NCBI RefSeq assembly: GCF_002127655.1
Contig: NZ_NEHB01000003.1
Location: 207,047-271,046 of the forward strand
DNA: 64,000 nt
Reading direction: 5' to 3'
From: Janthinobacterium sp. GW456P
Lineage (GTDB): Bacteria; Pseudomonadota; Gammaproteobacteria; Burkholderiales; Burkholderiaceae_D
Shown here: piece after piece, positions 1-64,000 of the stretch
Position numbering within the stretch: position 1 is the first letter of the stretch
Layout: each line of letters begins with the position of its first letter
Program-made: the position numbers and the translations under genes
The notes under the pieces: generated by a model
What the model saw: the letters and a program-made list of their open reading frames with translations, nothing else
What the model was told of the DNA's origin: nothing
Databases searched by the model: none

Positions 1-1
1 A

Positions 2-808
2 CCCTTGCTGGAAAGCACGGTCGCAGCCCACAAGAATGCCTCGCTCGACGATATAGTCGACCAGGTGCTGGTGCGCTTCGGCCTGGAAATCCTGAAAGTG
101 GTACCGGGCCGCGTGTCGACGGAAGTCGATGCCCGCCTGAGCTTTGACCGCGCCGCCACCGTGGCCCGCGCGCGCCGTTTGATCGCCCTGTACGAACAAG
201 CGGGCGTCAAGCGCGAGCGCGTGCTGATCAAGATCGCCGCCACCTGGGAAGGCATCCAGGCGGCGCGCGAACTGGAAGCCGATGGCATCTTTTGCAACCT
301 GACCCTGCTGTTCGCGTTTTGCCAGGCCGTCGCCTGCGCCGACGCGAAAGTGCGGCTGATTTCGCCGTTTGTGGGCCGCATCTACGACTGGCACAAGAAG
401 TCCATGGGCGCGGCATGGGACGAAGCGGCGCGCAGCTTGTCCAACGATCCGGGAGTACAGTCCGTCACGCGCATCTTCAACTACTACAAGCAACATGGCA
501 TCGCCACGCAAGTGATGGGCGCCAGTTTCCGCAACGTGGGGCAGATCACGGCCCTGTCCGGCTGCGACTTGCTGACCATCAGCCCGGATCTGCTGGCCAA
601 GCTGGAAGCGTCAAACGAACCGTTCGCGCGCGCGCTGGGCGGCGACCTGGGCGCGGCGCAGCCGGCCGTCACGTACGACGAGGCCGCTTTCCGCTACGCC
701 TTGAACGACGACGCGATGGCGACCGAAAAGCTGGCCGAGGGCATCCGCGGCTTTGCCGTCGATGCGGGCAAGCTGGACGCCATGATCGAGAAATTACGCA
801 ACAAGTAA
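2..808 (+). CDS. tal: Transaldolase, 5' end outside the window
   Basis: The reading frame is open to the left edge, so the start lies upstream; about 268 residues are visible against roughly 317 in TalB-type enzymes, so about 50 N-terminal residues are missing. The protein transfers dihydroxyacetone units between sugar phosphates in the non-oxidative pentose phosphate pathway in the cytoplasm. The Schiff-base lysine lies in the motif [10 protein letters not shown], followed by the family blocks [18 protein letters not shown] and VMGASFRN, all typical of the class I aldolase barrel of TalB. Only 54 bases separate it from the sugar-binding protein gene on the same strand, with no obvious terminator between, which suggests joint expression and pentose use. 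The identity is clear; only the missing N-terminus is unknown. Confidence 0.95.
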
Positions 809-862
809 GCTTTACCCGTAGCACAGTTTGTTTTTTTACAATAAAAACCCTTGGAGATCCTC

Positions 863-1798
863 ATGAAAAAAGTCATTACCGCCTCCCTGCTGCTGTCCGC
901 CGCCTGCGGCGCCTTCGCCGCCGACAAACCGCTGAAATCGATCGGCGTGAGCGTGGGCGACCTGGCCAACCCGTTCTTTGTGGCGATTGGCCGTGGCGCG
1001 GAAGAAAGCGCGAAAAAGCTGGGCGGCCCTGGCGTGAAAGTCACGACTGTTTCCAGCAAGTATGACCTGAACACCCAGGTAGACCAGATCGAGAACTTCA
1101 TCGCCAACAAGACCGACATCATCATCCTGAACGCCGTCGACTCGAAGGGCATCGCCCCGGCCATCAAGAAAGCGCGCAATGCTGGCGTGGTCGTGATCGC
1201 CGTCGACGTGGGCGCTGTGGGCGCTTCGGCCACCGTGATGTCCGACAACACCATGGCCGGCGACGTCTCGTGCGCCTACCTGGCCAAGCAGATCGGCGGC
1301 AAGGGCAATGTGGTGATCCTCAACGGCCCGCCCGTCACGTCGGTGATCGACCGCGTGAACGGCTGCAAGAAAACCCTGGCCGCGTTCAAGGATATCAAAA
1401 TCCTGTCCGACAACCAGAACGCAGGCGGCAGCCGCGACGGCGGCATGACCGTGATGTCGAACCTGCTGACGGCCCATCCGAAGATCGACGGCGTGTTCGC
1501 CATCAACGATCCGACCGGCATTGGCGCGGAACTGGCGATCAAGCAATCGAAGCGCACGGACGTGAAACTGATCACGGCCGTCGATGGCGCGCCCGATGGA
1601 CAGAACGCCCTGAAAAACAAGGCCGGCCTGTTTGCCGCCACCTCAGCGCAAAACCCGTACCGCATGGCGACCGATGCCGTGCAGATGGGCTACGACATCA
1701 TGAACGGCCGTACGCCGAAGCAGACCATGGTGCTGTTGCCGACCCCGGCCATCACCAAGGAAAACGTCGCCACCTACACGGGCTGGGTAAAGAACTGA
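863..1798 (+). CDS. Sugar ABC transporter periplasmic binding protein (ribose type)
   Basis: The start at ATG 863 is chosen because GGAG lies 7 bases before it and a standard signal peptide (MKKVITAS..., cleavage near AFAAD) follows. The mature protein of about 290 residues has the type I periplasmic-binding fold of the RbsB/XylF family: an N-terminal block like GVSVGDLANPFF, a hinge-region NDPTGIG motif and a TAVDGAPDGQ block near the ligand site. It would capture a monosaccharide in the periplasm and pass it to the permease encoded two genes downstream. The substrate cannot be fixed from sequence; ribose or another pentose is favoured by the adjacent transaldolase. A strong hairpin follows the stop codon and may stabilise this part of the message. 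Confidence 0.88.
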   Translation: MKKVITASLLLSAACGAFAADKPLKSIGVSVGDLANPFFVAIGRGAEESAKKLGGPGVKVTTVSSKYDLNTQVDQIENFIANKTDIIILNAVDSKGIAPAIKKARNAGVVVIAVDVGAVGASATVMSDNTMAGDVSCAYLAKQIGGKGNVVILNGPPVTSVIDRVNGCKKTLAAFKDIKILSDNQNAGGSRDGGMTVMSNLLTAHPKIDGVFAINDPTGIGAELAIKQSKRTDVKLITAVDGAPDGQNALKNKAGLFAATSAQNPYRMATDAVQMGYDIMNGRTPKQTMVLLPTPAITKENVATYTGWVKN

Positions 1799-1818
1799 TC
1801 TGCCTGACCTGAACCACG

Positions 1819-1850
1819 TGTCGCCCGCCCCGGCCCAAGGGCGGGCGACA
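1819..1850 (+). other. Intercistronic stem-loop between binding-protein and ATPase genes
   Basis: A perfect 12-base-pair stem (TGTCGCCCGCCC with GGGCGGGCGACA) with an 8-base loop sits 21 bases after the binding-protein stop and 26 bases before the ATPase start. No run of T follows it, so it is unlikely to be a full terminator. In other importer operons, such as malEFG, similar hairpins protect upstream mRNA and favour excess binding protein; that role is inferred here. Confidence 0.7.
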
Positions 1851-1875
1851 GTTTCAAAAGCAAGGAAGGACAGTC

Positions 1876-3375
1876 ATGAGCGACGATATTATTTTTGAAA
1901 TGCGCGGCATCGAGAAGCGCTTTGGCGCCACGCGCGCGCTGCGCGGCGTGCACCTGACGGTGCGCAGCGGCGAAATCCATGCCGTGATGGGCGAGAACGG
2001 CGCCGGCAAGAGCACCCTGATGAAGATCCTCTCGGGCGTGTACACGCCGGACGCCGGTGAAATCATTCTCGACGGCAAGCCGATCAAGATTCGCAGCCCG
2101 GGCGAGGCCCGCGCGCTCGGTATCAACCTGATTTACCAGGAACTGAGCGTGGCCAAGAACATGACGGTGGCGCAGAACGTCTTCATGGGCAGCGAACCGA
2201 AGGGCCCGTTCTGGACCGTCAAGGGTGGCGAGATGCGCGCGCGCACGAACGCCATCCTGGCCGACCTCGGTTCCCGCTTCGACGCGGACACCATGGTCGC
2301 GACCCTGTCGATCGCCGAGCAGCAGCAGGTGGAAATCGCCCGCGCCCTCGTGCACGAAAGCCGCATCCTGATCATGGACGAGCCCACTGCCGCCCTGTCC
2401 GACCGGGAAACAGAACAATTGTTCCGCATCATCGAAGAGCAGCGCGACAAGGGCCTGGCCGTGCTCTACATCAGCCACCGCATGGCCGAGGTGGAACGCC
2501 TGGCGCGCCGCATCACGGTGCTGCGCGACGGCGCCTATGTGGGCGAACTGGGCAAGGATGAACTCGATCAAAAGAAAGTCGTGCAAATGATGGTGGGCCG
2601 CCCCGCCGACGACTTTTATTCGCACCAGCGGCGCACCACGCGCGGTGCCGAGCGCCTGCGCGTGGAGAGCGTGGGCGGCGGCAAGGTCAAGCCCGCCTCG
2701 TTCGCCCTGCATGCGGGCGAAGTGACGGGACTTGCCGGCCTGGTCGGCGCGGGCCGCACGGAACTGGCGCGCCTGATCTTTGGCGCGGACAAGAAGCAAT
2801 CGGGGCAAGTGTGGCTCGACGGCGAGGAAGTGCACATCCACCGGCCGCTGGCGGCCATCCGCCACGGCATCGGCTACCTGCCGGAAGACCGCAAGAGCCT
2901 GGGCTTGTTCATGCAATTGTCGGCCATGGAAAACATGTCGATGAATATCCTGTCCAAGCATGCGACGGCGGGCGTGGTCAACCGTGGCGCCCTGACCCAG
3001 CTCACGCGCGAGGCGATTGCCAACCTGAACGTCAAGGTCTCCGGTCCGGACGGCATCGTGGGAGGATTGTCCGGCGGCAACCAGCAGAAAGTCTTGCTGG
3101 CGCGCTGGCTGGCCATCGCACCGAAAGTGCTCATCCTCGACGAGCCGACGCGGGGCGTGGACGTGGGCGCGAAGAGCGAAATCTACAAGATCATCCACCA
3201 GCTGGCGGACGCGGGCACGGCCGTGCTGTGCATTTCCAGCGAACTGGCCGAACTGGTCGGCATCTGCGACCGCGTGATGGTGATGTGCGAAGGACGCCTG
3301 ACGGGCGAAGTGACGGGCGACGACATCACGCAGGAAAACATCCTCGCCTATGCCACACAGCTGGAAGCGGCATAA
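1876..3375 (+). CDS. Sugar ABC transporter ATP-binding protein, two fused ATPase domains (RbsA type)
   Basis: This 499-residue protein powers uptake of the sugar delivered by the binding protein. The first ATPase domain has a complete Walker A (GENGAGKST, residues 39-47), a signature region LSIAEQQQVEIARAL and Walker B LIMDEPTAAL. The second half, from about residue 260, has the degenerate Walker A (GLVGAGRTE) that is normal for RbsA, XylG and MglA, with signature LSGGNQQKVLLARWL and Walker B LILDEPTRGVD. AGGAAGGA before the ATG gives a clear ribosome site. The permease starts 26 bases after the stop. The family is certain; which sugar is carried is not. Confidence 0.93.
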   Translation: MSDDIIFEMRGIEKRFGATRALRGVHLTVRSGEIHAVMGENGAGKSTLMKILSGVYTPDAGEIILDGKPIKIRSPGEARALGINLIYQELSVAKNMTVAQNVFMGSEPKGPFWTVKGGEMRARTNAILADLGSRFDADTMVATLSIAEQQQVEIARALVHESRILIMDEPTAALSDRETEQLFRIIEEQRDKGLAVLYISHRMAEVERLARRITVLRDGAYVGELGKDELDQKKVVQMMVGRPADDFYSHQRRTTRGAERLRVESVGGGKVKPASFALHAGEVTGLAGLVGAGRTELARLIFGADKKQSGQVWLDGEEVHIHRPLAAIRHGIGYLPEDRKSLGLFMQLSAMENMSMNILSKHATAGVVNRGALTQLTREAIANLNVKVSGPDGIVGGLSGGNQQKVLLARWLAIAPKVLILDEPTRGVDVGAKSEIYKIIHQLADAGTAVLCISSELAELVGICDRVMVMCEGRLTGEVTGDDITQENILAYATQLEAA

Positions 3376-3401
3376 GAATAATCAACAGGAGATAGCAAAT
3401 C

Positions 3402-4409
3402 ATGACAACTACCACCCGCGGCGCCCCGCGCGCCGGCGAACCCTTCAATGCCTCGAACCTGATGCGCCGCCTGGGCATGCTGCCCGTGCTGGTCGTGCTG
3501 TACCTGGCCATGTATGGCCTGACCGTGTATTTCTCGGCCGACGGCACGTCCACCTTCATGACCAGCACCAACACCATGAACATCTTCCGCCAGGTGTCGA
3601 TCAACATCGTGCTGGCCTCGGGCATGACCTTCGTCATCCTGACCAGCGGCATCGACCTGTCCGTCGGCTCCGTACTGGCCGTCTCGGCCGTGGCAGGCAT
3701 GCTGATGTCGCTGTCGGCGCAGTTCGCCGGCTTTTCGATTCCCGCCTTCCTCATCGTCGGCTTGCTGCTGGGCGCGCTGAACGGCGTGCTCGTCGCCCTC
3801 GTCGGCCTGAACCCCTTCGTCGTGACCCTGGGCACCATGACGGCCCTGCGCGGCGCCGCCTATTTGCTGGCCGACGGCACCAGCGTGCTGAACACGGAAA
3901 TCCCCAGCTTCGAATGGATGGGCAACGGTAGCTTCTTGGCCGTGCCCTGGCTGATCTGGCTGGCCGCCGCCGTCGTCTTGCTGACCTGGTTTATTTTGCG
4001 CAAGACCACCCTGGGCCTGCATATCTACGCCGTCGGCGGCAATATCCAGGCGGCACGTTTGACGGGCATCAAGGTCGGTCTCGTGCTGATGTTTGTCTAC
4101 ACCATCAGCGGCCTGTTCGCGGGCCTGGGCGGCGCCATGTCGGCCAGCCGCTTGTATGCGGCCAACGGCAACTGGGGTACCGGTTATGAACTCGACGCCA
4201 TCGCGGCCGTCGTGCTGGGTGGCACGAGCCTGATGGGCGGCGTCGGTTCCGTCTGGGGCACCGTCATCGGCGCCCTGATCATCGGCGTGATGAACAATGG
4301 CTTGACGATCCTGGGACTGTCGTCGTTCTGGCAATATGTGGCCAAGGGCGTCGTGATCGTGCTGGCCGTGATCCTCGATAAATGGCGCCAGTCGCACGCG
4401 CAGAACTGA
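3402..4409 (+). CDS. Sugar ABC transporter permease (RbsC type)
   Basis: A 335-residue integral membrane protein with about 8-10 hydrophobic segments, placed last in the importer operon with AGGAGA before its start. It carries the marker blocks of the ribose/xylose permease family: LTSGIDLSVGSVLA, LNPFVVTLGTMTALRG, a conserved block IYAVGGNIQAARLTGI and the cytoplasmic EAA-like loop region around GYELDAIAAVVLGGTSLMGG. It would form the inner-membrane channel with the double ATPase. The stop is followed within 14 bases by a REP-like paired hairpin rather than a classic terminator. Confidence 0.92.
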   Translation: MTTTTRGAPRAGEPFNASNLMRRLGMLPVLVVLYLAMYGLTVYFSADGTSTFMTSTNTMNIFRQVSINIVLASGMTFVILTSGIDLSVGSVLAVSAVAGMLMSLSAQFAGFSIPAFLIVGLLLGALNGVLVALVGLNPFVVTLGTMTALRGAAYLLADGTSVLNTEIPSFEWMGNGSFLAVPWLIWLAAAVVLLTWFILRKTTLGLHIYAVGGNIQAARLTGIKVGLVLMFVYTISGLFAGLGGAMSASRLYAANGNWGTGYELDAIAAVVLGGTSLMGGVGSVWGTVIGALIIGVMNNGLTILGLSSFWQYVAKGVVIVLAVILDKWRQSHAQN

Positions 4410-4422
4410 TGGTGCTGGTGGT

Positions 4423-4518
4423 GTCGGCTTACGCGCTTTGCGCTAAGCCGACCTGCCATGGATGCCGCAGGCAAGCGCAGGCCTAGGTCGGACTAGGACC
4501 GAAGGGCCGTAATCCGAC
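4423..4518. repeat. REP-like palindromic doublet, copy 1
   Basis: Two hairpins separated by 34 bases fill the gap after the permease gene. The first is perfect: GTCGGCTTA pairs with TAAGCCGAC around an inner GCGC/GCGC stem. The second pairs GTCGGACTA with TAATCCGAC with one mismatch. A matching doublet with the same spacing lies at 12832-12931, and the base pair at position six of the first stem differs between copies in a compensated way (C-G here, A-T there). Dispersed GTCGG palindromes of this kind resemble REP sequences mobilised by RAYT transposases; no such transposase is in the window. Confidence 0.8.
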
Positions 4519-4534
4519 AACACCGGAAGCACAG

Positions 4535-4960
4535 TTAAAACGCCAGCCGCATCTCCACATGCGCAATCCCCGCCTCTTCGAATACCTCCCCCTGCTGCAC
4601 GAAACCGTGGCGCGCATAGAATGGCGCGGCCACGGTTTGCGCGTTCAGCACCACCGCCGCATCGCCGCGTTCGCGCGCCTTGTCCATCAGCAAGGTCAGA
4701 ATGGCGCCGCCCACGCCCGTGCCGCGGCCAGGCTGGCGCACGGCCATGCGTCCGATGTGGCCGTCCGGCAATAGCCGGCCCGTGCCGACGGCGTTGCCGG
4801 CATCATCATAGGCCACGGCATGCAGGCAGACGGCGTCCATGTCGTCGAGTTCGATCTCGGCCGGCACTTTCTGTTCATCGACAAAGACTTCAAAACGGAT
4901 GGCGGTCGCGTCAGGGCCCAGGGTGGCCCAGTCGCCGAGGCGGATGGTGTGCTTGGTCAT
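4535..4960 (-). CDS. GNAT family N-acetyltransferase (ElaA/YjcF-like)
   Basis: A 141-residue single-domain acetyltransferase. The N-terminal block IRFEVFVDEQKVPAEIELDDMD is typical of the ElaA/YjcF group, and the acetyl-CoA pyrophosphate loop is seen as QPGRGTGVGGAI, followed by the C-terminal FYARHGFVQQGEVFEEAGI pattern that usually closes the active site. The acceptor substrate is unknown. It is transcribed toward the REP-like doublet and lies 60 bases from the CurA-type reductase gene on the same strand, but no functional link is evident. Confidence 0.85.
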   Translation of the reverse strand: MTKHTIRLGDWATLGPDATAIRFEVFVDEQKVPAEIELDDMDAVCLHAVAYDDAGNAVGTGRLLPDGHIGRMAVRQPGRGTGVGGAILTLLMDKARERGDAAVVLNAQTVAAPFYARHGFVQQGEVFEEAGIAHVEMRLAF

Positions 4961-5020
4961 GGTGTAATGTAGAAAGAGACAGGCCGTTATTGTCGCACGG
5001 CCTGCCTTTCCACAGAGAGA

Positions 5021-6016
5021 TCAGCTGAGCTTGACCAGCTGCTTGCCGAAGTTACGGCCTTTCAACAGGCCCATGAAGGCTTCCGGCGCGCTGGCCAGGC
5101 CCTCGGCCACGGATTCGCGGAATTTCAGCTTGCCCGTCGCCACCAGGGTACCCAGCTCCGCCAGGCCTTGCGGCCAGAATTCCGGCTGCTCGGAAACGAT
5201 GAAGCCGCGCACGGTGAGGCGGTTGGTGAGGATGAAGCGCGCATTGTCGAGCGGCGTCGGTTCGCCGTTGTAGCCGGCGATCCAGCCGCACAGGGCCACG
5301 CGGCCAAATGCGTTGGTGCGCGCCAGGGTCGCGTCGAACACGGCGCCGCCCACGTTTTCAAAGATGGCGTCGATGCCGTTGGGCGTGGCCGCTTCCAGGT
5401 CGGCTGCCAGGTTGCCCGCCTTGTAATCGACGCAGGCATCAAACCCCAGCTCGTCTACGACATACGCGCATTTTTCCGCGCCGCCCGCGATGCCGACCAC
5501 GCGGCAGCCTTTCAATTTCGCCAGCTGACCCACGACGCTGCCCACGGCGCCGCTGGCGGCCGACACGAGCACCGTTTCGCCCGCTTTTGGCGCCATGATC
5601 TGGTTCAAGCCATACCACGCCGTCATGCCCGGCATGCCGACGGAGCCCAGGTAGGCGGACGCAGGGATATGCGTCGTATCGACCTTGCGCAGCATGGTGC
5701 CGTCCGAGACGGCCACTTCCGTCCAGCCCAGGGTCCCCACCACCGTGTCGCCGACGGCGAACTTCGGATGCTTCGATTCCAGCACCACGCCCACCGTGCC
5801 GCCGATCATGGTTTCATCGAGCGCCTGCGGCGCCGCATAGCTTTTATTCGTGCTCATGCGCCCGCGCATGTAGGGGTCGAGCGACAGGTACTGGTTACGC
5901 ACCAGCAATTGCCCATCCTGGATGGCGGGAATGTCTTTGGTTTCCAGGCGGAAGTTATCCGGCTGCACTTCGCCCGTGGGACGCGAGGCGAGGACGATGC
6001 GTTGGTAGGTGGTCAT
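5021..6016 (-). CDS. curA: NADP-dependent zinc-independent alcohol dehydrogenase-like reductase (CurA/YncB type)
   Basis: This 331-residue medium-chain reductase probably reduces activated carbon-carbon double bonds with NADPH, as in curcumin reductase or leukotriene B4 dehydrogenase. The start is set at the ATG before TTYQRIVLASRP because AGGAG lies a few bases upstream. The N-terminal domain has SLDPYMRGRM, the nucleotide-binding domain has VSAASGAVGSVVGQLAK (Rossmann AxxGxxG), and the C-terminal block is FENVGGAVFD...ALCGWIAGYN. Zinc-binding cysteines of alcohol dehydrogenases are absent, as expected. The true substrate is not known. Confidence 0.9.
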   Translation of the reverse strand: MTTYQRIVLASRPTGEVQPDNFRLETKDIPAIQDGQLLVRNQYLSLDPYMRGRMSTNKSYAAPQALDETMIGGTVGVVLESKHPKFAVGDTVVGTLGWTEVAVSDGTMLRKVDTTHIPASAYLGSVGMPGMTAWYGLNQIMAPKAGETVLVSAASGAVGSVVGQLAKLKGCRVVGIAGGAEKCAYVVDELGFDACVDYKAGNLAADLEAATPNGIDAIFENVGGAVFDATLARTNAFGRVALCGWIAGYNGEPTPLDNARFILTNRLTVRGFIVSEQPEFWPQGLAELGTLVATGKLKFRESVAEGLASAPEAFMGLLKGRNFGKQLVKLS

Positions 6017-6105
6017 GCATGCTCCTGTCAATAAAGTTGATGGCTAACATTGATATTCACGACACCGAGCAAAACCGTCGCAGTAGGTTTGCTTCGGTGT
6101 CTCAG

Positions 6106-6408
6106 CTAAATCTCGTAATCCATGCACTGCCTGGCTTCCCGCACAGCCGCAAAAAACGGCTTGATTTTCACGTGCTCGGGATGGTTCTGGTAGGCGTCGA
6201 GCGCTGCGCGGCTGACGAATTCGCTGTACAGCACGATGTCGTAGGTCGCTTCCAGGCCGGGCTGGGCCACGGCTACCTCGAATTTGACAATGCCGGGGAC
6301 CAAATCCGAACAGGCATCGAGCAGGGCTTTCAGTTTCAGGGCATTCGTGGCGCGGTCGGCGCCTTCGGCATGGTCTTTGAGTTTCCAGAAAACGATGTGC
6401 TTGATCAT
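6106..6408 (-). CDS. Dabb (stress-responsive dimeric alpha-beta barrel) protein
   Basis: About 100 residues starting MIKHIVFWKLKD, the standard opening of the Dabb family, followed by VPGIVKFEVAVAQP, YDIVLYSEF and YQNHPEHVKI. Such proteins form dimeric ferredoxin-like barrels; some are enzymes and most bacterial members are uncharacterised. The start was placed at the family-typical methionine rather than at upstream in-frame codons. No strong ribosome site is visible. The gene lies between a reductase and a thiolase, all on the minus strand, but is separated from the thiolase by a terminator. Confidence 0.85.
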   Translation of the reverse strand: MIKHIVFWKLKDHAEGADRATNALKLKALLDACSDLVPGIVKFEVAVAQPGLEATYDIVLYSEFVSRAALDAYQNHPEHVKIKPFFAAVREARQCMDYEI

Positions 6409-6480
6409 GGTGGCAGGCTGCTTGTTTATAAATGAAGCATTACTGTACCCGCTATCGGCGCGCCTTGCAGAAAGTGAGCG

Positions 6481-6513
6481 GTAAAAGAAAACGGGCGGCA
6501 CTCAGGCCGCCCG
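6481..6513 (-). terminator. Rho-independent terminator of the thiolase gene
   Basis: On the minus strand an 8-base-pair stem (CGGGCGGC/GCCGCCCG, loop of six) is followed directly by TTTTCTTTT, 20 bases after the thiolase stop codon. Confidence 0.85.
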
Positions 6514-6533
6514 CAGACTGGGTTTTACTTACA

Positions 6534-7712
6534 TCACAGCACTTCGAACAGCCCCGCCGCGCCCTGCCCGCCGCCGATGCACATGGTCACGACCACGTAT
6601 TTGACGCCACGGCGCTTGCCTTCGATCAAGGCGTGGCCCGTCAGGCGGGCGCCCGACACGCCGTACGGGTGGCCGACGGCAATCGCCCCGCCGTTCACGT
6701 TCAGGCGGTCCATGGGAATGCCCAGGGTATCGGCGCAATACAACACTTGTACGGCGAACGCTTCGTTGAGTTCCCACAGGCCGATGTCGGCGACCGTCAA
6801 GCCCGCCTTTTTCAGCAGTTTCGGGATGGCGTAGACGGGGCCGATGCCCATTTCATCGGGTTCGCAGCCGGCCACGGCAAAGCCGCGGAAGATGCCCAGC
6901 GGCTGCAAGCCTTTCGCTTCGGCCACTTTCGCATTCATCACGATGGCCATAGACGCACCGTCGGAGAACTGGCTGGCATTGCCGGCGCTGATGACGCCGC
7001 CCGGGATGGCCGGGCGGATCTTCGCCACGCCGTCGTACGTCGTGTCGGCACGGATGCCTTCGTCGGCGGCGATCGTCACTTCGCGCGAGACCAGCATGCC
7101 GCTGGCCTTGTCGGCCACGCCCATGACGGTGCTCATCGGCACGATTTCCGCGTCGAACAGGCCGGCCGCCTGGGCCGCGGCGGCGCGCTGCTGGCTTTGC
7201 GCGCCATACGCATCCTGGCGCTCGCGCGAAATCTGATAGCGCTTGGCCACGGTCTCGGCCGTCTGCAGCATGGGCCAGTACACTTCCGGCTTGTGCTGCT
7301 GCAGCCAGACCTCGCGGTACATATGCGTATTCATTTCATTTTGCACACAGGAAATCGACTCCACGCCGCCGGCCGCATAGATATCGCCTTCGCCGGCGAT
7401 GATGCGCTGCGCCGCCAGGGCGATGGCCTGCAAGCCCGAGGAACAAAAACGGTTGACGGTCATGCCGGCCGTGGTGACGGGACAGCTTGCGCGCAAGGCG
7501 ACCTGGCGCGCGATGTTGCCGCCCGTGGCGCCTTCGGGAAAGGCGCAGCCGACCAGCACGTCTTCCACTTCTTCCGCCTCGATGCGCGCGCGCTCAACGG
7601 CGGCCGCCAACACATGGCCGCCCAGGGTGGCGCCATGCGTCATGTTGAACGCGCCCTTCCAGGACTTGGCCAGGCCCGTGCGGGCGGTCGATACGATGAC
7701 GGCTTCATTCAT
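6534..7712 (-). CDS. Acetyl-CoA C-acyltransferase (thiolase)
   Basis: A 392-residue thiolase. The start at [12 protein letters not shown] is supported by AAGGAG seven bases upstream. The acyl-accepting cysteine is in [11 protein letters not shown], the catalytic histidine in [12 protein letters not shown] and the second cysteine in [12 protein letters not shown]. The enzyme either cleaves 3-ketoacyl-CoA in beta-oxidation or condenses acetyl-CoA for synthesis; sequence alone does not decide. The bifunctional hydratase/dehydrogenase at 12977 and the acyl-CoA ligase at 20554 could serve the same route. It is monocistronic, with its own terminator downstream. Confidence 0.93.
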
Positions 7713-7915
7713 GCTGTGTCTCCTTGTGGGGATATTATTGGGTGGGGTATCTGCGGAATGAGAATAGCACATTTAAGTACGGTCGTTCGCAAAGTTGGAA
7801 TGATCAGCAATTTGTAAGTTTGGTGTAAGTTTCAAGCAAGCATGACGTAAGGTTCGGAGAACACACTCGCCTCCAGCTGTTGCAAGAATGGTCAAAAAGA
7901 CCGCGGCAACGGTTC

Positions 7916-7925
7916 ACTATAAAAC
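7916..7925 (+). promoter_or_regulatory. Possible -10 region and leader of the MFS gene
   Basis: The sequence ACTATAAAAC lies 16 bases before the MFS start, with GGGAG as ribosome site between. The 228-base gap between the divergent thiolase and MFS genes must hold promoters for both. No convincing -35 element or operator was recognised. Confidence 0.4.
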
Positions 7926-7940
7926 ATAGGGAGACAAACC

Positions 7941-9641
7941 ATGGCATCACCATCCGGCTCGGCCGACGTACGGAAAATGTCCACCAAGGGAACGCCGATT
8001 ACGCCCGAGGAACGCAAGGTCATCTTTGCATCCTCGCTCGGCACCGTCTTTGAATGGTACGATTTTTACCTGTACGGTTCGCTCGCATCGATCATCGCCA
8101 AGCAATTCTTCATCGGCGACCCCACCACCACCTTTATTTTCGCGCTGCTGGCCTTTGCCGCCGGCTTCATCGTGCGTCCGTTCGGCGCGCTGGTCTTCGG
8201 CCGCCTGGGCGACATGATCGGCCGCAAGTACACTTTCCTGATCACGATTCTGATCATGGGCGGCTCGACCTTCATCGTCGGCTTGCTGCCGGGCCACGCC
8301 TCCATCGGCATCGCCGCACCGATCATCCTCGTCATCCTGCGCATCCTGCAAGGCCTGGCGCTGGGCGGCGAATACGGCGGCGCAGCCACCTATGTGGCCG
8401 AGCACGCGCCTGAAGGCAAGCGCGGCGCGTTCACGGCGTGGATACAGACGACGGCCACGCTGGGCTTCTTCTTGTCGCTGATGGTCATCCTGGGCACCCG
8501 CCTGGCGACGGGCGAGAAGGATTTCGAGGCATGGGGCTGGCGCATTCCCTTCCTCGTTTCCGTCATCCTGCTGGGTATTTCCGTGTGGATCCGCCTGGCC
8601 ATGAATGAATCGCCGGCGTTTGCCAAGATGAAGGCCGAGGGCAAGACCTCGAAGGCGCCGCTGACGGAAGCGTTCGGCAAGTGGAAAAACCTGAAGATCG
8701 TCATCCTGGCCCTGATCGGCCTGACCGCCGGCCAGGCCGTCGTCTGGTACACGGGTCAGTTCTATGCGCTGTTCTTCATGATCCAGACCCTGAAAGTGGA
8801 CCTGGCCACGGCCAACGTGCTCGTCGCCATCGCCCTGCTGCTGGCCACGCCGTTCTTCCTGTTCTTCGGCGGCCTGTCCGACCGCATCGGCCGCAAGTAC
8901 ATCATTCTCGGCGGCTGCCTGATCGCCGCGGCGACCTACTTCCCCATCTTCAACGGCCTGACCCACTTCGCCAACCCGCAGCTGGAAGCGGCACTGAAGA
9001 ACTCGCCAGTGGTGGTGGTGGCCGACCCGGCTTCCTGCCACTTCCAGTTCAACATGACCGGCACCAAGAAGTTCCCGTCGTCGTGCGACATCGCCACGGG
9101 CTTCCTGTCGAACAGCTCGGTGAACTACACGAAGGAAGACGCGCCGGCCGGCGCGATCGCCAAGGTGCGCATCGGTACGAAGGAATTCACCTCGTTTAAC
9201 GCCGCCATGACGCCGGACGGCCTGAACTTCGACGCCGACAGCAAGGCGAAGGAAGCGGCGCTGAAGAAGGAAATCGGCGCCGGCATCAAGGAAGCGGGCT
9301 ACCCTGCGAAAGCCGATCCGGACCAGATCAACAAGCCGATGGTCGTCTTGCTGCTGTTCATCCTGGTGCTGTACGTGACCATGGTGTACGGCCCGATCGC
9401 CGCCATGCTGGTGGAAATGTTCCCGACGCGCATACGTTACACGTCGATGTCCCTGCCCTACCATATCGGTAACGGCTGGTTCGGCGGCCTGCTGCCGACC
9501 ACGGCCTTCGCGCTGGTGGCCTTCAAGGGCGACATCTATTACGGCCTGTGGTATCCGATCGTCGTCGCCCTGGCGACTGTCGTGATCGGCACCCTGTTCG
9601 TCAAGGAAACGAAGGATAACAATATCTACGCCGACGATTAA
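7941..9641 (+). CDS. MFS transporter, metabolite:H+ symporter type, with a large central insertion
   Basis: A 566-residue inner-membrane carrier. The MHS subfamily signs are FEWYDFYLYG near the N-terminus, GRLGDMIGRKYTF between helices 2 and 3, LALGGEYGGAATYVAE in helix 4, and the repeat GGLSDRIGRKYIILGG in the second half. It resembles KgtP/ProP symporters of organic acids or osmolytes; the substrate is unknown. Between about residues 350 and 455 lies a soluble insertion with a pair of cysteines (ADPASCHF and PSSCDIA), which makes the protein about 100 residues longer than typical MHS carriers. It is followed by a strong terminator. Confidence 0.9.
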   Translation: MASPSGSADVRKMSTKGTPITPEERKVIFASSLGTVFEWYDFYLYGSLASIIAKQFFIGDPTTTFIFALLAFAAGFIVRPFGALVFGRLGDMIGRKYTFLITILIMGGSTFIVGLLPGHASIGIAAPIILVILRILQGLALGGEYGGAATYVAEHAPEGKRGAFTAWIQTTATLGFFLSLMVILGTRLATGEKDFEAWGWRIPFLVSVILLGISVWIRLAMNESPAFAKMKAEGKTSKAPLTEAFGKWKNLKIVILALIGLTAGQAVVWYTGQFYALFFMIQTLKVDLATANVLVAIALLLATPFFLFFGGLSDRIGRKYIILGGCLIAAATYFPIFNGLTHFANPQLEAALKNSPVVVVADPASCHFQFNMTGTKKFPSSCDIATGFLSNSSVNYTKEDAPAGAIAKVRIGTKEFTSFNAAMTPDGLNFDADSKAKEAALKKEIGAGIKEAGYPAKADPDQINKPMVVLLLFILVLYVTMVYGPIAAMLVEMFPTRIRYTSMSLPYHIGNGWFGGLLPTTAFALVAFKGDIYYGLWYPIVVALATVVIGTLFVKETKDNNIYADD

Positions 9642-9683
9642 TTGGATGCAAGCCCTGTCCGCAAGGCCGGGGCCCGCAAAGCA

Positions 9684-9719
9684 AAACGCCGCTGACTGGT
9701 CAGCGGCGTTTGTTTTTTT
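9684..9719 (+). terminator. Rho-independent terminator after the MFS gene, possibly bidirectional
   Basis: A perfect palindrome AAACGCCGCTGAC...GTCAGCGGCGTTT is followed by GTTTTTTT. The flanking A-rich bases on the other side give a weaker T-run on the minus strand, so it may also stop transcription of the lipoprotein gene at 9752. Confidence 0.92.
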
Positions 9720-9751
9720 AAGCAGCGGATGCGGCGCAGGCGGCGGCAAGC

Positions 9752-9955
9752 TTATTTTTCGCTCTTGCCCTTTTTCAGCTGCTCGCGCTGCTGCACGTAT
9801 TCCTGGTAGCTGGTCTGGTTGCGCTTGCGGCAGGCGTTCCGGTCGTCAAAATTATTGAGGCTGTTGCAATACTCGCCGATCTTGTCCCGGTTCGCGTCAT
9901 ACAGTACTTCGCAGCCAGTGATGGCCAGCAAGAAGGGAACGATCAGATATTTCAT
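9752..9955 (-). CDS. Small putative lipoprotein
   Basis: A 67-residue product starting MKYLIVPFLLAITGCEVLY. The hydrophobic stretch followed by AITGC is a lipobox, so the mature form would be a lipid-anchored peptide of about 51 residues, rich in charged residues with two further cysteines (YCNSL and ACRKR) and a lysine-rich tail. An upstream ATG four codons earlier is possible, but the internal ATG gives a better lipoprotein signal. I do not recognise a family. It stands alone between the MFS terminator and the LysR gene. Confidence 0.7.
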   Translation of the reverse strand: MKYLIVPFLLAITGCEVLYDANRDKIGEYCNSLNNFDDRNACRKRNQTSYQEYVQQREQLKKGKSEK

Positions 9956-10068
9956 TGCTACTCTCATGGATAGGGACGGATTGCGCGAAAAAACACCAGA
10001 TTGCCCTCTGGATAAGCGGGCAGCTTTATCTTAACGCGATCCTGGCGAAAAGTACAAGCGCTCGGTTA

Positions 10069-11010
10069 TTACTTAATGGAAAGGATTGGAGACAACGGGG
10101 CATGCTGCCCGTCCAGTTCCCCGTTCAGCAGCGGATTGGCCGCCGCAAACGCCGCCAGGTGTTCGAGCAGCACGCGCACGCGGGCCGGCAGGTAGCGCCG
10201 CTGCGTCCACACGGCGTACACGTGGCGCGGCTGCGGCATCCAGTCGGGCAGCACGCGCACGAGCGAACCACGCGCCACCTCGTCGCGGCACTGCAAAAGC
10301 GGACACAGCAGGATGCCGATGCCCGCGTCGGCCATCTCCACGGCCAGCCGCATTTCGTTGACGCGCAGGCGCGCCTGCGGTTCGATCACCATCTCGGCGC
10401 CATCGCCGGGCCGTCGCAAGCGCCAGCTGCGCAGCGGTTCGGCCACAATCAGCTCGTGCCGTTCGAGTTCCTGCAAGTCGCGCGGCACGCCGGCGCGCTC
10501 CAGGTAGCCGGGAGCGGCCACCATCACCAGCGCGGCGCTGCCCAGACGGCGCTGCATCAGCGAGGAATCGTCGAGCGCGCCCACGCGGATGGCCAGGTCG
10601 GCGCCGCTGCCCACGAGGTCTTGCAGCAGGTTCGACAGTTCCAGCTCCAGCCGGATGTCCGGATACTGCTGCATGAAGCTGACCCAGGCCGGTGTCAGCA
10701 AGCCGCTGGCGAAGTTGACGGGCGCCAGCACGCGGATGCTGCCGGAGACGGCCGACAGGCTGGCGTCGAGCTGCTGCGTCGCCTGCCGCAAGGCGTGGAC
10801 CAGGGGACGGCACTGCTCGTAGTATTGCCAGCCTTCCGCCGTCGGCTGCAGGCGGCGCGCGCTGCGGTTGAGCAAACGGTAGCCGAGCTGGCTTTCCAGC
10901 TTCTGCAGCCGGCGCGTGACGGTGGCGGCGGGCAAGTCTTCCTTGACGGCCGCCGCATGCAGGCTGCCCGCCTCCACGATGGCGACAAACAGGGCCAGGT
11001 CATCGAGCAT
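10069..11010 (-). CDS. LysR family transcriptional regulator
   Basis: A 313-residue regulator. The winged helix-turn-helix occupies residues 1-60 (LALFVAIVEAGSLHAAAV...ATVTRRLQKLESQLGYRLLNRSARRLQ), followed by a helical linker and a periplasmic-binding-like effector domain. The form VTRRLQKLE resembles the AaeR/DmlR group. It is divergent from the DUF2798 gene with a 110-base AT-rich gap, where LysR proteins usually bind, so control of that gene is the simplest guess. The effector is unknown. Confidence 0.9.
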   Translation of the reverse strand: MLDDLALFVAIVEAGSLHAAAVKEDLPAATVTRRLQKLESQLGYRLLNRSARRLQPTAEGWQYYEQCRPLVHALRQATQQLDASLSAVSGSIRVLAPVNFASGLLTPAWVSFMQQYPDIRLELELSNLLQDLVGSGADLAIRVGALDDSSLMQRRLGSAALVMVAAPGYLERAGVPRDLQELERHELIVAEPLRSWRLRRPGDGAEMVIEPQARLRVNEMRLAVEMADAGIGILLCPLLQCRDEVARGSLVRVLPDWMPQPRHVYAVWTQRRYLPARVRVLLEHLAAFAAANPLLNGELDGQHAPLSPILSIK

Positions 11011-11120
11011 GATTCGTCCAGCATGATTGCATTTTCGGAATTTGAAATTAAAAATATGGCGCTAGTATAGATTGCTGCAAGTCGTTACGCTGCATATCTT
11101 CACCATTTAGAAAGTGCCCC

Positions 11121-11360
11121 ATGTCCGATGCCCTGCGCCTGCGCTGCGTATTTGCCTTCCTGATGTCGCTGCTCATGACCCTGCTGATGAGCGCCTGGGT
11201 CACCTGGCTCAATATTGGCCTGCAGGCGGACTTCCTGCCGCGCTGGCACCATGCCTTCTTCGCCGCCTGGCCCGTGGCCTTCTGCGCCGTGATGCTGTTC
11301 GCGCCCCGCGTGCAACTGATAAGCCGCAGTATCGTGGCGCGGCTCGCCCGCCGCCCTTAA
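11121..11360 (+). CDS. DUF2798 family small membrane protein
   Basis: A 79-residue protein with two hydrophobic segments (about residues 9-30 and 44-63) separated by a short loop, opening RLRCVFAFLMSLLMTLLMSAWVT and with ARWHHAFFAAWPVAF-like spacing characteristic of DUF2798. The function of the family is unknown. It is divergent from the LysR regulator and 102 bases upstream of the VOC-protein gene on the same strand. Confidence 0.8.
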   Translation: MSDALRLRCVFAFLMSLLMTLLMSAWVTWLNIGLQADFLPRWHHAFFAAWPVAFCAVMLFAPRVQLISRSIVARLARRP

Positions 11361-11461
11361 CCGGCAGTCAACCAGCAACAGTATCACTCGGTCACTCCCG
11401 CCCATGGCCGCCCTGATCCGGGCTATGCTATGGCCGTCCTTGTTTTTATAGTGGAGTGCCC

Positions 11462-11860
11462 ATGCTCGATCACGTCTCCCTTACCGTCAGCGACCTGGAA
11501 CGCGCCGAGCGTTTCTACGACGCCGTCTTCGCCGCGCTGGACGTGCCCAAGGTGGGCAGCGACCACGCCAATGCGTGGATAGGCTATGGCGAGCGCAGCG
11601 ATGCGGAACATCCTGAGCGCAGCTACTTTTCCGTGCGCCTGGGCCCCCAGCCCGACGACGCGCCGCGCCGCCACTGCTGCTTCAAGGCCCCCTCGCGCGC
11701 GGCCGTGCAAGCGTTCTGGCGCGCGGGGCTGGCGCATGGCGGCATCGACCTGGGCGCGCCCGGCTTGCGCCACTATCACGCCAGCTATTACGCGGCCTTC
11801 CTGTTCGATCCGGACGGCAACCGCATCGAAGCCGTCTGCCATCGCGCCGACGCCAGCTGA
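11462..11860 (+). CDS. VOC superfamily (glyoxalase-like) protein
   Basis: A 132-residue single-module protein opening MLDHVSLTVSDLERAERFYDAVFAALD and ending in YYAAFLFDPDGNRIEAVCH, the classic start and end of a vicinal-oxygen-chelate domain. The metal ligands are likely the first histidine and the terminal glutamate of the RIEAV block, but the enzyme's reaction cannot be told from sequence. The ATG is preferred over an upstream GTG because GTGGAG lies just before it. A possible -10 element TATAGT at 11447 would leave almost no leader. Confidence 0.85.
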   Translation: MLDHVSLTVSDLERAERFYDAVFAALDVPKVGSDHANAWIGYGERSDAEHPERSYFSVRLGPQPDDAPRRHCCFKAPSRAAVQAFWRAGLAHGGIDLGAPGLRHYHASYYAAFLFDPDGNRIEAVCHRADAS

Positions 11861-11913
11861 CAGATCGGGAAATCCGCTTCTGTTCGGCATTTCCACTTCC
11901 ATATGGTTTTGCC

Positions 11914-11919
11914 TATAAT
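11914..11919 (+). promoter_or_regulatory. -10 promoter element of the hydrolase-like lipoprotein gene
   Basis: A consensus TATAAT lies 49 bases before the ATG at 11969, giving a predicted leader of roughly 40 bases that includes AAGGAG. Confidence 0.6.
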
Positions 11920-11968
11920 GGCTGGCACGCCATGCCGGTCCCCGGTCCCCGCACCAAGAAGGAGATTC

Positions 11969-12817
11969 ATGCATCATCTATTCGTCGGCCGCCCCGCGCG
12001 CACCATGCTCCTCTCCAGCGCCGGCTTGCTGCTGGCAGGCTGTTTTTCCGGTTGCTCTCTGTTTCCATCCGCCCCGGCCACGCCAGGCGTGCCCGCCACG
12101 GCGGCCCTGCCCGACGCCAGCATCGCGTACACCCTGAGCGGCCAGGGCGGCTTGCCCGTGGTCTTCCAGTCGGCCATGGGTGACGGCAAGGATGTGTGGG
12201 CCAATGTCGTGCCCGAAGTGGCCAGGCAGCACCGTGTGCTCGTCTACGACCGCCCCGGCTACGGCGACAGCCAGAAGACCACCACGCCGCGCGATCCGTG
12301 CACCATCGCCGCCCAGCAGCGCGCCCTGCTGGCGCAAGCGGGCCTGAAACCGCCCTATGTGCTGGTCGGCCACGGCTTGGGCGGGCTGTACCAGTATGTG
12401 TATGCCAGACTGTACCCGCAGGACGTGGCAGGCCTGGTCCTGCTCGACCCCACGCACCCGCAGCAATGGAACCGCCTGCAGACGGACGCGTCCGCCTACG
12501 CCATGCTCGTGAAAACGCGGCGCAAACTCATGTTCAACAGCACGGAATCAGCCGAATTCGATGCCCAGACGCAGTGCCTGCAACAGGTGGACATGAGCAG
12601 TCCGCTGCGCGTGCCCGCCATGCTGCTGGTGCGCGACAAGTTCAGCATCGAGGAAATGGGCTCGTTTGAAAACGTGGTGCGGGCCCAGGAAAAGGAGTGG
12701 CAACGTTTGTCCGGCGCGCCGGCCATCGAGCGCATCACGGGCGCCGGCTACTACATCCAGAAAGACAACCCCGTCATCGTCAACGAGGCGGTCAAGATGG
12801 TGGCGAAGAAAAAATAA
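11969..12817 (+). CDS. Alpha/beta-hydrolase-fold lipoprotein, probably catalytically inactive
   Basis: A 282-residue protein; AAGGAG precedes the ATG. The N-terminus has a lipoprotein signal ending LLLAGC. The fold is recognisable from VVFQSAMGDGKDVW, the RVLVYDRPGYGDS block and the nucleophile-elbow region LVGHGLGGLYQYVYA. The elbow reads G-H-G-L-G-G: glycine 136 (codon GGC, 12374-12376) stands where the catalytic serine should be. In the usual C-terminal GxGHYIQ block the histidine is tyrosine 261 (TAC). Both differ from the expected codon by one base. It may be a binding or regulatory pseudoenzyme, or a gene losing function. Confidence 0.8.
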   Translation: MHHLFVGRPARTMLLSSAGLLLAGCFSGCSLFPSAPATPGVPATAALPDASIAYTLSGQGGLPVVFQSAMGDGKDVWANVVPEVARQHRVLVYDRPGYGDSQKTTTPRDPCTIAAQQRALLAQAGLKPPYVLVGHGLGGLYQYVYARLYPQDVAGLVLLDPTHPQQWNRLQTDASAYAMLVKTRRKLMFNSTESAEFDAQTQCLQQVDMSSPLRVPAMLLVRDKFSIEEMGSFENVVRAQEKEWQRLSGAPAIERITGAGYYIQKDNPVIVNEAVKMVAKKK

Positions 12818-12831
12818 ACGCGCGTGGTGGC

Positions 12832-12931
12832 GTCGGATTACGCGCTTGCGCGCTAATCCGACCTACCCGGCCATTGAACCCCTGTCAAACCGTAGATCGG
12901 ATTAGCGCGGCAAAGCCGCGCGTCATCCGAT
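12832..12931. repeat. REP-like palindromic doublet, copy 2
   Basis: The first hairpin has GTCGGATTA pairing with TAATCCGAC around GCGC-rich inner bases; the second has ATCGGAT pairing with ATCCGAT around an inner GCGCGGC/GCCGCGC stem. The 33-base gap between hairpins matches the copy at 4423-4518. It lies between convergent genes, where it may act as a transcription stop for both. Confidence 0.8.
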
Positions 12932-12976
12932 AACATTGTTGGCGACAGCATTGTTGACGCCGATGATAACGCCCGA

Positions 12977-15064
<2,088 letters not shown>

Positions 15065-15414
15065 GTCTCTTCCTTATTGGTTTTGCTCAGCGATGAGGTG
15101 GTTGCAAGGGATGAAGCTTTACTATACCGCACAAAAGAACGCTCGTATTATTTTTGTCGTGTGCGCACGGCCGCCAGCATGCTACGCCATGGTACAACAT
15201 CGTTTGCGGATCGATTCTGCGGCAAGCAGCAAGCTCCGGTAGAAGCTATCAATTGGATATTCAATAAAATAACAAAATCACAATAATAATAACGGTGTTT
15301 TATTATGCGAAGGAATGCGTTTGCGATATGCCGGCATGGGGTAATTACGACAATTCTTACATTATTTATTCCCTCCCCTTGTTTTTCGCCAGACGCTGGG
15401 GAATAATAAAATTA
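15065..15414. other. AT-rich non-coding region upstream of the chemosensory operon
   Basis: The 554 bases between the dehydrogenase start and the receptor start are far richer in A and T than the flanks, with runs such as AATAAAATAACAAAATCACAATAATAATAA. No supported gene lies here. The receptor reading frame stays open upstream to 15295, but the peptide is low-quality and the ribosome site is at 15607. The region holds the FNR-type box described separately and presumably the dehydrogenase promoter on the minus strand. Confidence 0.7.
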
Positions 15415-15428
15415 TTGATTCAAATCAA
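15415..15428 (+). promoter_or_regulatory. FNR/ANR-type binding site
   Basis: The sequence TTGAT-TCAA-ATCAA is a perfect match to the TTGAT-N4-ATCAA consensus for FNR, ANR and DNR. A plausible -10 element (TATAGA, 15448-15453) places the box about 38-42 bases before the start of transcription, the spacing of an activating class II site. It suggests oxygen- or nitric-oxide-responsive control of the chemosensory operon. Confidence 0.75.
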
Positions 15429-15447
15429 TACCCTACAATTTATCCAC

Positions 15448-15453
15448 TATAGA
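15448..15453 (+). promoter_or_regulatory. Possible -10 element of the chemosensory operon
   Basis: TATAGA, placed so that transcription would start near 15460 with the FNR-type box centred near -39 to -41. It would give a leader of about 160 bases before the receptor ATG at 15619. Confidence 0.5.
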
Positions 15454-15618
15454 GCCGCCGCGGAAAAAACATTAGCGGCAGTTTATTGCGCACATTCTCA
15501 CCGATTATCACCAAATTACGGTCGATGCAATTCCATTTTTGCCTTATACGGATCGCAGAAAAAACAAAAACAGCAGCTTTATCGCCCCCATTCCTCTTCT
15601 CACATCGAAGGACATCCT

Positions 15619-17682
15619 ATGGACGCAGCCAGCCATGTCAGCCACACTCAGGAACTGGACCTAGAAGCGATACATACTGCATTGAACCGTGCCCAGGCGG
15701 TCGTCGAATTCGAACTCGACGGCACCATCCTGCATGCGAATGACAATTTTCTGCGTGTCGTCGGATACAGCCTGGCTGAGGTGCAAGGCAAGCGCCATGC
15801 CATCTTCTGCGATCCCGAGTATGTGAAAACGGCCGAATATGTCAACTTCTGGGCCAAGCTGGCACGCGGCGAATTCGACCAGGGCGAATACAAGCGCCGC
15901 GCCAGAGATGGCCGTGAAGTGTGGATCAACGCTTCTTACAACCCCATCCTCGACGCGGACGGCAAACCGTATAAAGTCATCAAGTTCGCCACCGACATCA
16001 CGGCCGGCAAGCGCCGCAACGCCGAGTACGAAGGCAAGATCGACGCCATCAGCAAGGCCCAGGCCGTGATCGAGTTCCGGCTCGACGGCACCATCATCCG
16101 CGCCAACGACAATTTCCTCAAGTCCGTCGGCTACACGCTCGACGAGATCGAAGGCAAGCACCACCGCATGTTTTGCGAGCCCGAGTACGCCAAAAGCGAG
16201 GAATACGCGCAGTTCTGGCAAAAACTGGGCAGGGGCGAGTTCGACGCGGGCGAATACAAGCGCGTGACCAAGGACGGCCGCGAAATCTGGCTCAATGCCT
16301 CGTACAACCCCATCTTTGACGCGGAGGGCCGCCCCTTCAAGGTGGTCAAGTTCGCCAGCGACGTGACGGCCCTGAAAAAGCGCAATGCCGAATACGAAGG
16401 CAAGGTCAGCGCCATCGGCAAGGCACAGGCGGTGATCGAATTCGACATGCAGGGCAAGGTGCTCGATGCGAACGACAATTTCCTCGCCGTCATGGACTAT
16501 GACTTGAGCGATATCCAGGGCGAGCACCACCGCATGTTCTGCGATTCCGAGTATGAGGGCAGCGCCGAGTACAAGAAATTCTGGCAAAAGCTCAACCGGG
16601 GCGAATTCGACGCGGGCCGCTACAAGCGCCTGGGCAACCATGGCAAGGTGGTGTGGATACAAGCGACCTACAACCCCATCCTGGACCTGAACGGCAAGCC
16701 GTATAAAGTGGTCAAGTTCGCCATCGACATCACGGACCAGGTGAACCTGGAAAACAGCATCCAGGCCAAGGCCGCCGACGACAGCCGCAAGGTCAATGCC
16801 CTGCTCGACTCGGTGGCGCGCGCGGCGCAAGGCGACCTGACCTGCCATATCGTGCCCGAAGGCGGCGAACCGATCGATTTGCTGGCCGGCGGCATCAGCA
16901 AGATGATCGTCGACTTGCGCGGCGTCATCGGTAACGTGGTGTCGGCGGCCAGCGGCTTTGCCGAGGCTTCGCACACGATCGCCGAACGGGCCACGGGCGT
17001 AGCCGTGGGCACGCAGGCGCTGGGGGCTACGGTGGAAGAAATGAACGCCTCCATCGACGGCTTGACGTTTTCCATCAATTCCATCGCGGAAAACACCTCG
17101 AACGCCGATTCGCTGGCGAAGGCCACGCAGCAGGAAGCGGAATCGGGCGCGCGCGCCGTCGCCAAGTCGATCGAGGCGATGGACCTGATCAACCGCTCGT
17201 CGGAAGACATCGGCGAAATCGTCAAGGTCATCAGCGAGATCGCCAACCAGACCAACATGCTGGCCTTCAATGCGGCCATCGAGGCGGCGCGCGCGGGCGA
17301 GCACGGTCTGGGATTTTCCGTCGTCGCCGACGAGGTGCGCAAGCTGGCCGAGCGTTCCTCGCAGGCGACCAAGGAAATTTCCAAGCTGATCAACGAATCC
17401 GTCAAGCGGGTGTCCACCGGCAGCGAGATTTCGCGCCAGGCCAGCGACGCCTTCGACAAGATCGTCTCGGGCGTGGCGAAAACCACCCTGGCCATCTCCG
17501 ATATCTCGAAGGCGGCCAACGAGCAGCTGCTGACGGCGCGCGAAGTGTCGACGGCGATCCAGTACATCGCCGAGGAAACGGAAAAATCGGCCGCCAACTG
17601 CGACAGCATCGCCCGCTCCACGGATGGGCTGAACGCGCGCGCGGGCAGCCTGAACCAGACTGTCTCCGGCTTCGTGGTGTAG
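15619..17682 (+). CDS. Soluble methyl-accepting chemotaxis receptor with three tandem PAS domains
   Basis: A 687-residue receptor; the ATG is chosen for the GAAGGA site 7 bases upstream. Three PAS-plus-linker units cover residues 25-146, 147-268 and 269-390, each exactly 122 residues (366 bases) and alike throughout, with shared blocks such as AQAVIEF, ANDNFL, HHRMFC and KFWQKLxRGEFDAG. A HAMP-like connector follows, then the signalling hairpin ([24 protein letters not shown]), closely matching the canonical tip. There is no transmembrane helix, so it is cytoplasmic and likely senses an internal signal such as redox state or oxygen. No CheR-docking pentapeptide is seen at the C-terminus. It is the first gene of a tight operon with cheR, 3 bases before the next start. 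Confidence 0.94.
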
Positions 17683-17685
17683 GCC

Positions 17686-18510
17686 ATGAGCCACGCGGCC
17701 ACCTTGACGCCCGAGGTGCTGACGAGCCTGATCGCGCTGGTACGCCAGCATACGGGCATCGCCATGACCGCGCGCAAGAGCGTCCTGCTGGAACGGCGCT
17801 TGCAGCCACGGCTGCAGGCGCTGTCCCTGCACAGCTACCAGGCTTACCTGGAGCGCGTGGCCAGCGACCGCGACGAGGTGGCCCATTTCATCGACCTGGT
17901 GACCACCAATGACACCCTGTTCTTCCGCACGCCGCAGGTCTGGGATTACTTCCGCGACCGCTACCTGCCCGCCTGGTCGCGCGCCCATCCGGACGGCTGC
18001 CTCGCCATCTGGTCGGCCGCCGCCGCCAGCGGCGAGGAGCTGTATTCGATCGCCATGCTGTGCGAGCAATTCAAGCTGCAAGTGCCCGCCTTCCGCTACC
18101 AGATCCTGGCCAGCGACATTTCGCAGCAGATTTTGGGCGCGGCGCGGGCCGGCCAGTACAGCGGCCGCTCCGTCGAGCGCATCCGCCTGTCGCACCCGGA
18201 CTTGCTGCGCAAATATTTCTCACCCGCGCCATATGGCGTGAAGGTCAACGAGGAATTGCGGCAACACGTCAGCTTTGCCCAGCATAACCTGCTCGAAGCG
18301 CTGCACCCGGCGCGCCAATTCGACCTGGTGTTCCTGCGCAATGTGCTGATTTATTTTGACGCGGAGCACCAGGAAACCGTGCTGCGCCAGGCGCGACTCA
18401 GCCTCAAGGATGAGGGCCGGCTGATCCTGGGCGAGTCGGAAACCATCGCCCGCCTCGGTACCGGCTATCAGTTCGAATTTCCCATGATTTATAAGGCGGG
18501 CACGGCATGA
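17686..18510 (+). CDS. cheR: CheR chemoreceptor glutamate methyltransferase
   Basis: A 274-residue methyltransferase that methylates receptor glutamates using S-adenosylmethionine. The N-terminal helical domain holds GIAMTARKSVLLERRLQPR, then TTNDTLFFRTPQVWDYF. The cofactor site is WSAAAASGEELYSIAM; most CheR proteins read WSAGCSTGEEPYS, so the loop is altered but the GEE core is kept. The C-terminal part has LASDISQQIL, FLRNVLIYFD and GRLILGESET. Its place between the receptor and cheD, overlapping cheD by four bases (ATGA), indicates that it serves this receptor. Confidence 0.95.
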   Translation: MSHAATLTPEVLTSLIALVRQHTGIAMTARKSVLLERRLQPRLQALSLHSYQAYLERVASDRDEVAHFIDLVTTNDTLFFRTPQVWDYFRDRYLPAWSRAHPDGCLAIWSAAAASGEELYSIAMLCEQFKLQVPAFRYQILASDISQQILGAARAGQYSGRSVERIRLSHPDLLRKYFSPAPYGVKVNEELRQHVSFAQHNLLEALHPARQFDLVFLRNVLIYFDAEHQETVLRQARLSLKDEGRLILGESETIARLGTGYQFEFPMIYKAGTA

Positions 18511-19037
18511 GCATCGCCCTCCTCAACGACGGTGCCGGCCCGCTGCACCAGGTCTGCATGGGGCAACTTAGCGTCGGTACGCATGGCGAGCAGCTGCAAG
18601 CCTTGCTGGGCTCCTGCATCGGCATCGGCTTCATCTGGAAGAACGGCCCATGCTGCGGCCTGGCCCATTGTCTGCTGCCGGAAGCGCCCGGGGCCGACGA
18701 TGCTCTTGGCGCGCGCTATGTCAGCCAGGCCGTGCCTTCGCTGCTGCGCCTGATGGGCGTGCGCCGGGCCGATTACGTTGATATCGACGTGGTGCTGGCA
18801 GGCGGCGCCCACATGTTTGGCCCACGCAACGGGCGCTTGCAGGTGGGCCGGCAAAACGCGGAAGCGGCGCATAAATATCTGGCCCAGTGCGGCTTGCACG
18901 TCAGTTTTTGCGCGCTGGGAGGTCGCCACGGCCGCCAGTTGCTGATCGATTGCGCCCGGCACAGCTACGCCGTCACCGAGGTGGTGGCGCCACCGGAATT
19001 GATTCCACGCAAGGAAGGCGCATATGGATATGCATGA
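18507..19037 (+). CDS. cheD: CheD chemoreceptor glutamine deamidase
   Basis: A 176-residue CheD. It deamidates receptor glutamines to glutamates, making sites for CheR, and can bind CheC-type phosphatases. The catalytic cysteine is C37 in LLGSC and the histidine is H54 in GLAH, with the 17-residue spacing known from Thermotoga CheD; the glycine-rich VLAGGAHMFG block follows. The start overlaps the cheR stop, and its own end overlaps the CheW-protein start by 14 bases, so translation is coupled. Confidence 0.93.
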   Translation: MSIALLNDGAGPLHQVCMGQLSVGTHGEQLQALLGSCIGIGFIWKNGPCCGLAHCLLPEAPGADDALGARYVSQAVPSLLRLMGVRRADYVDIDVVLAGGAHMFGPRNGRLQVGRQNAEAAHKYLAQCGLHVSFCALGGRHGRQLLIDCARHSYAVTEVVAPPELIPRKEGAYGYA

Positions 19038-20547
19038 AGCGACGGGTTTGCAAGCCCATGGCGCAAACGACACGGCCGCCGAACTGTTCGGCTCCTTCCA
19101 GCTGGGCGACGATGAATTCGCCCTGCCCGCCAGCTGCATCCGCGAAGTGGTGAACTACCCCGCCAAAGTCACGGCCCTGCCCCTGTCGCCCGCGTATCTG
19201 GAAGGCATGTTCACCTTGCGCGGCAGCGTCATTCCGGTGGTCAACCTGGGGCGCTTGTTCCGCGCCGATGCGCCGCGCGCCCTGGCCACGGACAAGATCG
19301 CCATCCTCGATTTCCAGCAAGTGCTGATCGGCATCGTCTTCCAGGATACGGGCGAAATCCTGCGCGTGCCCGCCAGCGCGCGCAGCGCCCTGCACTATGC
19401 GGCCGGCGACTGCCATGCCGTGATCGCCGGCACGATCTTGCTCGATGGCGGCGCGCGCCTGCTGCAGGTACTCGACCCGCACGCCCTGCTGCGCATTGAA
19501 AACGTGCCCCATGTACTGGCCCTGCAGGCGACGGGCGCCAAGCTGAGCACGGCCCGCTACCATGCGCAAAGCGAACGCCGCCAGTGCGTCAGCTTCCATG
19601 CGGCCGGCGCCACGTTCGCTTTCGAGATGCTGGCCATCCAGGAAATCATCCGCGTGCCGGAATTGCACAGCTCCCTGCTGAACAGCGAACTGTGCCTGGG
19701 GCGCATGCATTTCCGCGGCAGCCAGGTGGCCGTCGTCGACTTCGGCGCCCTGCTGCAGGCGCCCGGGTCCAGCTCGGCGGCCACGCTGGATCGGCGCGTC
19801 ATCGTCGTGCGCCTCGATGACACGAGCGTGGGCTTCCTCGTCGATTCCGTCGACAGCATCGTGCATTTCTTTGGCGACGAGGTATTGCCGATTCCCCTGC
19901 TGAGCAAGGCGCGCGCCACCATGTTTGCCGGCTGCATCACGAAAGAAGGCTTGGGCGACATTATTTTCCTCGATCACAAGGGCATCCTGTCGCAGGCGGA
20001 GATCGTCGAGATGCGCGACGGCCACGCGCGCCTGTACCCGGCCGACTCGGAAACGGGCGCCGCCACGCACAAGGCGCGGCGCCGCGTCTACATCACGTTT
20101 ACGGTGGAAACCCGCTTCGCCGTGGAAATCGGGCAAGTGCGCGAAATCATCGACTTCAGCGGCGCCATCACCACGCCGCCGGGCATGCCGGCCTGCATGC
20201 GCGGCATGCTCAACTTGCGTCAGCAAATGATCAGCATCATCGATCTGCGCCAGCTGTACGCGATGCCAGCCCTGCCGGACGCCAGTAGCGGCAAGATCCT
20301 GATCGTGGAACGGGGCGACGAGCGCTACGGCTTTCTTGTCGACCACGTCGACAGCATCATGACCATCTCCGACAGCCAGCGCTTTGCGGCGCCGCAAATC
20401 ATCCGCACGGGAACGCATGACGACCTGCGCGGCGAAATGGATGAAATGATCGATATCGGCACGGAGGCGCAGCGCCAGACCCTGTCCGTCTTCCAGTGCG
20501 ATCATTTGCTGGAAAAGCTGGAGACGGCGCTGCCGCAAGCGGCCTAG
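19024..20547 (+). CDS. Chemotaxis scaffold protein with three CheW domains
   Basis: A 507-residue protein made of three CheW-like domains in tandem, roughly residues 20-165, 185-330 and 350-500. Each has a FxLGxxxFAL-type first strand (FQLGDDEFALPA, FHAAGATFAFEM, FTVETRFAVEI), an IREVV/IQEIIRV/VREIID segment and a G-M-x-x-x-R-G block (LEGMFTLRGSVIPVVNLG, LGRMHFRGSQVAVVDFG, MRGMLNLRQQMISIIDLR). Such proteins can bridge several CheA-receptor contacts at once. No cheA, cheB or cheY lies here, so the kinase must be encoded elsewhere. The gene ends 6 bases before the convergent ligase gene. Confidence 0.9.
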   Translation: MDMHEATGLQAHGANDTAAELFGSFQLGDDEFALPASCIREVVNYPAKVTALPLSPAYLEGMFTLRGSVIPVVNLGRLFRADAPRALATDKIAILDFQQVLIGIVFQDTGEILRVPASARSALHYAAGDCHAVIAGTILLDGGARLLQVLDPHALLRIENVPHVLALQATGAKLSTARYHAQSERRQCVSFHAAGATFAFEMLAIQEIIRVPELHSSLLNSELCLGRMHFRGSQVAVVDFGALLQAPGSSSAATLDRRVIVVRLDDTSVGFLVDSVDSIVHFFGDEVLPIPLLSKARATMFAGCITKEGLGDIIFLDHKGILSQAEIVEMRDGHARLYPADSETGAATHKARRRVYITFTVETRFAVEIGQVREIIDFSGAITTPPGMPACMRGMLNLRQQMISIIDLRQLYAMPALPDASSGKILIVERGDERYGFLVDHVDSIMTISDSQRFAAPQIIRTGTHDDLRGEMDEMIDIGTEAQRQTLSVFQCDHLLEKLETALPQAA

Positions 20548-20553
20548 CTTGCC

Positions 20554-22206
20554 TTACAACCCCGGCAGCTGGTGCCCCTTGAACTGCTCGCGCAGCTTGT
20601 TCTTCTGGATCTTGCCCGTCGCGCCCATGGGCAAGGCATCGATGAACAGCACGTCGTCGGGTGTCCACCACTTGGCAATCTTGCCCTCAAAAAATTGCAG
20701 CAGTGCATCGCGCGTGACCGTCATGCCGGGACGCAGCACCACCACCAGTACGGGGCGCTCGTCCCATTTCGGGTGGAACACGCCGATGCAGGCCGCCTGC
20801 AGCACGGCCGGGTGGGCCATGGCCAGGTTTTCCAGGTCGATGGTGCCGATCCACTCGCCGCCCGACTTGATCACGTCCTTGCTGCGGTCCGTGATCTGCA
20901 TGTAGCCATCCGCATCGATGGTGGCCACGTCGCCCGTGGGGAACCAGCCATCCTGCAGCGCCTCGCCGCCCTCGTTCTTGTAATACGAGGAGATGATCCA
21001 CGGCCCCTTCACCAGCAGATGGCCATAGGCCACGCCATCCCACGGCAATTCCTTGCCGTCGTCATCGACGATCTTCATGTCCACGCCATAGATCGCATGG
21101 CCCTGCTTGTGCAGGATCTTGCGCTGCGCCGCCTTGTCCATGGCCAGGTGCTTGGTCTGCAAGCCGCCCGTGGTGCCCAGCGGCGACATTTCCGTCATGC
21201 CCCAGCCATGGATGACTTCCACGTCGAACTTGTCGATCAGGGTATCCATCATGGCCGGCGGGCATGCCGCGCCGCCGATCACCGTGCGGCGGAAGGTGGA
21301 AAACTGCAAGCCGTGCTGCAAGGCATAATTCAGCAGGCCCAGCCAGACCGTGGGCACGCCGGCCGAGAACGTCACTTTCTCCGATTCGAACAGCTCGTAC
21401 AGCGATTTGCCGTCCAGTGCCGCGCCGGGAAACACCATGCGCGCGCCCGACAGCAGCACGGAATACGGCAAGCCCCAGGCATTCACGTGGAACATGGGCA
21501 CGACGGGCAGGACCGTATCGGTGGCGCGCACGTTGAGGGCGCTGGGCATGGCCGACGCATAGGCGTGCAGGACGGTCGAGCGGTGCGAATACAGGGCGCC
21601 CTTGGGGTTGCCCGTCGTACCCGAGGTATAGCACAGGGTGGCGGCCGAGTTCTCGTCGAACAAGGGCCATGCGTAGTCGTCGGAATGCGTGTCGATCAGG
21701 TCTTCATAGCACAGCAGGTCGGGGATGGTGCTGCTGGCGGGCATGCGGTCGCGGTCGCACATCAGCACGAAGTGGCGCACAAAGGTGCAGTCGGCGGCGA
21801 TCTTTTCCACCACGGGCAGGAAGGTCAAGTCGAACAGCAAGACCTGGTCTTCCGCATGGTTCGAAATATAGGCGATCTGGTCGGGAAACAGGCGCGGATT
21901 GATCGTGTGCAGCACGGCACCCGAGCCGGACACGGCATAGTACGCTTCCAGGTGGCGGTAGCCATTCCAGGCCAGCGTGGCGACCCGGTCGCCCATGCCC
22001 ACGCCCAGCCCGTGCAAGGCATTCGCCAGCCGGCGCGTGCGCTGGTGGCAATCGCGGTAGGTATAGCGGTGCAAATCGCCTTCCACGCGCCGCGAGACGA
22101 TTTCGCCGTTGCCATAATGACGCGCTGCAAACTCGATAATGCTGGAAATCAGCAGGGGCTGGTTCATCATCTGGCCCATCACTGGGCTCAAGGGGAATGC
22201 CGACAT
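20554..22206 (-). CDS. AMP-dependent acyl-CoA ligase (medium/long-chain or DmdB-like)
   Basis: A 550-residue adenylate-forming enzyme that activates a carboxylic acid to its CoA thioester using ATP. The phosphate-binding loop is CYTSGTTGNPKGALYSHRS, the adenylate site is IHGWGMTEMSPLG, the hinge-region block is GWFPTGDVATIDADGYMQITDRSKDVIKSGGEWI, and the C-terminal catalytic lysine is in GATGKIQKNKL. The start has AGGAG upstream. The family includes fatty acyl-CoA ligases and the 3-methylmercaptopropionyl-CoA ligase DmdB; the substrate is not decided. It could feed the hydratase/dehydrogenase and thiolase in this window. Confidence 0.9.
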   Translation of the reverse strand: MSAFPLSPVMGQMMNQPLLISSIIEFAARHYGNGEIVSRRVEGDLHRYTYRDCHQRTRRLANALHGLGVGMGDRVATLAWNGYRHLEAYYAVSGSGAVLHTINPRLFPDQIAYISNHAEDQVLLFDLTFLPVVEKIAADCTFVRHFVLMCDRDRMPASSTIPDLLCYEDLIDTHSDDYAWPLFDENSAATLCYTSGTTGNPKGALYSHRSTVLHAYASAMPSALNVRATDTVLPVVPMFHVNAWGLPYSVLLSGARMVFPGAALDGKSLYELFESEKVTFSAGVPTVWLGLLNYALQHGLQFSTFRRTVIGGAACPPAMMDTLIDKFDVEVIHGWGMTEMSPLGTTGGLQTKHLAMDKAAQRKILHKQGHAIYGVDMKIVDDDGKELPWDGVAYGHLLVKGPWIISSYYKNEGGEALQDGWFPTGDVATIDADGYMQITDRSKDVIKSGGEWIGTIDLENLAMAHPAVLQAACIGVFHPKWDERPVLVVVLRPGMTVTRDALLQFFEGKIAKWWTPDDVLFIDALPMGATGKIQKNKLREQFKGHQLPGL

Positions 22207-22376
22207 CGTGTCTCCTGGGGTGGCTACTCGGTTATTGTAGGAAATTAAAGATTTTTCTTAGTTTCGTACGGTCGTGCGGAAATCGTCAACGCATTTCGAT
22301 ATTGCAATGCAGCATGGAATTTTCGATTCCGTTTTCGGCCGCCCAGGCGCCCGCCACACGCCTTGGCGCGGTGCGG

Positions 22377-22382
22377 TAAAAT
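22377..22382 (+). promoter_or_regulatory. -10 promoter element before selO
   Basis: TAAAAT inside GGTAAAATCG. The same ten bases or a close variant precede uppP (46859) and mntP (47754), and the position supports a selO start downstream at 22421 rather than at 22307. Confidence 0.5.
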
Positions 22383-22420
22383 CGCATTCCAGGCTGGCGC
22401 ACCTTGCCGCCATCCCTACT

Positions 22421-23899
22421 TTGAATGGAATTGCCATCAGCGCTACTACCTTACCACTGGATAACGCCTTCGCGGCCTTGCCGCCCGCGTTCTATACGCG
22501 CCTGATGCCCACGCCCCTGCCCGCCCCGTACTTCGTGGCCGCCAGCGCATCGGCCGCCGCTCTGATCGGCCTCGATGCGGCGCGCCTGGCCGAGCCTGAT
22601 TACGTGGCGCTACTGGCCGGCAATGCGGTTGCCGAGCGCTCGCACCCCCTGTCGGCCGTGTATTCGGGCCACCAGTTCGGCGTCTGGGCGGGCCAGCTGG
22701 GCGATGGCCGCGCCATCCTGCTGGGCGATATCGCCACCGCACACGGTCCGATGGAGCTGCAGCTGAAAGGCGCCGGCGCCACGCCGTATTCGCGCATGGG
22801 CGACGGGCGCGCCGTGCTGCGCTCGTCCATCCGCGAATTCCTGTGCTCGGAAGCCATGGCGGCGCTCGGCATTCCCACCTCGCGCGCGCTGTCCATCATG
22901 GGTTCGCAGCAAGGCATCATGCGCGAAACGGTGGAAACGGCGGCCGTCGTCACGCGCATGGCGCCCACGTTCGTGCGCTTCGGCTCGTTCGAGCACTGGT
23001 TTTACCGCAAGCAGCCGGACGAACTGAAAATCCTCGCCGATTACGTGATCGACAGTTTTTATCCCGATTTGCGCGCCGCAGCAAATCCATACCAGGCCTT
23101 GCTGGCCGAGGTCTGCGTGCGCACGGCGCACATGATCGCGCAGTGGCAAGCCGTGGGCTTCATGCATGGCGTCATGAACACGGACAATATGTCGATCCTG
23201 GGCCTGACCCTCGATTACGGCCCCTTCGGTTTCATGGAAGCGTTTGACGCGGAGCACATCTGCAACCATACGGACCAGCAAGGCCGCTATTCCTACGCCA
23301 ACCAGCCGCAAGTGGGCCACTGGAACTGCTATGCGCTGGGCCAGGCTTTGCTGCCGCTGATCGGCGAAGTGGCCGAGGCGCAGGCGGCGCTCGACAGCTA
23401 CCAGCCGGCCTTCGCGGACAAGATGAATAGCTTGCTGCGCGCCAAGCTGGGCCTGCGCACGGCACGAGAGGAAGACACGGCGCTGTTCGACAGCATGTTT
23501 GCGCTGATGCAAGCCAATCACGTGGATTTCACGAATTTCTTCCGCGCCTTGTCTACGCTGCAGGTGGCGGCGCCCGAACATGACACGGCATTGCGCGACA
23601 TGTTCATCGACCGCCCCGCCTTCGATGCGTGGGCAGCGGGGTACCGCGCGCGCCTGCTGCGCGAGCACAGCGTCGATGCCGAGCGGCAAGCGGCCATGAA
23701 CGGAGTCAACCCGAAATACGTGCTGCGCAACTACCTGGCGCAAGTGGCCATCGAGAAAGCCCAGCGGCAGGATTACACGGAGGTGGCGAAATTGCTGGAA
23801 ATACTGCAAAAGCCATTTGACGAACAGCCCGAACACCAGCACTATGCGGCCCTGCCACCCGACTGGGCCAGCCACCTTGAAGTCAGCTGCTCATCCTAA
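22421..23899 (+). CDS. selO: SelO pseudokinase-fold protein adenylyltransferase (YdiU)
   Basis: A 492-residue member of the UPF0061/SelO family, which AMPylates protein hydroxyls using ATP bound in an inverted orientation. Key blocks are YSGHQFGVWAGQLGDGRAILLGD, LKGAGATPYSRMGDGRAVLRSSIREFL, GVMNTDNMSILGLTLDYGPFGFM and the C-terminal VNPKYVLRNYLAQ. There is no ATG between 22307 and the first conserved block. TTG 22421 is preferred because a -10 element lies at 22377 and the length then matches the family; it lacks a clear ribosome site, so the start is uncertain. The C-terminal redox-active cysteine region of some SelO proteins appears only as CSS at the very end. msrB follows after 9 bases. 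Confidence 0.88.
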   Translation: MNGIAISATTLPLDNAFAALPPAFYTRLMPTPLPAPYFVAASASAAALIGLDAARLAEPDYVALLAGNAVAERSHPLSAVYSGHQFGVWAGQLGDGRAILLGDIATAHGPMELQLKGAGATPYSRMGDGRAVLRSSIREFLCSEAMAALGIPTSRALSIMGSQQGIMRETVETAAVVTRMAPTFVRFGSFEHWFYRKQPDELKILADYVIDSFYPDLRAAANPYQALLAEVCVRTAHMIAQWQAVGFMHGVMNTDNMSILGLTLDYGPFGFMEAFDAEHICNHTDQQGRYSYANQPQVGHWNCYALGQALLPLIGEVAEAQAALDSYQPAFADKMNSLLRAKLGLRTAREEDTALFDSMFALMQANHVDFTNFFRALSTLQVAAPEHDTALRDMFIDRPAFDAWAAGYRARLLREHSVDAERQAAMNGVNPKYVLRNYLAQVAIEKAQRQDYTEVAKLLEILQKPFDEQPEHQHYAALPPDWASHLEVSCSS

Positions 23900-23908
23900 G
23901 GAGACATT

Positions 23909-24310
23909 ATGACCACCAATAAAGTCAAGAAAACGGACGCCGAATGGCGTGCCATGCTCGATTCCATGCAATACGAAGTCACGCGCCACGCGGCCACCGA
24001 ACGGGCCTTCACGGGCAAGTTCTGGGACCACCATGAACATGGCATCTACACCTGCGTCTGCTGCAACACGCCGCTGTTCGCCTCGGACACCAAGTTCGAC
24101 TCGGGCTGCGGCTGGCCCAGCTATTTCCAGGCGCTGAACCCGGCCAACGTGACGGAAATCGTGGACCGCAGCCATGGCATGGTGCGCACGGAAATCGTCT
24201 GCGCCGTCTGCGACGCCCACCTGGGCCACGTCTTCCCGGACGGCCCGCCGCCGACCGGTTTGCGCTATTGCATCAATTCGGCATCCTTGCGCTTCGATCC
24301 GCAACCTTGA
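23909..24310 (+). CDS. msrB: Peptide-methionine (R)-S-oxide reductase MsrB
   Basis: A 133-residue enzyme that reduces the R form of methionine sulfoxide in proteins. Two CxxC pairs (CVCC and CAVC) form the structural zinc site, and the catalytic cysteine is in [11 protein letters not shown] with GCGWPSY and [10 protein letters not shown] as further family blocks. AAGGAG begins at the selO stop codon, so the two genes form an operon joining protein AMPylation and oxidative repair. Confidence 0.96.
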
Positions 24311-24394
24311 TGCCACAGGAATGACCGGGGGCGCGAATGTTGCTCCTAAGTCATTCCTAAGATGTTTACACCACGCTCATAGTAAAGTCTCGCC

Positions 24395-25024
24395 ATGAAA
24401 TTTCTATTCGACCTCTTCCCGCTGATCGCCTTCTTCGCCGCCTTCAAGCTGGGCGGCATGTATGAAGCGGCCACGCACGATTTCGTGCAGCAGTATTTGT
24501 CCGGCTTCGTGTCAGGCGGCCTGATCAAGGCTGACCAGGCGCCATGGATACTCGCCACCCTCGTCGGCATCATCGCCACGGCTTGCCAGGTCAGCTATCT
24601 GCTGCTGCGCGGGCGCAAGGTGGACGGCATGCTGTGGCTGTCGCTGTTCATCTTTGTCGTGTTCGGCGGCGCCAGCATTTATCTGCATGACGATTTCTTC
24701 CTGAAATGGAAGCCGACCCTGATCTACTGGCTGTCCGGCCTAGCCCTCCTGATCGCCCACGTGGTTTTCAAGAAAAACCTGATCCGCAAGACCATGGAAG
24801 CGCAAGTGCAGTTGCCCGATGCCGTATGGAACCAGTTGCTGGCCGCATGGATCATCTTCTTCGGCGCCATCGGCGCACTGAACCTGTTCGTGGCCTTCGT
24901 GCTGTACAAGGGCGACATGGCCGCCTGGGTCAGTTTTAAAGCGTTTGGCGCGACGGGCATCTTCTTTGCCTTCATCGTGGCGCAAACCCTGTTCCTGGCC
25001 AAGCATATCAAGGAAGACGCATGA
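24395..25024 (+). CDS. yciB: YciB family inner membrane septation protein A
   Basis: A 209-residue polytopic membrane protein opening MKFLFDLFPLIAFFAAFKL, the standard start of YciB. Hydrophobic segments lie near residues 5-20, 48-70, 78-92, 104-122, 148-170 and 178-200, with HDDFFLKWKPTLIYWLSG as the conserved loop. YciB affects cell envelope integrity and septation in enterobacteria and Shigella. The stop overlaps the bolA start (ATGA), so the two are translationally coupled. Confidence 0.92.
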   Translation: MKFLFDLFPLIAFFAAFKLGGMYEAATHDFVQQYLSGFVSGGLIKADQAPWILATLVGIIATACQVSYLLLRGRKVDGMLWLSLFIFVVFGGASIYLHDDFFLKWKPTLIYWLSGLALLIAHVVFKKNLIRKTMEAQVQLPDAVWNQLLAAWIIFFGAIGALNLFVAFVLYKGDMAAWVSFKAFGATGIFFAFIVAQTLFLAKHIKEDA

Positions 25025-25308
25025 TGACGAACGACACGGCAACGCGCATGGAGCGCATTCGTACCCGCCTGGAAACGGCACTTTCTCCTCTGGAATGCGT
25101 GCTGGAAGACGACTCGGCGCGCCACCGGGGCCACGCGGGCGCCGCCTCGGGCGGAGGCCATTACAATCTGCGCATAATTTCTAGTCGATTTGAGGGGCTC
25201 AGGCTCGTCATGCGCCATCGACTGGTGTATGATTCCGTGCACGATATGATGCATAATGAGATACATGCATTGGCGATTGTGGCCCTGGCGCCGTCCGAAG
25301 TAGTGTAA
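25021..25308 (+). CDS. bolA: BolA family protein
   Basis: A 95-residue BolA/IbaG-type protein. The helix-strand pattern MERIRTRLETALSPLECVLEDDSARHRGHAG, then HYNLRIISSRFEGL and the helix-turn-helix-like LVYDSVHDMMHNEIHALAIVAL, are diagnostic. BolA proteins pair with monothiol glutaredoxins in iron-sulfur cluster handling and in stress responses. The fixed yciB-bolA-parvulin order is common in betaproteobacteria from memory. Confidence 0.94.
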   Translation: MMTNDTATRMERIRTRLETALSPLECVLEDDSARHRGHAGAASGGGHYNLRIISSRFEGLRLVMRHRLVYDSVHDMMHNEIHALAIVALAPSEVV

Positions 25309-25421
25309 GGACGGCGTTTTTGGCGTACCGGGGCAACTTGGTATGCCATTTGCCGCAAGCGCCATGCACGCGTTTTCTTCCCATGCGTTTTTTACGAAAC
25401 TTTCCCTAACAGGATTTAATA

Positions 25422-26201
25422 ATGACTTTTAAGCCAGCCCGCTTGCTGATCGCACTACTCGCCGTTGTCGCGGTACCTGTTTTTGCGCAAAATGTTGCCG
25501 TTGTTAATGGCAAGCCTATCCCATCGTCGCGCGTTGATGCAGTCGTCAAGCAAGTCGTCGCACAAGGCCAGCAACCGGATTCGCCGCAACTGCGCGAAAT
25601 GATCAAGAAAGACTTGATCGGCCGTGAAGTGCTGATGCAAGAAGCGGAAAACAAAGGTTTCGGTAAAGATGCAGCCGTCAAGCAGCAAATCGAGAACGCA
25701 CGCCAAGCCATCGTCATCAACGCCCTGGTCGGCGACTACCTGAAAAAGAACCCGGTCAACGACGCTGAAATCAAGGCCGAATACGACCGCTTCGTGGCGC
25801 AGACGGGCGACAAGGAATACCATGTTCGCCACATCCTGGTGGGCACCGAAGCAGAGGCGAAAGACATCATCGCCAAGCTGAAAGGCGGCGCCAAGTTCGA
25901 AGATCTGGCCAAACAATCGAAAGATACCGGCTCGGCCGACAATGGCGGCGACCTGGACTGGGCAGCCCCTTCGTCGTTCCCGAAAGTGTTCTCGGACGCC
26001 TTCGTGAAACTGCAAAAAGGCCAGGTTACCGACACGCCGGTGCAAACGCCTAACGGTTTCCACGTGATCAAGCTGGACGACACCCGCGCGGCAAAACTGC
26101 CGACACTGGAAGAAGTCAAGCCACAGATCGCCGAAGCGCTGCAGCAAAAGAAACTGCAAGCGTATCAGGAAGAAATGATCAAAAAAGCGAAAGTTCAGTA
26201 A
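25422..26201 (+). CDS. Periplasmic parvulin peptidyl-prolyl isomerase, first paralog
   Basis: A 259-residue exported foldase with a signal peptide ending VPVFAQ, an N-terminal SurA-like helical segment (VNGKPIPSSRVDAVVKQVVAQG and LIGREVLMQEAENKG), and a PpiC parvulin domain from about residue 130 (EYHVRHILV, GAKFEDLAKQSKDTGSADNGGDLDW, GFHVIKLDD). It catalyses proline isomerisation and helps outer-membrane proteins fold. A close paralog of about 70 percent identity by eye starts 111 bases downstream, evidence of an old tandem duplication. Confidence 0.93.
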   Translation: MTFKPARLLIALLAVVAVPVFAQNVAVVNGKPIPSSRVDAVVKQVVAQGQQPDSPQLREMIKKDLIGREVLMQEAENKGFGKDAAVKQQIENARQAIVINALVGDYLKKNPVNDAEIKAEYDRFVAQTGDKEYHVRHILVGTEAEAKDIIAKLKGGAKFEDLAKQSKDTGSADNGGDLDWAAPSSFPKVFSDAFVKLQKGQVTDTPVQTPNGFHVIKLDDTRAAKLPTLEEVKPQIAEALQQKKLQAYQEEMIKKAKVQ

Positions 26202-26213
26202 GAACGGACCTCC

Positions 26214-26235
26214 CCGGCGCCCTTTTCGGCGCCGG
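26214..26235 (+). other. Intercistronic hairpin between the parvulin genes
   Basis: CCGGCGCC pairs with GGCGCCGG over a 6-base loop, 12 bases after the first parvulin stop. No T-run follows, so it is probably a message-stabilising or pausing structure rather than a terminator. Confidence 0.5.
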
Positions 26236-26312
26236 TCGTGTATTCTGCGCCTGAATGCGCACTGCGCGACAGTCGCGCATCTCGATTTTTAGTATATTTA
26301 TTAGGAATGAAC

Positions 26313-27089
26313 ATGATTTTGAAGCCAGCCCGCCTGATCTTAGCCCTGGTCGCCGTCGTCGCGATCCCTGCGTTCGCGCAAAACGTGGCCACCGTGAATG
26401 GCAAGGCCATCCCATCGTCGCGCGTCGACCAGGTCGTCAAGCAAGTCGTCGCCCAAGGCAAGCAAGCCGATTCGCCGCAATTGCGCGAAGCCATCAAGAA
26501 AGACCTGATCGGCCGCGAAGTGCTGATCCAGGAAGCCGACAAGCAAGGCTACGGCACGCGTCCGGAAGTCAAGTCGCAGATCGATAATGCCCGTCAAAGC
26601 ATCATCATCAATGCCCTGCTGGCCGACTATGTGAAGAAAAACCCTGTCAAGGACGCTGAAATCAAGGCCGAGTACGACAAGTTCAAGGCACAAGCGGGCG
26701 ACAAGGAATACCATGCACGCCACATCCTGGTCGCCACCGAAGCGGAAGCGAAAGACATCATCGCCAAGCTGAAAGGCGGCGCCAAGTTCGAAGAACTGGC
26801 GAAAGTATCGAAAGACGGTTCCGCGGCCAATGGCGGCGACCTGGACTGGGCTAGCCCGGCTTCGTACGTCAAGCCATTCTCCGACGCCATGGTCGCCCTG
26901 AAACCAGGCCAGGTCACGCAAACGCCCGTGCAATCGCAATTCGGCTTCCACGTGATCAAGCTGGAAGAAACCCGTCCGACGAAGCTGCCGGCACTGGAAG
27001 AAGTCAAGGGTCAAGTAGCTGAGTCGCTGCAACAGAAAAAACTCGCCGCCTACCGCGACGAGTTGATGAAGAAGGCAAAAATCCAGTAA
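26313..27089 (+). CDS. Periplasmic parvulin peptidyl-prolyl isomerase, second paralog
   Basis: A 258-residue sister of the upstream isomerase, aligning with it over its whole length. The ATG at 26313 is chosen over 26307 because AGGA lies at a proper distance and the signal peptide then matches the paralog (MILKPARLILALVAVVAIPAFAQ). The parvulin domain has EYHARHILVATEAEAKDII and the shortened KDGSAANGGDLDW, one residue less than its partner. A terminator follows, closing the run of genes that starts with yciB. Confidence 0.93.
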   Translation: MILKPARLILALVAVVAIPAFAQNVATVNGKAIPSSRVDQVVKQVVAQGKQADSPQLREAIKKDLIGREVLIQEADKQGYGTRPEVKSQIDNARQSIIINALLADYVKKNPVKDAEIKAEYDKFKAQAGDKEYHARHILVATEAEAKDIIAKLKGGAKFEELAKVSKDGSAANGGDLDWASPASYVKPFSDAMVALKPGQVTQTPVQSQFGFHVIKLEETRPTKLPALEEVKGQVAESLQQKKLAAYRDELMKKAKIQ

Positions 27090-27104
27090 TATGGGATGAA
27101 GATG

Positions 27105-27132
27105 AAAAGGCGCTCCACGGGGCGCCTTTTTT
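27105..27132 (+). terminator. Rho-independent terminator after the parvulin pair
   Basis: AAAAGGCGC pairs with GCGCCTTTT across an 8-base loop, followed by further T residues. Confidence 0.92.
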
Positions 27133-27156
27133 ACGCCTGAAAGAAAGCGGGATGCG

Positions 27157-27837
27157 ATGGATCTACATGCAGAATTGAAGGCGGCGCTCGAAGCGGTTGC
27201 CGAACCGGGCCGTGTTGCCCCCATGCAGGCCTATATGCGCGGCCAGTTCGTGTTCCTGGGCGTGGCAGCGCCGCAGCGGCGGCTGGCCGCCAAGGCCTTG
27301 CTGGCGGGCTTGAGAGAGGTGGGGGCCGATGTGCTGCTGGAACATGCACAACGGCTGTGGCAACAGCCCGAGCGCGAGTATCAGCACGTGGCGCTCGACA
27401 TGCTGGCCCTGCACCGGCGCCAGCTGGGCGCCGAACACCTGCCCGCCCTGCTCGGCCTGGCGCGCCAGCGCGCGTGGTGGGACAGCGTCGACGGCGTAGC
27501 AGGCATTGTCGGCGCGGTGCTGCAGGCGGAACGCCAGCGCGGCGGCGATGGCCATGCACATATGGACGCGGCCTTGCGCCACGAAGACTTCTGGCTGCGC
27601 CGCATCGCCATGCTGCACCAGCTGGGCTGGCGCGCCGACACGGATGCCGGCTGGCTGTTCGGCGCGGCGCTGGCGCTGGCCCACGAAGACGAGTTTTTCA
27701 TCCGCAAGGCCATCGGCTGGGCCTTGCGCGATTACGCGCGCCACAGCCCGACAGAGGTGCTGGCTTTTGCCGCAGAGCACCGCCAACGGCTCTCTCCCCT
27801 CAGCTACCGCGAAGCGCTGAAGCACCAGCGACCTTGA
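27157..27837 (+). CDS. DNA alkylation repair protein (AlkD-like HEAT-repeat glycosylase)
   Basis: A 226-residue all-helical protein of the AlkC/AlkD group, which removes N3- and N7-alkylated purines without base flipping. Visible family blocks are MQAYMRGQFVFLGVAAPQRR, EYQHVALDMLA, WWDSVDGVAGIVG, FWLRRIAMLHQL and FIRKAIGWALRDYARHSP. Tryptophan and aspartate residues in WWDSVD and the arginine in WLRR correspond to residues lining the DNA cleft in known AlkD. Its last 38 bases overlap the end of the convergent TetR gene. Confidence 0.9.
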   Translation: MDLHAELKAALEAVAEPGRVAPMQAYMRGQFVFLGVAAPQRRLAAKALLAGLREVGADVLLEHAQRLWQQPEREYQHVALDMLALHRRQLGAEHLPALLGLARQRAWWDSVDGVAGIVGAVLQAERQRGGDGHAHMDAALRHEDFWLRRIAMLHQLGWRADTDAGWLFGAALALAHEDEFFIRKAIGWALRDYARHSPTEVLAFAAEHRQRLSPLSYREALKHQRP

Positions 27838-28495
27838 ACGACTGACCGCCCAGCAATCGCAGCGCCGCGTCGATGCGGGGCGCCGCGTCCCAGGCCGGCA
27901 CTGGCGCCAGCAAGCCCAGCGCCATCTGCCGCAGCGGCTCGGCGATCACCATGGCCAGCAGCAAGCCGGCCAGTTCGTGCCCATCGTGCCCATCCTGCAG
28001 CACCAGATGGCCGCGCGCGGCCTGGCGCTGTAACCACCGGGCCAGCAAAGCCGTGCCCCGCTCGATGCCGTTGCGTTGATACACGGCCAGCAAATCGGCG
28101 CGCGCGGGAAACTCCGTGCACAGCAGACGGAACAGGCCCACGGCATCCGCCGTCAGCACGCGCGCGGCCATCGCCTGCAAGATATCCTTCAGTAATGGCA
28201 GCACTTCGCCGGGGCCAGCCGCATCGTGCGCCATGGCCGGTAAAAAGGCGTCCGTCCAGCCGCGCACCACCAGGGCCACGAGTTCTTCGCGGTTGGCCGC
28301 GTACTGATACAGCGACTTCTTGGCCATGCCCGCGTGGCGCGCCACCGCCTCCATGGTCGTGGCCGCATAGCCTTCGTGCAGCAGCAGCCAGGTGGCCGCC
28401 TGCACGGCCGCCTCGCGCGCCTCTTCGGGCGGGCGCGCCGGGCGGCCCCGTCCACGCACAGCCTTGCTCTCTGTCTTGCTCTCTGCTTCCTGCAT
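27800..28495 (-). CDS. TetR/AcrR family transcriptional repressor
   Basis: A 231-residue repressor. An arginine/glycine-rich leader (RGRGRPARPPEEAR) precedes the helix-turn-helix at about residues 26-72 (ATWLLLHEGYAATTMEAVARHAGMAKKSLYQYAANREELVALVV); the C-terminal ligand domain is of the TetR_C_7/AefR type. It is divergent from the PhlG-like hydrolase gene, and a GAAACG-N5-CGTTTC palindrome sits in the shared promoter region. The likely role is repression of that hydrolase, and of itself, until an aromatic ligand binds. Confidence 0.9.
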   Translation of the reverse strand: MQEAESKTESKAVRGRGRPARPPEEAREAAVQAATWLLLHEGYAATTMEAVARHAGMAKKSLYQYAANREELVALVVRGWTDAFLPAMAHDAAGPGEVLPLLKDILQAMAARVLTADAVGLFRLLCTEFPARADLLAVYQRNGIERGTALLARWLQRQAARGHLVLQDGHDGHELAGLLLAMVIAEPLRQMALGLLAPVPAWDAAPRIDAALRLLGGQSFKVAGASALRGS

Positions 28496-28545
28496 GCCGG
28501 CTCCAAGCTTGATTGATGGGCAATTTTACACTGAAACACATTTAG

Positions 28546-28562
28546 GAAACGCTATTCGTTTC
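28546..28562. promoter_or_regulatory. Candidate TetR operator
   Basis: GAAACG-N5-CGTTTC is a 17-base inverted repeat in the 107-base gap between the TetR and PhlG-like genes. It covers the -35 position relative to the TATAAT at 28570, so bound repressor would block RNA polymerase. Confidence 0.6.
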
Positions 28563-28569
28563 TTTAATA

Positions 28570-28575
28570 TATAAT
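28570..28575 (+). promoter_or_regulatory. -10 promoter element of the PhlG-like gene
   Basis: Consensus TATAAT, 27 bases before the ATG, with AAGGAG in the leader. No good -35 is present; the candidate operator lies there. Confidence 0.65.
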
Positions 28576-28602
28576 TGCTTCACCCAAACAAAGGAGAACG
28601 AC

Positions 28603-29307
28603 ATGACTGATACGCGCCACTATGAACATCCCTGGACCATCGCCCGCACGGGCGACTTGCTTGACCCGTTTCCCCTGCACCTGGAAACGGGCATCACGCG
28701 CCTGCCCGACGGCTGCCTGCTGGTGGCGGCGCGCACGGAACTGCACGGCTGCAGCGGACGCATGCTGGACTGGTGGTTCACTTTCTTCGAGACGACGCAG
28801 CACATCAAGTGGTGGCATCCGCACGATCACGTGGCCCATCACGGCTGGAACAGCGCGTGGAAAAAGGGAGAGAGTTACTACGGCGCCTCGATCGAGGCAG
28901 TGGAGTCCTTGGGCGATATTCCACCCGTGAAAGCCAAGCTGAAGTTCCATGATCCGAAGGAAGTCTTCGACCCGGCGCAGCTGCAGCAGGCAAAGGACAG
29001 CGGCGCCCTGTCGGCCGCCGTCTGCGCGCGCATCGGCTTCGGCGAGCACGTGCAACTGGACCCGCATGGCGATCCGCTCGATGGCGAAATGCTGCACCTG
29101 ACGCGCGACACACCGACGGGCTGCGTGCTGCGCAGCCGCTTTTTGCTGGGCCGCAATAGCCTGGACCCCGTGCGCGACGTGCCCGACGTGCTCGGCCTGA
29201 ATTTGCTGCGCCATTGCTACAGCGAATTTACCTATCTGTCGCGCTTTTTACCGTCGCTGTATTACGGCGAGCATGCCAACGGGGAACAGGCGCCGCTGCC
29301 CTGGTAA
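28603..29307 (+). CDS. DAPG-hydrolase (PhlG) family carbon-carbon hydrolase
   Basis: A 234-residue protein resembling PhlG, the zinc enzyme that cleaves an acetyl group from 2,4-diacetylphloroglucinol. The marker region is MLDWWFTFFETTQHIKWWHP followed by HDHVAHHGW and a downstream glutamate (SIEAVES); the histidines and glutamate fit the metal site, and a second histidine block lies in LLRHCYSEFTYL. The divergent TetR gene mirrors the PhlF/PhlH control of phl clusters. No phloroglucinol synthesis genes are nearby, so the role may be detoxification of a competitor's antibiotic or cleavage of a related acylated aromatic. The family call is from motif memory. Confidence 0.75.
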   Translation: MTDTRHYEHPWTIARTGDLLDPFPLHLETGITRLPDGCLLVAARTELHGCSGRMLDWWFTFFETTQHIKWWHPHDHVAHHGWNSAWKKGESYYGASIEAVESLGDIPPVKAKLKFHDPKEVFDPAQLQQAKDSGALSAAVCARIGFGEHVQLDPHGDPLDGEMLHLTRDTPTGCVLRSRFLLGRNSLDPVRDVPDVLGLNLLRHCYSEFTYLSRFLPSLYYGEHANGEQAPLPW

Positions 29308-29313
29308 ACAGCC

Positions 29314-30207
29314 TTACAGCCGCTTGTGCATGCGCGCCAGCGGCAACTTGATGTCATCGGGCAAGTCGAGATAAAAATCTTCGGTGACGGCAAAGCCGCT
29401 GGCCAGGTACAGCGGCACGCCGGGCAAGGTGGCGGCCAGTTCCAGCGCCGTAAAACCGGCGGCCCGGGCCTGGCGCTCGCAATGGCGCATCAGCATGCTT
29501 CCCAGGCCCTGGCGCGCCGCCGCCGGTTCGACAAAGAAGGCGCGGATGCGGGCCGGCTGGCTGGCCGGATCGAGCAACGGGTCCGACCCGCTCTTCGCGC
29601 GGTCGGCACCGTACAGAGTGGCGCGCCGGCTCCAGCCGCCGCAGGCCAGCATGGCGCCATCGCGTTCGATGACGAAATACGTGCGGTCGGCAACGAGCTG
29701 CGTATCGACGCCGAATACGTGGCGCGTCACGGCCTCGGCCTGTTCCTGCGTATAAAACCCTGCGCTCAGCGCCACGCCGGAACGGGCGATCAGCGCGTTC
29801 ATGGCAGGCACATCGGCCGGCAGCGCCACCCTCAGGCAGGTCAAAGAGCCAAAGCTGAACCAGGCACGGCGGATGCGGCCCTGCTCCACCTCATAGGTCG
29901 CTACCAATTCCTGCGCGGAAACACCGTCCGGCGTGCCGCCATGGACGATTTCATGGTCGATCACCAGCTTGCCGCAGGCGATACGGTTGAGCAACTGCGC
30001 CTGCGGCTGGCTGGCGGCGAAACGGGCCGTGAAGCGGGGGCCGATCTGCTCGCTGCCCGTGGCCAGCAAGGTGTCGGGGTACTGAAATTGCTGTGCATCA
30101 TCGGCGTAGATGGCCAGCAAGGCGGCTACGTCGTGGGCATTGTAGGCGTCCAGTTGCGCCTGGACCACCGCCGTGGGCGAAATGCGTGTATCGTTGGCAA
30201 GCGCCAT
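29314..30207 (-). CDS. Fusion of a SnoaL-like domain and a GNAT acetyltransferase
   Basis: A 297-residue two-domain protein. Residues about 8-130 form an NTF2/SnoaL fold (VVQAQLDAYNAHDVAALLAIYADDAQ ... GPRFTARFAASQP ... VIDHEIVHGG), and residues about 140-297 form a GNAT domain with the acetyl-CoA loop VEPAAARQGLGSMLMRHCE and the C-terminal YLASGFAVTEDF. The start before ALANDTRIS has AGGGA upstream. Both domains occur alone in most bacteria; the fusion suggests an acetyltransferase with a built-in binding pocket. It is convergent with the PhlG-like gene, 6 bases apart. Confidence 0.85.
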   Translation of the reverse strand: MALANDTRISPTAVVQAQLDAYNAHDVAALLAIYADDAQQFQYPDTLLATGSEQIGPRFTARFAASQPQAQLLNRIACGKLVIDHEIVHGGTPDGVSAQELVATYEVEQGRIRRAWFSFGSLTCLRVALPADVPAMNALIARSGVALSAGFYTQEQAEAVTRHVFGVDTQLVADRTYFVIERDGAMLACGGWSRRATLYGADRAKSGSDPLLDPASQPARIRAFFVEPAAARQGLGSMLMRHCERQARAAGFTALELAATLPGVPLYLASGFAVTEDFYLDLPDDIKLPLARMHKRL

Positions 30208-30374
30208 GCGTGTCCCTGTTGTGGAGTCGGTAGAAAGTTGCAAAGGGTAACATTGTCGCCCCTGTCGCGGCGTGGTTTACTGCGATAATAACAAGATTCG
30301 TCGCAAGAAGCATATTCAGGCGTCATCCATCAACCGTACAACGCAATCGCACAAGCACAGCAGGAGTAAATATC

Positions 30375-31256
30375 ATGAAATGGGAAGGCAATCGCGAAAG
30401 CGACAATGTGGAAGACCGCCGTGGCGAAGACGGCGGCGGCGGAGGCGGCTTCGGTTTTGGCGGGCGCTCGATCGGCATCGGTACCATCGTCATCGCCCTC
30501 GTCGGCTCCTATGTGCTGGGCGTCAATCCCCTGACCCTGCTCAATCTGCTCAGCGGCGGTGGCGGCGGCCAGATCAGCACGCAGCAGGCGCCGGCGCGCC
30601 AGACGCCCGCAAACGACGAGATGACCCGCTTCGTGCGCACCGTGCTGGCCGATACGGAAGACACGTGGGGCGCCCTGTTCAAGGCCGAAGGCGGCAGCTA
30701 TGTGAAACCGAAGCTGGTGCTGTTCTCGGGCAGCGTTCCCACGGCGTGCGGCACGGGCCAGAGCGCCAGCGGCCCCTTCTACTGTCCCGGCGACCAGAAA
30801 GTCTACCTGGACCTCGATTTCTTCAAGCTGATGCAGCAGCGTTTCAAGGTCTCGGGAGAGTTTGCCGAAGCCTATGTGATCGCGCATGAAGTGGGCCACC
30901 ACGTGCAAAACCTGATGGGCTTGTCCGAGAAGGTCGACAATGCGCGCCGCACGGCCTCCGAGCGCCAGGCCAACGCCATGTCCGTGCGCCTGGAATTGCA
31001 GGCCGATTGCTTTGCCGGCGTGTGGGCATTTCACGCGAACCAGGACCGCAAGATCCTCGAGCAAGGCGACGTGGAAGCGGCCCTGAAAGCGGCCACGGCC
31101 ATTGGCGACGATGCGCTGCAGCGCCAGTCGCAAGGCCATGTCGTGCCGGACTCGTTTACGCACGGCACCTCGGAGCAGCGTGTGCGCTGGTTCAGCAAGG
31201 GCATCGAGAGCGGCCAGATTGCCCAGTGCAATACGTTCGAGGCGCGCCAGCTGTAA
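30375..31256 (+). CDS. ypfJ: Neutral zinc metallopeptidase (YpfJ family)
   Basis: A 293-residue protein of the YpfJ/KPN_02809 family. A charged N-terminus and glycine-rich stretch (GGGGGFGFGGRS) lead to one transmembrane segment near residues 36-58, so the catalytic part faces the periplasm. The zinc site is the HExxH in VIAHEVGHHVQN, with a further ligand probably in ELQADCFAGVWA. Conserved blocks include CGTGQSASGPFYCPGDQKVYLD and GTSEQRVRWFSKG. The natural substrate is unknown. Confidence 0.92.
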   Translation: MKWEGNRESDNVEDRRGEDGGGGGGFGFGGRSIGIGTIVIALVGSYVLGVNPLTLLNLLSGGGGGQISTQQAPARQTPANDEMTRFVRTVLADTEDTWGALFKAEGGSYVKPKLVLFSGSVPTACGTGQSASGPFYCPGDQKVYLDLDFFKLMQQRFKVSGEFAEAYVIAHEVGHHVQNLMGLSEKVDNARRTASERQANAMSVRLELQADCFAGVWAFHANQDRKILEQGDVEAALKAATAIGDDALQRQSQGHVVPDSFTHGTSEQRVRWFSKGIESGQIAQCNTFEARQL

Positions 31257-31300
31257 AGATCGCCCCGGTGCCGCCCTGCGCGCGCACGGGGACGTTGCCT

Positions 31301-32383
31301 CTACTTCAAATCGATGCGCCCGTATTGCCCGTGCGTCTCGTCGTCCGGCCCGGCCGCATAGAACAGCGTATTGGCGGGCTGGCTGTTGACGCCATTGCCG
31401 AAGGCGATGCCCCACAAGCCATCGATTACCAGCGGCGTGCCATCCGTCTTGAGCAGCACGCCCGCGGCGGTACCCGTGTCGGGGTCATAGGCATGGATCT
31501 GGCCATCGCCAAAATTCCCTATCAACAACATATTACTGGCCGTGCCGAAATCGGCGGGCGCCAGTGCCATGCCCCATGGCGCATTCAGGGCGCCGCCGGT
31601 GACCAGCCGCTTGATCAGTGTGCCGCCCGTGTCATACACATTCACGATACCGAGGCCGGCGCCAGCCTCTTCATCGTCGCCGCTGGCTTCCCGCTTCGCG
31701 TAGGCCACATAGATGCGCTCGCCAATGGCCTGGATGCCGAACGGCGCATAGCCGGCCGGCAGGCCAGGATCGTTGAAAGCGCCGGGCAAGCTGACTCGGA
31801 CAAAATTGGCATCGAAGACGTCGACGCGCCCGTTGTGGAAATCGGCCGCATACAGGTAATTGGCGCCCGCATAGCGCGAGATGGCCAGGCCCTTGTAGAC
31901 GCTGCCGCCCGCGCCGCCGTCGAACACGACCAGGGCCGTCGTCGGGCTGACCGTGGGCGACCACGCGGAAATCGTCCCGCTTTCGCTGGCGAAGACGAAG
32001 GGGCTGGGTGCCGTCACGCCGTTCTGGCTCAGCTTGAAATCCTGCGTGCCGTTAAACACGATACCCGTGGGCCCGGCCGGCGTGCTGACCACCAGCGATT
32101 GCGGCACGCCGTTGCCATCGTATAAAGTGGACTTCGCCGTGCCATTCGCGGCCACCCAGACAAAACCGCGTGGGTTGAAGGCCACGCCCCAGGCGTTGAG
32201 AAGGTTGGGGTCCGTGTGCCCGGACGGCAAGGCGGGCGTGTCCGACACCAGTCTGGTGGCCGCATAGGCGCTCACGGCCGGTGGATGGTGATGATGGTGG
32301 CCGCCGCCGCAGGCAAACAGGGCCGCGGCCAGCGCGACGGCGCAACCGGTGCAGATCAGGTGATTGATGCGCTGCGTATCCAT
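31301..32383 (-). CDS. TIGR03118 family beta-propeller-like lipoprotein
   Basis: A 360-residue exported protein. The ATG before DTQRINHLICTG has AAGGGA upstream. The signal ends LFAC, a lipobox, and the mature N-terminus reads GGG followed by five histidines and two prolines, which may bind metal. The body carries repeated NAWGVAFNPRGFVWVAANGTA, GPTGIVFNGT, GLAISRYAGANYLYAADF and GLWGIAFGNGV strands, consistent with the TIGR03118/NHL-like propeller. The function is unknown. It is convergent with ypfJ. Confidence 0.8.
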   Translation of the reverse strand: MDTQRINHLICTGCAVALAAALFACGGGHHHHHPPAVSAYAATRLVSDTPALPSGHTDPNLLNAWGVAFNPRGFVWVAANGTAKSTLYDGNGVPQSLVVSTPAGPTGIVFNGTQDFKLSQNGVTAPSPFVFASESGTISAWSPTVSPTTALVVFDGGAGGSVYKGLAISRYAGANYLYAADFHNGRVDVFDANFVRVSLPGAFNDPGLPAGYAPFGIQAIGERIYVAYAKREASGDDEEAGAGLGIVNVYDTGGTLIKRLVTGGALNAPWGMALAPADFGTASNMLLIGNFGDGQIHAYDPDTGTAAGVLLKTDGTPLVIDGLWGIAFGNGVNSQPANTLFYAAGPDDETHGQYGRIDLK

Positions 32384-32490
32384 GGCATTCCCTTCGGCGT
32401 GATGGGCAGTATTGTGCTGCCTGCTTTCAGGGTAGAACCGGGCCATGGAGCATGCTTGAGGCGTGTCAAGCGCGGTAAAGATAGCCAGTG

Positions 32491-33255
32491 TCAGGGTATG
32501 CTGACGTCGTAGCGCTTGCCCAGCCGTTTCAATTCGCCCGTCTCGATCAGGTTATTCAGTTCCTGGTCGAACTGCAGCCGCAGCCTGTCGAAAGCGGGTG
32601 AGCGTGGATAGGCAAAATAGCCGTTTTGCAGTTCGATGATTCTTGGCAGCGGTTTCACCTGGCGGCCATAGCCAAGACGGCCGATGACGGGGTCGGTATT
32701 GCGGCGGTTGCTGATGAACACGTCAACGTGGTTGTGCACCAGCATCTTCAAGCCATTTTCCACATTGTTGGCCACGCTGACCTGCAGGCCTGGCCGCACG
32801 CGCTCCCAGTCCGCGCCATAGGCCCAGCCATTGAGCAGCACCACCCTGCGGCTCTTCAGCGCCGCGTAATCGCCATCCCAGCCGAAACTGGCGTCCTGGC
32901 GCGTATAAAAGACCATCTGGTCCTGGTAGAAAGGCTTGTCGGAAAACGCCATGCTGGCGATGCGCTCGGGCGTCTTGTAGGGACCGATCAGGATATCGGC
33001 CTGGCCCTGCACCAGCATGGCTTGCGCGCGCGCCCACGGCACCATGCGGAAACGCACGGTGTTCCCCGTGCGCGCCGCCATCACGCGCAGCAGTTCCGCG
33101 CCCAGGCCGCCGTATTCGCCGCTGTCCTGATATTCGAACACGCGCTCGAACTGCGCACCCACGGCCAGCAGCTCGCGCGCCGACGCCGGCAAAGGCACGG
33201 CAAACGCCGGCCACAACAACGCCAAGGCCAGCAGGCGCCGCCCTGCCCCTTTCAT
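32491..33255 (-). CDS. Periplasmic solute-binding protein of the amino-acid (SBP_bac_3) type
   Basis: A 254-residue exported protein (signal ending PLPASARE) with the type II periplasmic-binding fold: EYGGLGAELLRVMAARTG, RFRMVPWARAQAMLVQGQADILIGPYKTPER and a C-terminal ELNNLIETGELKRLGKRYD. It resembles stand-alone binding proteins that feed signalling or an orphan transporter; no ABC permease or ATPase is adjacent. Its start overlaps the nadC stop (ATGA), so it is translated together with NAD synthesis genes. Confidence 0.85.
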   Translation of the reverse strand: MKGAGRRLLALALLWPAFAVPLPASARELLAVGAQFERVFEYQDSGEYGGLGAELLRVMAARTGNTVRFRMVPWARAQAMLVQGQADILIGPYKTPERIASMAFSDKPFYQDQMVFYTRQDASFGWDGDYAALKSRRVVLLNGWAYGADWERVRPGLQVSVANNVENGLKMLVHNHVDVFISNRRNTDPVIGRLGYGRQVKPLPRIIELQNGYFAYPRSPAFDRLRLQFDQELNNLIETGELKRLGKRYDVSIP

Positions 33256-34121
33256 CAGCCGACGATGCGCAAGGAGTAATCGGTGGCCCGCACATCCTTC
33301 GTCAGGCTGCCGATCGAGATGCGGTCCACGCCCGTCTCGGCAATGGCGCGCACGGTATCGACATTGATGCCGCCCGACGCTTCGAGCAAGGCACGGCCAT
33401 TGGTGAGGGCCACGGCTTCGCGCATCATGTCGTTGCTGAAGTTGTCGAGCAAGATGGAAACGGCGCCCGCATCGAGCGCTTCCTGCAATTGCGCCAGGGT
33501 TTCCACCTCGATCTGCACGGGCACGCCCGCATCGAGGTTGCGCGCGTTTTCCAGGGCCTGGCTGACGCCGCCGGCCGCCGCGATATGGTTTTCCTTGATC
33601 AGGATGCCGTCATACAGGGCCAGGCGCTGGTTCTTGCCGCCGCCCACGCGCACCGCATACTTTTGCGCCAGGCGCAGGCCAGGCAAGGTCTTGCGCGTGT
33701 CCAGAATGGAAGCTTTCGTGCCGGCCACCACGTCCACATACCGGCGCGTGGCCGTGGCCACGGCCGACAGCAGCTGCAGGAAATTGAGGGCGCTGCGCTC
33801 GGCCGTGAGCAAGGCGCGCGCCGGCGCCTGAAGCGTGCAGACGACGCTGTCGGCCGTCATCATGTCGCCTTCGGCATAATGCCAGACGATGTCGATGCTG
33901 CGGTCCAGGCTTTTCATGATGCCTTCGAACCACGGCGCGCCGCACAGCACGGCCGCTTCGCGCACGATGACACGGGCCGTGACGATGTGGTCGGGCGGCA
34001 CCAGCTCGCCCGTCAGGTCGCACTGGCCCACGTCTTCCAGCAAGGCGGCCAGCAAATTGGCTTCGAACGCGCGCGCCAGGGCCGGGTCGAAGGGAGCGAA
34101 AGAATTAACGAGGGTACTCAT
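33255..34121 (-). CDS. nadC: Nicotinate-nucleotide pyrophosphorylase (quinolinate phosphoribosyltransferase)
   Basis: A 288-residue enzyme that converts quinolinate and phosphoribosyl pyrophosphate to nicotinate mononucleotide in NAD synthesis. Family blocks are [74 protein letters not shown] and LLEASGGIN. The start overlaps the nadA stop by four bases. The order nadA-nadC is common; nadB, which makes iminoaspartate for NadA, is not in the window. Confidence 0.96.
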
Positions 34122-35251
34122 GCTGGACCGATTCCTTGGAACAATTTGGTTTCTTTTGCCAGGTCCGCGCCCGGCTGGATGCCAGCCTTTTTCGCGGCGG
34201 CGAAGTCGAGCATGCGCTTGATCGAGCGCACGGCCAGCTGGCCGACAGCGGGGTCGACATGGATTTCGTTGTGCATGTTTTCCAGCGTTTGCGCCAGATT
34301 CAGCAAGCCGTTCATGGCCATCCACGGGCAGTGCGCGCAGCTCTTGCAGGTGGCGCTGTTGCCGGCCGTGGGCGCTTCGATGAAGTGCTTGCCCGGCGCG
34401 GCCGCGCGCATCTTGTGCAGGATGCCGTTGTCGGTGGCGACAATAAACGTGTCCGTGTCCATGCTTTGCGCCGCCGCGATCATTTGCGACGTGGAACCGA
34501 CCATGTCGGCCAGCGCTACCACGTTGGCGGGCGACTCCGGATGCACGAGCACCTTGGCTTGCGGATACTCTTCCTTGAGCAAATCGAGTTCGATGCCCTT
34601 GAATTCGTCATGCACGAGGCAGCTACCCTGCCACAGCAGCATGTCGGCGCCCGTCTGCTTCTGGATATACGAACCCAGGTGCTTGTCGGGCGCCCACAGG
34701 ATTTTCTTGCCCTGCGCATGCAGGTGAGCAACGATGTCGAGGCCGATGGACGACGTCACCATCCAGTCCGCGCGCGCTTTTACTGCTGCGCTGGTGTTGG
34801 CGTAGACCACCACCGTGCGGTCGGGATGGGCGTCGCAGAAGGCCGTGAATTCATCGGCCGGGCAACCGAGGTCGAGCGAACAGGTCGCGTCGAGGTCGGG
34901 CATTAGCACGGTTTTCTCGGGACTGAGGATTTTCGCCGTTTCGCCCATGAAGCGCACGCCGGCCACGACCAGGGTCTTGGCCGGATGGTCGCGCCCGAAG
35001 CGGGCCATTTCCAGGGAATCGGAGACGCAGCCGCCCGTGGCTTCGGCCAGGTCTTGCAGGTCGGCATCAACGTAGTAGTGGGCAACGAGCACGGCTTCGC
35101 GCTCGATCAGCAGGCGCTTGATGCGCGTGATCAGTTCGGCTTTTTCGGCCGGGGACGGCGTCGCTGGCGTGCGTGCCCAGGCGTGGGCGGTGCAGCTGGC
35201 TCCGTCTTGTGGATGTTCGTACTCGACGGATTTGATGGCTAAAGTTTGCAT
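34118..35251 (-). CDS. nadA: Quinolinate synthase A
   Basis: A 377-residue 4Fe-4S enzyme that condenses iminoaspartate and dihydroxyacetone phosphate to quinolinate. The three cluster cysteines lie in [18 protein letters not shown] and the C-terminal [10 protein letters not shown]. Substrate-binding blocks [34 protein letters not shown] and [11 protein letters not shown] are complete. The start at [15 protein letters not shown] fits the family; an open frame runs further upstream into the palindromic element but has no support. It is first of the nadA-nadC-binding protein operon. Confidence 0.96.
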
Positions 35252-35366
35252 GGCTGTGTCAAACAAAAACGGGATAGACCGGCACGATTGCAATGAAGCA
35301 TTGCGCCGGAACGAAATAACCGCGGCGCGTCGGTGTGGTGATACCAGAGTACACCACCAGCTTTCC

Positions 35367-35488
35367 AAACGCCTGATAAAACCGTAGCGAGCGGCAGCGA
35401 TTTGTGGCCGAGAAGCGCAACCGTGCTGAAGCACGGTGAGCATCACAGGCCGCAAAGCGCGACGCGCAGCAGGTTTGATCAGGTGTTT
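35367..35488 (+). repeat. Long-hairpin palindromic element, copy A
   Basis: A 122-base element between ybiT and nadA. Outer arms AAACGCCTGATAAAACC (35367-35383) and GGTTTGATCAGGTGTTT (35472-35488) pair with one G-T wobble and one mismatch. The core folds back on itself, for example GCGATTTGTGGCC with GGCCGCAAAGCGC, up to a perfect apical stem ACCGTGC-TGAA-GCACGGT (35420-35437). The core is about 90 percent identical to the reverse complement of 53734-53822, but the outer arms are unrelated in sequence. The right arm runs into the ybiT stop codon. I do not recognise the family. Confidence 0.85.
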
Positions 35489-37085
35489 AATCGATACCCT
35501 GGCTCTTCAGGTAGTCCTCGTAGTTGCCACGGTAATCGACCACTTCATCTTCCTTGATTTCGATGATGCGGTTGGCCAGCGAGGAAACGAATTCGCGGTC
35601 ATGCGACACGAAGATCAGGGTGCCCGCGTATTTTTCCAGCGCGATGTTCAGCGATTCGATCGATTCCATGTCCATGTGGTTGGTCGGCTCATCGAGCATC
35701 AGCACGTTGTGGCGGCCCAGCATCAGCTTGCCGTACATCATGCGGCCCTTTTCACCACCGGACAGTACCTTGACGGCCTTTTTCACATCGTCGCCGCCGA
35801 ACAGCAAACGGCCCAGGATGGAACGCACGGCCTGGTCGTCGTCGCCCTCTTTCGTCCACTGGCCGATCCAGTCGGTCAGGTTCGTGTCCTTGGCGAAATC
35901 TTCCGTCGGGTCTTGCGGCATGTAGCCGACGTTGGCGTTTTCCGCCCACTTCACGCGGCCCTGGTCCGGCTGCAGGCCGGCGATGTCGCCCGCGATGCAG
36001 CGCAGCATGGTGGTCTTGCCAGCACCGTTGGCGCCGATGATGGCGATGCGCTCGCCCGCTTCGACGAGGATGCTGAAGTTCTTGAACAGCTGGCGGTCGA
36101 AGCCTTTCGAGATGTTCTCGACTTCCACGGCCAGGCGGTGCAATTTCTTTTCGCCGTCGAAACGCACGAACGGATAGGCGCGCGACGATGGCTTGATGTC
36201 GTCGACCTTGATCTTTTCGATCTGCTTGGCGCGCGATGTCGCCTGGCGGGCCTTCGACTTGTTGGCGGCGAAGCGGCGCACGAACTCTTGCAATTCCGCA
36301 ACCTTGTCTTTCGCTTTCGCGTTGTTGGCCAGCTGCTGGTTGCGCGCCTGGGTCGAGGCGAACATGTATTCGTCGTAGTTGCCCGGATAAATCTTCAAGG
36401 TGCCGTAATCCATGTCGGCCACGTGGGTGCACACCTGGTTCAGGAAGTGGCGGTCATGGGAAATGATGATCATGGTGGAGTTGCGCTCGTTGAGCACGTC
36501 TTCCAGCCAGCGAATCGTGTTGATGTCCAGGTTATTCGTCGGCTCGTCGAGCAGCAGGATGTCCGGATTCGAGAACAGCGCCTGCGCCAGCAGCACGCGC
36601 AGCTTCCAGCCTGGCGAGACATTGCTCATCGGACCCTGGTGCAGCTCGATGGCGACACCGGCGCCCAGCAACAGCTCGCCGGCGCGCGATTCGGCCGTGT
36701 AGCCGTCGTATTCGGAAACTTTGCCTTCCAGCTCGGCCGCCTGCATGTAGTCGTCGTCCGTCGCTTCCGGGTTCGCGTAGATGGCGTCGCGCTGCTGGAT
36801 GGCGGCCCACATTTCCGTGTGGCCCATCATGACCACGTCAAGCACGCGCATGTCTTCAAACGCGAACTGGTCCTGGCGCAACTTGCCCAGGCGCTCGTTG
36901 GTGTCGAGCATGACGTTGCCGCCCGACGGGTCCAGGTCGCCGCCCAGAATTTTCATGAAAGTCGACTTGCCGCAGCCGTTGGCGCCGATCAAGCCATAGC
37001 GGTTGCCGTCGCCGAACTTGACGGAGATATTCTCAAACAATGGCTTGGCGCCAAACTGCATCGTAATATTTGCTGTAGAGAGCAT
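35487..37085 (-). CDS. ybiT: ABC-F family ATPase YbiT
   Basis: A 532-residue soluble protein with two ABC ATPase domains (Walker [10 protein letters not shown] near residue 36 and GANGAGKTT near residue 345; signatures in the [15 protein letters not shown] and [15 protein letters not shown] blocks; Walker [12 protein letters not shown] and [11 protein letters not shown]) joined by a charged linker. It aligns throughout with E. coli YbiT from memory, including the opening [26 protein letters not shown] proteins act on the ribosome's E site to relieve stalled translation. There is no transmembrane segment. The second domain reads DEPTNHMD where most have DEPTNHLD. The stop codon touches the palindromic element. 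Confidence 0.93.
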
Positions 37086-37137
37086 GTGATATTGGGTCTT
37101 TATTCAGTTAAAACAGCTAGTTAAATACTTTTCTCCC

Positions 37138-37143
37138 ATTATA
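37138..37143 (-). promoter_or_regulatory. -10 promoter element of ybiT
   Basis: TATAAT on the minus strand, 52 bases before the ybiT start, giving a leader of about 45 bases. No clear -35 was found. Confidence 0.5.
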
Positions 37144-37297
37144 CAGCACCCACCCTCATCACTCTATAGTCGTCCGCCGAGGGCCACCGGAGCCCATGCG
37201 GGGGGAAATAATGGCAAGAAAATATGATTGCTGTATTTCAATTTAACGGATACGCTGCGTGGCATCCGTTTCCACCCCTCCAACTCACAGGCATCAC

Positions 37298-37846
37298 TTG
37301 AAAAAAATCACCATCGCCGCGGCCGTGGCCGTCATTGCCGTCGCCGCCACCACCTATGCTTCGCCCTACTATGCCTTGCACCAGATCAAGACCGCCCTGG
37401 CCGAACGCAACGCCGACGCCCTGGCCGGGCATGTGGACTTCCCCGCCCTGCGCGCCAGCGTCAAGACGCAGTTGGAAGCGAGCATGGCGCGCAGCATCGA
37501 AGCGACTGCCGGCAGCGGCAATCCGCTGGCCGCCCTGGGCCAGTCGATCGCCGGCGCCATGCTGGGCAAGATGGTCGATGCCATGGTCTCGCCCGCGGGT
37601 GTCGTCGCACTGGTCAACAAAAGCGCCGTCAGCCCGCAAGCGGGAGCCGCAGGCGACGCGGACGCGCCCGCCGATGGCGCCGGGAAAAAAGCCGCATATT
37701 CCGCCGGCTATGCCGGCCTGAACACCTTCGTCGTGCGCGCACAAGACGGCAATGCGCAGGACGGCGCACTGGTCCTGCAGCGCCATGGCGTGTGGGGCTG
37801 GAAATTGAATTCGATCGAGATTGCGTCGGCGATGGCCGCGCACTAA
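37298..37846 (+). CDS. DUF2939 family exported or membrane-anchored protein
   Basis: About 182 residues if the TTG at 37298 is used; a GTG at 37259 is the alternative. The TTG gives MKKITIAAAVAVIAVAATTYASPYYALHQ, an N-terminal signal or anchor in which SPYYAL is the DUF2939 signature. Further family blocks are RNADALAGHVDFPALRASVKTQL and NPLAALGQSIAGAMLGKMVDAMVSPAGV, then a short C-terminal domain GLNTFVVRAQDG...WGWKLNSIEI. Function is unknown. Neither start has a strong ribosome site. Confidence 0.75.
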   Translation: MKKITIAAAVAVIAVAATTYASPYYALHQIKTALAERNADALAGHVDFPALRASVKTQLEASMARSIEATAGSGNPLAALGQSIAGAMLGKMVDAMVSPAGVVALVNKSAVSPQAGAAGDADAPADGAGKKAAYSAGYAGLNTFVVRAQDGNAQDGALVLQRHGVWGWKLNSIEIASAMAAH

Positions 37847-37920
37847 CGAAAAAGAACGCGCATGCGCAGGCGATCTGAGACACAATGCGTGTCATTTTGC
37901 CTCGGATTGCAGGAAATTTC

Positions 37921-38592
37921 ATGCTGAAACACATGGCTTTATCGCTGGCAATGACCCTGGCCTGCGCCATGCCATTGGCCCGCGGCCTCGATGGCACAGC
38001 CGGGAGCAGCCACTCCGTTGCCTCGCGCATGCAGGCGGAAACGTCCAGCGCGGCCGACCCCGACGCCCCCGCGCCACTGCCCGTGCCCAGCGATATCTCG
38101 TTGGCCGAACTGGAGCGCCGCCTGGCGCTGGGCCAGGCGCAAACCGCCGAAAAACACTATACCAGCGCGCTCGATCCGGCCGTGCTGAGTACCTTGGCGC
38201 AGCAGATGGGGTGCCAGGATATCGCCGGCACGCATCCGTTCGGCTTGCCGCTCGATCAAACGCGGCCCACCGTCCTGAGCGGCGCCCATCTGCTGGCGCG
38301 CTGCCCGGACCGCGCTTACGTGACGATCACGGCGATGTCGATGGCGGGCAAGGCGGGCAAGCGCGCCTCCCTCAGCCCGCAGGCGTTCAGGCACACGGTC
38401 GATGGCAGGCCCGCGCGGCGCCTGTATTACAAGGCGCCCAACGGCCGCCAGAAGGAATCGCTGACCATCATCGATGGCAACTATGCGTATGCGCTCGAAT
38501 ACTGGTCGCTCGATGACAGCCAGCACAGCGGCATGGTGGGCATGCGCCGCATGGAAACATTGACGTTGCCGCAACAAGACGGGCAAAAATAG
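37921..38592 (+). CDS. Secreted protein of unknown function
   Basis: A 223-residue product starting at the ATG preceded by CAGGAA, with a signal peptide (MALSLAMTLACAMPLARG). The mature part has one pair of cysteines (MGCQDIAG and LARCPDRAY) that could form a disulfide, and a C-terminal region HTVDGRPARRLYYKAPNGRQKESLTII likely of beta strands. I do not recognise a family. It follows the DUF2939 gene after 74 bases and may share its transcript. Confidence 0.65.
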   Translation: MLKHMALSLAMTLACAMPLARGLDGTAGSSHSVASRMQAETSSAADPDAPAPLPVPSDISLAELERRLALGQAQTAEKHYTSALDPAVLSTLAQQMGCQDIAGTHPFGLPLDQTRPTVLSGAHLLARCPDRAYVTITAMSMAGKAGKRASLSPQAFRHTVDGRPARRLYYKAPNGRQKESLTIIDGNYAYALEYWSLDDSQHSGMVGMRRMETLTLPQQDGQK

Positions 38593-38640
38593 CCAAAATA
38601 CTGTATATTCATACAGTTACCGACTATTTTCCTGCCCGCC

Positions 38641-39087
38641 ATGCCTGCCACCCCGCACAACGCCTCGCCCTACACTATTTCCGTCAGCGCCACGCTCGAC
38701 GCGGAAGTCGAGCAAACCATCCTCGACGGCTTGAACGCCTACAACGATGCCATCACGGGATACCAGGACAGGCAGGTGTTGAGCGTGGTCGTGCGCGACC
38801 GCGACAGCCAGCGGGTGCTGGGCGGCGCCATGGGCAGAACCTCGCTGGGCCTGCTGTTTCTCGATTTGTTTTATTTGCCCGCCGCCTTGCGGGGGCTGGG
38901 ACTGGGCAGCCAGATACTGGCGCAGTTCGAAGAGGAAGGCCGCCGGCGCGGCTGCGCCTCGGCGGTGCTGTACACCATCAGTTTCCAGGCGCCCGAATTT
39001 TACGAGCGCCGCGGCTGGCGCCGCTTCGGCGACATCGCCTGCAGTCCCGAAGGTACGAGCCGCGTGTTCATGAGCAAGACCCTGTAG
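38641..39087 (+). CDS. GNAT family N-acetyltransferase
   Basis: A 148-residue acetyltransferase. The acetyl-CoA loop is LPAALRGLGLGSQILAQFEEEGRRRGC, followed by AVLYTISFQAPEFYERRGWRRFGDI, the usual final strand-helix-strand. The N-terminal part has LNAYNDAITGYQDRQVLSVVVRD, seen in a subgroup of small GNAT proteins annotated only by fold. The acceptor is unknown. It is convergent with the DUF3334 gene. Confidence 0.85.
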   Translation: MPATPHNASPYTISVSATLDAEVEQTILDGLNAYNDAITGYQDRQVLSVVVRDRDSQRVLGGAMGRTSLGLLFLDLFYLPAALRGLGLGSQILAQFEEEGRRRGCASAVLYTISFQAPEFYERRGWRRFGDIACSPEGTSRVFMSKTL

Positions 39088-39146
39088 GCTGTCAACGGCA
39101 GCGGCCGGCGGCAAACCGGCCGCCAGCCGCTCTCCGATACCGCTGC

Positions 39147-39839
39147 TTACATGCCCAGCGACTTGAGCAAGTCTTCGTTGTCGTCGGCTTCCGGCGCGGC
39201 TGCCGGCGCGGGGGCCACGTCCCGCTCGCGGTTCGCATACTCCGTATCCATCAGCGAATCGGCATCGACTTCGCGCGAATCGAAATCGTGCAGCTTGATG
39301 AACTCGGTACGGTCGATCGCCAGTTCCAGATAGAAAATATTATTCTTTTCCGTATAGAAAGTGACGCGGCGCATTTCCGGGCGGTCCAGCGGCGTGTCGA
39401 CGCTGAGCATCACCTGCTTGTTCAGCACCAGCATCTTCGGCTGGCTCTGGGTGATGTTCGTTTGCAGCTCGCGCCGCACCTTGCCCGTGAAGTCGCCGAC
39501 GATCTGGTTCATCAGTTCGCCCATGATGTTCGACACTTCGTCCGACGTGTAGAAGCTGGCCAGCTCCGACTTCGGCATACCCATGTGCAACATGTAGCGC
39601 TCGTAGATTTCCATCGCCGTATCGGCGGCAAAATTGAGTACCACCAAGCCCGTGAAACCGCCATCGAACATCACGAAGCAGCCGATGTCCGGCTTCAGGC
39701 CCGTCTTGGTGATGCGCTGCACCATGCCTGAATAATTGACCTTGCTTTGTGTTGCAACGTTGAGCACCCGAACCACCGAGTTGCACAAACTCATCAACAA
39801 ATCTTCTGTACCGTACACAACATCCTTTTCTGCATCCAT
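39147..39839 (-). CDS. DUF3334 family CheX/CheC-like protein
   Basis: A 230-residue protein that closely matches the DUF3334 family: GTEDLLMSLCNSVVRVLNVATQSKVNYSGMVQRI, DIGCFVMFDGGFTGLVVLNF, TSDEVSNIMGELMNQIVGDFTGKVRRELQTNITQSQPKML and VTFYTEKNNIFYLELA. The block with glutamate and asparagine (GELMNQIVGDFTGK) matches the E-x-x-N catalytic pattern of CheC/CheX phosphatases that dephosphorylate CheY, so phosphatase or signal-binding activity is plausible but untested for this family. AGGAG precedes the ATG. A glutamate/alanine-rich tail ends in EDLLKSLGM. No che gene is adjacent. Confidence 0.88.
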   Translation of the reverse strand: MDAEKDVVYGTEDLLMSLCNSVVRVLNVATQSKVNYSGMVQRITKTGLKPDIGCFVMFDGGFTGLVVLNFAADTAMEIYERYMLHMGMPKSELASFYTSDEVSNIMGELMNQIVGDFTGKVRRELQTNITQSQPKMLVLNKQVMLSVDTPLDRPEMRRVTFYTEKNNIFYLELAIDRTEFIKLHDFDSREVDADSLMDTEYANRERDVAPAPAAAPEADDNEDLLKSLGM

Positions 39840-40145
39840 GAGCAACCTCTCCTACTATTTTAAAGATGACAGCACTGTTCCCTGCCCGCCGCGAGCCGAA
39901 ACATGACCGTTTCGCTCAGCAGGCGGACGACTTCACCTTTGCATGCCTGACCTTGCGTGGCAGTGCGCGCCGCGATGCCGCCGGCCCGAACTGCCCTCTT
40001 ACCTTTTTCTGTATAGAAATAAGTATCAGATGCGCAGAATACCGAGATGTAACATTTCCGTCCAGCCATACCTGCATTTACTTGACGATCTGTGCGGAAA
40101 TACCATATCTGGCCAGGACACGGGGGCAGGCAAAAGAAATAGTAA
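39840..40145. other. Non-coding gap upstream of the DUF3334 gene
   Basis: About 300 bases with no supported gene on either strand. Short open frames here lack ribosome sites and codon bias. It should contain the DUF3334 promoter on the minus strand; I could not pick a convincing one. Confidence 0.5.
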
Positions 40146-40403
40146 CTAAAAATCAAGTGCGCGCAAGACCACGCCGCTGACCAGCAAATCGCGGCTCAGG
40201 TAAGCGAAGGCGCGCTGGCCGATGCGCAGGCGGTGGGTGTCGAAGATGTCCAGCAAGTTGCCGCCCTGCTCCTGGTCCAGACTGCGCAATGCCGTGTCAG
40301 TGATAAGGCAAGTTTTTTCCGCCCCGAAGACGGACAGATGGAAGCGGATGGCGTCACCCGCCTGCTCGAGCGCGATACTGTCGCGGAGAATTTCATAGGG
40401 CAT
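40146..40403 (-). CDS. Small DUF1488-like protein
   Basis: An 85-residue product with AGGAG ten bases before the ATG. The pattern GDAIRFHLSVFG...KTCLITDTALRSLD followed by DIFDTHRLRIGQRAFAYLSRD is consistent with DUF1488, whose members have a beta-strand start and an FxxHRxRI helix. The function of that family is unknown. The assignment rests on pattern memory only; it could be an unrelated small protein. Confidence 0.55.
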   Translation of the reverse strand: MPYEILRDSIALEQAGDAIRFHLSVFGAEKTCLITDTALRSLDQEQGGNLLDIFDTHRLRIGQRAFAYLSRDLLVSGVVLRALDF

Positions 40404-40635
40404 GGCCGGGCGGCTCCTGGCTAGGTTGTCGCGGCAATGGCGCGCAAGCTCGGCGCCATTTTCCGCTAGGAATCAGCCGAGAATAGCGGCAAGACGCGCA
40501 AGCTACCGTCTGCCACCGAACATAGGCGCATACCAGTAGTCGCTCGCGTGTGGCCCTTGTTGCAGACGGCCCTGTCCACCTAAAATAGTGTTTTATATTA
40601 AACATGGCACTGTCACGCGCCATGCAAGGAAGTCA

Positions 40636-42306
40636 ATGAGCACATTGCTAGAGCAGGCAACACGAGAAATGACGATGGCGATCCACGCCTGGTTCGATGA
40701 GCGGCTGCAGCGCATGGACCTAGACGACGCCGTGAATCGTACCACCTTGCAAGCGGGCGTCTTCAGTGACTTCATGCTCGATTACAAACCGGGCCGCACC
40801 ACTGCCGACGATATCGACCTGGGCTTCGACGACGATGTGCGCCCCCGGACGCCGGTGCGCCTTGATGACGCGCAAGTGCGCGACTTGATCGCGCCGCAAC
40901 TGGCGGCGCTGGTGCAAGCCCGTCTGGCGCCGCTGGTCAACACGCCCATGATCGACTACCGCTTCACCTTCCGCGGCAAATTCCAGACGGCGCAGGGCAA
41001 GCTGCACCTGACCTTGCTGGAATACGTGAATGACAATAAACGCCAACTATTGCTTGAGCGCATACACGCATATGTCGACCGCAAGCTCACGCACGGCACC
41101 CATCCGACGGAAAAGCTGGAAACGTTTTTCCTCACGCGTCACCTGCTCGACAAGCAACTGTTCCCGCAACTCGACGTGACCTGGACCATCGCGCAATTCG
41201 ACCGCATCCAGGCCTTGAACAAGGCCAGCCCGGACACGTTGGCCGAACACCGCCACGATATCATCCGCGCCATCACCGGCTGGGCGGAAAACGAGTTCCT
41301 GCCGCAATACTATGATCGCGTCCAGTCCGCTTACCGCGCCACCGAATACGCCTTGAAAGCGGCCGTGGCGCTCGATGCCCAGGCCATGCAGCCGATCGAC
41401 CTCCTGTTGTATGGCGCCGTCATGATACTGCGCCATGAACCGAGCTACGCCAAGTCGAAGGGCCTGAAATTCCTGGAAATCGCACGCGAACTGGGCAGCG
41501 AACGGGCCGCGCGCATGCTCAAGGAAGGCAGCGGCACTTTCGCGCCCGACGCCATCCACCTGAAAAATGCACTGCTGGAATGCCGCGCCAACGATGTGTT
41601 TGCCACCATCAGCATCACGATAGCCCGGGAAGAGGAAGGCGCGTATGCGCAGGCGCTGGCCTTCATCACGCATCTGCTCAACAACGGTTTCCCGAAAAGC
41701 TGCCAGATCAAGCTCAAGTCCAAGGTCAAGCAGTATCTGCCGGTCAAGGGTCTGGCCAGGTCCGATACGCACCGCTTCTTTGCCAACGCCCTCGCCTACG
41801 CCGCCCTGCAGCCGCAGCTGGAAGCGTATGCGCGCGCCGCCATCGCGCAATACGAATTCTATGCCGACACGGAAGGCGAAAAGAATTGCATGCCCGGCAG
41901 CTATGCCACGTTTGGCCTGGGCCTGCTCGACGCGCGTTATTTTCCGCTGGTGCAGCACTACATGGCCAACGTCGACGAGGAACACCAGTCCGTGCAGGAC
42001 CAGTTCACGGCGGCCTTTGCCGAGCAATATGGCGTCACGCGCGACTCCGCTCCCGTGCTGGCGACCTGCCTGCGCGCGTGCACGGACAGCGCAAAAGTCA
42101 AGATCCAGGTGGAACTGGAAGATGTGGAGAAACTGGAACTGTTCTGCCAGCAACTGCAAGGGCTGGAAGGCTATCTGGTCGAGCACATGCTGTATCCCAT
42201 CTGGGGCAAGCTGGAAAAACTGGCCGCCCTGGCGCGCAAGGCGGACGGACGGCGCAAGCACCTGCTGCTGGCCCTACTGGAAGCGGCCAGCAAGGCGGAT
42301 GTCTGA
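40636..42306 (+). CDS. Large cytoplasmic protein of unknown function
   Basis: A 556-residue protein; AAGGAAG precedes the ATG at 40636. There is no signal peptide or long hydrophobic segment. The sequence looks almost wholly helical, with repeated amphipathic helices (for example SKGLKFLEIARELGSERAARMLKEGSG and YAQALAFITHLLNNGFPKSCQIKLKSKVKQYL), suggesting an alpha-solenoid scaffold. A cluster FLTRHLLDKQLFPQLD and NCMPGSYATFGLGLLDARYFPLVQHYM may mark domain cores. It may belong to one of the numbered domain families of unknown function (DUF6138 came to mind), but I cannot confirm that. It stands alone. Confidence 0.75.
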   Translation: MSTLLEQATREMTMAIHAWFDERLQRMDLDDAVNRTTLQAGVFSDFMLDYKPGRTTADDIDLGFDDDVRPRTPVRLDDAQVRDLIAPQLAALVQARLAPLVNTPMIDYRFTFRGKFQTAQGKLHLTLLEYVNDNKRQLLLERIHAYVDRKLTHGTHPTEKLETFFLTRHLLDKQLFPQLDVTWTIAQFDRIQALNKASPDTLAEHRHDIIRAITGWAENEFLPQYYDRVQSAYRATEYALKAAVALDAQAMQPIDLLLYGAVMILRHEPSYAKSKGLKFLEIARELGSERAARMLKEGSGTFAPDAIHLKNALLECRANDVFATISITIAREEEGAYAQALAFITHLLNNGFPKSCQIKLKSKVKQYLPVKGLARSDTHRFFANALAYAALQPQLEAYARAAIAQYEFYADTEGEKNCMPGSYATFGLGLLDARYFPLVQHYMANVDEEHQSVQDQFTAAFAEQYGVTRDSAPVLATCLRACTDSAKVKIQVELEDVEKLELFCQQLQGLEGYLVEHMLYPIWGKLEKLAALARKADGRRKHLLLALLEAASKADV

Positions 42307-42348
42307 GGTACGCAACCTTCTGTGCGCAACATTATGACTTTCACCATC

Positions 42349-42354
42349 TATAAT
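42349..42354 (+). promoter_or_regulatory. -10 promoter element of the 42418 gene
   Basis: Consensus TATAAT, 64 bases before the ATG at 42418. Confidence 0.5.
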
Positions 42355-42417
42355 GCGCGCGCCAGAGTTGCCACAAGGCATCTTTTGGCGCCTGACATTG
42401 AATCGTGGAGAAAACAC

Positions 42418-43104
42418 ATGCATCAAACACAACAAACATCGCGCACCGCCGTGCTGGCAGCAACCTTGGCCGCCGCCATGGCGCTGGCCCAGCCCGCCTT
42501 CGCCGCCGGCACTGCGGAACTGGCGCCGCTGGACGTGGCCAACCTGTACATCAAGACCATCATCAACCAGGATGAAGCCAGCGTCGCCAAGCTCAACGCC
42601 TACCTGCGCCCCACCCGCCTGGCGGGCCAGCAAAGCGCCGAATACGCGTCGTACAGCGACTTGAAGGCGGCCGATGCCAAGTTCCCGACGGCAACCGGCA
42701 AGCTGATCGCCGACCTGTTCCCCGCCGCCATGCGCGCGGCCGTCACGCCGGCCGCCGAACAGCTGGCCGCGAACGTCATCGCCGCCAAGAATGGCGCCGC
42801 TTGCCAGGCCACCAAGGCGGCCCCGGTGACGGTGGAAAACGGCATGCAGACGGCCGCCGTCAACTTCGAATGCCAGGTCGTCAAGGTGCCCGTGGCATGG
42901 GCGCCGGCAGCCCAGCAACTGGCGAAGAGTGGCTGCAAGGTCGAGCAATGCAAGGCCGGCCTGCAAAAGATCGCCGCCACCTACACGAGTTCGCCGAAGC
43001 AGACCTGGCGCGCCGTGTTCGCCGTCAGCCGCGAAAAGGACTCGGAAGCGTGGCGCAACGATTTCGCGCGCGAGACGTTCGATGAAATCTGGGAGTACCT
43101 GTAA
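42418..43104 (+). CDS. Secreted protein of unknown function
   Basis: A 228-residue product starting at the ATG preceded by GGAG, with a clear signal peptide ending AQPAFAAG. The mature part has four cysteines (ACQATK, FECQVVK, SGCKVEQCKAG), likely two disulfides, and a helical start LDVANLYIKTIINQDEASVAKLNAYL. The end is acidic and aromatic (FDEIWEYL). I do not recognise a family. The next small gene begins 25 bases downstream. Confidence 0.7.
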   Translation: MHQTQQTSRTAVLAATLAAAMALAQPAFAAGTAELAPLDVANLYIKTIINQDEASVAKLNAYLRPTRLAGQQSAEYASYSDLKAADAKFPTATGKLIADLFPAAMRAAVTPAAEQLAANVIAAKNGAACQATKAAPVTVENGMQTAAVNFECQVVKVPVAWAPAAQQLAKSGCKVEQCKAGLQKIAATYTSSPKQTWRAVFAVSREKDSEAWRNDFARETFDEIWEYL

Positions 43105-43129
43105 TCGTGGCCTCGTTTACAATGGCTGG

Positions 43130-43456
43130 ATGAACAAGTTGATTCCGGTACCGCAACCCGCAGGCCTGGCCTTGCTGCGCCTGCTCGAGCCCGACCATGT
43201 GGAAGGCGCGGTGGTCGCACAAGCGCTGGCGCAAGACTTGCCTGCACTACACGGCAAGCAATTGCTGGCGCTGCTGCGCCGGCTGCGTGCCGCCCAATCG
43301 AACCAGCAGCACTATGCGGGCGCCAGCGCAGAGCAGGCCGAACAGCAGTTCGGCGCCACCATCGCCGCCGTCAAGGCGGAACTGGCCACGCGCCCGCACA
43401 TTCTCAACAAACCGGAAGCGAAGGCCCTGCGCCAGGCGGCGGCAAAGAAGCGCTGA
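43130..43456 (+). CDS. Small helical protein of unknown function, possibly leaderless
   Basis: A 108-residue, alanine- and glutamine-rich, largely helical protein starting MNKLIPVPQPAGLALLRLLEPD. There is no ribosome site, but TACAAT lies at 43118-43123, seven bases before the ATG, which would place the first transcribed base at or next to the start codon. It could instead be read through from the gene 25 bases upstream. No family is recognised; the basic tail (KKR) and size would suit a nucleic-acid or protein-binding role, which is speculation. Confidence 0.6.
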   Translation: MNKLIPVPQPAGLALLRLLEPDHVEGAVVAQALAQDLPALHGKQLLALLRRLRAAQSNQQHYAGASAEQAEQQFGATIAAVKAELATRPHILNKPEAKALRQAAAKKR

Positions 43457-43494
43457 GCGGGCCTGCGGTGCGTGGGCAGGCCCGGCCCGCCTTC

Positions 43495-43500
43495 TATAAT
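43495..43500 (+). promoter_or_regulatory. -10 promoter element of the 43540 gene
   Basis: Consensus TATAAT, 40 bases before the ATG at 43540, with GAGAGGA in the leader. Confidence 0.55.
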
Positions 43501-43539
43501 CGGTGACGATACATTGTTCCCGCACCGAGAGGATTGCCC

Positions 43540-44181
43540 ATGCCCACACGCTTTTTCCGCCACCTGGCCGGCCGCACCATCCTTGCCGTCTCCGCCCTGG
43601 CCGCCATGCAGGCGGCCCATGCACTGGAGACGGGCCCCATCGACGCGCGCGCCGTATGGCAGGAACGCTCGCTGTCGGCTTGCCGCAGCGAACAGTCGCA
43701 CTCCGCGCCCGACGTCTGCCTGCTGCGCACCATGCAGCGTACCGGTGCGCCCCCGCAAGCCATCGCCGCCGCCAGGATGCTGGTCAGTGCAAACATGCCA
43801 GGCTACATCTCTGCCTGGCGCCCGCTGGGCAAGGTGGCGCTGGCCACCGTCACCTATCCGTTTCGCGCCAACACGAATGAAAGCACCTTGCTGATCGGCA
43901 GCGACGGCGCCGCCATCGATGTCGACGAGCACTCCGTGCGCGAGGAAGACCGCGCCACGCCCGCCTGGCAAGCGTTTACGGCCGCCCATCCGGATTCCGT
44001 GCCGTTCGCGCCCGCCGAGTTCGTCGGCAGCACGGCCACCAGCGACGGTGGCCAAAGCGTGCTGTTTTCCACGCCCCTGATCACTTGCCACGCCTGTGTG
44101 GACGATGGCGCGCTGCTGGTCGCCTACACGATCGACAAGGCCGGTATCGTGCGCGAGCGAAAACTCTTGACGATCAAGTAA
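43540..44181 (+). CDS. Secreted protein of unknown function
   Basis: A 213-residue protein with a signal peptide ending AAHALE. The ATG is chosen for GAGAGGA six bases upstream. It has a helical N-terminal part with a cysteine pair (LSACRSEQ and VCLLRTMQ) and a second cysteine pair LITCHACVDDG near the C-terminus, which reads CxxC-like and could bind a metal or form a disulfide. The central part LATVTYPFRANTNESTLLIGSDG suggests beta strands. No family is recognised. Confidence 0.7.
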   Translation: MPTRFFRHLAGRTILAVSALAAMQAAHALETGPIDARAVWQERSLSACRSEQSHSAPDVCLLRTMQRTGAPPQAIAAARMLVSANMPGYISAWRPLGKVALATVTYPFRANTNESTLLIGSDGAAIDVDEHSVREEDRATPAWQAFTAAHPDSVPFAPAEFVGSTATSDGGQSVLFSTPLITCHACVDDGALLVAYTIDKAGIVRERKLLTIK

Positions 44182-44268
44182 GGCTGCAGCAAAGATAAGA
44201 TAGAATTGCTCAATGGCATGTCTATACGCGTACATGCCATCTATCCAACCTACTTATCACGGGAAAAC

Positions 44269-45138
44269 ATGCGCCGCTCCTGCCTTGCACTGCACCTCAC
44301 CGCCGCCCTGCTGCTGTCCAGCCCCTTCCACCTCGCCACTGCCGCGCCCGCCGCCACCGCCAACGCAGCCGCCAGCGCGGCCACGCCGCTCGTCATCGGC
44401 GAAAGTTTCACGATCGATTCGCAGGCGCTGAAGGAACAGCGCCACATCAATGTGTATGTGGCGCGCGCCTGGGATACGCCGCCCGACGCACCGCTGCCCG
44501 TGCTGTACATGCCGGACGGCGGCGTGGCCGAAGACTTTTTGCACGTGGCCGGCTTGCTGCAGGTGTCGGTAGCCAATGGCACGATGCGCCCGTTCATGCT
44601 GGTCGGCATGCAAAACACGCAGCGCCGGCGCGACCTGACGGGGCCGACCGATAATGCGCAAGACCGCAAGATCGCGCCCGTCGTGAGCGGTTCGCCAGCC
44701 TACCGGACCTTCATCCGCGACGAGCTGATGCCGGAAGTCAAACGCCGCTACCGCACGACGGGCGAGACGGCCATCGTCGGCGAATCGCTGGCGGGCCTGT
44801 TCGTGGTGGAAACATACCTGCTGGAACCGCAGCTGTTCGACCATTACCTGGCGTTCGACCCCAGCCTGTGGTGGAACCAGGGCGCCCTGCCGCGCCAGGC
44901 GGCGGAGCTGCTGGCCAAGGGCAAGCCGGGCAAGCACAGCCTGTACCTGGCATCCAGCAGCGAAGCGGGCATCGCCGTGGAAGTGCAGCGCCTGGCCGAC
45001 GTGCTGCAAAAACACGCGCCGTCCGGCTTGCAATGGCATGTAGAAAGGATGCCGGAAGAAACACATGGCACCATCTACCATCCGGCCGCATTAAAAGCGT
45101 TCCGCGCCGTGTTCAAGCCCGCCGCCGCGCCGCAATAA
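44269..45138 (+). CDS. Secreted alpha/beta-hydrolase of the esterase D / enterochelin-esterase-like group
   Basis: A 289-residue exported hydrolase (signal ending ATAAPA). The fold is shown by LPVLYMPDGGVAEDFLHVAG, the nucleophile elbow ETAIVGESLAGLFVVETYL (serine in GESLAG), DPSLWWNQGAL and a late histidine in PEETHGTIYHPAAL, giving a complete Ser-Asp/Glu-His set. Homologous enzymes cleave ester bonds in siderophores or acyl compounds; the substrate here is unknown. It converges with the LysR gene at 45147, 8 bases apart. Confidence 0.88.
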   Translation: MRRSCLALHLTAALLLSSPFHLATAAPAATANAAASAATPLVIGESFTIDSQALKEQRHINVYVARAWDTPPDAPLPVLYMPDGGVAEDFLHVAGLLQVSVANGTMRPFMLVGMQNTQRRRDLTGPTDNAQDRKIAPVVSGSPAYRTFIRDELMPEVKRRYRTTGETAIVGESLAGLFVVETYLLEPQLFDHYLAFDPSLWWNQGALPRQAAELLAKGKPGKHSLYLASSSEAGIAVEVQRLADVLQKHAPSGLQWHVERMPEETHGTIYHPAALKAFRAVFKPAAAPQ

Positions 45139-45146
45139 GCGGAAAG

Positions 45147-46034
45147 TTAGGGCGCCGGCAGCGCCTGCCCCATCTGCTCGCGCAGCCAGTGCAGCAAGGC
45201 GGTGCGGCGCGCATCGCCGTCGAACGCCAGCGGCGACAGCAGGAAATAGCCGCTGCCGTCGCGCCGGAAACCCAAGGGCGCGACGAGGCGCCCGCTGTCG
45301 AGGTCTTCGCGCGCCATGAAGATGGAGCCGATCGCCACGCCCAGGCCGGCGCAAGCCGCTTGCAAGCTCAGATAGAAATGCTCGTAGGTCTGGCTGTCGC
45401 CGTGGTAGCCAAGGCCGTCGTCCGTGCCGGCGGCGCGCCAGTGCGCCCAGGCGGCCGGGCGCGACGCCGTGTGCAGCAGGCGTTGCACAGACAGGTCCAG
45501 CCGGCCTTGCCGCAGCAGGGCCGGCGCGCACACGGGCGCGATCCATTCGTCGCACACCTTTTCCACATGCAATCCTCCATCCCACGCAAAATCGTTGCGG
45601 CGCAGCGCCACGTCCACCGCATCGCGCTGGAACGCCACCGGCCCGCCCGAGGCAAACAGGTGCAGCGGCACTTCGGGATGGCGCCGGTAAAAGTCGCCGA
45701 GGCGCGGGATCAGCCATTTCATCGCGATCGTCGGCTCGCATGACACCACCAGCGGCGCCGGGCGCGCCGGCTGGCGCACCGCTTCGAGGGCGGCGTCGAG
45801 CCGTTCGAACGCCTGCTGGACGGCATCGCGCAACTGCGCGCCCGGCGCGGTCAGGAAGACGCCGCGGTTGCGGCGTTCGAACAGGGCCGTGCCCAGCGAC
45901 GTTTCGAGCAGGCGGATTTGCCGGCTGACCGCCCCGTGCGTCACGTGCAGCTCGTCCGCCGCCTGGACAAAACTGCCGAGCCTGGCCGCCGCCTCGAAGA
46001 AACGCAAGCTACCGAGTGCTGTCTGTCTGCTCAT
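45147..46034 (-). CDS. LysR family regulator, GcvA/AmpR-like
   Basis: A 295-residue regulator opening SRQTALGSLRFFEAAARLGSFVQAADELHVTHGAVSRQIRLLE, the GcvA/AmpR type of winged helix, with an effector domain ending in LAFDGDARRTALLHWLREQM. It is divergent from the LysE exporter gene; the 169-base gap contains CATTAT-ACGG-ATAATG (46092-46107) as a candidate operator. Control of the exporter is the natural inference, similar to LysG-LysE or ArgP-ArgO pairs. Confidence 0.9.
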   Translation of the reverse strand: MSRQTALGSLRFFEAAARLGSFVQAADELHVTHGAVSRQIRLLETSLGTALFERRNRGVFLTAPGAQLRDAVQQAFERLDAALEAVRQPARPAPLVVSCEPTIAMKWLIPRLGDFYRRHPEVPLHLFASGGPVAFQRDAVDVALRRNDFAWDGGLHVEKVCDEWIAPVCAPALLRQGRLDLSVQRLLHTASRPAAWAHWRAAGTDDGLGYHGDSQTYEHFYLSLQAACAGLGVAIGSIFMAREDLDSGRLVAPLGFRRDGSGYFLLSPLAFDGDARRTALLHWLREQMGQALPAP

Positions 46035-46091
46035 GATCTGTCATTTTTTCTCACGCATATCGGCAAGATATCATCGTTTTTTATCGTCCGT

Positions 46092-46107
46092 CATTATACG
46101 GATAATG
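46092..46107. promoter_or_regulatory. Candidate LysR operator
   Basis: Inverted repeat CATTAT-ACGG-ATAATG in the shared upstream region of the LysR and LysE genes. LysR sites usually take the form T-N11-A with imperfect dyads; this one fits as a dyad only. Confidence 0.4.
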
Positions 46108-46203
46108 CGTCTTCCGGCCACCGGCATGGGCACAGTGCCTTGCCCATACAAGCGATGAATACTCACCGATTGCCATGCGGCCGCCACTCCCCAAGGAAGA
46201 CAC

Positions 46204-46824
46204 ATGATTGCATTGCTTGCCGTTGCATTGATTACCCTGCTGGCCGCCATCGTTCCCGGCCCCGATTTCGCGATGGTCACGCGCAACAGCTATCTGCATG
46301 GCCGCCGCGCGGGCTTGCTGGCCGCGCTCGGCATCGCGCTGGGCGTGCAAGTGCACGTGTTCTATACGATGTTTGGCGTGGGCCTGATCATCGCCAGCTC
46401 ACCGGCCCTGTTTACGGTGATCAAGTTTGTCGGCGCCGTGTACCTGATCGTGATCGGCTGGAAAACCTGGAGCAACCGCGCGGGCCTCGTCATCGACCTG
46501 CATGGCGGCGCCCGCGTGCCCCGGCATCAGATGTTGCTCAACGGCTTGCTGACGAATGCCCTGAACCCGAAAACCACCTTGTTTGTCATCAGCACCTACA
46601 CCCAGGTGGTGCAGCCGGGCACGCCATTGAGTGTGCAGTTCTGCTACGGGCTGTGCATGTCCGCCATCCACCTCGCGTGGTTTGCCGTGGTGGCCATCTT
46701 TTTCTCGCAAGCTAACTTTCGTTTGCGCATGGTCAGCCACCAGCGGACCATCGACCGGCTGATCGGCACGCTGCTGATGACCCTCGGCGTGCTGCTGGCC
46801 TGCGCCAACATGGACAAACTGTAA
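46204..46824 (+). CDS. LysE/RhtB family amino acid exporter
   Basis: A 206-residue membrane protein with about six hydrophobic helices. The LysE marker is LAAIVPGPDFAMVTRNSYLHGRRAGLLAALGIALG, followed by FVGAVYLIVIGWKTWSN and the conserved GLLTNALNPKTTLFV. It exports amino acids or related metabolites out of the cytoplasm. AAGGAAG lies upstream of the ATG. The divergent LysR gene is its probable regulator. Confidence 0.92.
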   Translation: MIALLAVALITLLAAIVPGPDFAMVTRNSYLHGRRAGLLAALGIALGVQVHVFYTMFGVGLIIASSPALFTVIKFVGAVYLIVIGWKTWSNRAGLVIDLHGGARVPRHQMLLNGLLTNALNPKTTLFVISTYTQVVQPGTPLSVQFCYGLCMSAIHLAWFAVVAIFFSQANFRLRMVSHQRTIDRLIGTLLMTLGVLLACANMDKL

Positions 46825-46858
46825 TGACGCGCACGGTTCAGGCACACGCTGCCGCGGG

Positions 46859-46864
46859 TAAAAT
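46859..46864 (+). promoter_or_regulatory. -10 promoter element of uppP
   Basis: TAAAAT in GGGTAAAATCGG, 43 bases before the uppP ATG; it matches elements before selO and mntP. Confidence 0.5.
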
Positions 46865-46901
46865 CGGCGGCCCTGCTTTACCCGCCTGAGTGCCGTCCGC
46901 C

Positions 46902-47756
46902 ATGAGCTTTTTGCAATTATTTATCCTTTCCATCGTCCAGGGCTTCGCCGAGCTGCTGCCCGTGTCCAGCTCCGCCCACGTCATCATGGCGGAAAAAATG
47001 ATGGGGCTGGACCCCACCTCGCCCGAGCTGACCATGCTGCTGGTGATGTTGCACACGGGCACCATGTTCGCCGTCATCGTGTATTTCTGGGCATCCTGGC
47101 GCGCCACGTATTTCAGTTCGGCCAGCGCCTTCCGCAGCAACGTCCTGCTGCTCATGGCCGCCACGGCCCTGACGGGCATCGTCGGCTTCGGCTTGCTCAA
47201 GGGCATTACGCATGTCATGAGCAGGGATGCGCCCGGCTTTGAAATCGAACACCTGTTCGGCAACGCGAAACTGATGGCCGCCGCCCTGGCCGCCGCCGGC
47301 GTACTGATCATTGTGTCCGCACGCCTGCAAGCGCGCCAGCATGGCACCTTGTCCATCGGCAAAGCGATGCTGATCGGCGCCGTGCAAGGCCTGTGCCTGC
47401 CCTTCCGCGGCTTTTCCCGCTCGGGCGCCACCATTTCAGCCGGCATCGCCATGGGCGTGCCGCAGCGCCGCGCCGAGGAATTCAGCTTTGCCCTGGCTGT
47501 CGTGCTGACGCCGGCCGTGCTGGTCAAGGAAGGCTGGCGCTTCTACCAGGCCGTGGCAAATGGCAGCCTGGACCATCTGGAGCACGGCAACAGCCTGCTG
47601 CAGCTGCTCGGTCCCAGTCTGCTGGGCATGCTGCTCTCGTTCCTGGCCGGCTTGCTGGCCCTGCGCTGGCTGTCGCGCTGGCTGGAACAGGGCCGCTGGC
47701 ATTTCTTTGGCGCGTATTGCCTGCTGGCCTCGTTAGTCGTGCTGTACCTAGGGTAA
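46902..47756 (+). CDS. uppP: Undecaprenyl-diphosphatase (BacA/UppP)
   Basis: A 284-residue membrane enzyme that dephosphorylates undecaprenyl diphosphate to recycle the lipid carrier of peptidoglycan synthesis. The two active-site blocks are present: GFAELLPVSSSAH and FRGFSRSGATIS. Helices cover most of the length. The ATG at 46902 gives the family's typical start MSFLQLFILSIVQG; an in-frame GTG at 46890 is less likely. Extra copies of this enzyme give bacitracin tolerance. Confidence 0.94.
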   Translation: MSFLQLFILSIVQGFAELLPVSSSAHVIMAEKMMGLDPTSPELTMLLVMLHTGTMFAVIVYFWASWRATYFSSASAFRSNVLLLMAATALTGIVGFGLLKGITHVMSRDAPGFEIEHLFGNAKLMAAALAAAGVLIIVSARLQARQHGTLSIGKAMLIGAVQGLCLPFRGFSRSGATISAGIAMGVPQRRAEEFSFALAVVLTPAVLVKEGWRFYQAVANGSLDHLEHGNSLLQLLGPSLLGMLLSFLAGLLALRWLSRWLEQGRWHFFGAYCLLASLVVLYLG

Positions 47757-47759
47757 AAT
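47754..47759 (+). promoter_or_regulatory. -10 promoter element of mntP
   Basis: TAAAAT in GGGTAAAATCGC, overlapping the uppP stop codon region and 58 bases before the mntP start. Confidence 0.5.
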
Positions 47760-47816
47760 CGCCGGGTTTGTCATTTGCCACTCACCATCCCAGCCAGGTT
47801 TTACAGAAAGCCAACG

Positions 47817-48386
47817 ATGAATTTCGCCGCCACCGCCGCCCTCTCCCTAGCCATGTCCACCGATGCCTTCGCGGCCGCCGTGGGCAAGGGCGCCGCCCTG
47901 CACAAGCCGCAATGGCGCGAGGCGCTGCGCACGGGCCTGATCTTTGGCGTCATCGAGGCGATCACGCCCATTATCGGCTGGGCTCTGGGCAGCGTGGCCG
48001 CGCCGTACGTGGAAGCGTGGGACCACTGGATCGCCTTCAGCCTGCTGGGCATCATCGGCCTGTTGATGATACGCAATGCCCTGTCCGATGCCGACGAGGA
48101 AGAAGCCCCCGCGCAATCGCACTCGTTCTGGGTGCTGGCTGTCACGGGCCTGGCCACCAGCATCGATGCCATGGTCGTGGGCGCGGGCCTGGCATTGCTG
48201 GGCGCCAACATCGTCGTCACGGCGGCCGCCATCGGCTTTTCCACCTTCGTCATGGTGACCCTGGGCGTGATGCTGGGCCGCGTGCTCGGCACCATCGCCG
48301 GGCGGCGCGCCGAGCTCGTGGGCGGCCTGGTGCTGATCATCATCGGCTGCGTGATCTTGTACGAGCATATCGGCCATCCGGCCTGA
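47817..48386 (+). CDS. mntP: Manganese efflux pump MntP
   Basis: A 189-residue membrane protein of two repeated halves of three helices. Each half has the key aspartate in helix 1: [16 protein letters not shown] and [15 protein letters not shown], with [15 protein letters not shown] and [16 protein letters not shown] closing the halves. It exports excess Mn(II). Many mntP genes lie behind a yybP-ykoY manganese riboswitch; the 60-base gap here is too short to hold one, so control is probably at the promoter. Confidence 0.94.
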
Positions 48387-48481
48387 AGCCCGGGCGCGCA
48401 CGGCACAAGCGCCGGCGTGGCTGGCGGCGCGCTTTGTGCTACATTCAATGCTCTGCATTCCTGTCTCGCAAGGTGACCATC

Positions 48482-48688
48482 ATGGAAACTATTGAGCTGC
48501 TTTTTGCCGCGCTGGTGCGCGAAACGGCCGAATTGATACGCGACCACCACGTCCCTTTTGCCATCAAACACGATGAGCGCGCGTATTTCGAGTGGATGGA
48601 TGGACACCCGATCAATGGTTATATCCAGGAAGCGTATCGGGAGATCGAAGAGACCGCCCAGCAGATCCGCGCCATTCGCGCTGGGTGA
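48482..48688 (+). CDS. Small acidic protein of unknown function
   Basis: A 68-residue protein beginning METIELLFAALVRETAELIRD, mostly helical, with a central HDERAYFEWMDGHPINGY segment. AAGGTG precedes the ATG. No family is recognised. It lies 95 bases after mntP. Confidence 0.6.
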   Translation: METIELLFAALVRETAELIRDHHVPFAIKHDERAYFEWMDGHPINGYIQEAYREIEETAQQIRAIRAG

Positions 48689-48803
48689 CGACGTGCGTTG
48701 GATCGTAGTCAGAAATTGGGGTATTGATCGAGATCAAGCACTCTGCTGTTCGATACGCGTAGCATGGTCTGGCCCATGACAATCAGGTCTGGAGGCGGTA
48801 AAC

Positions 48804-49109
48804 ATGGATCAGCAACAAAAACACCAGATCAGGGGTTATGAATTTCATGTGACGGGGGCGCTGGAGAAGGATGGGCGCTACCGGGGCATGATCCTGATCA
48901 GCAAGCGCGGCGATACCTTGCAGGCGTATGCCAAGCCCGTGCTGATAGAAACACCGAGCAGTTTCAAGTCCGTGCACGCGGCCTTGATCGAGGCATCGGC
49001 GTATGCCCAGGAACTCATCTATAACGGCGCCATCAAGGCGCTGCTGCCGGCCGACGGGACGCTGACCGGAAAACAGGCGCCGCAGCCGCCGGATTTCGTC
49101 GGCAACTGA
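48804..49109 (+). CDS. Small protein of unknown function, first of a divergent pair
   Basis: A 101-residue protein with GGAGG upstream. The N-terminal half reads IRGYEFHVTGALEKDGRYRGMILISKRGDTLQAYAKP, three predicted beta strands, followed by a helix (FKSVHAALIEASAYAQELI). The protein at 49436 has the same layout with HKGFIISATASQRRDGRWVGSYISQN and a helix after it, so the two look like distant relatives. The function is unknown. Confidence 0.65.
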   Translation: MDQQQKHQIRGYEFHVTGALEKDGRYRGMILISKRGDTLQAYAKPVLIETPSSFKSVHAALIEASAYAQELIYNGAIKALLPADGTLTGKQAPQPPDFVGN

Positions 49110-49145
49110 CACTGGCAAGCGCATCCGGCCATCCGAGGGTGCGCG

Positions 49146-49151
49146 TATAAT
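49146..49151 (+). promoter_or_regulatory. -10 promoter element of the 49183 gene
   Basis: Consensus TATAAT 31 bases before the ATG. Confidence 0.55.
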
Positions 49152-49182
49152 GACGCGCTTTCCCGGATGAAAACCCAACACC

Positions 49183-49428
49183 ATGGAATTTGTGAATTTA
49201 CCGCTGGTCTTCCTCGTCGGCTGCGCGCTGATCGCCTTGCTGGCCAAGAAAAATGGTTACTCGTGGTACCTGTTTTTCTTTGCGATTGCCGTACCCGCGC
49301 CCCTGTTGCTGCTGGCCTTGCCCCATGTGCTGGACGTGGAAACCGCGTCGCTGACTTCCGTACGGCTGGGCACCGCCCTGCTGCCGCCGCTAGCAGGCTT
49401 GCTGCTGGCCCTGCGGGGCAAGCACTAA
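49183..49428 (+). CDS. Small membrane protein of unknown function
   Basis: An 81-residue protein with three hydrophobic stretches (about residues 6-20, 28-47 and 60-77) and a conserved-looking AKKNGYSWYLFF between the first two. It probably sits in the inner membrane. No family is recognised. Its end is 7 bases from the convergent gene at 49436. Confidence 0.65.
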   Translation: MEFVNLPLVFLVGCALIALLAKKNGYSWYLFFFAIAVPAPLLLLALPHVLDVETASLTSVRLGTALLPPLAGLLLALRGKH

Positions 49429-49435
49429 GGCTGTT

Positions 49436-49657
49436 TCATCGCGCAGGCACCCCATCGGCCAGTCGCCAGCCTACCGACAAGGCCACTTGCTGCGCTTCTT
49501 TTTCGTTGCTGCAATCGTCGTAATCGCAGGTGTCCGCATACGCGCCGCACGTCTGGTTCTGGCTGATGTACGAGCCGACCCAGCGGCCATCGCGGCGCTG
49601 GCTGGCCGTGGCACTGATGATAAAGCCTTTGTGGATGGTGGGGTTTTCAAAAGACAT
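49436..49657 (-). CDS. Small cysteine-containing protein, second of a divergent pair
   Basis: A 73-residue protein starting MSFENPTIHKGFIISATASQRRDGRWVGSYISQN with AGGAGG-type site just upstream (rev. GGAGGAATT). Three cysteines lie in QTCGAYADTCDYDDC. It shares layout with the protein at 48804: strand, DGR turn, strand, then helix. The function is unknown. Confidence 0.65.
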   Translation of the reverse strand: MSFENPTIHKGFIISATASQRRDGRWVGSYISQNQTCGAYADTCDYDDCSNEKEAQQVALSVGWRLADGVPAR

Positions 49658-49790
49658 AATTCCTCCGATGCAAAAATAGCGTCAGGGATCTGACTGGGTT
49701 CCACTGTGCGCCTTGCGGCCGTCCAGGTCTGTACGTTTGACCACACTCACGAAAAGGGCGCGCGCCGCGCTCGGGGCACCGGCGATCGGG

Positions 49791-49796
49791 TATGAT
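49791..49796 (+). promoter_or_regulatory. -10 promoter element placing transcription start at the SRAP start codon
   Basis: TATGAT ends six bases before the ATG at 49803, so transcription would begin at or next to the A of the start codon. There is no ribosome site. Confidence 0.5.
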
Positions 49797-49802
49797 TTCA
49801 GC

Positions 49803-50516
49803 ATGTGTGGACGATTCGATCAAAATGACACGGCGCGCGTGCTGGCGTCATCGTTCGGCTGGACCGACGCGGTGTTCGACAGCGAGGCCGAGCCGCACCT
49901 GAACGTGTCGCCCGGCACGTACCGGCCCGTGCTGCATATCCAGGATGGCGTGCACCGGGTCGACGATGTCTTCTGGGGCTACCGCCCCGCCTGGGCCGCG
50001 CAAGCCGTGCCCGCCCCCGGCAAGAAAAAAATTCCCATCGCCATCAATGCCCGGCTGGAAAAATTGGCAAGCGCCTACTGGAAGCCTTTGCTGCGCGCGG
50101 GGCGCGGCATCGTCTGCGTCGATGGCTGGTATGAATGGACGGGAGAGAAAGGCCGCAAGCAGCCGTGGCACATCCACCGCAAGGACCGCGCGCGCCTGTT
50201 CCTGCTGGCGCTGGCCCAGTTCGGGCCGTACAAATTCAACCGCGAGGAAGCGGGTTTCGTGCTGGTGACGGCCGACAGCCTGGGCGGCATGGTCGATATC
50301 CACGACCGCCGTCCCGTGGCCGTCAGCCTGGAAGACGCGCACCGCTGGCTCGACCCCGCACTGACGCCCGAGCAGGCGCTGCACCTGGCGCGCGCCTGCA
50401 TGCTCGACGTGGACCTGTTCGAGTGGCATGCCGTCGATAATCCCCTGGTGCCGTCCGCCAAACCCAAGGCGCCGCCGGTGTCGCCGCAAGGCGCCTTCGA
50501 CTGGGGCGCCGACTAG
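49803..50516 (+). CDS. SRAP-domain DNA-protein crosslink protein (YedK/HMCES family)
   Basis: A 237-residue SRAP protein that forms a covalent link with abasic sites in single-stranded DNA, shielding them at forks. The catalytic cysteine is residue 2 (MCGRF), which needs the initiator methionine removed. Other key blocks are LNVSPGTYRPVL, the WGYRPAWA loop, INARLEKL (asparagine and arginine), CVDGWYEWTG (glutamate) and DIHDRRPVAVSL (histidine). The start is fixed by the chemistry. It is convergent with the DUF418 gene, one base apart. Confidence 0.95.
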   Translation: MCGRFDQNDTARVLASSFGWTDAVFDSEAEPHLNVSPGTYRPVLHIQDGVHRVDDVFWGYRPAWAAQAVPAPGKKKIPIAINARLEKLASAYWKPLLRAGRGIVCVDGWYEWTGEKGRKQPWHIHRKDRARLFLLALAQFGPYKFNREEAGFVLVTADSLGGMVDIHDRRPVAVSLEDAHRWLDPALTPEQALHLARACMLDVDLFEWHAVDNPLVPSAKPKAPPVSPQGAFDWGAD

Positions 50517-50517
50517 C

Positions 50518-51699
50518 TCAACCGGGCAAGCGCGCCAGCCGGCGCCACAGCGTCTCCATCGGCCCCTGGCGGAAGTGCCGCAGCCAGTAGCGGCTGAGCA
50601 GCACCTGCCCCGCCATGATCAGCACGGCCAGTCCCAGCATCTCGGCCGGACGCAGTGCCGCTCCCCAGCCCAGGCCCGGCCCCTGCAGCAGCCAGGTGCC
50701 AAGCAAGGATTGCAAGAGATAATTGCTCAGCGCCATGCGCCCCACGGGCGCCAGCCATGCCCCGAGCCAGCGCAGCAGGAAGGGGCCAGCGAGCATCAGC
50801 GCCGCCACATAGCCGGCCGCCAGCACGGGACCGCCTGCGAACAGGCCCACTTCGAACAGGGCAGTATCGAACACTTGCTGATACGGATCGGCCACCTGCC
50901 ACGCGACGGCCCCCGCCGCCAGCAGGTTGAACGGCAAGCCCACGCCCAGTCCCACGGCGCGCACGCGACGCCACAGGCGCTCGTGGCGCTGCGGCTGCGT
51001 CAGCCAGCCGCAGCGCACGGACAAAATGCCCAGCAGGAACAGCACGATGATGTGCGGCAGCATGACGGCGGCGTACAGCAAGGAGACGAGGAAATCGTTG
51101 GCGCGCAGCCTGGCCACGGCCCACGCGCCGCCTTGCGTGTAGATGGCGTAGCGGTCCGCAAAACTGTGCAGGTCGCGCGCGATGTCCGGCGCGCCGCCCT
51201 GCTGGCCCACGGGAATGAGCAAACACATGAATAATAAAAATCCGGCCGCCACCAGCCAGGCGCGGTTGCGTACGCGGCTCAGTTTGGCGGCTGCAAGGGG
51301 CAGGATCAGCATGCCGGCCACCGCATACGAGGTCAGCACGTCGCCGCTCCAAACAAGAAAACCATGCAGCAGGCCAAACACGAGCAGCCAGCGCAAGCGG
51401 CGCCGGTAGGCCGATTGCGCCTGCGCCCAGCCGCCCAGCTGGCGCTTCAGCGAACGTGTTTGCAGGGCAAAACCGGCACCGAACAAGAAGGCGAAGATGG
51501 GGTAGAACTTGAATTGCGCCAGCGCCGCCACGCCGAAAATGACGAGCTGGTCGAGCACGGGCGGCTGCGCCGGCAAGGTGCCGTAGCGCAAGGACAGCGT
51601 GCCCCAGGCAAAGCCCCAGATATTCACCAGCAGGATGCCAAACACGGCGATGCCGCGCAGCACGTCGAGCTGCGGCAACCTGCCGGGCTTGGCGTGCAT
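50518..51699 (-). CDS. DUF418 family membrane protein (YeiB-like)
   Basis: A 393-residue polytopic protein opening LPQLDVLRGIAVFGILLVNIWGFA, the DUF1624/DUF418 signature, with FLFGAGFALQ, LRWLLVFGLLHGFLVWSGDVLTSYAVAGML and the C-terminal DUF418 block GRMALSNYLLQSLLGTWLL, then LRHFRQGPMETLWRRL. About ten helices. The function of YeiB-like proteins is unclear; an acyltransferase-like membrane fold has been suggested. It follows ldcA on the same strand after 8-18 bases, depending on whether the TTG at 51708 or the ATG at 51699 is used. Confidence 0.9.
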   Translation of the reverse strand: MHAKPGRLPQLDVLRGIAVFGILLVNIWGFAWGTLSLRYGTLPAQPPVLDQLVIFGVAALAQFKFYPIFAFLFGAGFALQTRSLKRQLGGWAQAQSAYRRRLRWLLVFGLLHGFLVWSGDVLTSYAVAGMLILPLAAAKLSRVRNRAWLVAAGFLLFMCLLIPVGQQGGAPDIARDLHSFADRYAIYTQGGAWAVARLRANDFLVSLLYAAVMLPHIIVLFLLGILSVRCGWLTQPQRHERLWRRVRAVGLGVGLPFNLLAAGAVAWQVADPYQQVFDTALFEVGLFAGGPVLAAGYVAALMLAGPFLLRWLGAWLAPVGRMALSNYLLQSLLGTWLLQGPGLGWGAALRPAEMLGLAVLIMAGQVLLSRYWLRHFRQGPMETLWRRLARLPG

Positions 51700-51716
51700 G
51701 GCGTCCAAGGCGGCGT

Positions 51717-52634
51717 TCAGGGGCGCGCCAGGGTCGGGTAGTCGGTCATTTGCAGGCTGAAAGCGGACGCATCCGATTGCAGCCGCGCCTGGCCACCGAA
51801 CGGCAAGGTGACACGCCGGCGGATATGGCCAAATTCCAGCCCAGTCAGCACGGGCACGGGCAAGCGCTCGCGCACATAGGCCAGCATGGCATCGAAATCG
51901 TAGCCGTTATCCATGGGACTCAGTTTATAGGCGGAAAAGTCACCGAGCACGACGGCTTGCTGGCGACCAATCACGCCCGCGTGCAGCAATTGCAGCAGCA
52001 TGCGCTCGACCCGGTACGGGTGTTCGTTGACGTCTTCCAGGAACAAAATGCCGCCATCGACCTGCGGGAAATACGGCGTGCCCAGCAAATGCACCAGCAT
52101 GGCCAGGTTGCCGCCCCACAATGTACCCACCGCGTCGACGCGCGGATTGCCCGCCGCCGTGCCCGTGACCGTGTGCGTGGGTCCTGCCAGGCAGGACCAC
52201 AGCTGATCGAGCGTAAACTGCTCGGGCTCGTCGCGCGTAAAATCGTCGCAGATCATGGGGCCGGCAAAGCTGGGGCGGCCTGTTTTCGCAAGCAAGCCCA
52301 TGTGAAAAGCCGTGAAGTCGCTATAGCCGACGAACAGCTTGCGACTGGCGGCCATGCGGTCGAAATCGATGTCGGGCAGGATGCGGCTGATGCCGTAGCT
52401 GCCGCGCAAGGCGAGCACCACCTGCACGTCCGGATCGGCGGCCGCCGCGTTCAGCTGCGCCAGGCGGCCCGCGTCCGTGCCGCCGAAGCGCTGGAATATA
52501 TGTTCGGAATGGTAGTAATTGTGGACGGTGGCGCCTTGCGCCTGCAAGCGGGCGATGCCGCGCGCCAAAGCCGCCTCGTCGGGCGCATAACCGCCCGGCG
52601 CGACGATGGCAATGCCAATCTCAGGTGTCTTCAA
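51717..52634 (-). CDS. ldcA: LD-carboxypeptidase LdcA
   Basis: A 305-residue S66 serine peptidase that trims the terminal D-alanine from murein tetrapeptides during peptidoglycan recycling in the cytoplasm. The nucleophilic serine is in ALRGSYGISR, the glutamate in FLEDVNEHPYRVERML and the histidine in FGHIRRRVTLPFG, giving the full Ser-Glu-His triad. Upstream in-frame codons run into the hydrolase gene; the TTG at 52634 with GAAGG before it gives the family length. It lies in an operon-like row hydrolase-ldcA-DUF418. Confidence 0.9.
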   Translation of the reverse strand: MKTPEIGIAIVAPGGYAPDEAALARGIARLQAQGATVHNYYHSEHIFQRFGGTDAGRLAQLNAAAADPDVQVVLALRGSYGISRILPDIDFDRMAASRKLFVGYSDFTAFHMGLLAKTGRPSFAGPMICDDFTRDEPEQFTLDQLWSCLAGPTHTVTGTAAGNPRVDAVGTLWGGNLAMLVHLLGTPYFPQVDGGILFLEDVNEHPYRVERMLLQLLHAGVIGRQQAVVLGDFSAYKLSPMDNGYDFDAMLAYVRERLPVPVLTGLEFGHIRRRVTLPFGGQARLQSDASAFSLQMTDYPTLARP

Positions 52635-52677
52635 AATGCCCGTGCCTTCAAAAATGGTCGGCGCGCCAAGTAACTTT

Positions 52678-53595
52678 TTAAGCTGGCTGGGAGCGCATCT
52701 GGGGCGCCATCTTACCTTGCAGATGCACATCGATCAAGGCGAGCAGGCGCTCGATCAGCTGGGGCGGCATGTCGTGCCCCATGCCTTCGATCACTTCGAG
52801 CGTGGCGCCGGGAATCAGCGCCGCCGTATCGATACCGCAGGCGACGGGGATCAATGGATCGGCCGCGCCATGGATCACCAGCGCCGGACAGCTGATGCTG
52901 GGCAATAGCTGCGTGCGCTCGCCCGAAGCGGCAATGGCGACCATCTGCCGCGCCACGCCTTCCGGGCAACTGCCGCGCGCCAAAGCCGCCTCGATGCGCT
53001 GGTACAGCAGTTTTTCCGACACGGGATAGGCAGGGCTGCCGATGACGCGCACGGTGGCCGCCATGTGCGCCATCAGTTCGGCGCGGCTGGCATTGCGTTT
53101 CGGACGTTGCAATAGCGCATTGCGCGCCGCCCGCGTCGGGCCGGGCAAGCCGCGCCGGCCGCTGCTCGACATGATGGAGGTCAGGCTGAGCACCTGCTGC
53201 GGCGCGCGCGCCGCCATCACTTGCGCGATCATGCCGCCCATCGACACGCCGATCACGTGCGCCTGCGCAATGCGCAAGGCCGCCAGCAAACCCAGCGCGT
53301 CGTCCGCCATGTCATTGAGGGTGTAGGAAGTCTTCAGGGGCCAGCCCAGCAGGTTTTTCACGTAGGCCAGCGGCAGATACGGTTTGCCCGCCTGCGCCAT
53401 CTTGCTCGACAACCCGCAGTCGCGGTTGTCGAACCGCAGCACCCGAAAACCTTGTTCGACGATGCCTTCGACGAAGTCCGCCGGCCAGGCGATCAGTTGC
53501 ATGCCCAGGCCCATGACCAGCAGCACACACGGGTCGCCTGGGTCGCCGTGGCTTTCATAAGCTATGTTGAGGCCGTTCGCCATGATGGTTGCCAT
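52678..53595 (-). CDS. Alpha/beta-fold hydrolase
   Basis: A 305-residue soluble hydrolase of the epoxide-hydrolase/haloperoxidase type. Visible are LLVMGLGMQLIAWP (oxyanion HG-like region), RVLRFDNRDCGLSS, the nucleophile elbow HVIGVSMGGMIAQ (serine), the acid in IHGAADPLIPV and the histidine in IEGMGHDMPPQL. The triad is complete, unlike the lipoprotein at 11969. AGAGAGG precedes the ATG. The substrate is unknown. Palindromic element copy B lies in its upstream region. Confidence 0.88.
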   Translation of the reverse strand: MATIMANGLNIAYESHGDPGDPCVLLVMGLGMQLIAWPADFVEGIVEQGFRVLRFDNRDCGLSSKMAQAGKPYLPLAYVKNLLGWPLKTSYTLNDMADDALGLLAALRIAQAHVIGVSMGGMIAQVMAARAPQQVLSLTSIMSSSGRRGLPGPTRAARNALLQRPKRNASRAELMAHMAATVRVIGSPAYPVSEKLLYQRIEAALARGSCPEGVARQMVAIAASGERTQLLPSISCPALVIHGAADPLIPVACGIDTAALIPGATLEVIEGMGHDMPPQLIERLLALIDVHLQGKMAPQMRSQPA

Positions 53596-53718
53596 GATTG
53601 CCTCTCTTCAGGAACCAGCACGCAGACACGATCGCTGCGGCCTTGCAATCAGCATACCACTATTGTGCTTCAGACATGAGACCGGCACGCGGCACCCAGC
53701 TGAAGTGTTGCTCTGCTT

Positions 53719-53837
53719 GCACATGACAGAACCTACTGCGCGTCGCGACTTGCGGCCTGCGATGCTCACCGTACCTAAAGTACGGTTGCGCTTCTCGACC
53801 ACAATTCGCTTCCGCTCGCTACGGTTCTGTCACGTGC
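53719..53837 (-). repeat. Long-hairpin palindromic element, copy B
   Basis: A 119-base element between the HmuS-like gene and the hydrolase gene. Outer arms GCACATGACAGAACC (53719-53733) and GGTTCTGTCACGTGC (53823-53837) pair with a single wobble/mismatch. The apical stem is ACCGTAC-CTAAA-GTACGGT (53768-53786). Read on the minus strand, the core is about 90 percent identical to copy A at 35384-35471. The apical pair G-C of copy A is A-T here, and the outer arms share no sequence with those of copy A. Confidence 0.85.
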
Positions 53838-53864
53838 TGACACCAACCAATTTGAAAAAAAACA

Positions 53865-55019
53865 TTATTTTGCCTTTGGCAGACTGTCGGCCAGATCCAC
53901 CCACGCTTGCGGCTGCGGTTTGCCCCGCTCGCGCACGCCGAAGAAGGAGACCACTTGCGTGCCGTCGTTGTCGAAGAACTCGACGGACGTGACGCCGCCG
54001 CGCTTGACGACCCAGCCGCTGCGCAGGGCCGTGTCGCGGATGTGCAGGTTGAAGTCCGGGTCCAGCACGTTGAAGAAACCGCCGGCGGCCATGGTTTTCT
54101 CGATCTTGCCGCTGTAGATCTGCGTCAAGCCGTCGTTGCCCAGGAAGACCATGATGGCGACCTTGTCCTTCGCCGCGTTTTCCAGCAAGGTGCGCAGCGC
54201 TTGCGGTGTCACGCGCTCGACGACGCCGGCCGGCGCCAGGCGCAGGGCCTGTTCGCGCGTCAGATGGAATTCGCGCATGATTTGCGCAAACTGGTGCACA
54301 TCCGTCATGTCTTTCCAGGCCAGCTGGAATTCCTTGACGTCGATCTCGCTGTCCGGCTTTTCAGCGGCCTTGGGCGCCACGGCCAGCACGTTCAGTTCCC
54401 CGGTTTGCTGGGGCGCACGGAAGGTCGCCACCAATTTGTCGTAGACGGCCACGCCAGGCTCGTTGCGCAGGTAGATCTTGTGCACGGCCGTGCCGTTGGC
54501 ATCAAAGAATTGCAGGCTGCGCGTGGGCTTGCCGTCGCGGCCAGCTTGTTCCACGGCAAATGCGTATTTCCAGTTTTCAAAGTGGAAGCGCAGGTCGATC
54601 TGGCCGCCCAGGTAGCCGCCCGCGATATTGCGCTGGCGCGCTTCCGTTTCCGGGTCCTTGGCGTCGGCCTGCTCGGACTTGTCGCCCGCCTGCTTGAACT
54701 TGCTGGCGACGCCCGTCGTTTCGATGACGCCGTTTTCATTGCGCGTGATCGCTTGCACAAGGCCCAGGTCCAGCGCGGCGCGCATGATTTCGCGCGGCCC
54801 GTTGCCGTCCGCCTGCAGGCGCGTGACGCCCTTGCCGATGTTGGTTGCCAGCAATTGCGCTTCGGACACGCCCAGCGCGCGCGCCGCGTCGCGGATCTGC
54901 AGCTTCGGCTGTTCCGTGCGCAAGGTGGACCAGCGTTCCGCCAGGGTGGCTGGGGCCGCATATGCGTTTGCAATCAGCAGGCTGCCTAGCAGGGATAGAA
55001 CGAGTTTGGATAACTTCAT
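53865..55019 (-). CDS. HmuS/ChuS-like heme utilisation protein with a signal peptide
   Basis: A 384-residue protein resembling hemin-degrading factor HmuS/ChuS, made of two repeated halves (about residues 30-200 and 215-380). The axial histidine region of ChuS is seen as WKDMTDVHQFAQIM, and IRDAARALGVSEAQLLAT, LRFHFENWKYAFAVE and FNVLDPDFNLHIRDTALRSGWVVKR fit the family. Unusually it starts with MKLSKLVLSLLGSLLIANAYAAPA, a clear signal peptide, whereas known HmuS proteins are cytoplasmic. It is downstream of the TonB receptor on the same strand, 61 bases away, beyond a terminator. No strong ribosome site is seen. Confidence 0.85.
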   Translation of the reverse strand: MKLSKLVLSLLGSLLIANAYAAPATLAERWSTLRTEQPKLQIRDAARALGVSEAQLLATNIGKGVTRLQADGNGPREIMRAALDLGLVQAITRNENGVIETTGVASKFKQAGDKSEQADAKDPETEARQRNIAGGYLGGQIDLRFHFENWKYAFAVEQAGRDGKPTRSLQFFDANGTAVHKIYLRNEPGVAVYDKLVATFRAPQQTGELNVLAVAPKAAEKPDSEIDVKEFQLAWKDMTDVHQFAQIMREFHLTREQALRLAPAGVVERVTPQALRTLLENAAKDKVAIMVFLGNDGLTQIYSGKIEKTMAAGGFFNVLDPDFNLHIRDTALRSGWVVKRGGVTSVEFFDNDGTQVVSFFGVRERGKPQPQAWVDLADSLPKAK

Positions 55020-55044
55020 AGAGGGACCATTCAATCAAACATGG

Positions 55045-55069
55045 AAAAAAAGAGGGGCAGGCGCCCCTC
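55045..55069 (-). terminator. Terminator or attenuator between the TonB receptor and HmuS-like genes
   Basis: On the minus strand GAGGGGC pairs with GCCCCTC over a 4-base loop and is followed by seven T residues. It lies 12 bases after the receptor stop and 26 bases before the HmuS-like start, so downstream expression would need read-through or a promoter within the very short gap. Confidence 0.88.
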
Positions 55070-55080
55070 CCCGGTAAAAA

Positions 55081-57444
55081 TCAGAAATTGACGCTGAGGC
55101 TGGCTGCGACGTTGCGGCCCGGTTTGGCGTAGCGCTCGATCTCGGCGCGGCTGGCGGCCGTGGTGCCGGCGGCCAGGCTGCGCGAGGCGGCGTAGTCCCA
55201 GTACTTGCGATCCGTCAAGTTGTACACGCCGACGACGATCTTCGCGTTCTTGTGCACGTTCCAGTACGTCGACAGGTCGAAGATGGTGTACGACGGCACG
55301 GTAAACAGCGGGCCTGCATCGCCGATCAGCAGGTTTTCCGGCGCCTGCCTGGCGCCCGCATGCACGGCCGTCAGCGCCAGGCCGAACAGCTGGTTCGCAT
55401 GGTCGTAGCCGAAGGTCAATGCCGACTTGGCCGGCGCCACCGAGTTCAGGCCGCCGCTCTCGCCCGTCTGGGTATTGAAGGAGCGGCCCTTGGCCACGCC
55501 GGTCGCCAGGTCCACGTGATAGCCCTGCATGGCCGGCGCCCAGGCGCCCAGCTCGGCGCGCAGGGTCAGCTCGGCGCCCCAGGTGCGCGCATTGCCGATG
55601 TTTTCCGGGCGGAACAGGCCGCGCGTGATGGTCGGGTAGTTCACCGGATCATCTTTTTGCATCACATAGTCGATCATGTCCGTGTATTCCGTCTGGTAGA
55701 CGGACGCGTGCATGCTCAAGCCCCTGGTGACATCGCCCTTCAGGCCCAGTTCATACGCCTTGCTCGTTTCCTTGCGCAAGTTGGCATTGCCCAGCACGGC
55801 ATAGCCCTGCCCCGTTCCCGTATAGCTGAACGAGTCGTAGGTGCCCGTGCGCTCGGCCGCCGTCGGCAGGCGCGTGCCGCGCGTGAAGGTGGCGTAGGCG
55901 CTCATCTGCGGCAAGACTTCCACGGACAGGCTCAAGCTGGGCGTGAAATACGTGTCGCTCTCTTCGCGCACTTCCTTGGCCGCGTTCGGCACGGCGATCG
56001 CATAGGTTTGCAGGTTTTTCGGTTCGTTCTTGCGGTAATCGGCACGCAAGCCCGGCGTCAGCACGGCTTTCTTGCCCGCCAGATTGAAACTGAGATCGTC
56101 GCGCACATACAGGGCCAGCTTGCTCGTGTCCATGTCGGCCATGCGGTTCTTGTTGGTGACCTGATGCTGGCCCGTGGCGACGATGACGCGGTCTTCGCGC
56201 CACGGACGGCGCGTTTTCAGCTGTTCCAGCTGCACGCCGTACAGCAGCGCGTTGTCCGCATTGAGCTGCTTGAACGCTTCCGACGTCAGGCCGATGCTGT
56301 CATTCTTGAAATTGGTATCGATCGAGCGCCGGGCCGGACTGCCAAACGTGTAGAGGCCTTGCGTCTTGTCCTCGGTTTTCGCGTTCTGCAGATACACTTT
56401 CGACGTCAGGCGGTCGAACAGGGCAAAATCCTTGAGCACCATGTCGTGGCCCAGGCTCACGCGCGTGCGCTTGGTGGTGGAATCCTGCTGCACGCCCGTC
56501 GGATAATACGTGCTGACCTTGCTACGCAGGTCGCGCTTGTTCTTGCGCTCGAACATGTCGACCGTCAAGTCCAGCTTCTGTTCGCCAGGCAAGGTCCACA
56601 CGAGCTTGGACAGCAAGGCGTTCGAATGCCAGTCGTCCGGGTTGACGGGCGTGCTGCCGCGGCTGTCCAGCTGCTCGCCATCGCGGTGCACATACACGGC
56701 CAAGCCCTGCAGATTGGCGCCGATTTTGGCGGCGCCCGTCAGCGTGTGTGCATTGCTGCGGTCGGCCGTGGCGCGGCCGTATTTATAGGCCACGTAATGG
56801 TCTTGCCCTTCGCCCAGGTAATCCTCGGGCGACTTGGTGATGAAGGCCACGCCGCCGCCCAGGCCGGGGTTGGCGCCGCTGGCCGCCGTCGTGCCCGAAT
56901 CGATGCGCACTTCGCGGAAGGTTTCCGGATCAAAATAATCACGGCCCGTGGCGAAAGCGTTGAGGGTGTTGCCGTCCGGCTTGGGCGCCGCGTCGGGCAG
57001 CGAGATGCCGTCGAGTTCCAGGCTGACCCGGTTGCCTTCCAGGCCGCGGATGTTGTAACCGGTATTGCCGGAGCCGTCCCACACGCTGCCGCTGCCCGAG
57101 GCCGCCGCCGGCGCACTGATCAAGGGCAAATAGCGCACGATGCCACCCATCTCGGTGACATTGCGGCGCTCCAGGTCGTCCGCCGTGACGACCGTCTTGG
57201 TGCCGGCGCGGCGTTCATAGTCCTGCTTGGCGTTGACGACGATTTCCGGGAAGACAGGCAACTTGGCCGGCTCCTGAGCGGCCGTGCCCGCATTGATGGC
57301 GGCCGTCTGCGCGAGAGCAGGCAGCATCGGCGCCGCGAACAGGCCCAGCAAGGCGGCGCGCAGCACCAGGTTAGGGCGGCGGGCAGGCAGATGAGCTGAG
57401 AATACGACGGGTGCAGCGGTGCGCTGCGGAAGCACAGTAGTCAT
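55081..57444 (-). CDS. TonB-dependent heme/hemoglobin receptor
   Basis: A 787-residue outer-membrane receptor of the hemoglobin/transferrin type. A long signal peptide ends near LPALAQ. The plug domain spans about residues 60-190 (VTADDLERRNVTEMGGIVRYLP, GYNIRGLEGNRVSLELDGISLPD, GGGVAFITKSPEDYL) and the 22-strand barrel follows, with the late FRPENIGNARTWGAEL and GVYNLTDRKYWDY blocks and terminal aromatic residue F (SLSVNF). It imports heme iron with TonB energy. A Fur box lies upstream, so it is expected to be induced by iron shortage. Confidence 0.93.
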   Translation of the reverse strand: MTTVLPQRTAAPVVFSAHLPARRPNLVLRAALLGLFAAPMLPALAQTAAINAGTAAQEPAKLPVFPEIVVNAKQDYERRAGTKTVVTADDLERRNVTEMGGIVRYLPLISAPAAASGSGSVWDGSGNTGYNIRGLEGNRVSLELDGISLPDAAPKPDGNTLNAFATGRDYFDPETFREVRIDSGTTAASGANPGLGGGVAFITKSPEDYLGEGQDHYVAYKYGRATADRSNAHTLTGAAKIGANLQGLAVYVHRDGEQLDSRGSTPVNPDDWHSNALLSKLVWTLPGEQKLDLTVDMFERKNKRDLRSKVSTYYPTGVQQDSTTKRTRVSLGHDMVLKDFALFDRLTSKVYLQNAKTEDKTQGLYTFGSPARRSIDTNFKNDSIGLTSEAFKQLNADNALLYGVQLEQLKTRRPWREDRVIVATGQHQVTNKNRMADMDTSKLALYVRDDLSFNLAGKKAVLTPGLRADYRKNEPKNLQTYAIAVPNAAKEVREESDTYFTPSLSLSVEVLPQMSAYATFTRGTRLPTAAERTGTYDSFSYTGTGQGYAVLGNANLRKETSKAYELGLKGDVTRGLSMHASVYQTEYTDMIDYVMQKDDPVNYPTITRGLFRPENIGNARTWGAELTLRAELGAWAPAMQGYHVDLATGVAKGRSFNTQTGESGGLNSVAPAKSALTFGYDHANQLFGLALTAVHAGARQAPENLLIGDAGPLFTVPSYTIFDLSTYWNVHKNAKIVVGVYNLTDRKYWDYAASRSLAAGTTAASRAEIERYAKPGRNVAASLSVNF

Positions 57445-57553
57445 GATGGTCCGGTTTAAGAGTGGAGGCTGGCTCTTGAACCCGGATCGATAACGAAAGT
57501 GTTAACGATGCATAAGGAAAGTTTGCTGGCGAAAACAATACTGTAACACGAAT

Positions 57554-57571
57554 CATTCTCATTTGAGAATG
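57554..57571. promoter_or_regulatory. Fur box upstream of the heme receptor
   Basis: CATTCTC-ATTT-GAGAATG is a perfect inverted repeat of the GAGAATG half-site of Fur boxes, 110 bases before the receptor start. A second overlapping match (TGAGAATGATTCG on the minus strand) extends it. It suggests iron-dependent repression of the heme uptake pair. Confidence 0.75.
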
Positions 57572-57605
57572 GCAATTGGTCTAGACAGATGTTATTTCGC
57601 AACAA

Positions 57606-57635
57606 TTATAAAAATGCCAGCCGGATGGCTGGCAT
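57606..57635 (-). terminator. Rho-independent terminator of the queE-queD-tadA operon
   Basis: ATGCCAGCC pairs with GGCTGGCAT over a 4-base loop; on the minus strand TTTTTATAATTG follows. It lies about 50 bases after the tadA stop. Confidence 0.85.
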
Positions 57636-57684
57636 GGTTATCATCTGGACAAGGCCATCGGGCCCTGTCCTGCTGCACAGGATG

Positions 57685-58633
<949 letters not shown>

Positions 58634-58641
58634 ATTTTTTG

Positions 58642-59277
58642 TTAAGGTATTTGCAGGAGTTTATGGGTTTGCAGGCTCAGCTTCCACTTCGGGTTGCTTT
58701 TGCATGTCTCGATGGCCAGCTTCATGTTATGCGCGGCCAGGGGGCCATCCATCGCCTGCACGAAGAAGTTCTCGAAGTCCAGTTGTTCGTAGGCGGCCAG
58801 GTCTTGCTGGAACTGGGGAATGACGACCTTGATCTCATTGCCCTTGTGGACGACCAGTGTCGAGCCCATCTTCGGGCTGACGCAGATCCAGTCCACGCCG
58901 GGCGGCACGGGCAAGGTGCCGTTGGTTTCGATGGCGATGGTAAAGCCCACCGCGTGCATGGCGTCGATCAGGGCCGTGTCCAGCTGCAGCAGCGGCTCGC
59001 CGCCCGTAAACACCACGTATTTGCTCGGCGCATAGCTGGCCGGCCACAGGCTGTCGATCAGCGCGGCCAGTTCCTGCGGCATCTTGAACTTGCCGCCCAG
59101 TTCGCCGTCCGTGCCGACGAAATCCGTGTCGCAGAACTGGCACACGGCCGTGGCGCGGTCGCTTTCGCGGCCCGTCCACAGATTGCATCCGGAAAAGCGG
59201 CAAAACACGGCCGGACGGCCCGCGTGCGCACCTTCGCCCTGCAGGGTGTAAAAAATCTCTTTGATGCTATAAGTCAC
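58642..59277 (-). CDS. queE: 7-carboxy-7-deazaguanine synthase QueE
   Basis: A 211-residue radical SAM enzyme. The cluster motif has the QueE-specific spacing C-x14-C-x2-C (first cysteine in SGCNLW, then AVCQFCD) in place of the usual CxxxCxxC. Other blocks are YTLQGEGAHAGRPAVFCRFSG, VFTGGEPLLQLD and AIETNGTLPVPPG. The start is GTG with AGGAA before it; frames further upstream are not supported. It is first in the operon, with TATAAT at 59374 as promoter. Confidence 0.93.
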   Translation of the reverse strand: MTYSIKEIFYTLQGEGAHAGRPAVFCRFSGCNLWTGRESDRATAVCQFCDTDFVGTDGELGGKFKMPQELAALIDSLWPASYAPSKYVVFTGGEPLLQLDTALIDAMHAVGFTIAIETNGTLPVPPGVDWICVSPKMGSTLVVHKGNEIKVVIPQFQQDLAAYEQLDFENFFVQAMDGPLAAHNMKLAIETCKSNPKWKLSLQTHKLLQIP

Positions 59278-59565
59278 TGTATTTCCTAAGAGCTGGCTGA
59301 CGCATCGCGCAGGGCGTACGCGCCGGCGCCGGCGCACAGCGCCGCCACCGCAAAAGCCGATTGACAACCCTCTATTATATGCCGCCACGACACTTCCCGT
59401 GCAAATGCCGTGCCTGCCGTCTGGCGCCGCGGCATCCGGCAGCAAGAAAGCCACAGCGGCCGGCAAAACTGCGCAGCTTTTGCGTTTAGACAATATAAAT
59501 AGCCCAAGGTTAATATATTTTCTGTAAGAACATTGCCTGTTGGAAAACATTTAGGGAGCGAGAAA
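59278..59565. other. Divergent intergenic region of queE and the histidine kinase gene
   Basis: About 290 bases with no supported gene. A GC-rich palindromic run GCGCCGGCGCCGGCGC lies in the queE leader, and an AT-rich stretch ahead of the kinase presumably holds its promoter (TATAAATAG and TTAATATATT). No preQ1 riboswitch fold was recognised. Confidence 0.5.
59374..59379 (-). promoter_or_regulatory. -10 promoter element of the queE-queD-tadA operon
   Basis: TATAAT on the minus strand, about 97 bases before the queE GTG. The best upstream hexamer, TTGCAC, is 19 bases away, slightly long for a -35. Confidence 0.55.
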
Positions 59566-60465
59566 ATGATGCAACGCTGGCTACGCCCGCCGTGTCGCCT
59601 GAGCATTCTGGCTTGCCTGGCGGCCGGCGCACTCGCTTCCCTGCACGCCGGTTACGCCGCCGGCCCGATGCTGCAGACCGGGAGGCCCTTGCCCCTGATG
59701 CTGGCCTGCGCCATCCTGTGCGGTGCGCTGGCGCTGATGCTGTGGCGCCAGCACCGCCTGGCGCTGCGCCTGCGGGCGCTGGAACAGCTGCGCGCGGACG
59801 CCGAGCAGGAGCACTTGACCAGCGGGCAGCAGCAGGCACGCGAACAGGAGCGCCAGCGCATCGGGCGCGACATCCACGACGACCTGGGTCAGCATCTGCT
59901 GACCTTGAAGATCGACCTGTGCATGCTGCAGACCAGCACGCATGGCACGGCGCCCCAGCTGGCGCAGCAACTGGCCGTGATCGTGCGCAATGTCGACCTC
60001 AGCATCGCTGCGCTGCGCTGCGTGATCCACGACTTGCGCCCGCCCGCCCTCGACGCCGGGCTGCAAGCAGCATGCGAGGAGCTGTTGGCCGACTTCCGGC
60101 GCACCACGGACATTGATTGCCGTTTCGATTACCGTCTCGACGCCGCCGCCGGCCGCGCGCATGGCGTGTTGCTGTACCACGTGGTGCAGGAAGCGCTGGC
60201 CAATATCGCCCGCCACGCGCGCGCCACGCATGTCCATCTGTGCCTGCAGCAAGCGGGCTCCACTGTGAAGTGCCGCATCAGCGACGACGGCATAGGGTTG
60301 CCGGACTCGCCGCCGCGCCTCGGTTGCGGCCTGTCCGGCATGCATGAGCGCGTGGCCGCCGCCGGCGGCAGCCTGCACATCAACAGCCGCAGCGGCGCGG
60401 GCACCACCTTGTGCTTGTCGCTGCCGCTGCCGGTCCGCCATGACGAGGCGATGGCCCATCGCTGA
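59566..60465 (+). CDS. Membrane-anchored NarL-type sensor histidine kinase
   Basis: A 299-residue kinase. Two N-terminal hydrophobic segments (about residues 12-32 and 44-60) bracket a very short periplasmic stretch, leaving no obvious sensor domain. A coiled region leads to the HisKA_3 phospho-acceptor (GRDIHDDLGQHLLTLKIDL; histidine near residue 104) and then an HATPase domain with the N-box VVQEALANIARHA and G-boxes ISDDGIGLPD and GLSGMHERVAAAGG. AGGGAG is upstream. No response regulator lies beside it, so it is an orphan in this window. Confidence 0.9.
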   Translation: MMQRWLRPPCRLSILACLAAGALASLHAGYAAGPMLQTGRPLPLMLACAILCGALALMLWRQHRLALRLRALEQLRADAEQEHLTSGQQQAREQERQRIGRDIHDDLGQHLLTLKIDLCMLQTSTHGTAPQLAQQLAVIVRNVDLSIAALRCVIHDLRPPALDAGLQAACEELLADFRRTTDIDCRFDYRLDAAAGRAHGVLLYHVVQEALANIARHARATHVHLCLQQAGSTVKCRISDDGIGLPDSPPRLGCGLSGMHERVAAAGGSLHINSRSGAGTTLCLSLPLPVRHDEAMAHR

Positions 60466-60555
60466 AAATATTGCTCAATATCAACACCTTCGGCCCGCCA
60501 CGCTGCATCATGGCCAACGAACCAGCCCCCACTCACGCCCAAGAAGGATGCTTTC

Positions 60556-61542
60556 ATGCCGGATAGCCACGCACATGCCAGCGTATCGCCGTATGGTGAA
60601 GCCCAGGGTTTCGCCGTCAAGATGATGGAATTACTGGTCGTGCCCACCTTCGTACTCGATGTGCATGGCACGGTGATGATCTGGAACCGCGCCTGCGAGC
60701 AGCTGACGGGCGTGCCAGCGTCCGAAGTGCTGGGCGCGCGCGAGCCGGGCCGCTGCTTTTACAACGACGAGCGCCCCACCCTGGCCGACCTGCTGCTGTC
60801 CGGGCGCGGCGGCGACATGCGCGCCCTGCATGCCCAGCAGCAATATCGCAGCGGCACGGGCAGCAACCTGTGCGCGGAAAACTGGTGCGACATGCCGCGC
60901 ACGGGGCGGCGGCGCTACCTGGCCGTCGATGCCAGTCCCATCTATGGCAATCACGGTGAACTGATCGCCGTGGTCGAAACCCTGCGCGACATGACCGATG
61001 AAAAACGCGCGCAGGTGGAACTGGAACGCCTGGCCACGCGCGATGGCTTGACGGGGCTGGCCAACCGGCGTTGCTTCGACGACACCATCCTGGCCGAGTG
61101 GCAGCGCGCCCAGCGGCAGGAGCAGCCCCTGTCGCTGCTGATGGTCGACGTCGACAATTTCAAGGAATATAACGACAGCCACGGCCACCAGGGCGGCGAC
61201 CTGTGCCTGCGCAAGGTGGCCGGCGCCGTGGCCAGCGAAATGCGCACGAACGACCTGGTGGCCCGCTACGGCGGCGAAGAATTTGCCGTCATCCTGCCGA
61301 ACCAGTCGCTCAAGGGCGCGGCCATCGTGGCCGAACGCATCCGCCAGCGCGTGGAACGGCTGCAGCTGCCGCGCAAGCGTCCCGGCGGCGCCTGCGTCAC
61401 CGTCAGCATCGGCGCCGCCACGGCCCTGCCCGGTCCCGGCACGGAACTGGGTCAGCTGATCCACACGGCCGACTGCGCCCTGTACCGTGCCAAGCACCTG
61501 GGCCGCAACCGCATCAGCCTGCCGGAAACGACGCTGACGTAG
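60556..61542 (+). CDS. PAS-GGDEF diguanylate cyclase
   Basis: A 328-residue soluble protein. A PAS domain covers about residues 20-145 (VVPTFVLDVHGTVMIWNRACEQLTG...RRYLAVDASPIYG), with an insert holding two cysteines (GSNLCAENWCD) that could bind a cofactor. The GGDEF domain follows (RDGLTGLANRRCFDD, MVDVDNFKEYNDSHGHQGGD, RYGGEEFAVIL). The active site reads GGEEF, and an inhibitory RxxD site (RTND) lies five residues before it, so it should make cyclic di-GMP with product feedback. It follows the kinase gene after 90 bases. Confidence 0.93.
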   Translation: MPDSHAHASVSPYGEAQGFAVKMMELLVVPTFVLDVHGTVMIWNRACEQLTGVPASEVLGAREPGRCFYNDERPTLADLLLSGRGGDMRALHAQQQYRSGTGSNLCAENWCDMPRTGRRRYLAVDASPIYGNHGELIAVVETLRDMTDEKRAQVELERLATRDGLTGLANRRCFDDTILAEWQRAQRQEQPLSLLMVDVDNFKEYNDSHGHQGGDLCLRKVAGAVASEMRTNDLVARYGGEEFAVILPNQSLKGAAIVAERIRQRVERLQLPRKRPGGACVTVSIGAATALPGPGTELGQLIHTADCALYRAKHLGRNRISLPETTLT

Positions 61543-61696
61543 GCAACAGGCGCCAGCCGAAGCGATGCCTACGGCCATCGCAGACATCCGCATGGTCCTG
61601 CCCGCACAACGGATTGTCAGCCCCTATGCACGGCGGCGCGAATCTTCTATGCTGCGGTGTTGCACTTTCATAACATCCAAAAAAGAAGGAGCCTTC

Positions 61697-64000
61697 GTGT
61701 CAAGAATCATGCCCGCTTTATTACCCGCTTTCGCCCTGGCCCTGTCGGCCATGGCCGCGTCGAACCTGGGTGCCGCGCCCGTCAAACCGGCCGCCGCCAG
61801 TACTGCAGCCGCCGGCAAGGCCGATCTGCTGCCGTTCAAGGCGACAGAAAAGACCCTGGCCAACGGTTTGAAAATCATCATCGTGCCAACGGGCTTTCCC
61901 AACCTCGTCTCGCTGCAGATTCCCGTGCAGACGGGTTCGCGCAATGAAGTCGAGCCGGGCAAGTCCGGTTTCGCGCATTTCTTCGAACACATGATGTTCC
62001 GCGGTACCAAGGCTTATCCGCCCGAAAAATACCAGGAAGTCATCACCCGCGCCGGCGCGCGCCAGAACGCCTACACCAGCGACGACCTGACCAACTACCA
62101 CACGACGTTTGCCAAGCAGGACCTGGAAACCGTGCTGAAGGTGGAGGCGGACCGCTTCCAGCACCTCGACTACGCGGAAGACGCGTTCAAGACGGAATCG
62201 CGGGCAGTGCTGGGCGAATACAACAAGAACAGCGCCAATCCCGTGTCGAAACTGTTCGAAGTGATGCGCGACAGCGCCTACACGACGCATACCTACAAGC
62301 ATACGACGATGGGTTTTATCCAGGACATCGAAGACATGCCGAACCAGTACGCGTATTCGAAGATTTTCTTCGACCGCTGGTACCGTCCCGAGCGCACCAC
62401 CATCATCATCGCCGGCGACGTGGAGCCGCAGCAGGCGATCGCGCTGGTGGAAAAATACTGGAGCGGCTGGCAGCGCGGCAAGCAGCAGGCGGCCGTGCCC
62501 GTCGAACCCGCGCCGCGCGGCCCCGTCTACAAGCACGTGGCCTGGCCCACGCCAACATTGCCGTGGGTGGCCGTGGGCTTCCATGCGCCCGCGTTTTCCG
62601 TCAAGGACAAGGACCAGGCCGCGCTGGCGACCTTGCTGTCGCTGTCGTTCGGCCGCACCTCGCCGCTGTATAAACGCCTGGTGCAGAACGAACAGAAGGT
62701 CGACCAGCTGTTCGAGATGACGCCGGACCGCGTCGATCCGACCCTGGCCGTGCTGGGCGCGCGCGTGAAAAACATCGATGACGCCGTGTATGTGCGCGAC
62801 GCCATCCTGGCCACCGTGGCGCGGCTGCGCGACACGCCCGTCAGCGAAAAAGACCTGGCGGACGCCAAGTCGGCGGAAAAGTACGGCTTGATCCGTTCGC
62901 TCGACAACACGGAGCAGATCGCCGGCACCCTGGCCTCGTTCGTGCACTTCGACCGCTCGTATGCCACCATCAACCAGTACTACCGCCTGATCGACACGCT
63001 CACGCCGGCCGACCTGCAGGCGGCCGCGCGCAAATACCTGACGGACGAGGGCCTGGTGGTGACCACCCTGTCGCACCAGCCGATGGCGGCCGCGATCGCG
63101 ACGACGCCAAAGCTGGCCAGCCTGCTGCCGCCCGCTTCAAACGCGAAGGTCGACGTGCTGGTGCAAAAATCGGCGCTGCCGCAAATCCGCTACAAGCTGC
63201 TGTTCGCGGCCGGTTCCGCGCACGATCCGCAAGGCAAAGAAGGCCTGGCCGCGCTGACGGCCGCCATGGTGGAGTCCGGCGGCTCGTCCGAGCGCAAGAT
63301 CGACGAGGTCAACCAGGCACTGTTCCCGCTCGCCGGCAGTTTCAGCCAGCAGACGGACAAGGAAATGACGACGTTTACGGGCTCCATCCACAGGGATAAC
63401 TGGACGCAGTTCAACGCCATCGCCCTGCCCCTGCTGCTCTCGCCCGGTTTCCGCGAAGACGACTTCCGCCGCCTGAAGGATGCGCAAAAGAATGCGCTGC
63501 TGCTGGACCTGAAGGACAATAACGAAGAGGAATTCGCCAAGGAACGCCTGCAGACCAACGTCTACGCGGGCACGCCGTACGGCCACCCCGTGCTGGGCAC
63601 GGTCGCCGGCATCGACGCCATCACGCTCGACGACGTGAAACAGTTCTGGAAGACGGCATATGCGCAAGGCGCCGTGAAGGTGGGCATTTCCGGCGATGTG
63701 TCCGACGCCATGACGACCTCGCTGACGCAGGCGCTGGGCAGCTTGCCGGCCGGCCCCGGCTTGCCGGCCACCGTGAAACCCGCGGGCCGCAAGGCGCAGG
63801 GTCTGGAAGTGGACATCATCGAGAAAAATACGCGCGCCACGGCCATTTCCTTCGGCCTGCCTTTGGAGGTGACGCGCACGCACCCGGACTTCCCCGCCCT
63901 GTGGCTGGCGAAGACGTGGCTGGGCGAGCACCGCGCCTCGAATTCCTATCTGTACCAGCGCATCCGCGAAATCCGCGGCATGAACTACGGCGATTACGCC
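61697..64000 (+). CDS. M16 family zinc metallopeptidase, 3' end outside the window
   Basis: At least 768 residues, open to the right edge. The GTG start is chosen for AAGAAGGA six bases upstream and a following signal peptide (MPALLPAFALALSAMA). The first M16 domain has the inverted zinc motif HxxEH in FAHFFEHMMFRGT with the distant glutamate in ESRAVLGEYNKN. The second, non-catalytic half begins near residue 470 (VLVQKSALPQIRYKLLFAAGSAHD). It resembles two-domain periplasmic zinc proteases such as PqqL. The substrate is unknown. The reading frame has no stop before 64000. Confidence 0.93.
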   Translation, partial: MSRIMPALLPAFALALSAMAASNLGAAPVKPAAASTAAAGKADLLPFKATEKTLANGLKIIIVPTGFPNLVSLQIPVQTGSRNEVEPGKSGFAHFFEHMMFRGTKAYPPEKYQEVITRAGARQNAYTSDDLTNYHTTFAKQDLETVLKVEADRFQHLDYAEDAFKTESRAVLGEYNKNSANPVSKLFEVMRDSAYTTHTYKHTTMGFIQDIEDMPNQYAYSKIFFDRWYRPERTTIIIAGDVEPQQAIALVEKYWSGWQRGKQQAAVPVEPAPRGPVYKHVAWPTPTLPWVAVGFHAPAFSVKDKDQAALATLLSLSFGRTSPLYKRLVQNEQKVDQLFEMTPDRVDPTLAVLGARVKNIDDAVYVRDAILATVARLRDTPVSEKDLADAKSAEKYGLIRSLDNTEQIAGTLASFVHFDRSYATINQYYRLIDTLTPADLQAAARKYLTDEGLVVTTLSHQPMAAAIATTPKLASLLPPASNAKVDVLVQKSALPQIRYKLLFAAGSAHDPQGKEGLAALTAAMVESGGSSERKIDEVNQALFPLAGSFSQQTDKEMTTFTGSIHRDNWTQFNAIALPLLLSPGFREDDFRRLKDAQKNALLLDLKDNNEEEFAKERLQTNVYAGTPYGHPVLGTVAGIDAITLDDVKQFWKTAYAQGAVKVGISGDVSDAMTTSLTQALGSLPAGPGLPATVKPAGRKAQGLEVDIIEKNTRATAISFGLPLEVTRTHPDFPALWLAKTWLGEHRASNSYLYQRIREIRGMNYGDYA

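Follow-up and report, generated by a model that had tools for sequence, protein, structure and literature searches.

A dispersed hairpin repeat in Janthinobacterium with one-strand constraint and one end at stop codons

The 6.27-Mb genome of Janthinobacterium sp. GW456P contains at least 96 full-length copies, each above 55 bits, of a dispersed repeat of about 120 bp (covariance model R1, 150 of 7236 candidates scored). Its stems covary around recurrent unpaired motifs, the constraint falls on one strand, one end lies at stop codons, and equivalent sites are occupied in some genomes and empty in others. We tentatively take it for a non-autonomous, REP-like element that a putative trans-acting enzyme would recognise and move in the form of a folded single strand, the likeliest of the readings considered though slightly less likely than not to be right. 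Two copies, A and B, lie in the window, that is, the whole stretch of 64,000 nucleotides that was analysed. Among the titles and abstract openings listed for the literature searched, none describes this repeat.

R1 was built from 31 copies (alignment A2). A BLAST search of the Janthinobacterium genome gave 41 matches and R1 gave 132; those that are not full-length are mostly opposite-strand echoes plus a few fragments, and both kinds were left out of the copy set. Ninety-five copies were analysed, the omitted full-length copy (C29:45291-45417, locus L018) being included in A2. The length is 124–127 nt in 78 of the 95 and reaches 153 nt in copies with inserts.

Copies A and B are both present where a sequence-only reading of the window had noticed them (Table 1). 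Comparison of the two bears out that their cores are alike at about nine positions in ten, and that the apical stem changes, with compensation, from ACCGTGC/GCACGGT to ACCGTAC/GTACGGT. Each copy folds into one long hairpin, as had been proposed; in all four folds (two copies, two strands) none of 200 shuffles was as good. The strand carrying GTAGCGAGC, termed the folding strand, gives −66.2 kcal/mol (z −7.2) for copy A and −69.7 kcal/mol (z −7.6) for copy B; the opposite strand also folds, at −60.4 kcal/mol (z −6.1) and −53.3 kcal/mol (z −5.6), respectively (200 shuffles). The pairing extends further than was first described, into an outer stem that differs between A and B and pairs in both. 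The open frame of nadA runs back into copy A, but its true start is probably near 35253 according to our reading, since the NadA match begins at residue 111.

Table 1. Features of copies A and B and their neighbours in the window, and copies of the genome that carry an insert
Feature	Position	Strand	Basis and remarks
Copy A	35365..35490	+ (folding strand; antisense to abutting ABC-F type gene)	Covariance model, 145.2 bits; fold z −7.2
Copy A, outer stem, 5' arm	35369..35383	+	Pairs with ~35472-35487; helix 1 of A2, 11/14 pairs changed on both sides
Motif GTAGCGAGC (GTAG and GA internal-loop strand)	35384..35392	+	Alignments
Copy A, middle stem, 5' arm	35397..35409	+	Pairs with 35448-35460; helix 4 of A2, pairing in 96.2% of cells
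Motif GAGAAGCGCA (two internal loops, GA / GCA type)	35410..35419	+	Alignments, motif parsing
Copy A, apical stem-loop with the covarying pair first noticed	35420..35437	+	Helix 6 of A2, 99.5% of cells paired, 4/7 pairs changed on both sides
Motif GAGCATCGCA (copy A: GAGCATCACA)	35438..35447	+	Alignments, motif parsing
Motif GCGCAG(T/C)AG	35464..35472	+	Alignments, motif parsing
ABC-F type ATPase gene (ABC_tran and ABC_tran_Xtn)	35487..37085	-	ORF, Pfam, context; copy A is bordered on the right by the stop codon, 35487-35489
nadA open frame downstream of copy A	34118..35455	-	ORF; Pfam NadA, residues 111-417; listed frame runs back into copy A
Copy B	53715..53841	- (folding strand)	Covariance model, 128.7 bits; context
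HemS/ChuX-type gene ending beside copy B	53865..55034	-	ORF, Pfam
Alpha/beta hydrolase gene, start beyond copy B	52678..53595	-	ORF, Pfam
Insert-bearing copies			L023, L025, L170, L177, L178, L179, L180, L183, L189, L191, L193, L196, L197, L198, L199, L200

The sequence-only reading had claimed covariation from two copies, which are insufficient as proof; the 31-copy alignment provides it. Standard pairs occupy 96.3% of the cells of A2, 19 of 41 pairs are changed on both sides (68 such cells), and none of 500 shuffles attains any of the five measures; when the partners are slid by 1–3 columns, pairing falls to 30–42%. The outer, middle and apical stems all vary. Among them recur the motifs CGTAGCGAGC, GAGAAGCGCA, GAGCATCGCA and GCGCAGTAG, and GCGCAG(T/C)AG recurs along with the first three; GTAGCGAGC is found in 47 of 58 parsed copies of this genome, the remainder having GTC or GTG. 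We read the motifs as three predicted internal loops of the 5'-GA / 5'-GCA type, at A2 columns 26-27/104-106, 47-48/83-85 and, inverted, 54-56/76-77. A subfamily (L185, L194 and L195, for example) has GAGTAGC...GCAAC or close forms in place of GAGAAGC...GCATC, a compensated change from A-T to T-A in helix 5, which is invariant in A2.

In other genera the stems are widely divergent yet paired. The outer arms were also compared free of any alignment, after strict motif parsing that retained 58 of 95, 69 of 82 and 21 of 30 copies in three sets. In the set from the contig scan (69 of 82 copies) 90.6% of positions pair with their own partner versus 56.9% with swapped arms, the best of 500 shuffles giving 62%; in the Janthinobacterium genome (58 of 95 copies) the values are 87.1% versus 71.1%, with a best shuffle of 73.8%. 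The contig-scan set (80 of 116 stretches) was found by means of two of the four motifs, which are therefore constant in it by construction. The sequence-only reading had named, as support for its interpretation, the occurrence of numerous intergenic copies in relatives with changes on both sides of pairs, and such copies were found.

Equal constraint on both strands would balance G-T and A-C at paired positions. Instead, they stand at 110:9 in A2 and at 95:6 in A3, an alignment fitted to the model, and ungapped pairing of the arms gives 119:26, 130:20 and 33:5 in three sets. G-T is thus far above A-C in the stems, so that one strand is constrained to fold. That the fold matters had been proposed from the first two copies; the restriction to one strand, which was not visible at that stage, is an addition. 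In the fitted alignment the bias is equally large for copies between co-directional genes (142:24), whose folding strand is read by neither flanking gene, and for those between convergent genes (93:16). We read the constraint as acting on single-stranded DNA, RNA being the alternative. It is improbable that a host protein (gyrase, nucleoid or repair protein) binds the repeat as a duplex, for which no one-strand bias is needed, or that its covariation stems from template switching that keeps the arms alike, which would straighten the GA/GCA loops (they are retained) and give no G-T excess over A-C. In favour of these readings are the wide conservation without a linked gene, and deletion remnants and short inserts, which reveal replication errors at these hairpins.

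We define the right end of the element as the end at which the folding strand has its 3' terminus. This end faces a stop codon in 70 of the 95 copies, at a distance of −16 to +5 nt in 61; among 45 left-stop copies the left end is equally close in 5 (neighbours from a codon-usage ORF caller made for this analysis). The flanking gene pairs are start/stop in 43 copies, stop/stop in 26, stop/start in 15 and start/start in 5, with one side not called in 6. Where both neighbours were called, the right end is at most 5 nt from the stop of an opposite-strand gene in 60 of 69 right-stop copies, versus 14.8 expected under uniform placement in the gap (maximum of 10,000 simulations, 25); for the left end the same simulation expects 6.8 and 4 of 41 were found. 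If stops at the ends are counted without a gene caller, requiring at least 80 open codons, they are present at 70 right and 15 left ends among the 95 copies, at 16 and 0 among 29 family loci with enough flank, and at 22 and 12 among 47 loci outside Janthinobacterium with enough flank, so that the rule is weaker in this last set. Copy A obeys it, behind the ABC-F type gene, and copy B is an exception, its right end being 119 nt from a gene start and its left end 23 nt from a stop. The adjoining stop codons are TAA (27), TAG (19) and TGA (15 of 61), a usage that does not differ from the background (45, 18 and 33 of 96; TGA versus the rest, p 0.22). At a convergent gene pair, the copy of G000 lies, in our reading, behind one gene and that of G015/G019, reversed, behind the other, each fitting the rule.

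This location directly behind stops is also what would be expected of an RNA element of mRNA 3' ends, which might stabilise or trim the upstream message, tune operon ratios, slow ribosomes at the stop or yield small RNAs like sX9. It is the main rival of single-strand mobility, though we consider it unlikely: it accounts for the place, not for the strand, since the constrained strand is antisense and in 43 of the 95 copies is read by neither flanking gene. A terminator-like T run follows the hairpin in just 3 of 95 and 1 of 95 copies on the two strands, position-wise counts in the flanks outside the element (93 of 95 copies anchored) gave no conserved promoter candidate, and neither promoter-like nor terminator-like sites were found at copies A and B. 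An intrinsic terminator was rejected on these T-run counts.

Comparison of occupied and empty sites in related species shows apparent insertion at stop codons. The copy A site, inspected in 30 Janthinobacterium loci of 40 matching genomes, holds the element in 8 (own genome included), a REP-like GTCGGATTA...TAATCCGAC repeat in the slot behind the ABC-F gene in 13 (orthologues of window positions 35255-35487), and other sequences, several of them hairpin-like, in the remaining 9; that relatives carry other hairpins at this place speaks for an RNA element. At the copy B site the element is present in 4 of 30 loci (of 35 matching genomes), and locus L104 looks like a deletion remnant. Three informative sites were found in a syntenic 60-kb stretch across 11 genomes. 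At 14.0k, the occupied site reads GGATTAA/CAACGCC...GGCGTTC/TAAGCC in G020 and the empty one GGATTAAGCC in G010; at 16.2k, GTGTCTA/GGACACC...AGGTGT/TACTC in G182 corresponds to GTGTCTACTC in G185. At both, the stop codon position and the protein end appear from the frames to be retained, and both are compatible with no duplication or with a TA/TAA duplication. At 51.4k, the element of G000, G161 and G183 is precisely absent from G185, with no duplication; other relatives also lack the flanking repeat, which clouds the history. Target duplication is demanded by none of the three sites. In the same stretch, at 28.9k, G004 retains the outer stem only.

ERIC, RUP and Correia elements are mobilised by transposases of the TA-duplicating IS630/Tc1 type. 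A miniature inverted-repeat transposon moved by such a cut-and-paste enzyme would explain the terminal inverted arms and the TA or TAA on both sides of the two clean occupied and empty sites, but it is an improbable account of a repeat that shows no duplication at the third site, whose outer arms change freely between genera, which has a single orientation relative to stops and adjoins TGA stops as well (15 of 61), and whose one-strand constraint is unexpected for a transposase acting on duplex DNA. Terminal inverted repeats that are constant within a genome, as in IS630-type miniature elements, are absent, the outer stem varying with compensation (Table 1).

Within the family, R1 has matches in 80 of 145 genomes, representing 33 of 44 genera; it also matches 41 of 250 genomes drawn from the order and 9 of 274 drawn from the class, the own genome included; the 8 outside the order have a longer form. 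Twelve to 24 candidates were scored per genome in the multi-genome searches, and 150 in one of them, so that copy numbers are lower bounds. The hosts named among the matches listed include Janthinobacterium, Massilia, Telluria, Herbaspirillum, Undibacterium, Ralstonia, Uliginosibacterium, Zoogloea, Azoarcus, Lautropia and a Gallionellaceae MAG; two loci of the contig scan (L275 and L281, among 80 of 116), in which the right-hand motif is missing, resemble chance matches. For the short form, plasmids and phages contained no match, nor did viral contigs when searched with the exact motif pattern. The core of the longer form matches, over 49–52 bases, one Yersinia plasmid and two records of one Yersinia phage (H1-H3), and the core also matches one viral contig (L390); it may travel on mobile DNA. 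In three genomes of group g42 the element occurs once, in the gap that separates a PhoU gene from an ABC transporter gene that we read as pstB, and the same gene pair and gap are occupied in four more loci of Massilia and Herbaspirillum. Conservation of this gap in two named genera is a point for an RNA element, and conservation in situ, fitting a host function as well, counts against mobility. Among other single copies, that of L213 follows a gene with an enoyl-CoA hydratase domain, next to a thiolase gene, and that of L212 follows a thiolase gene.

The sequence-only reading could not name a known family, and indeed no Rfam family reaches its gathering score in the window; in ten loci with the element, a search at E up to 5 returned no Rfam family on the element itself except two plant/animal microRNA-type matches far below the cut-offs. 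The absence of a named family stands for the form in the window but fails for its longer, distantly related cousin. Five class-level loci have a 146–148-nt form with the same general frame, with an extra stem around the apex and, by eye, a stop codon at the right end in L385, L386 and L389. This form contains Rfam RF02228, sX9 (cut-off 44 bits), with 51.6 bits in L385, 46.8 in L387, 39.2 (below the cut-off) in L389 and about 24 in L386 and L388, the gathering score being reached by only two of the five. The match runs between the apex and the outer stem on the strand complementary to the folding strand, and the catalogued small RNA family thus seems to be half of such a hairpin, that is, one arm. 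The Rfam model has a length of 76 nt and a different structure, while the arm found here is paired with its partner in a long hairpin; the short form of the window is unmatched. Passages in the respective papers place sX9 among the twenty most prevalent annotated sRNAs (PMC9029176, a review), report its genes as up-regulated under copper in Xanthomonas (PMC10924375) and mention two Herbaspirillum genomes for which it was predicted (PMC6337395). As an RNA first known from Xanthomonas that is reported to respond to copper and apparently corresponds to one arm of the longer form, sX9 favours an RNA element. An anti-hemB RNA match at L208 (1622-1730, minus strand; 45 bits, cut-off 49.5) was rejected, as it ends exactly at the start of the element and merely abuts it.

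Single-strand mobility is suggested by the likeness to REP elements (REP, BIME and REPIN with RAYT). According to a passage in PMC8266576, these are dispersed extragenic palindromes with GTAG and a bulged stem, and TnpA-REP reads GTAG, the bulged stem with GC and a CT beside the foot on one folded strand of single-stranded DNA; REP termini with GTAG often provide stop codons to flanking frames, as stated in a passage of PMC3733652. In our repeat, GTAG recurs and one strand is constrained, but GTAG sits inside a longer stem; CT is found near the right foot in 47 of 95 copies versus 17.7 expected, an excess partly confounded by stop codons. Unlike REPs of 20–40 bp, the element is about 120 bp long, has an additional covarying stem outside GTAG and outer stems that vary between genera, and has no RAYT gene beside its copies. 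Nor is there an association with PF01797 over 145 genomes (element in 75 of 132 with it and 5 of 13 without, p 0.25), and G176, a genome of two contigs with at least 24 copies, has no PF01797 match. A RAYT partner, supported by neither linkage nor co-occurrence, was retained as an analogy. A REP-like set of features of the kind read by TnpA-REP, together with the misfit in size and linkage, leads us to favour mobilisation in trans by an enzyme acting on single strands.

In this mechanism the active form would be one folded single strand, antisense to the gene that usually precedes the element. Folded single-stranded DNA would be recognised by a trans-acting enzyme, most likely a single-strand transposase of the HUH type that serves REP elements, which would use GTAG and the GA/GCA internal loops as recognition features and place the hairpin at the 3' ends of genes. 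The persistence of copies might then reflect tolerance of a hairpin behind a stop, or a slight benefit of it as a structure of the 3' end. Several results go against this proposal. Among the loci compared, no transposase family recurs next to the element, none of the three Y1_Tnp genes in this genome has a good match to it within about 1.5 kb, and the PF01797 association is lacking as described. Single-strand transposition at replication forks might leave a bias between chromosome halves; none was found among the 62 copies listed from three genomes (p 1.0, base 1 taken as origin). Finally, a stop codon of three letters is too short for a target defined by sequence alone, so that the placement is unaccounted for.

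Two other types of element were compared. Integron attC sites are imperfect palindromes behind a stop codon, in which the strand antisense to the gene folds. The repeat resembles them in these traits; it differs in that its neighbours are ordinary chromosomal genes, and an attC identity was rejected since the conserved GTTRRRY / RYYYAAC ends of these sites are absent from the position-wise counts at both ends. Integron attC sites are also discussed in a passage of PMC8266576. The element also shares with ERIC/RU elements (sizes of RU from the abstract of PMC2759123) and with Correia and RUP elements an intergenic location, a length above 100 bp, a palindromic structure and a MITE-like character. 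It differs from them in its one-strand constraint, its orientation to stop codons and the turnover of its outer arms, and its sequence is not known to be related to theirs.

A broader proposal, which we regard as doubtful, is that the repeat represents a class of mobile hairpins recognised as single strands, in beta- and other Gammaproteobacteria, that some undescribed mechanism would direct to stops, always with the same orientation, and with the common small RNA family sX9 as one arm. If so, a frequent repeat of these bacteria has been overlooked or annotated piecemeal as small RNA, and counts of sX9 in genomes and RNA-seq would need rereading. The rule that the right end lies at a stop, with the folding strand antisense, asks how stops become DNA targets or why mainly such insertions survive, and the GA/GCA loops with one-stranded covariation make the binding partner amenable to pull-down.

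Some minor observations concern single loci and variants. Locus L042 contains a Y1_Tnp-like gene (1453-2160, plus strand; 30.6 bits) with no flanking repeats within the locus; its HUH region reads DQLH, from which one histidine has presumably been lost. In L007, which is the same place as L049, two copies (1365-1491 and 1501-1626) stand in direct tandem with a repeated CCACCAGCGT flank. An insert of 13–14 nt is present in 16 of the 95 copies (Table 1), being GGGGCGCCGAGCC-like after the apical stem in ten, its reverse complement in the 5' middle arm in four, and both in two. The loop of an unrelated, REP-like repeat, which G186, G019, G015 and G187 carry at the copy A site, holds a very similar CCTCGGCGGCCCC stretch, and this looks like a micro-insert of 13–14 nt common to different hairpins.
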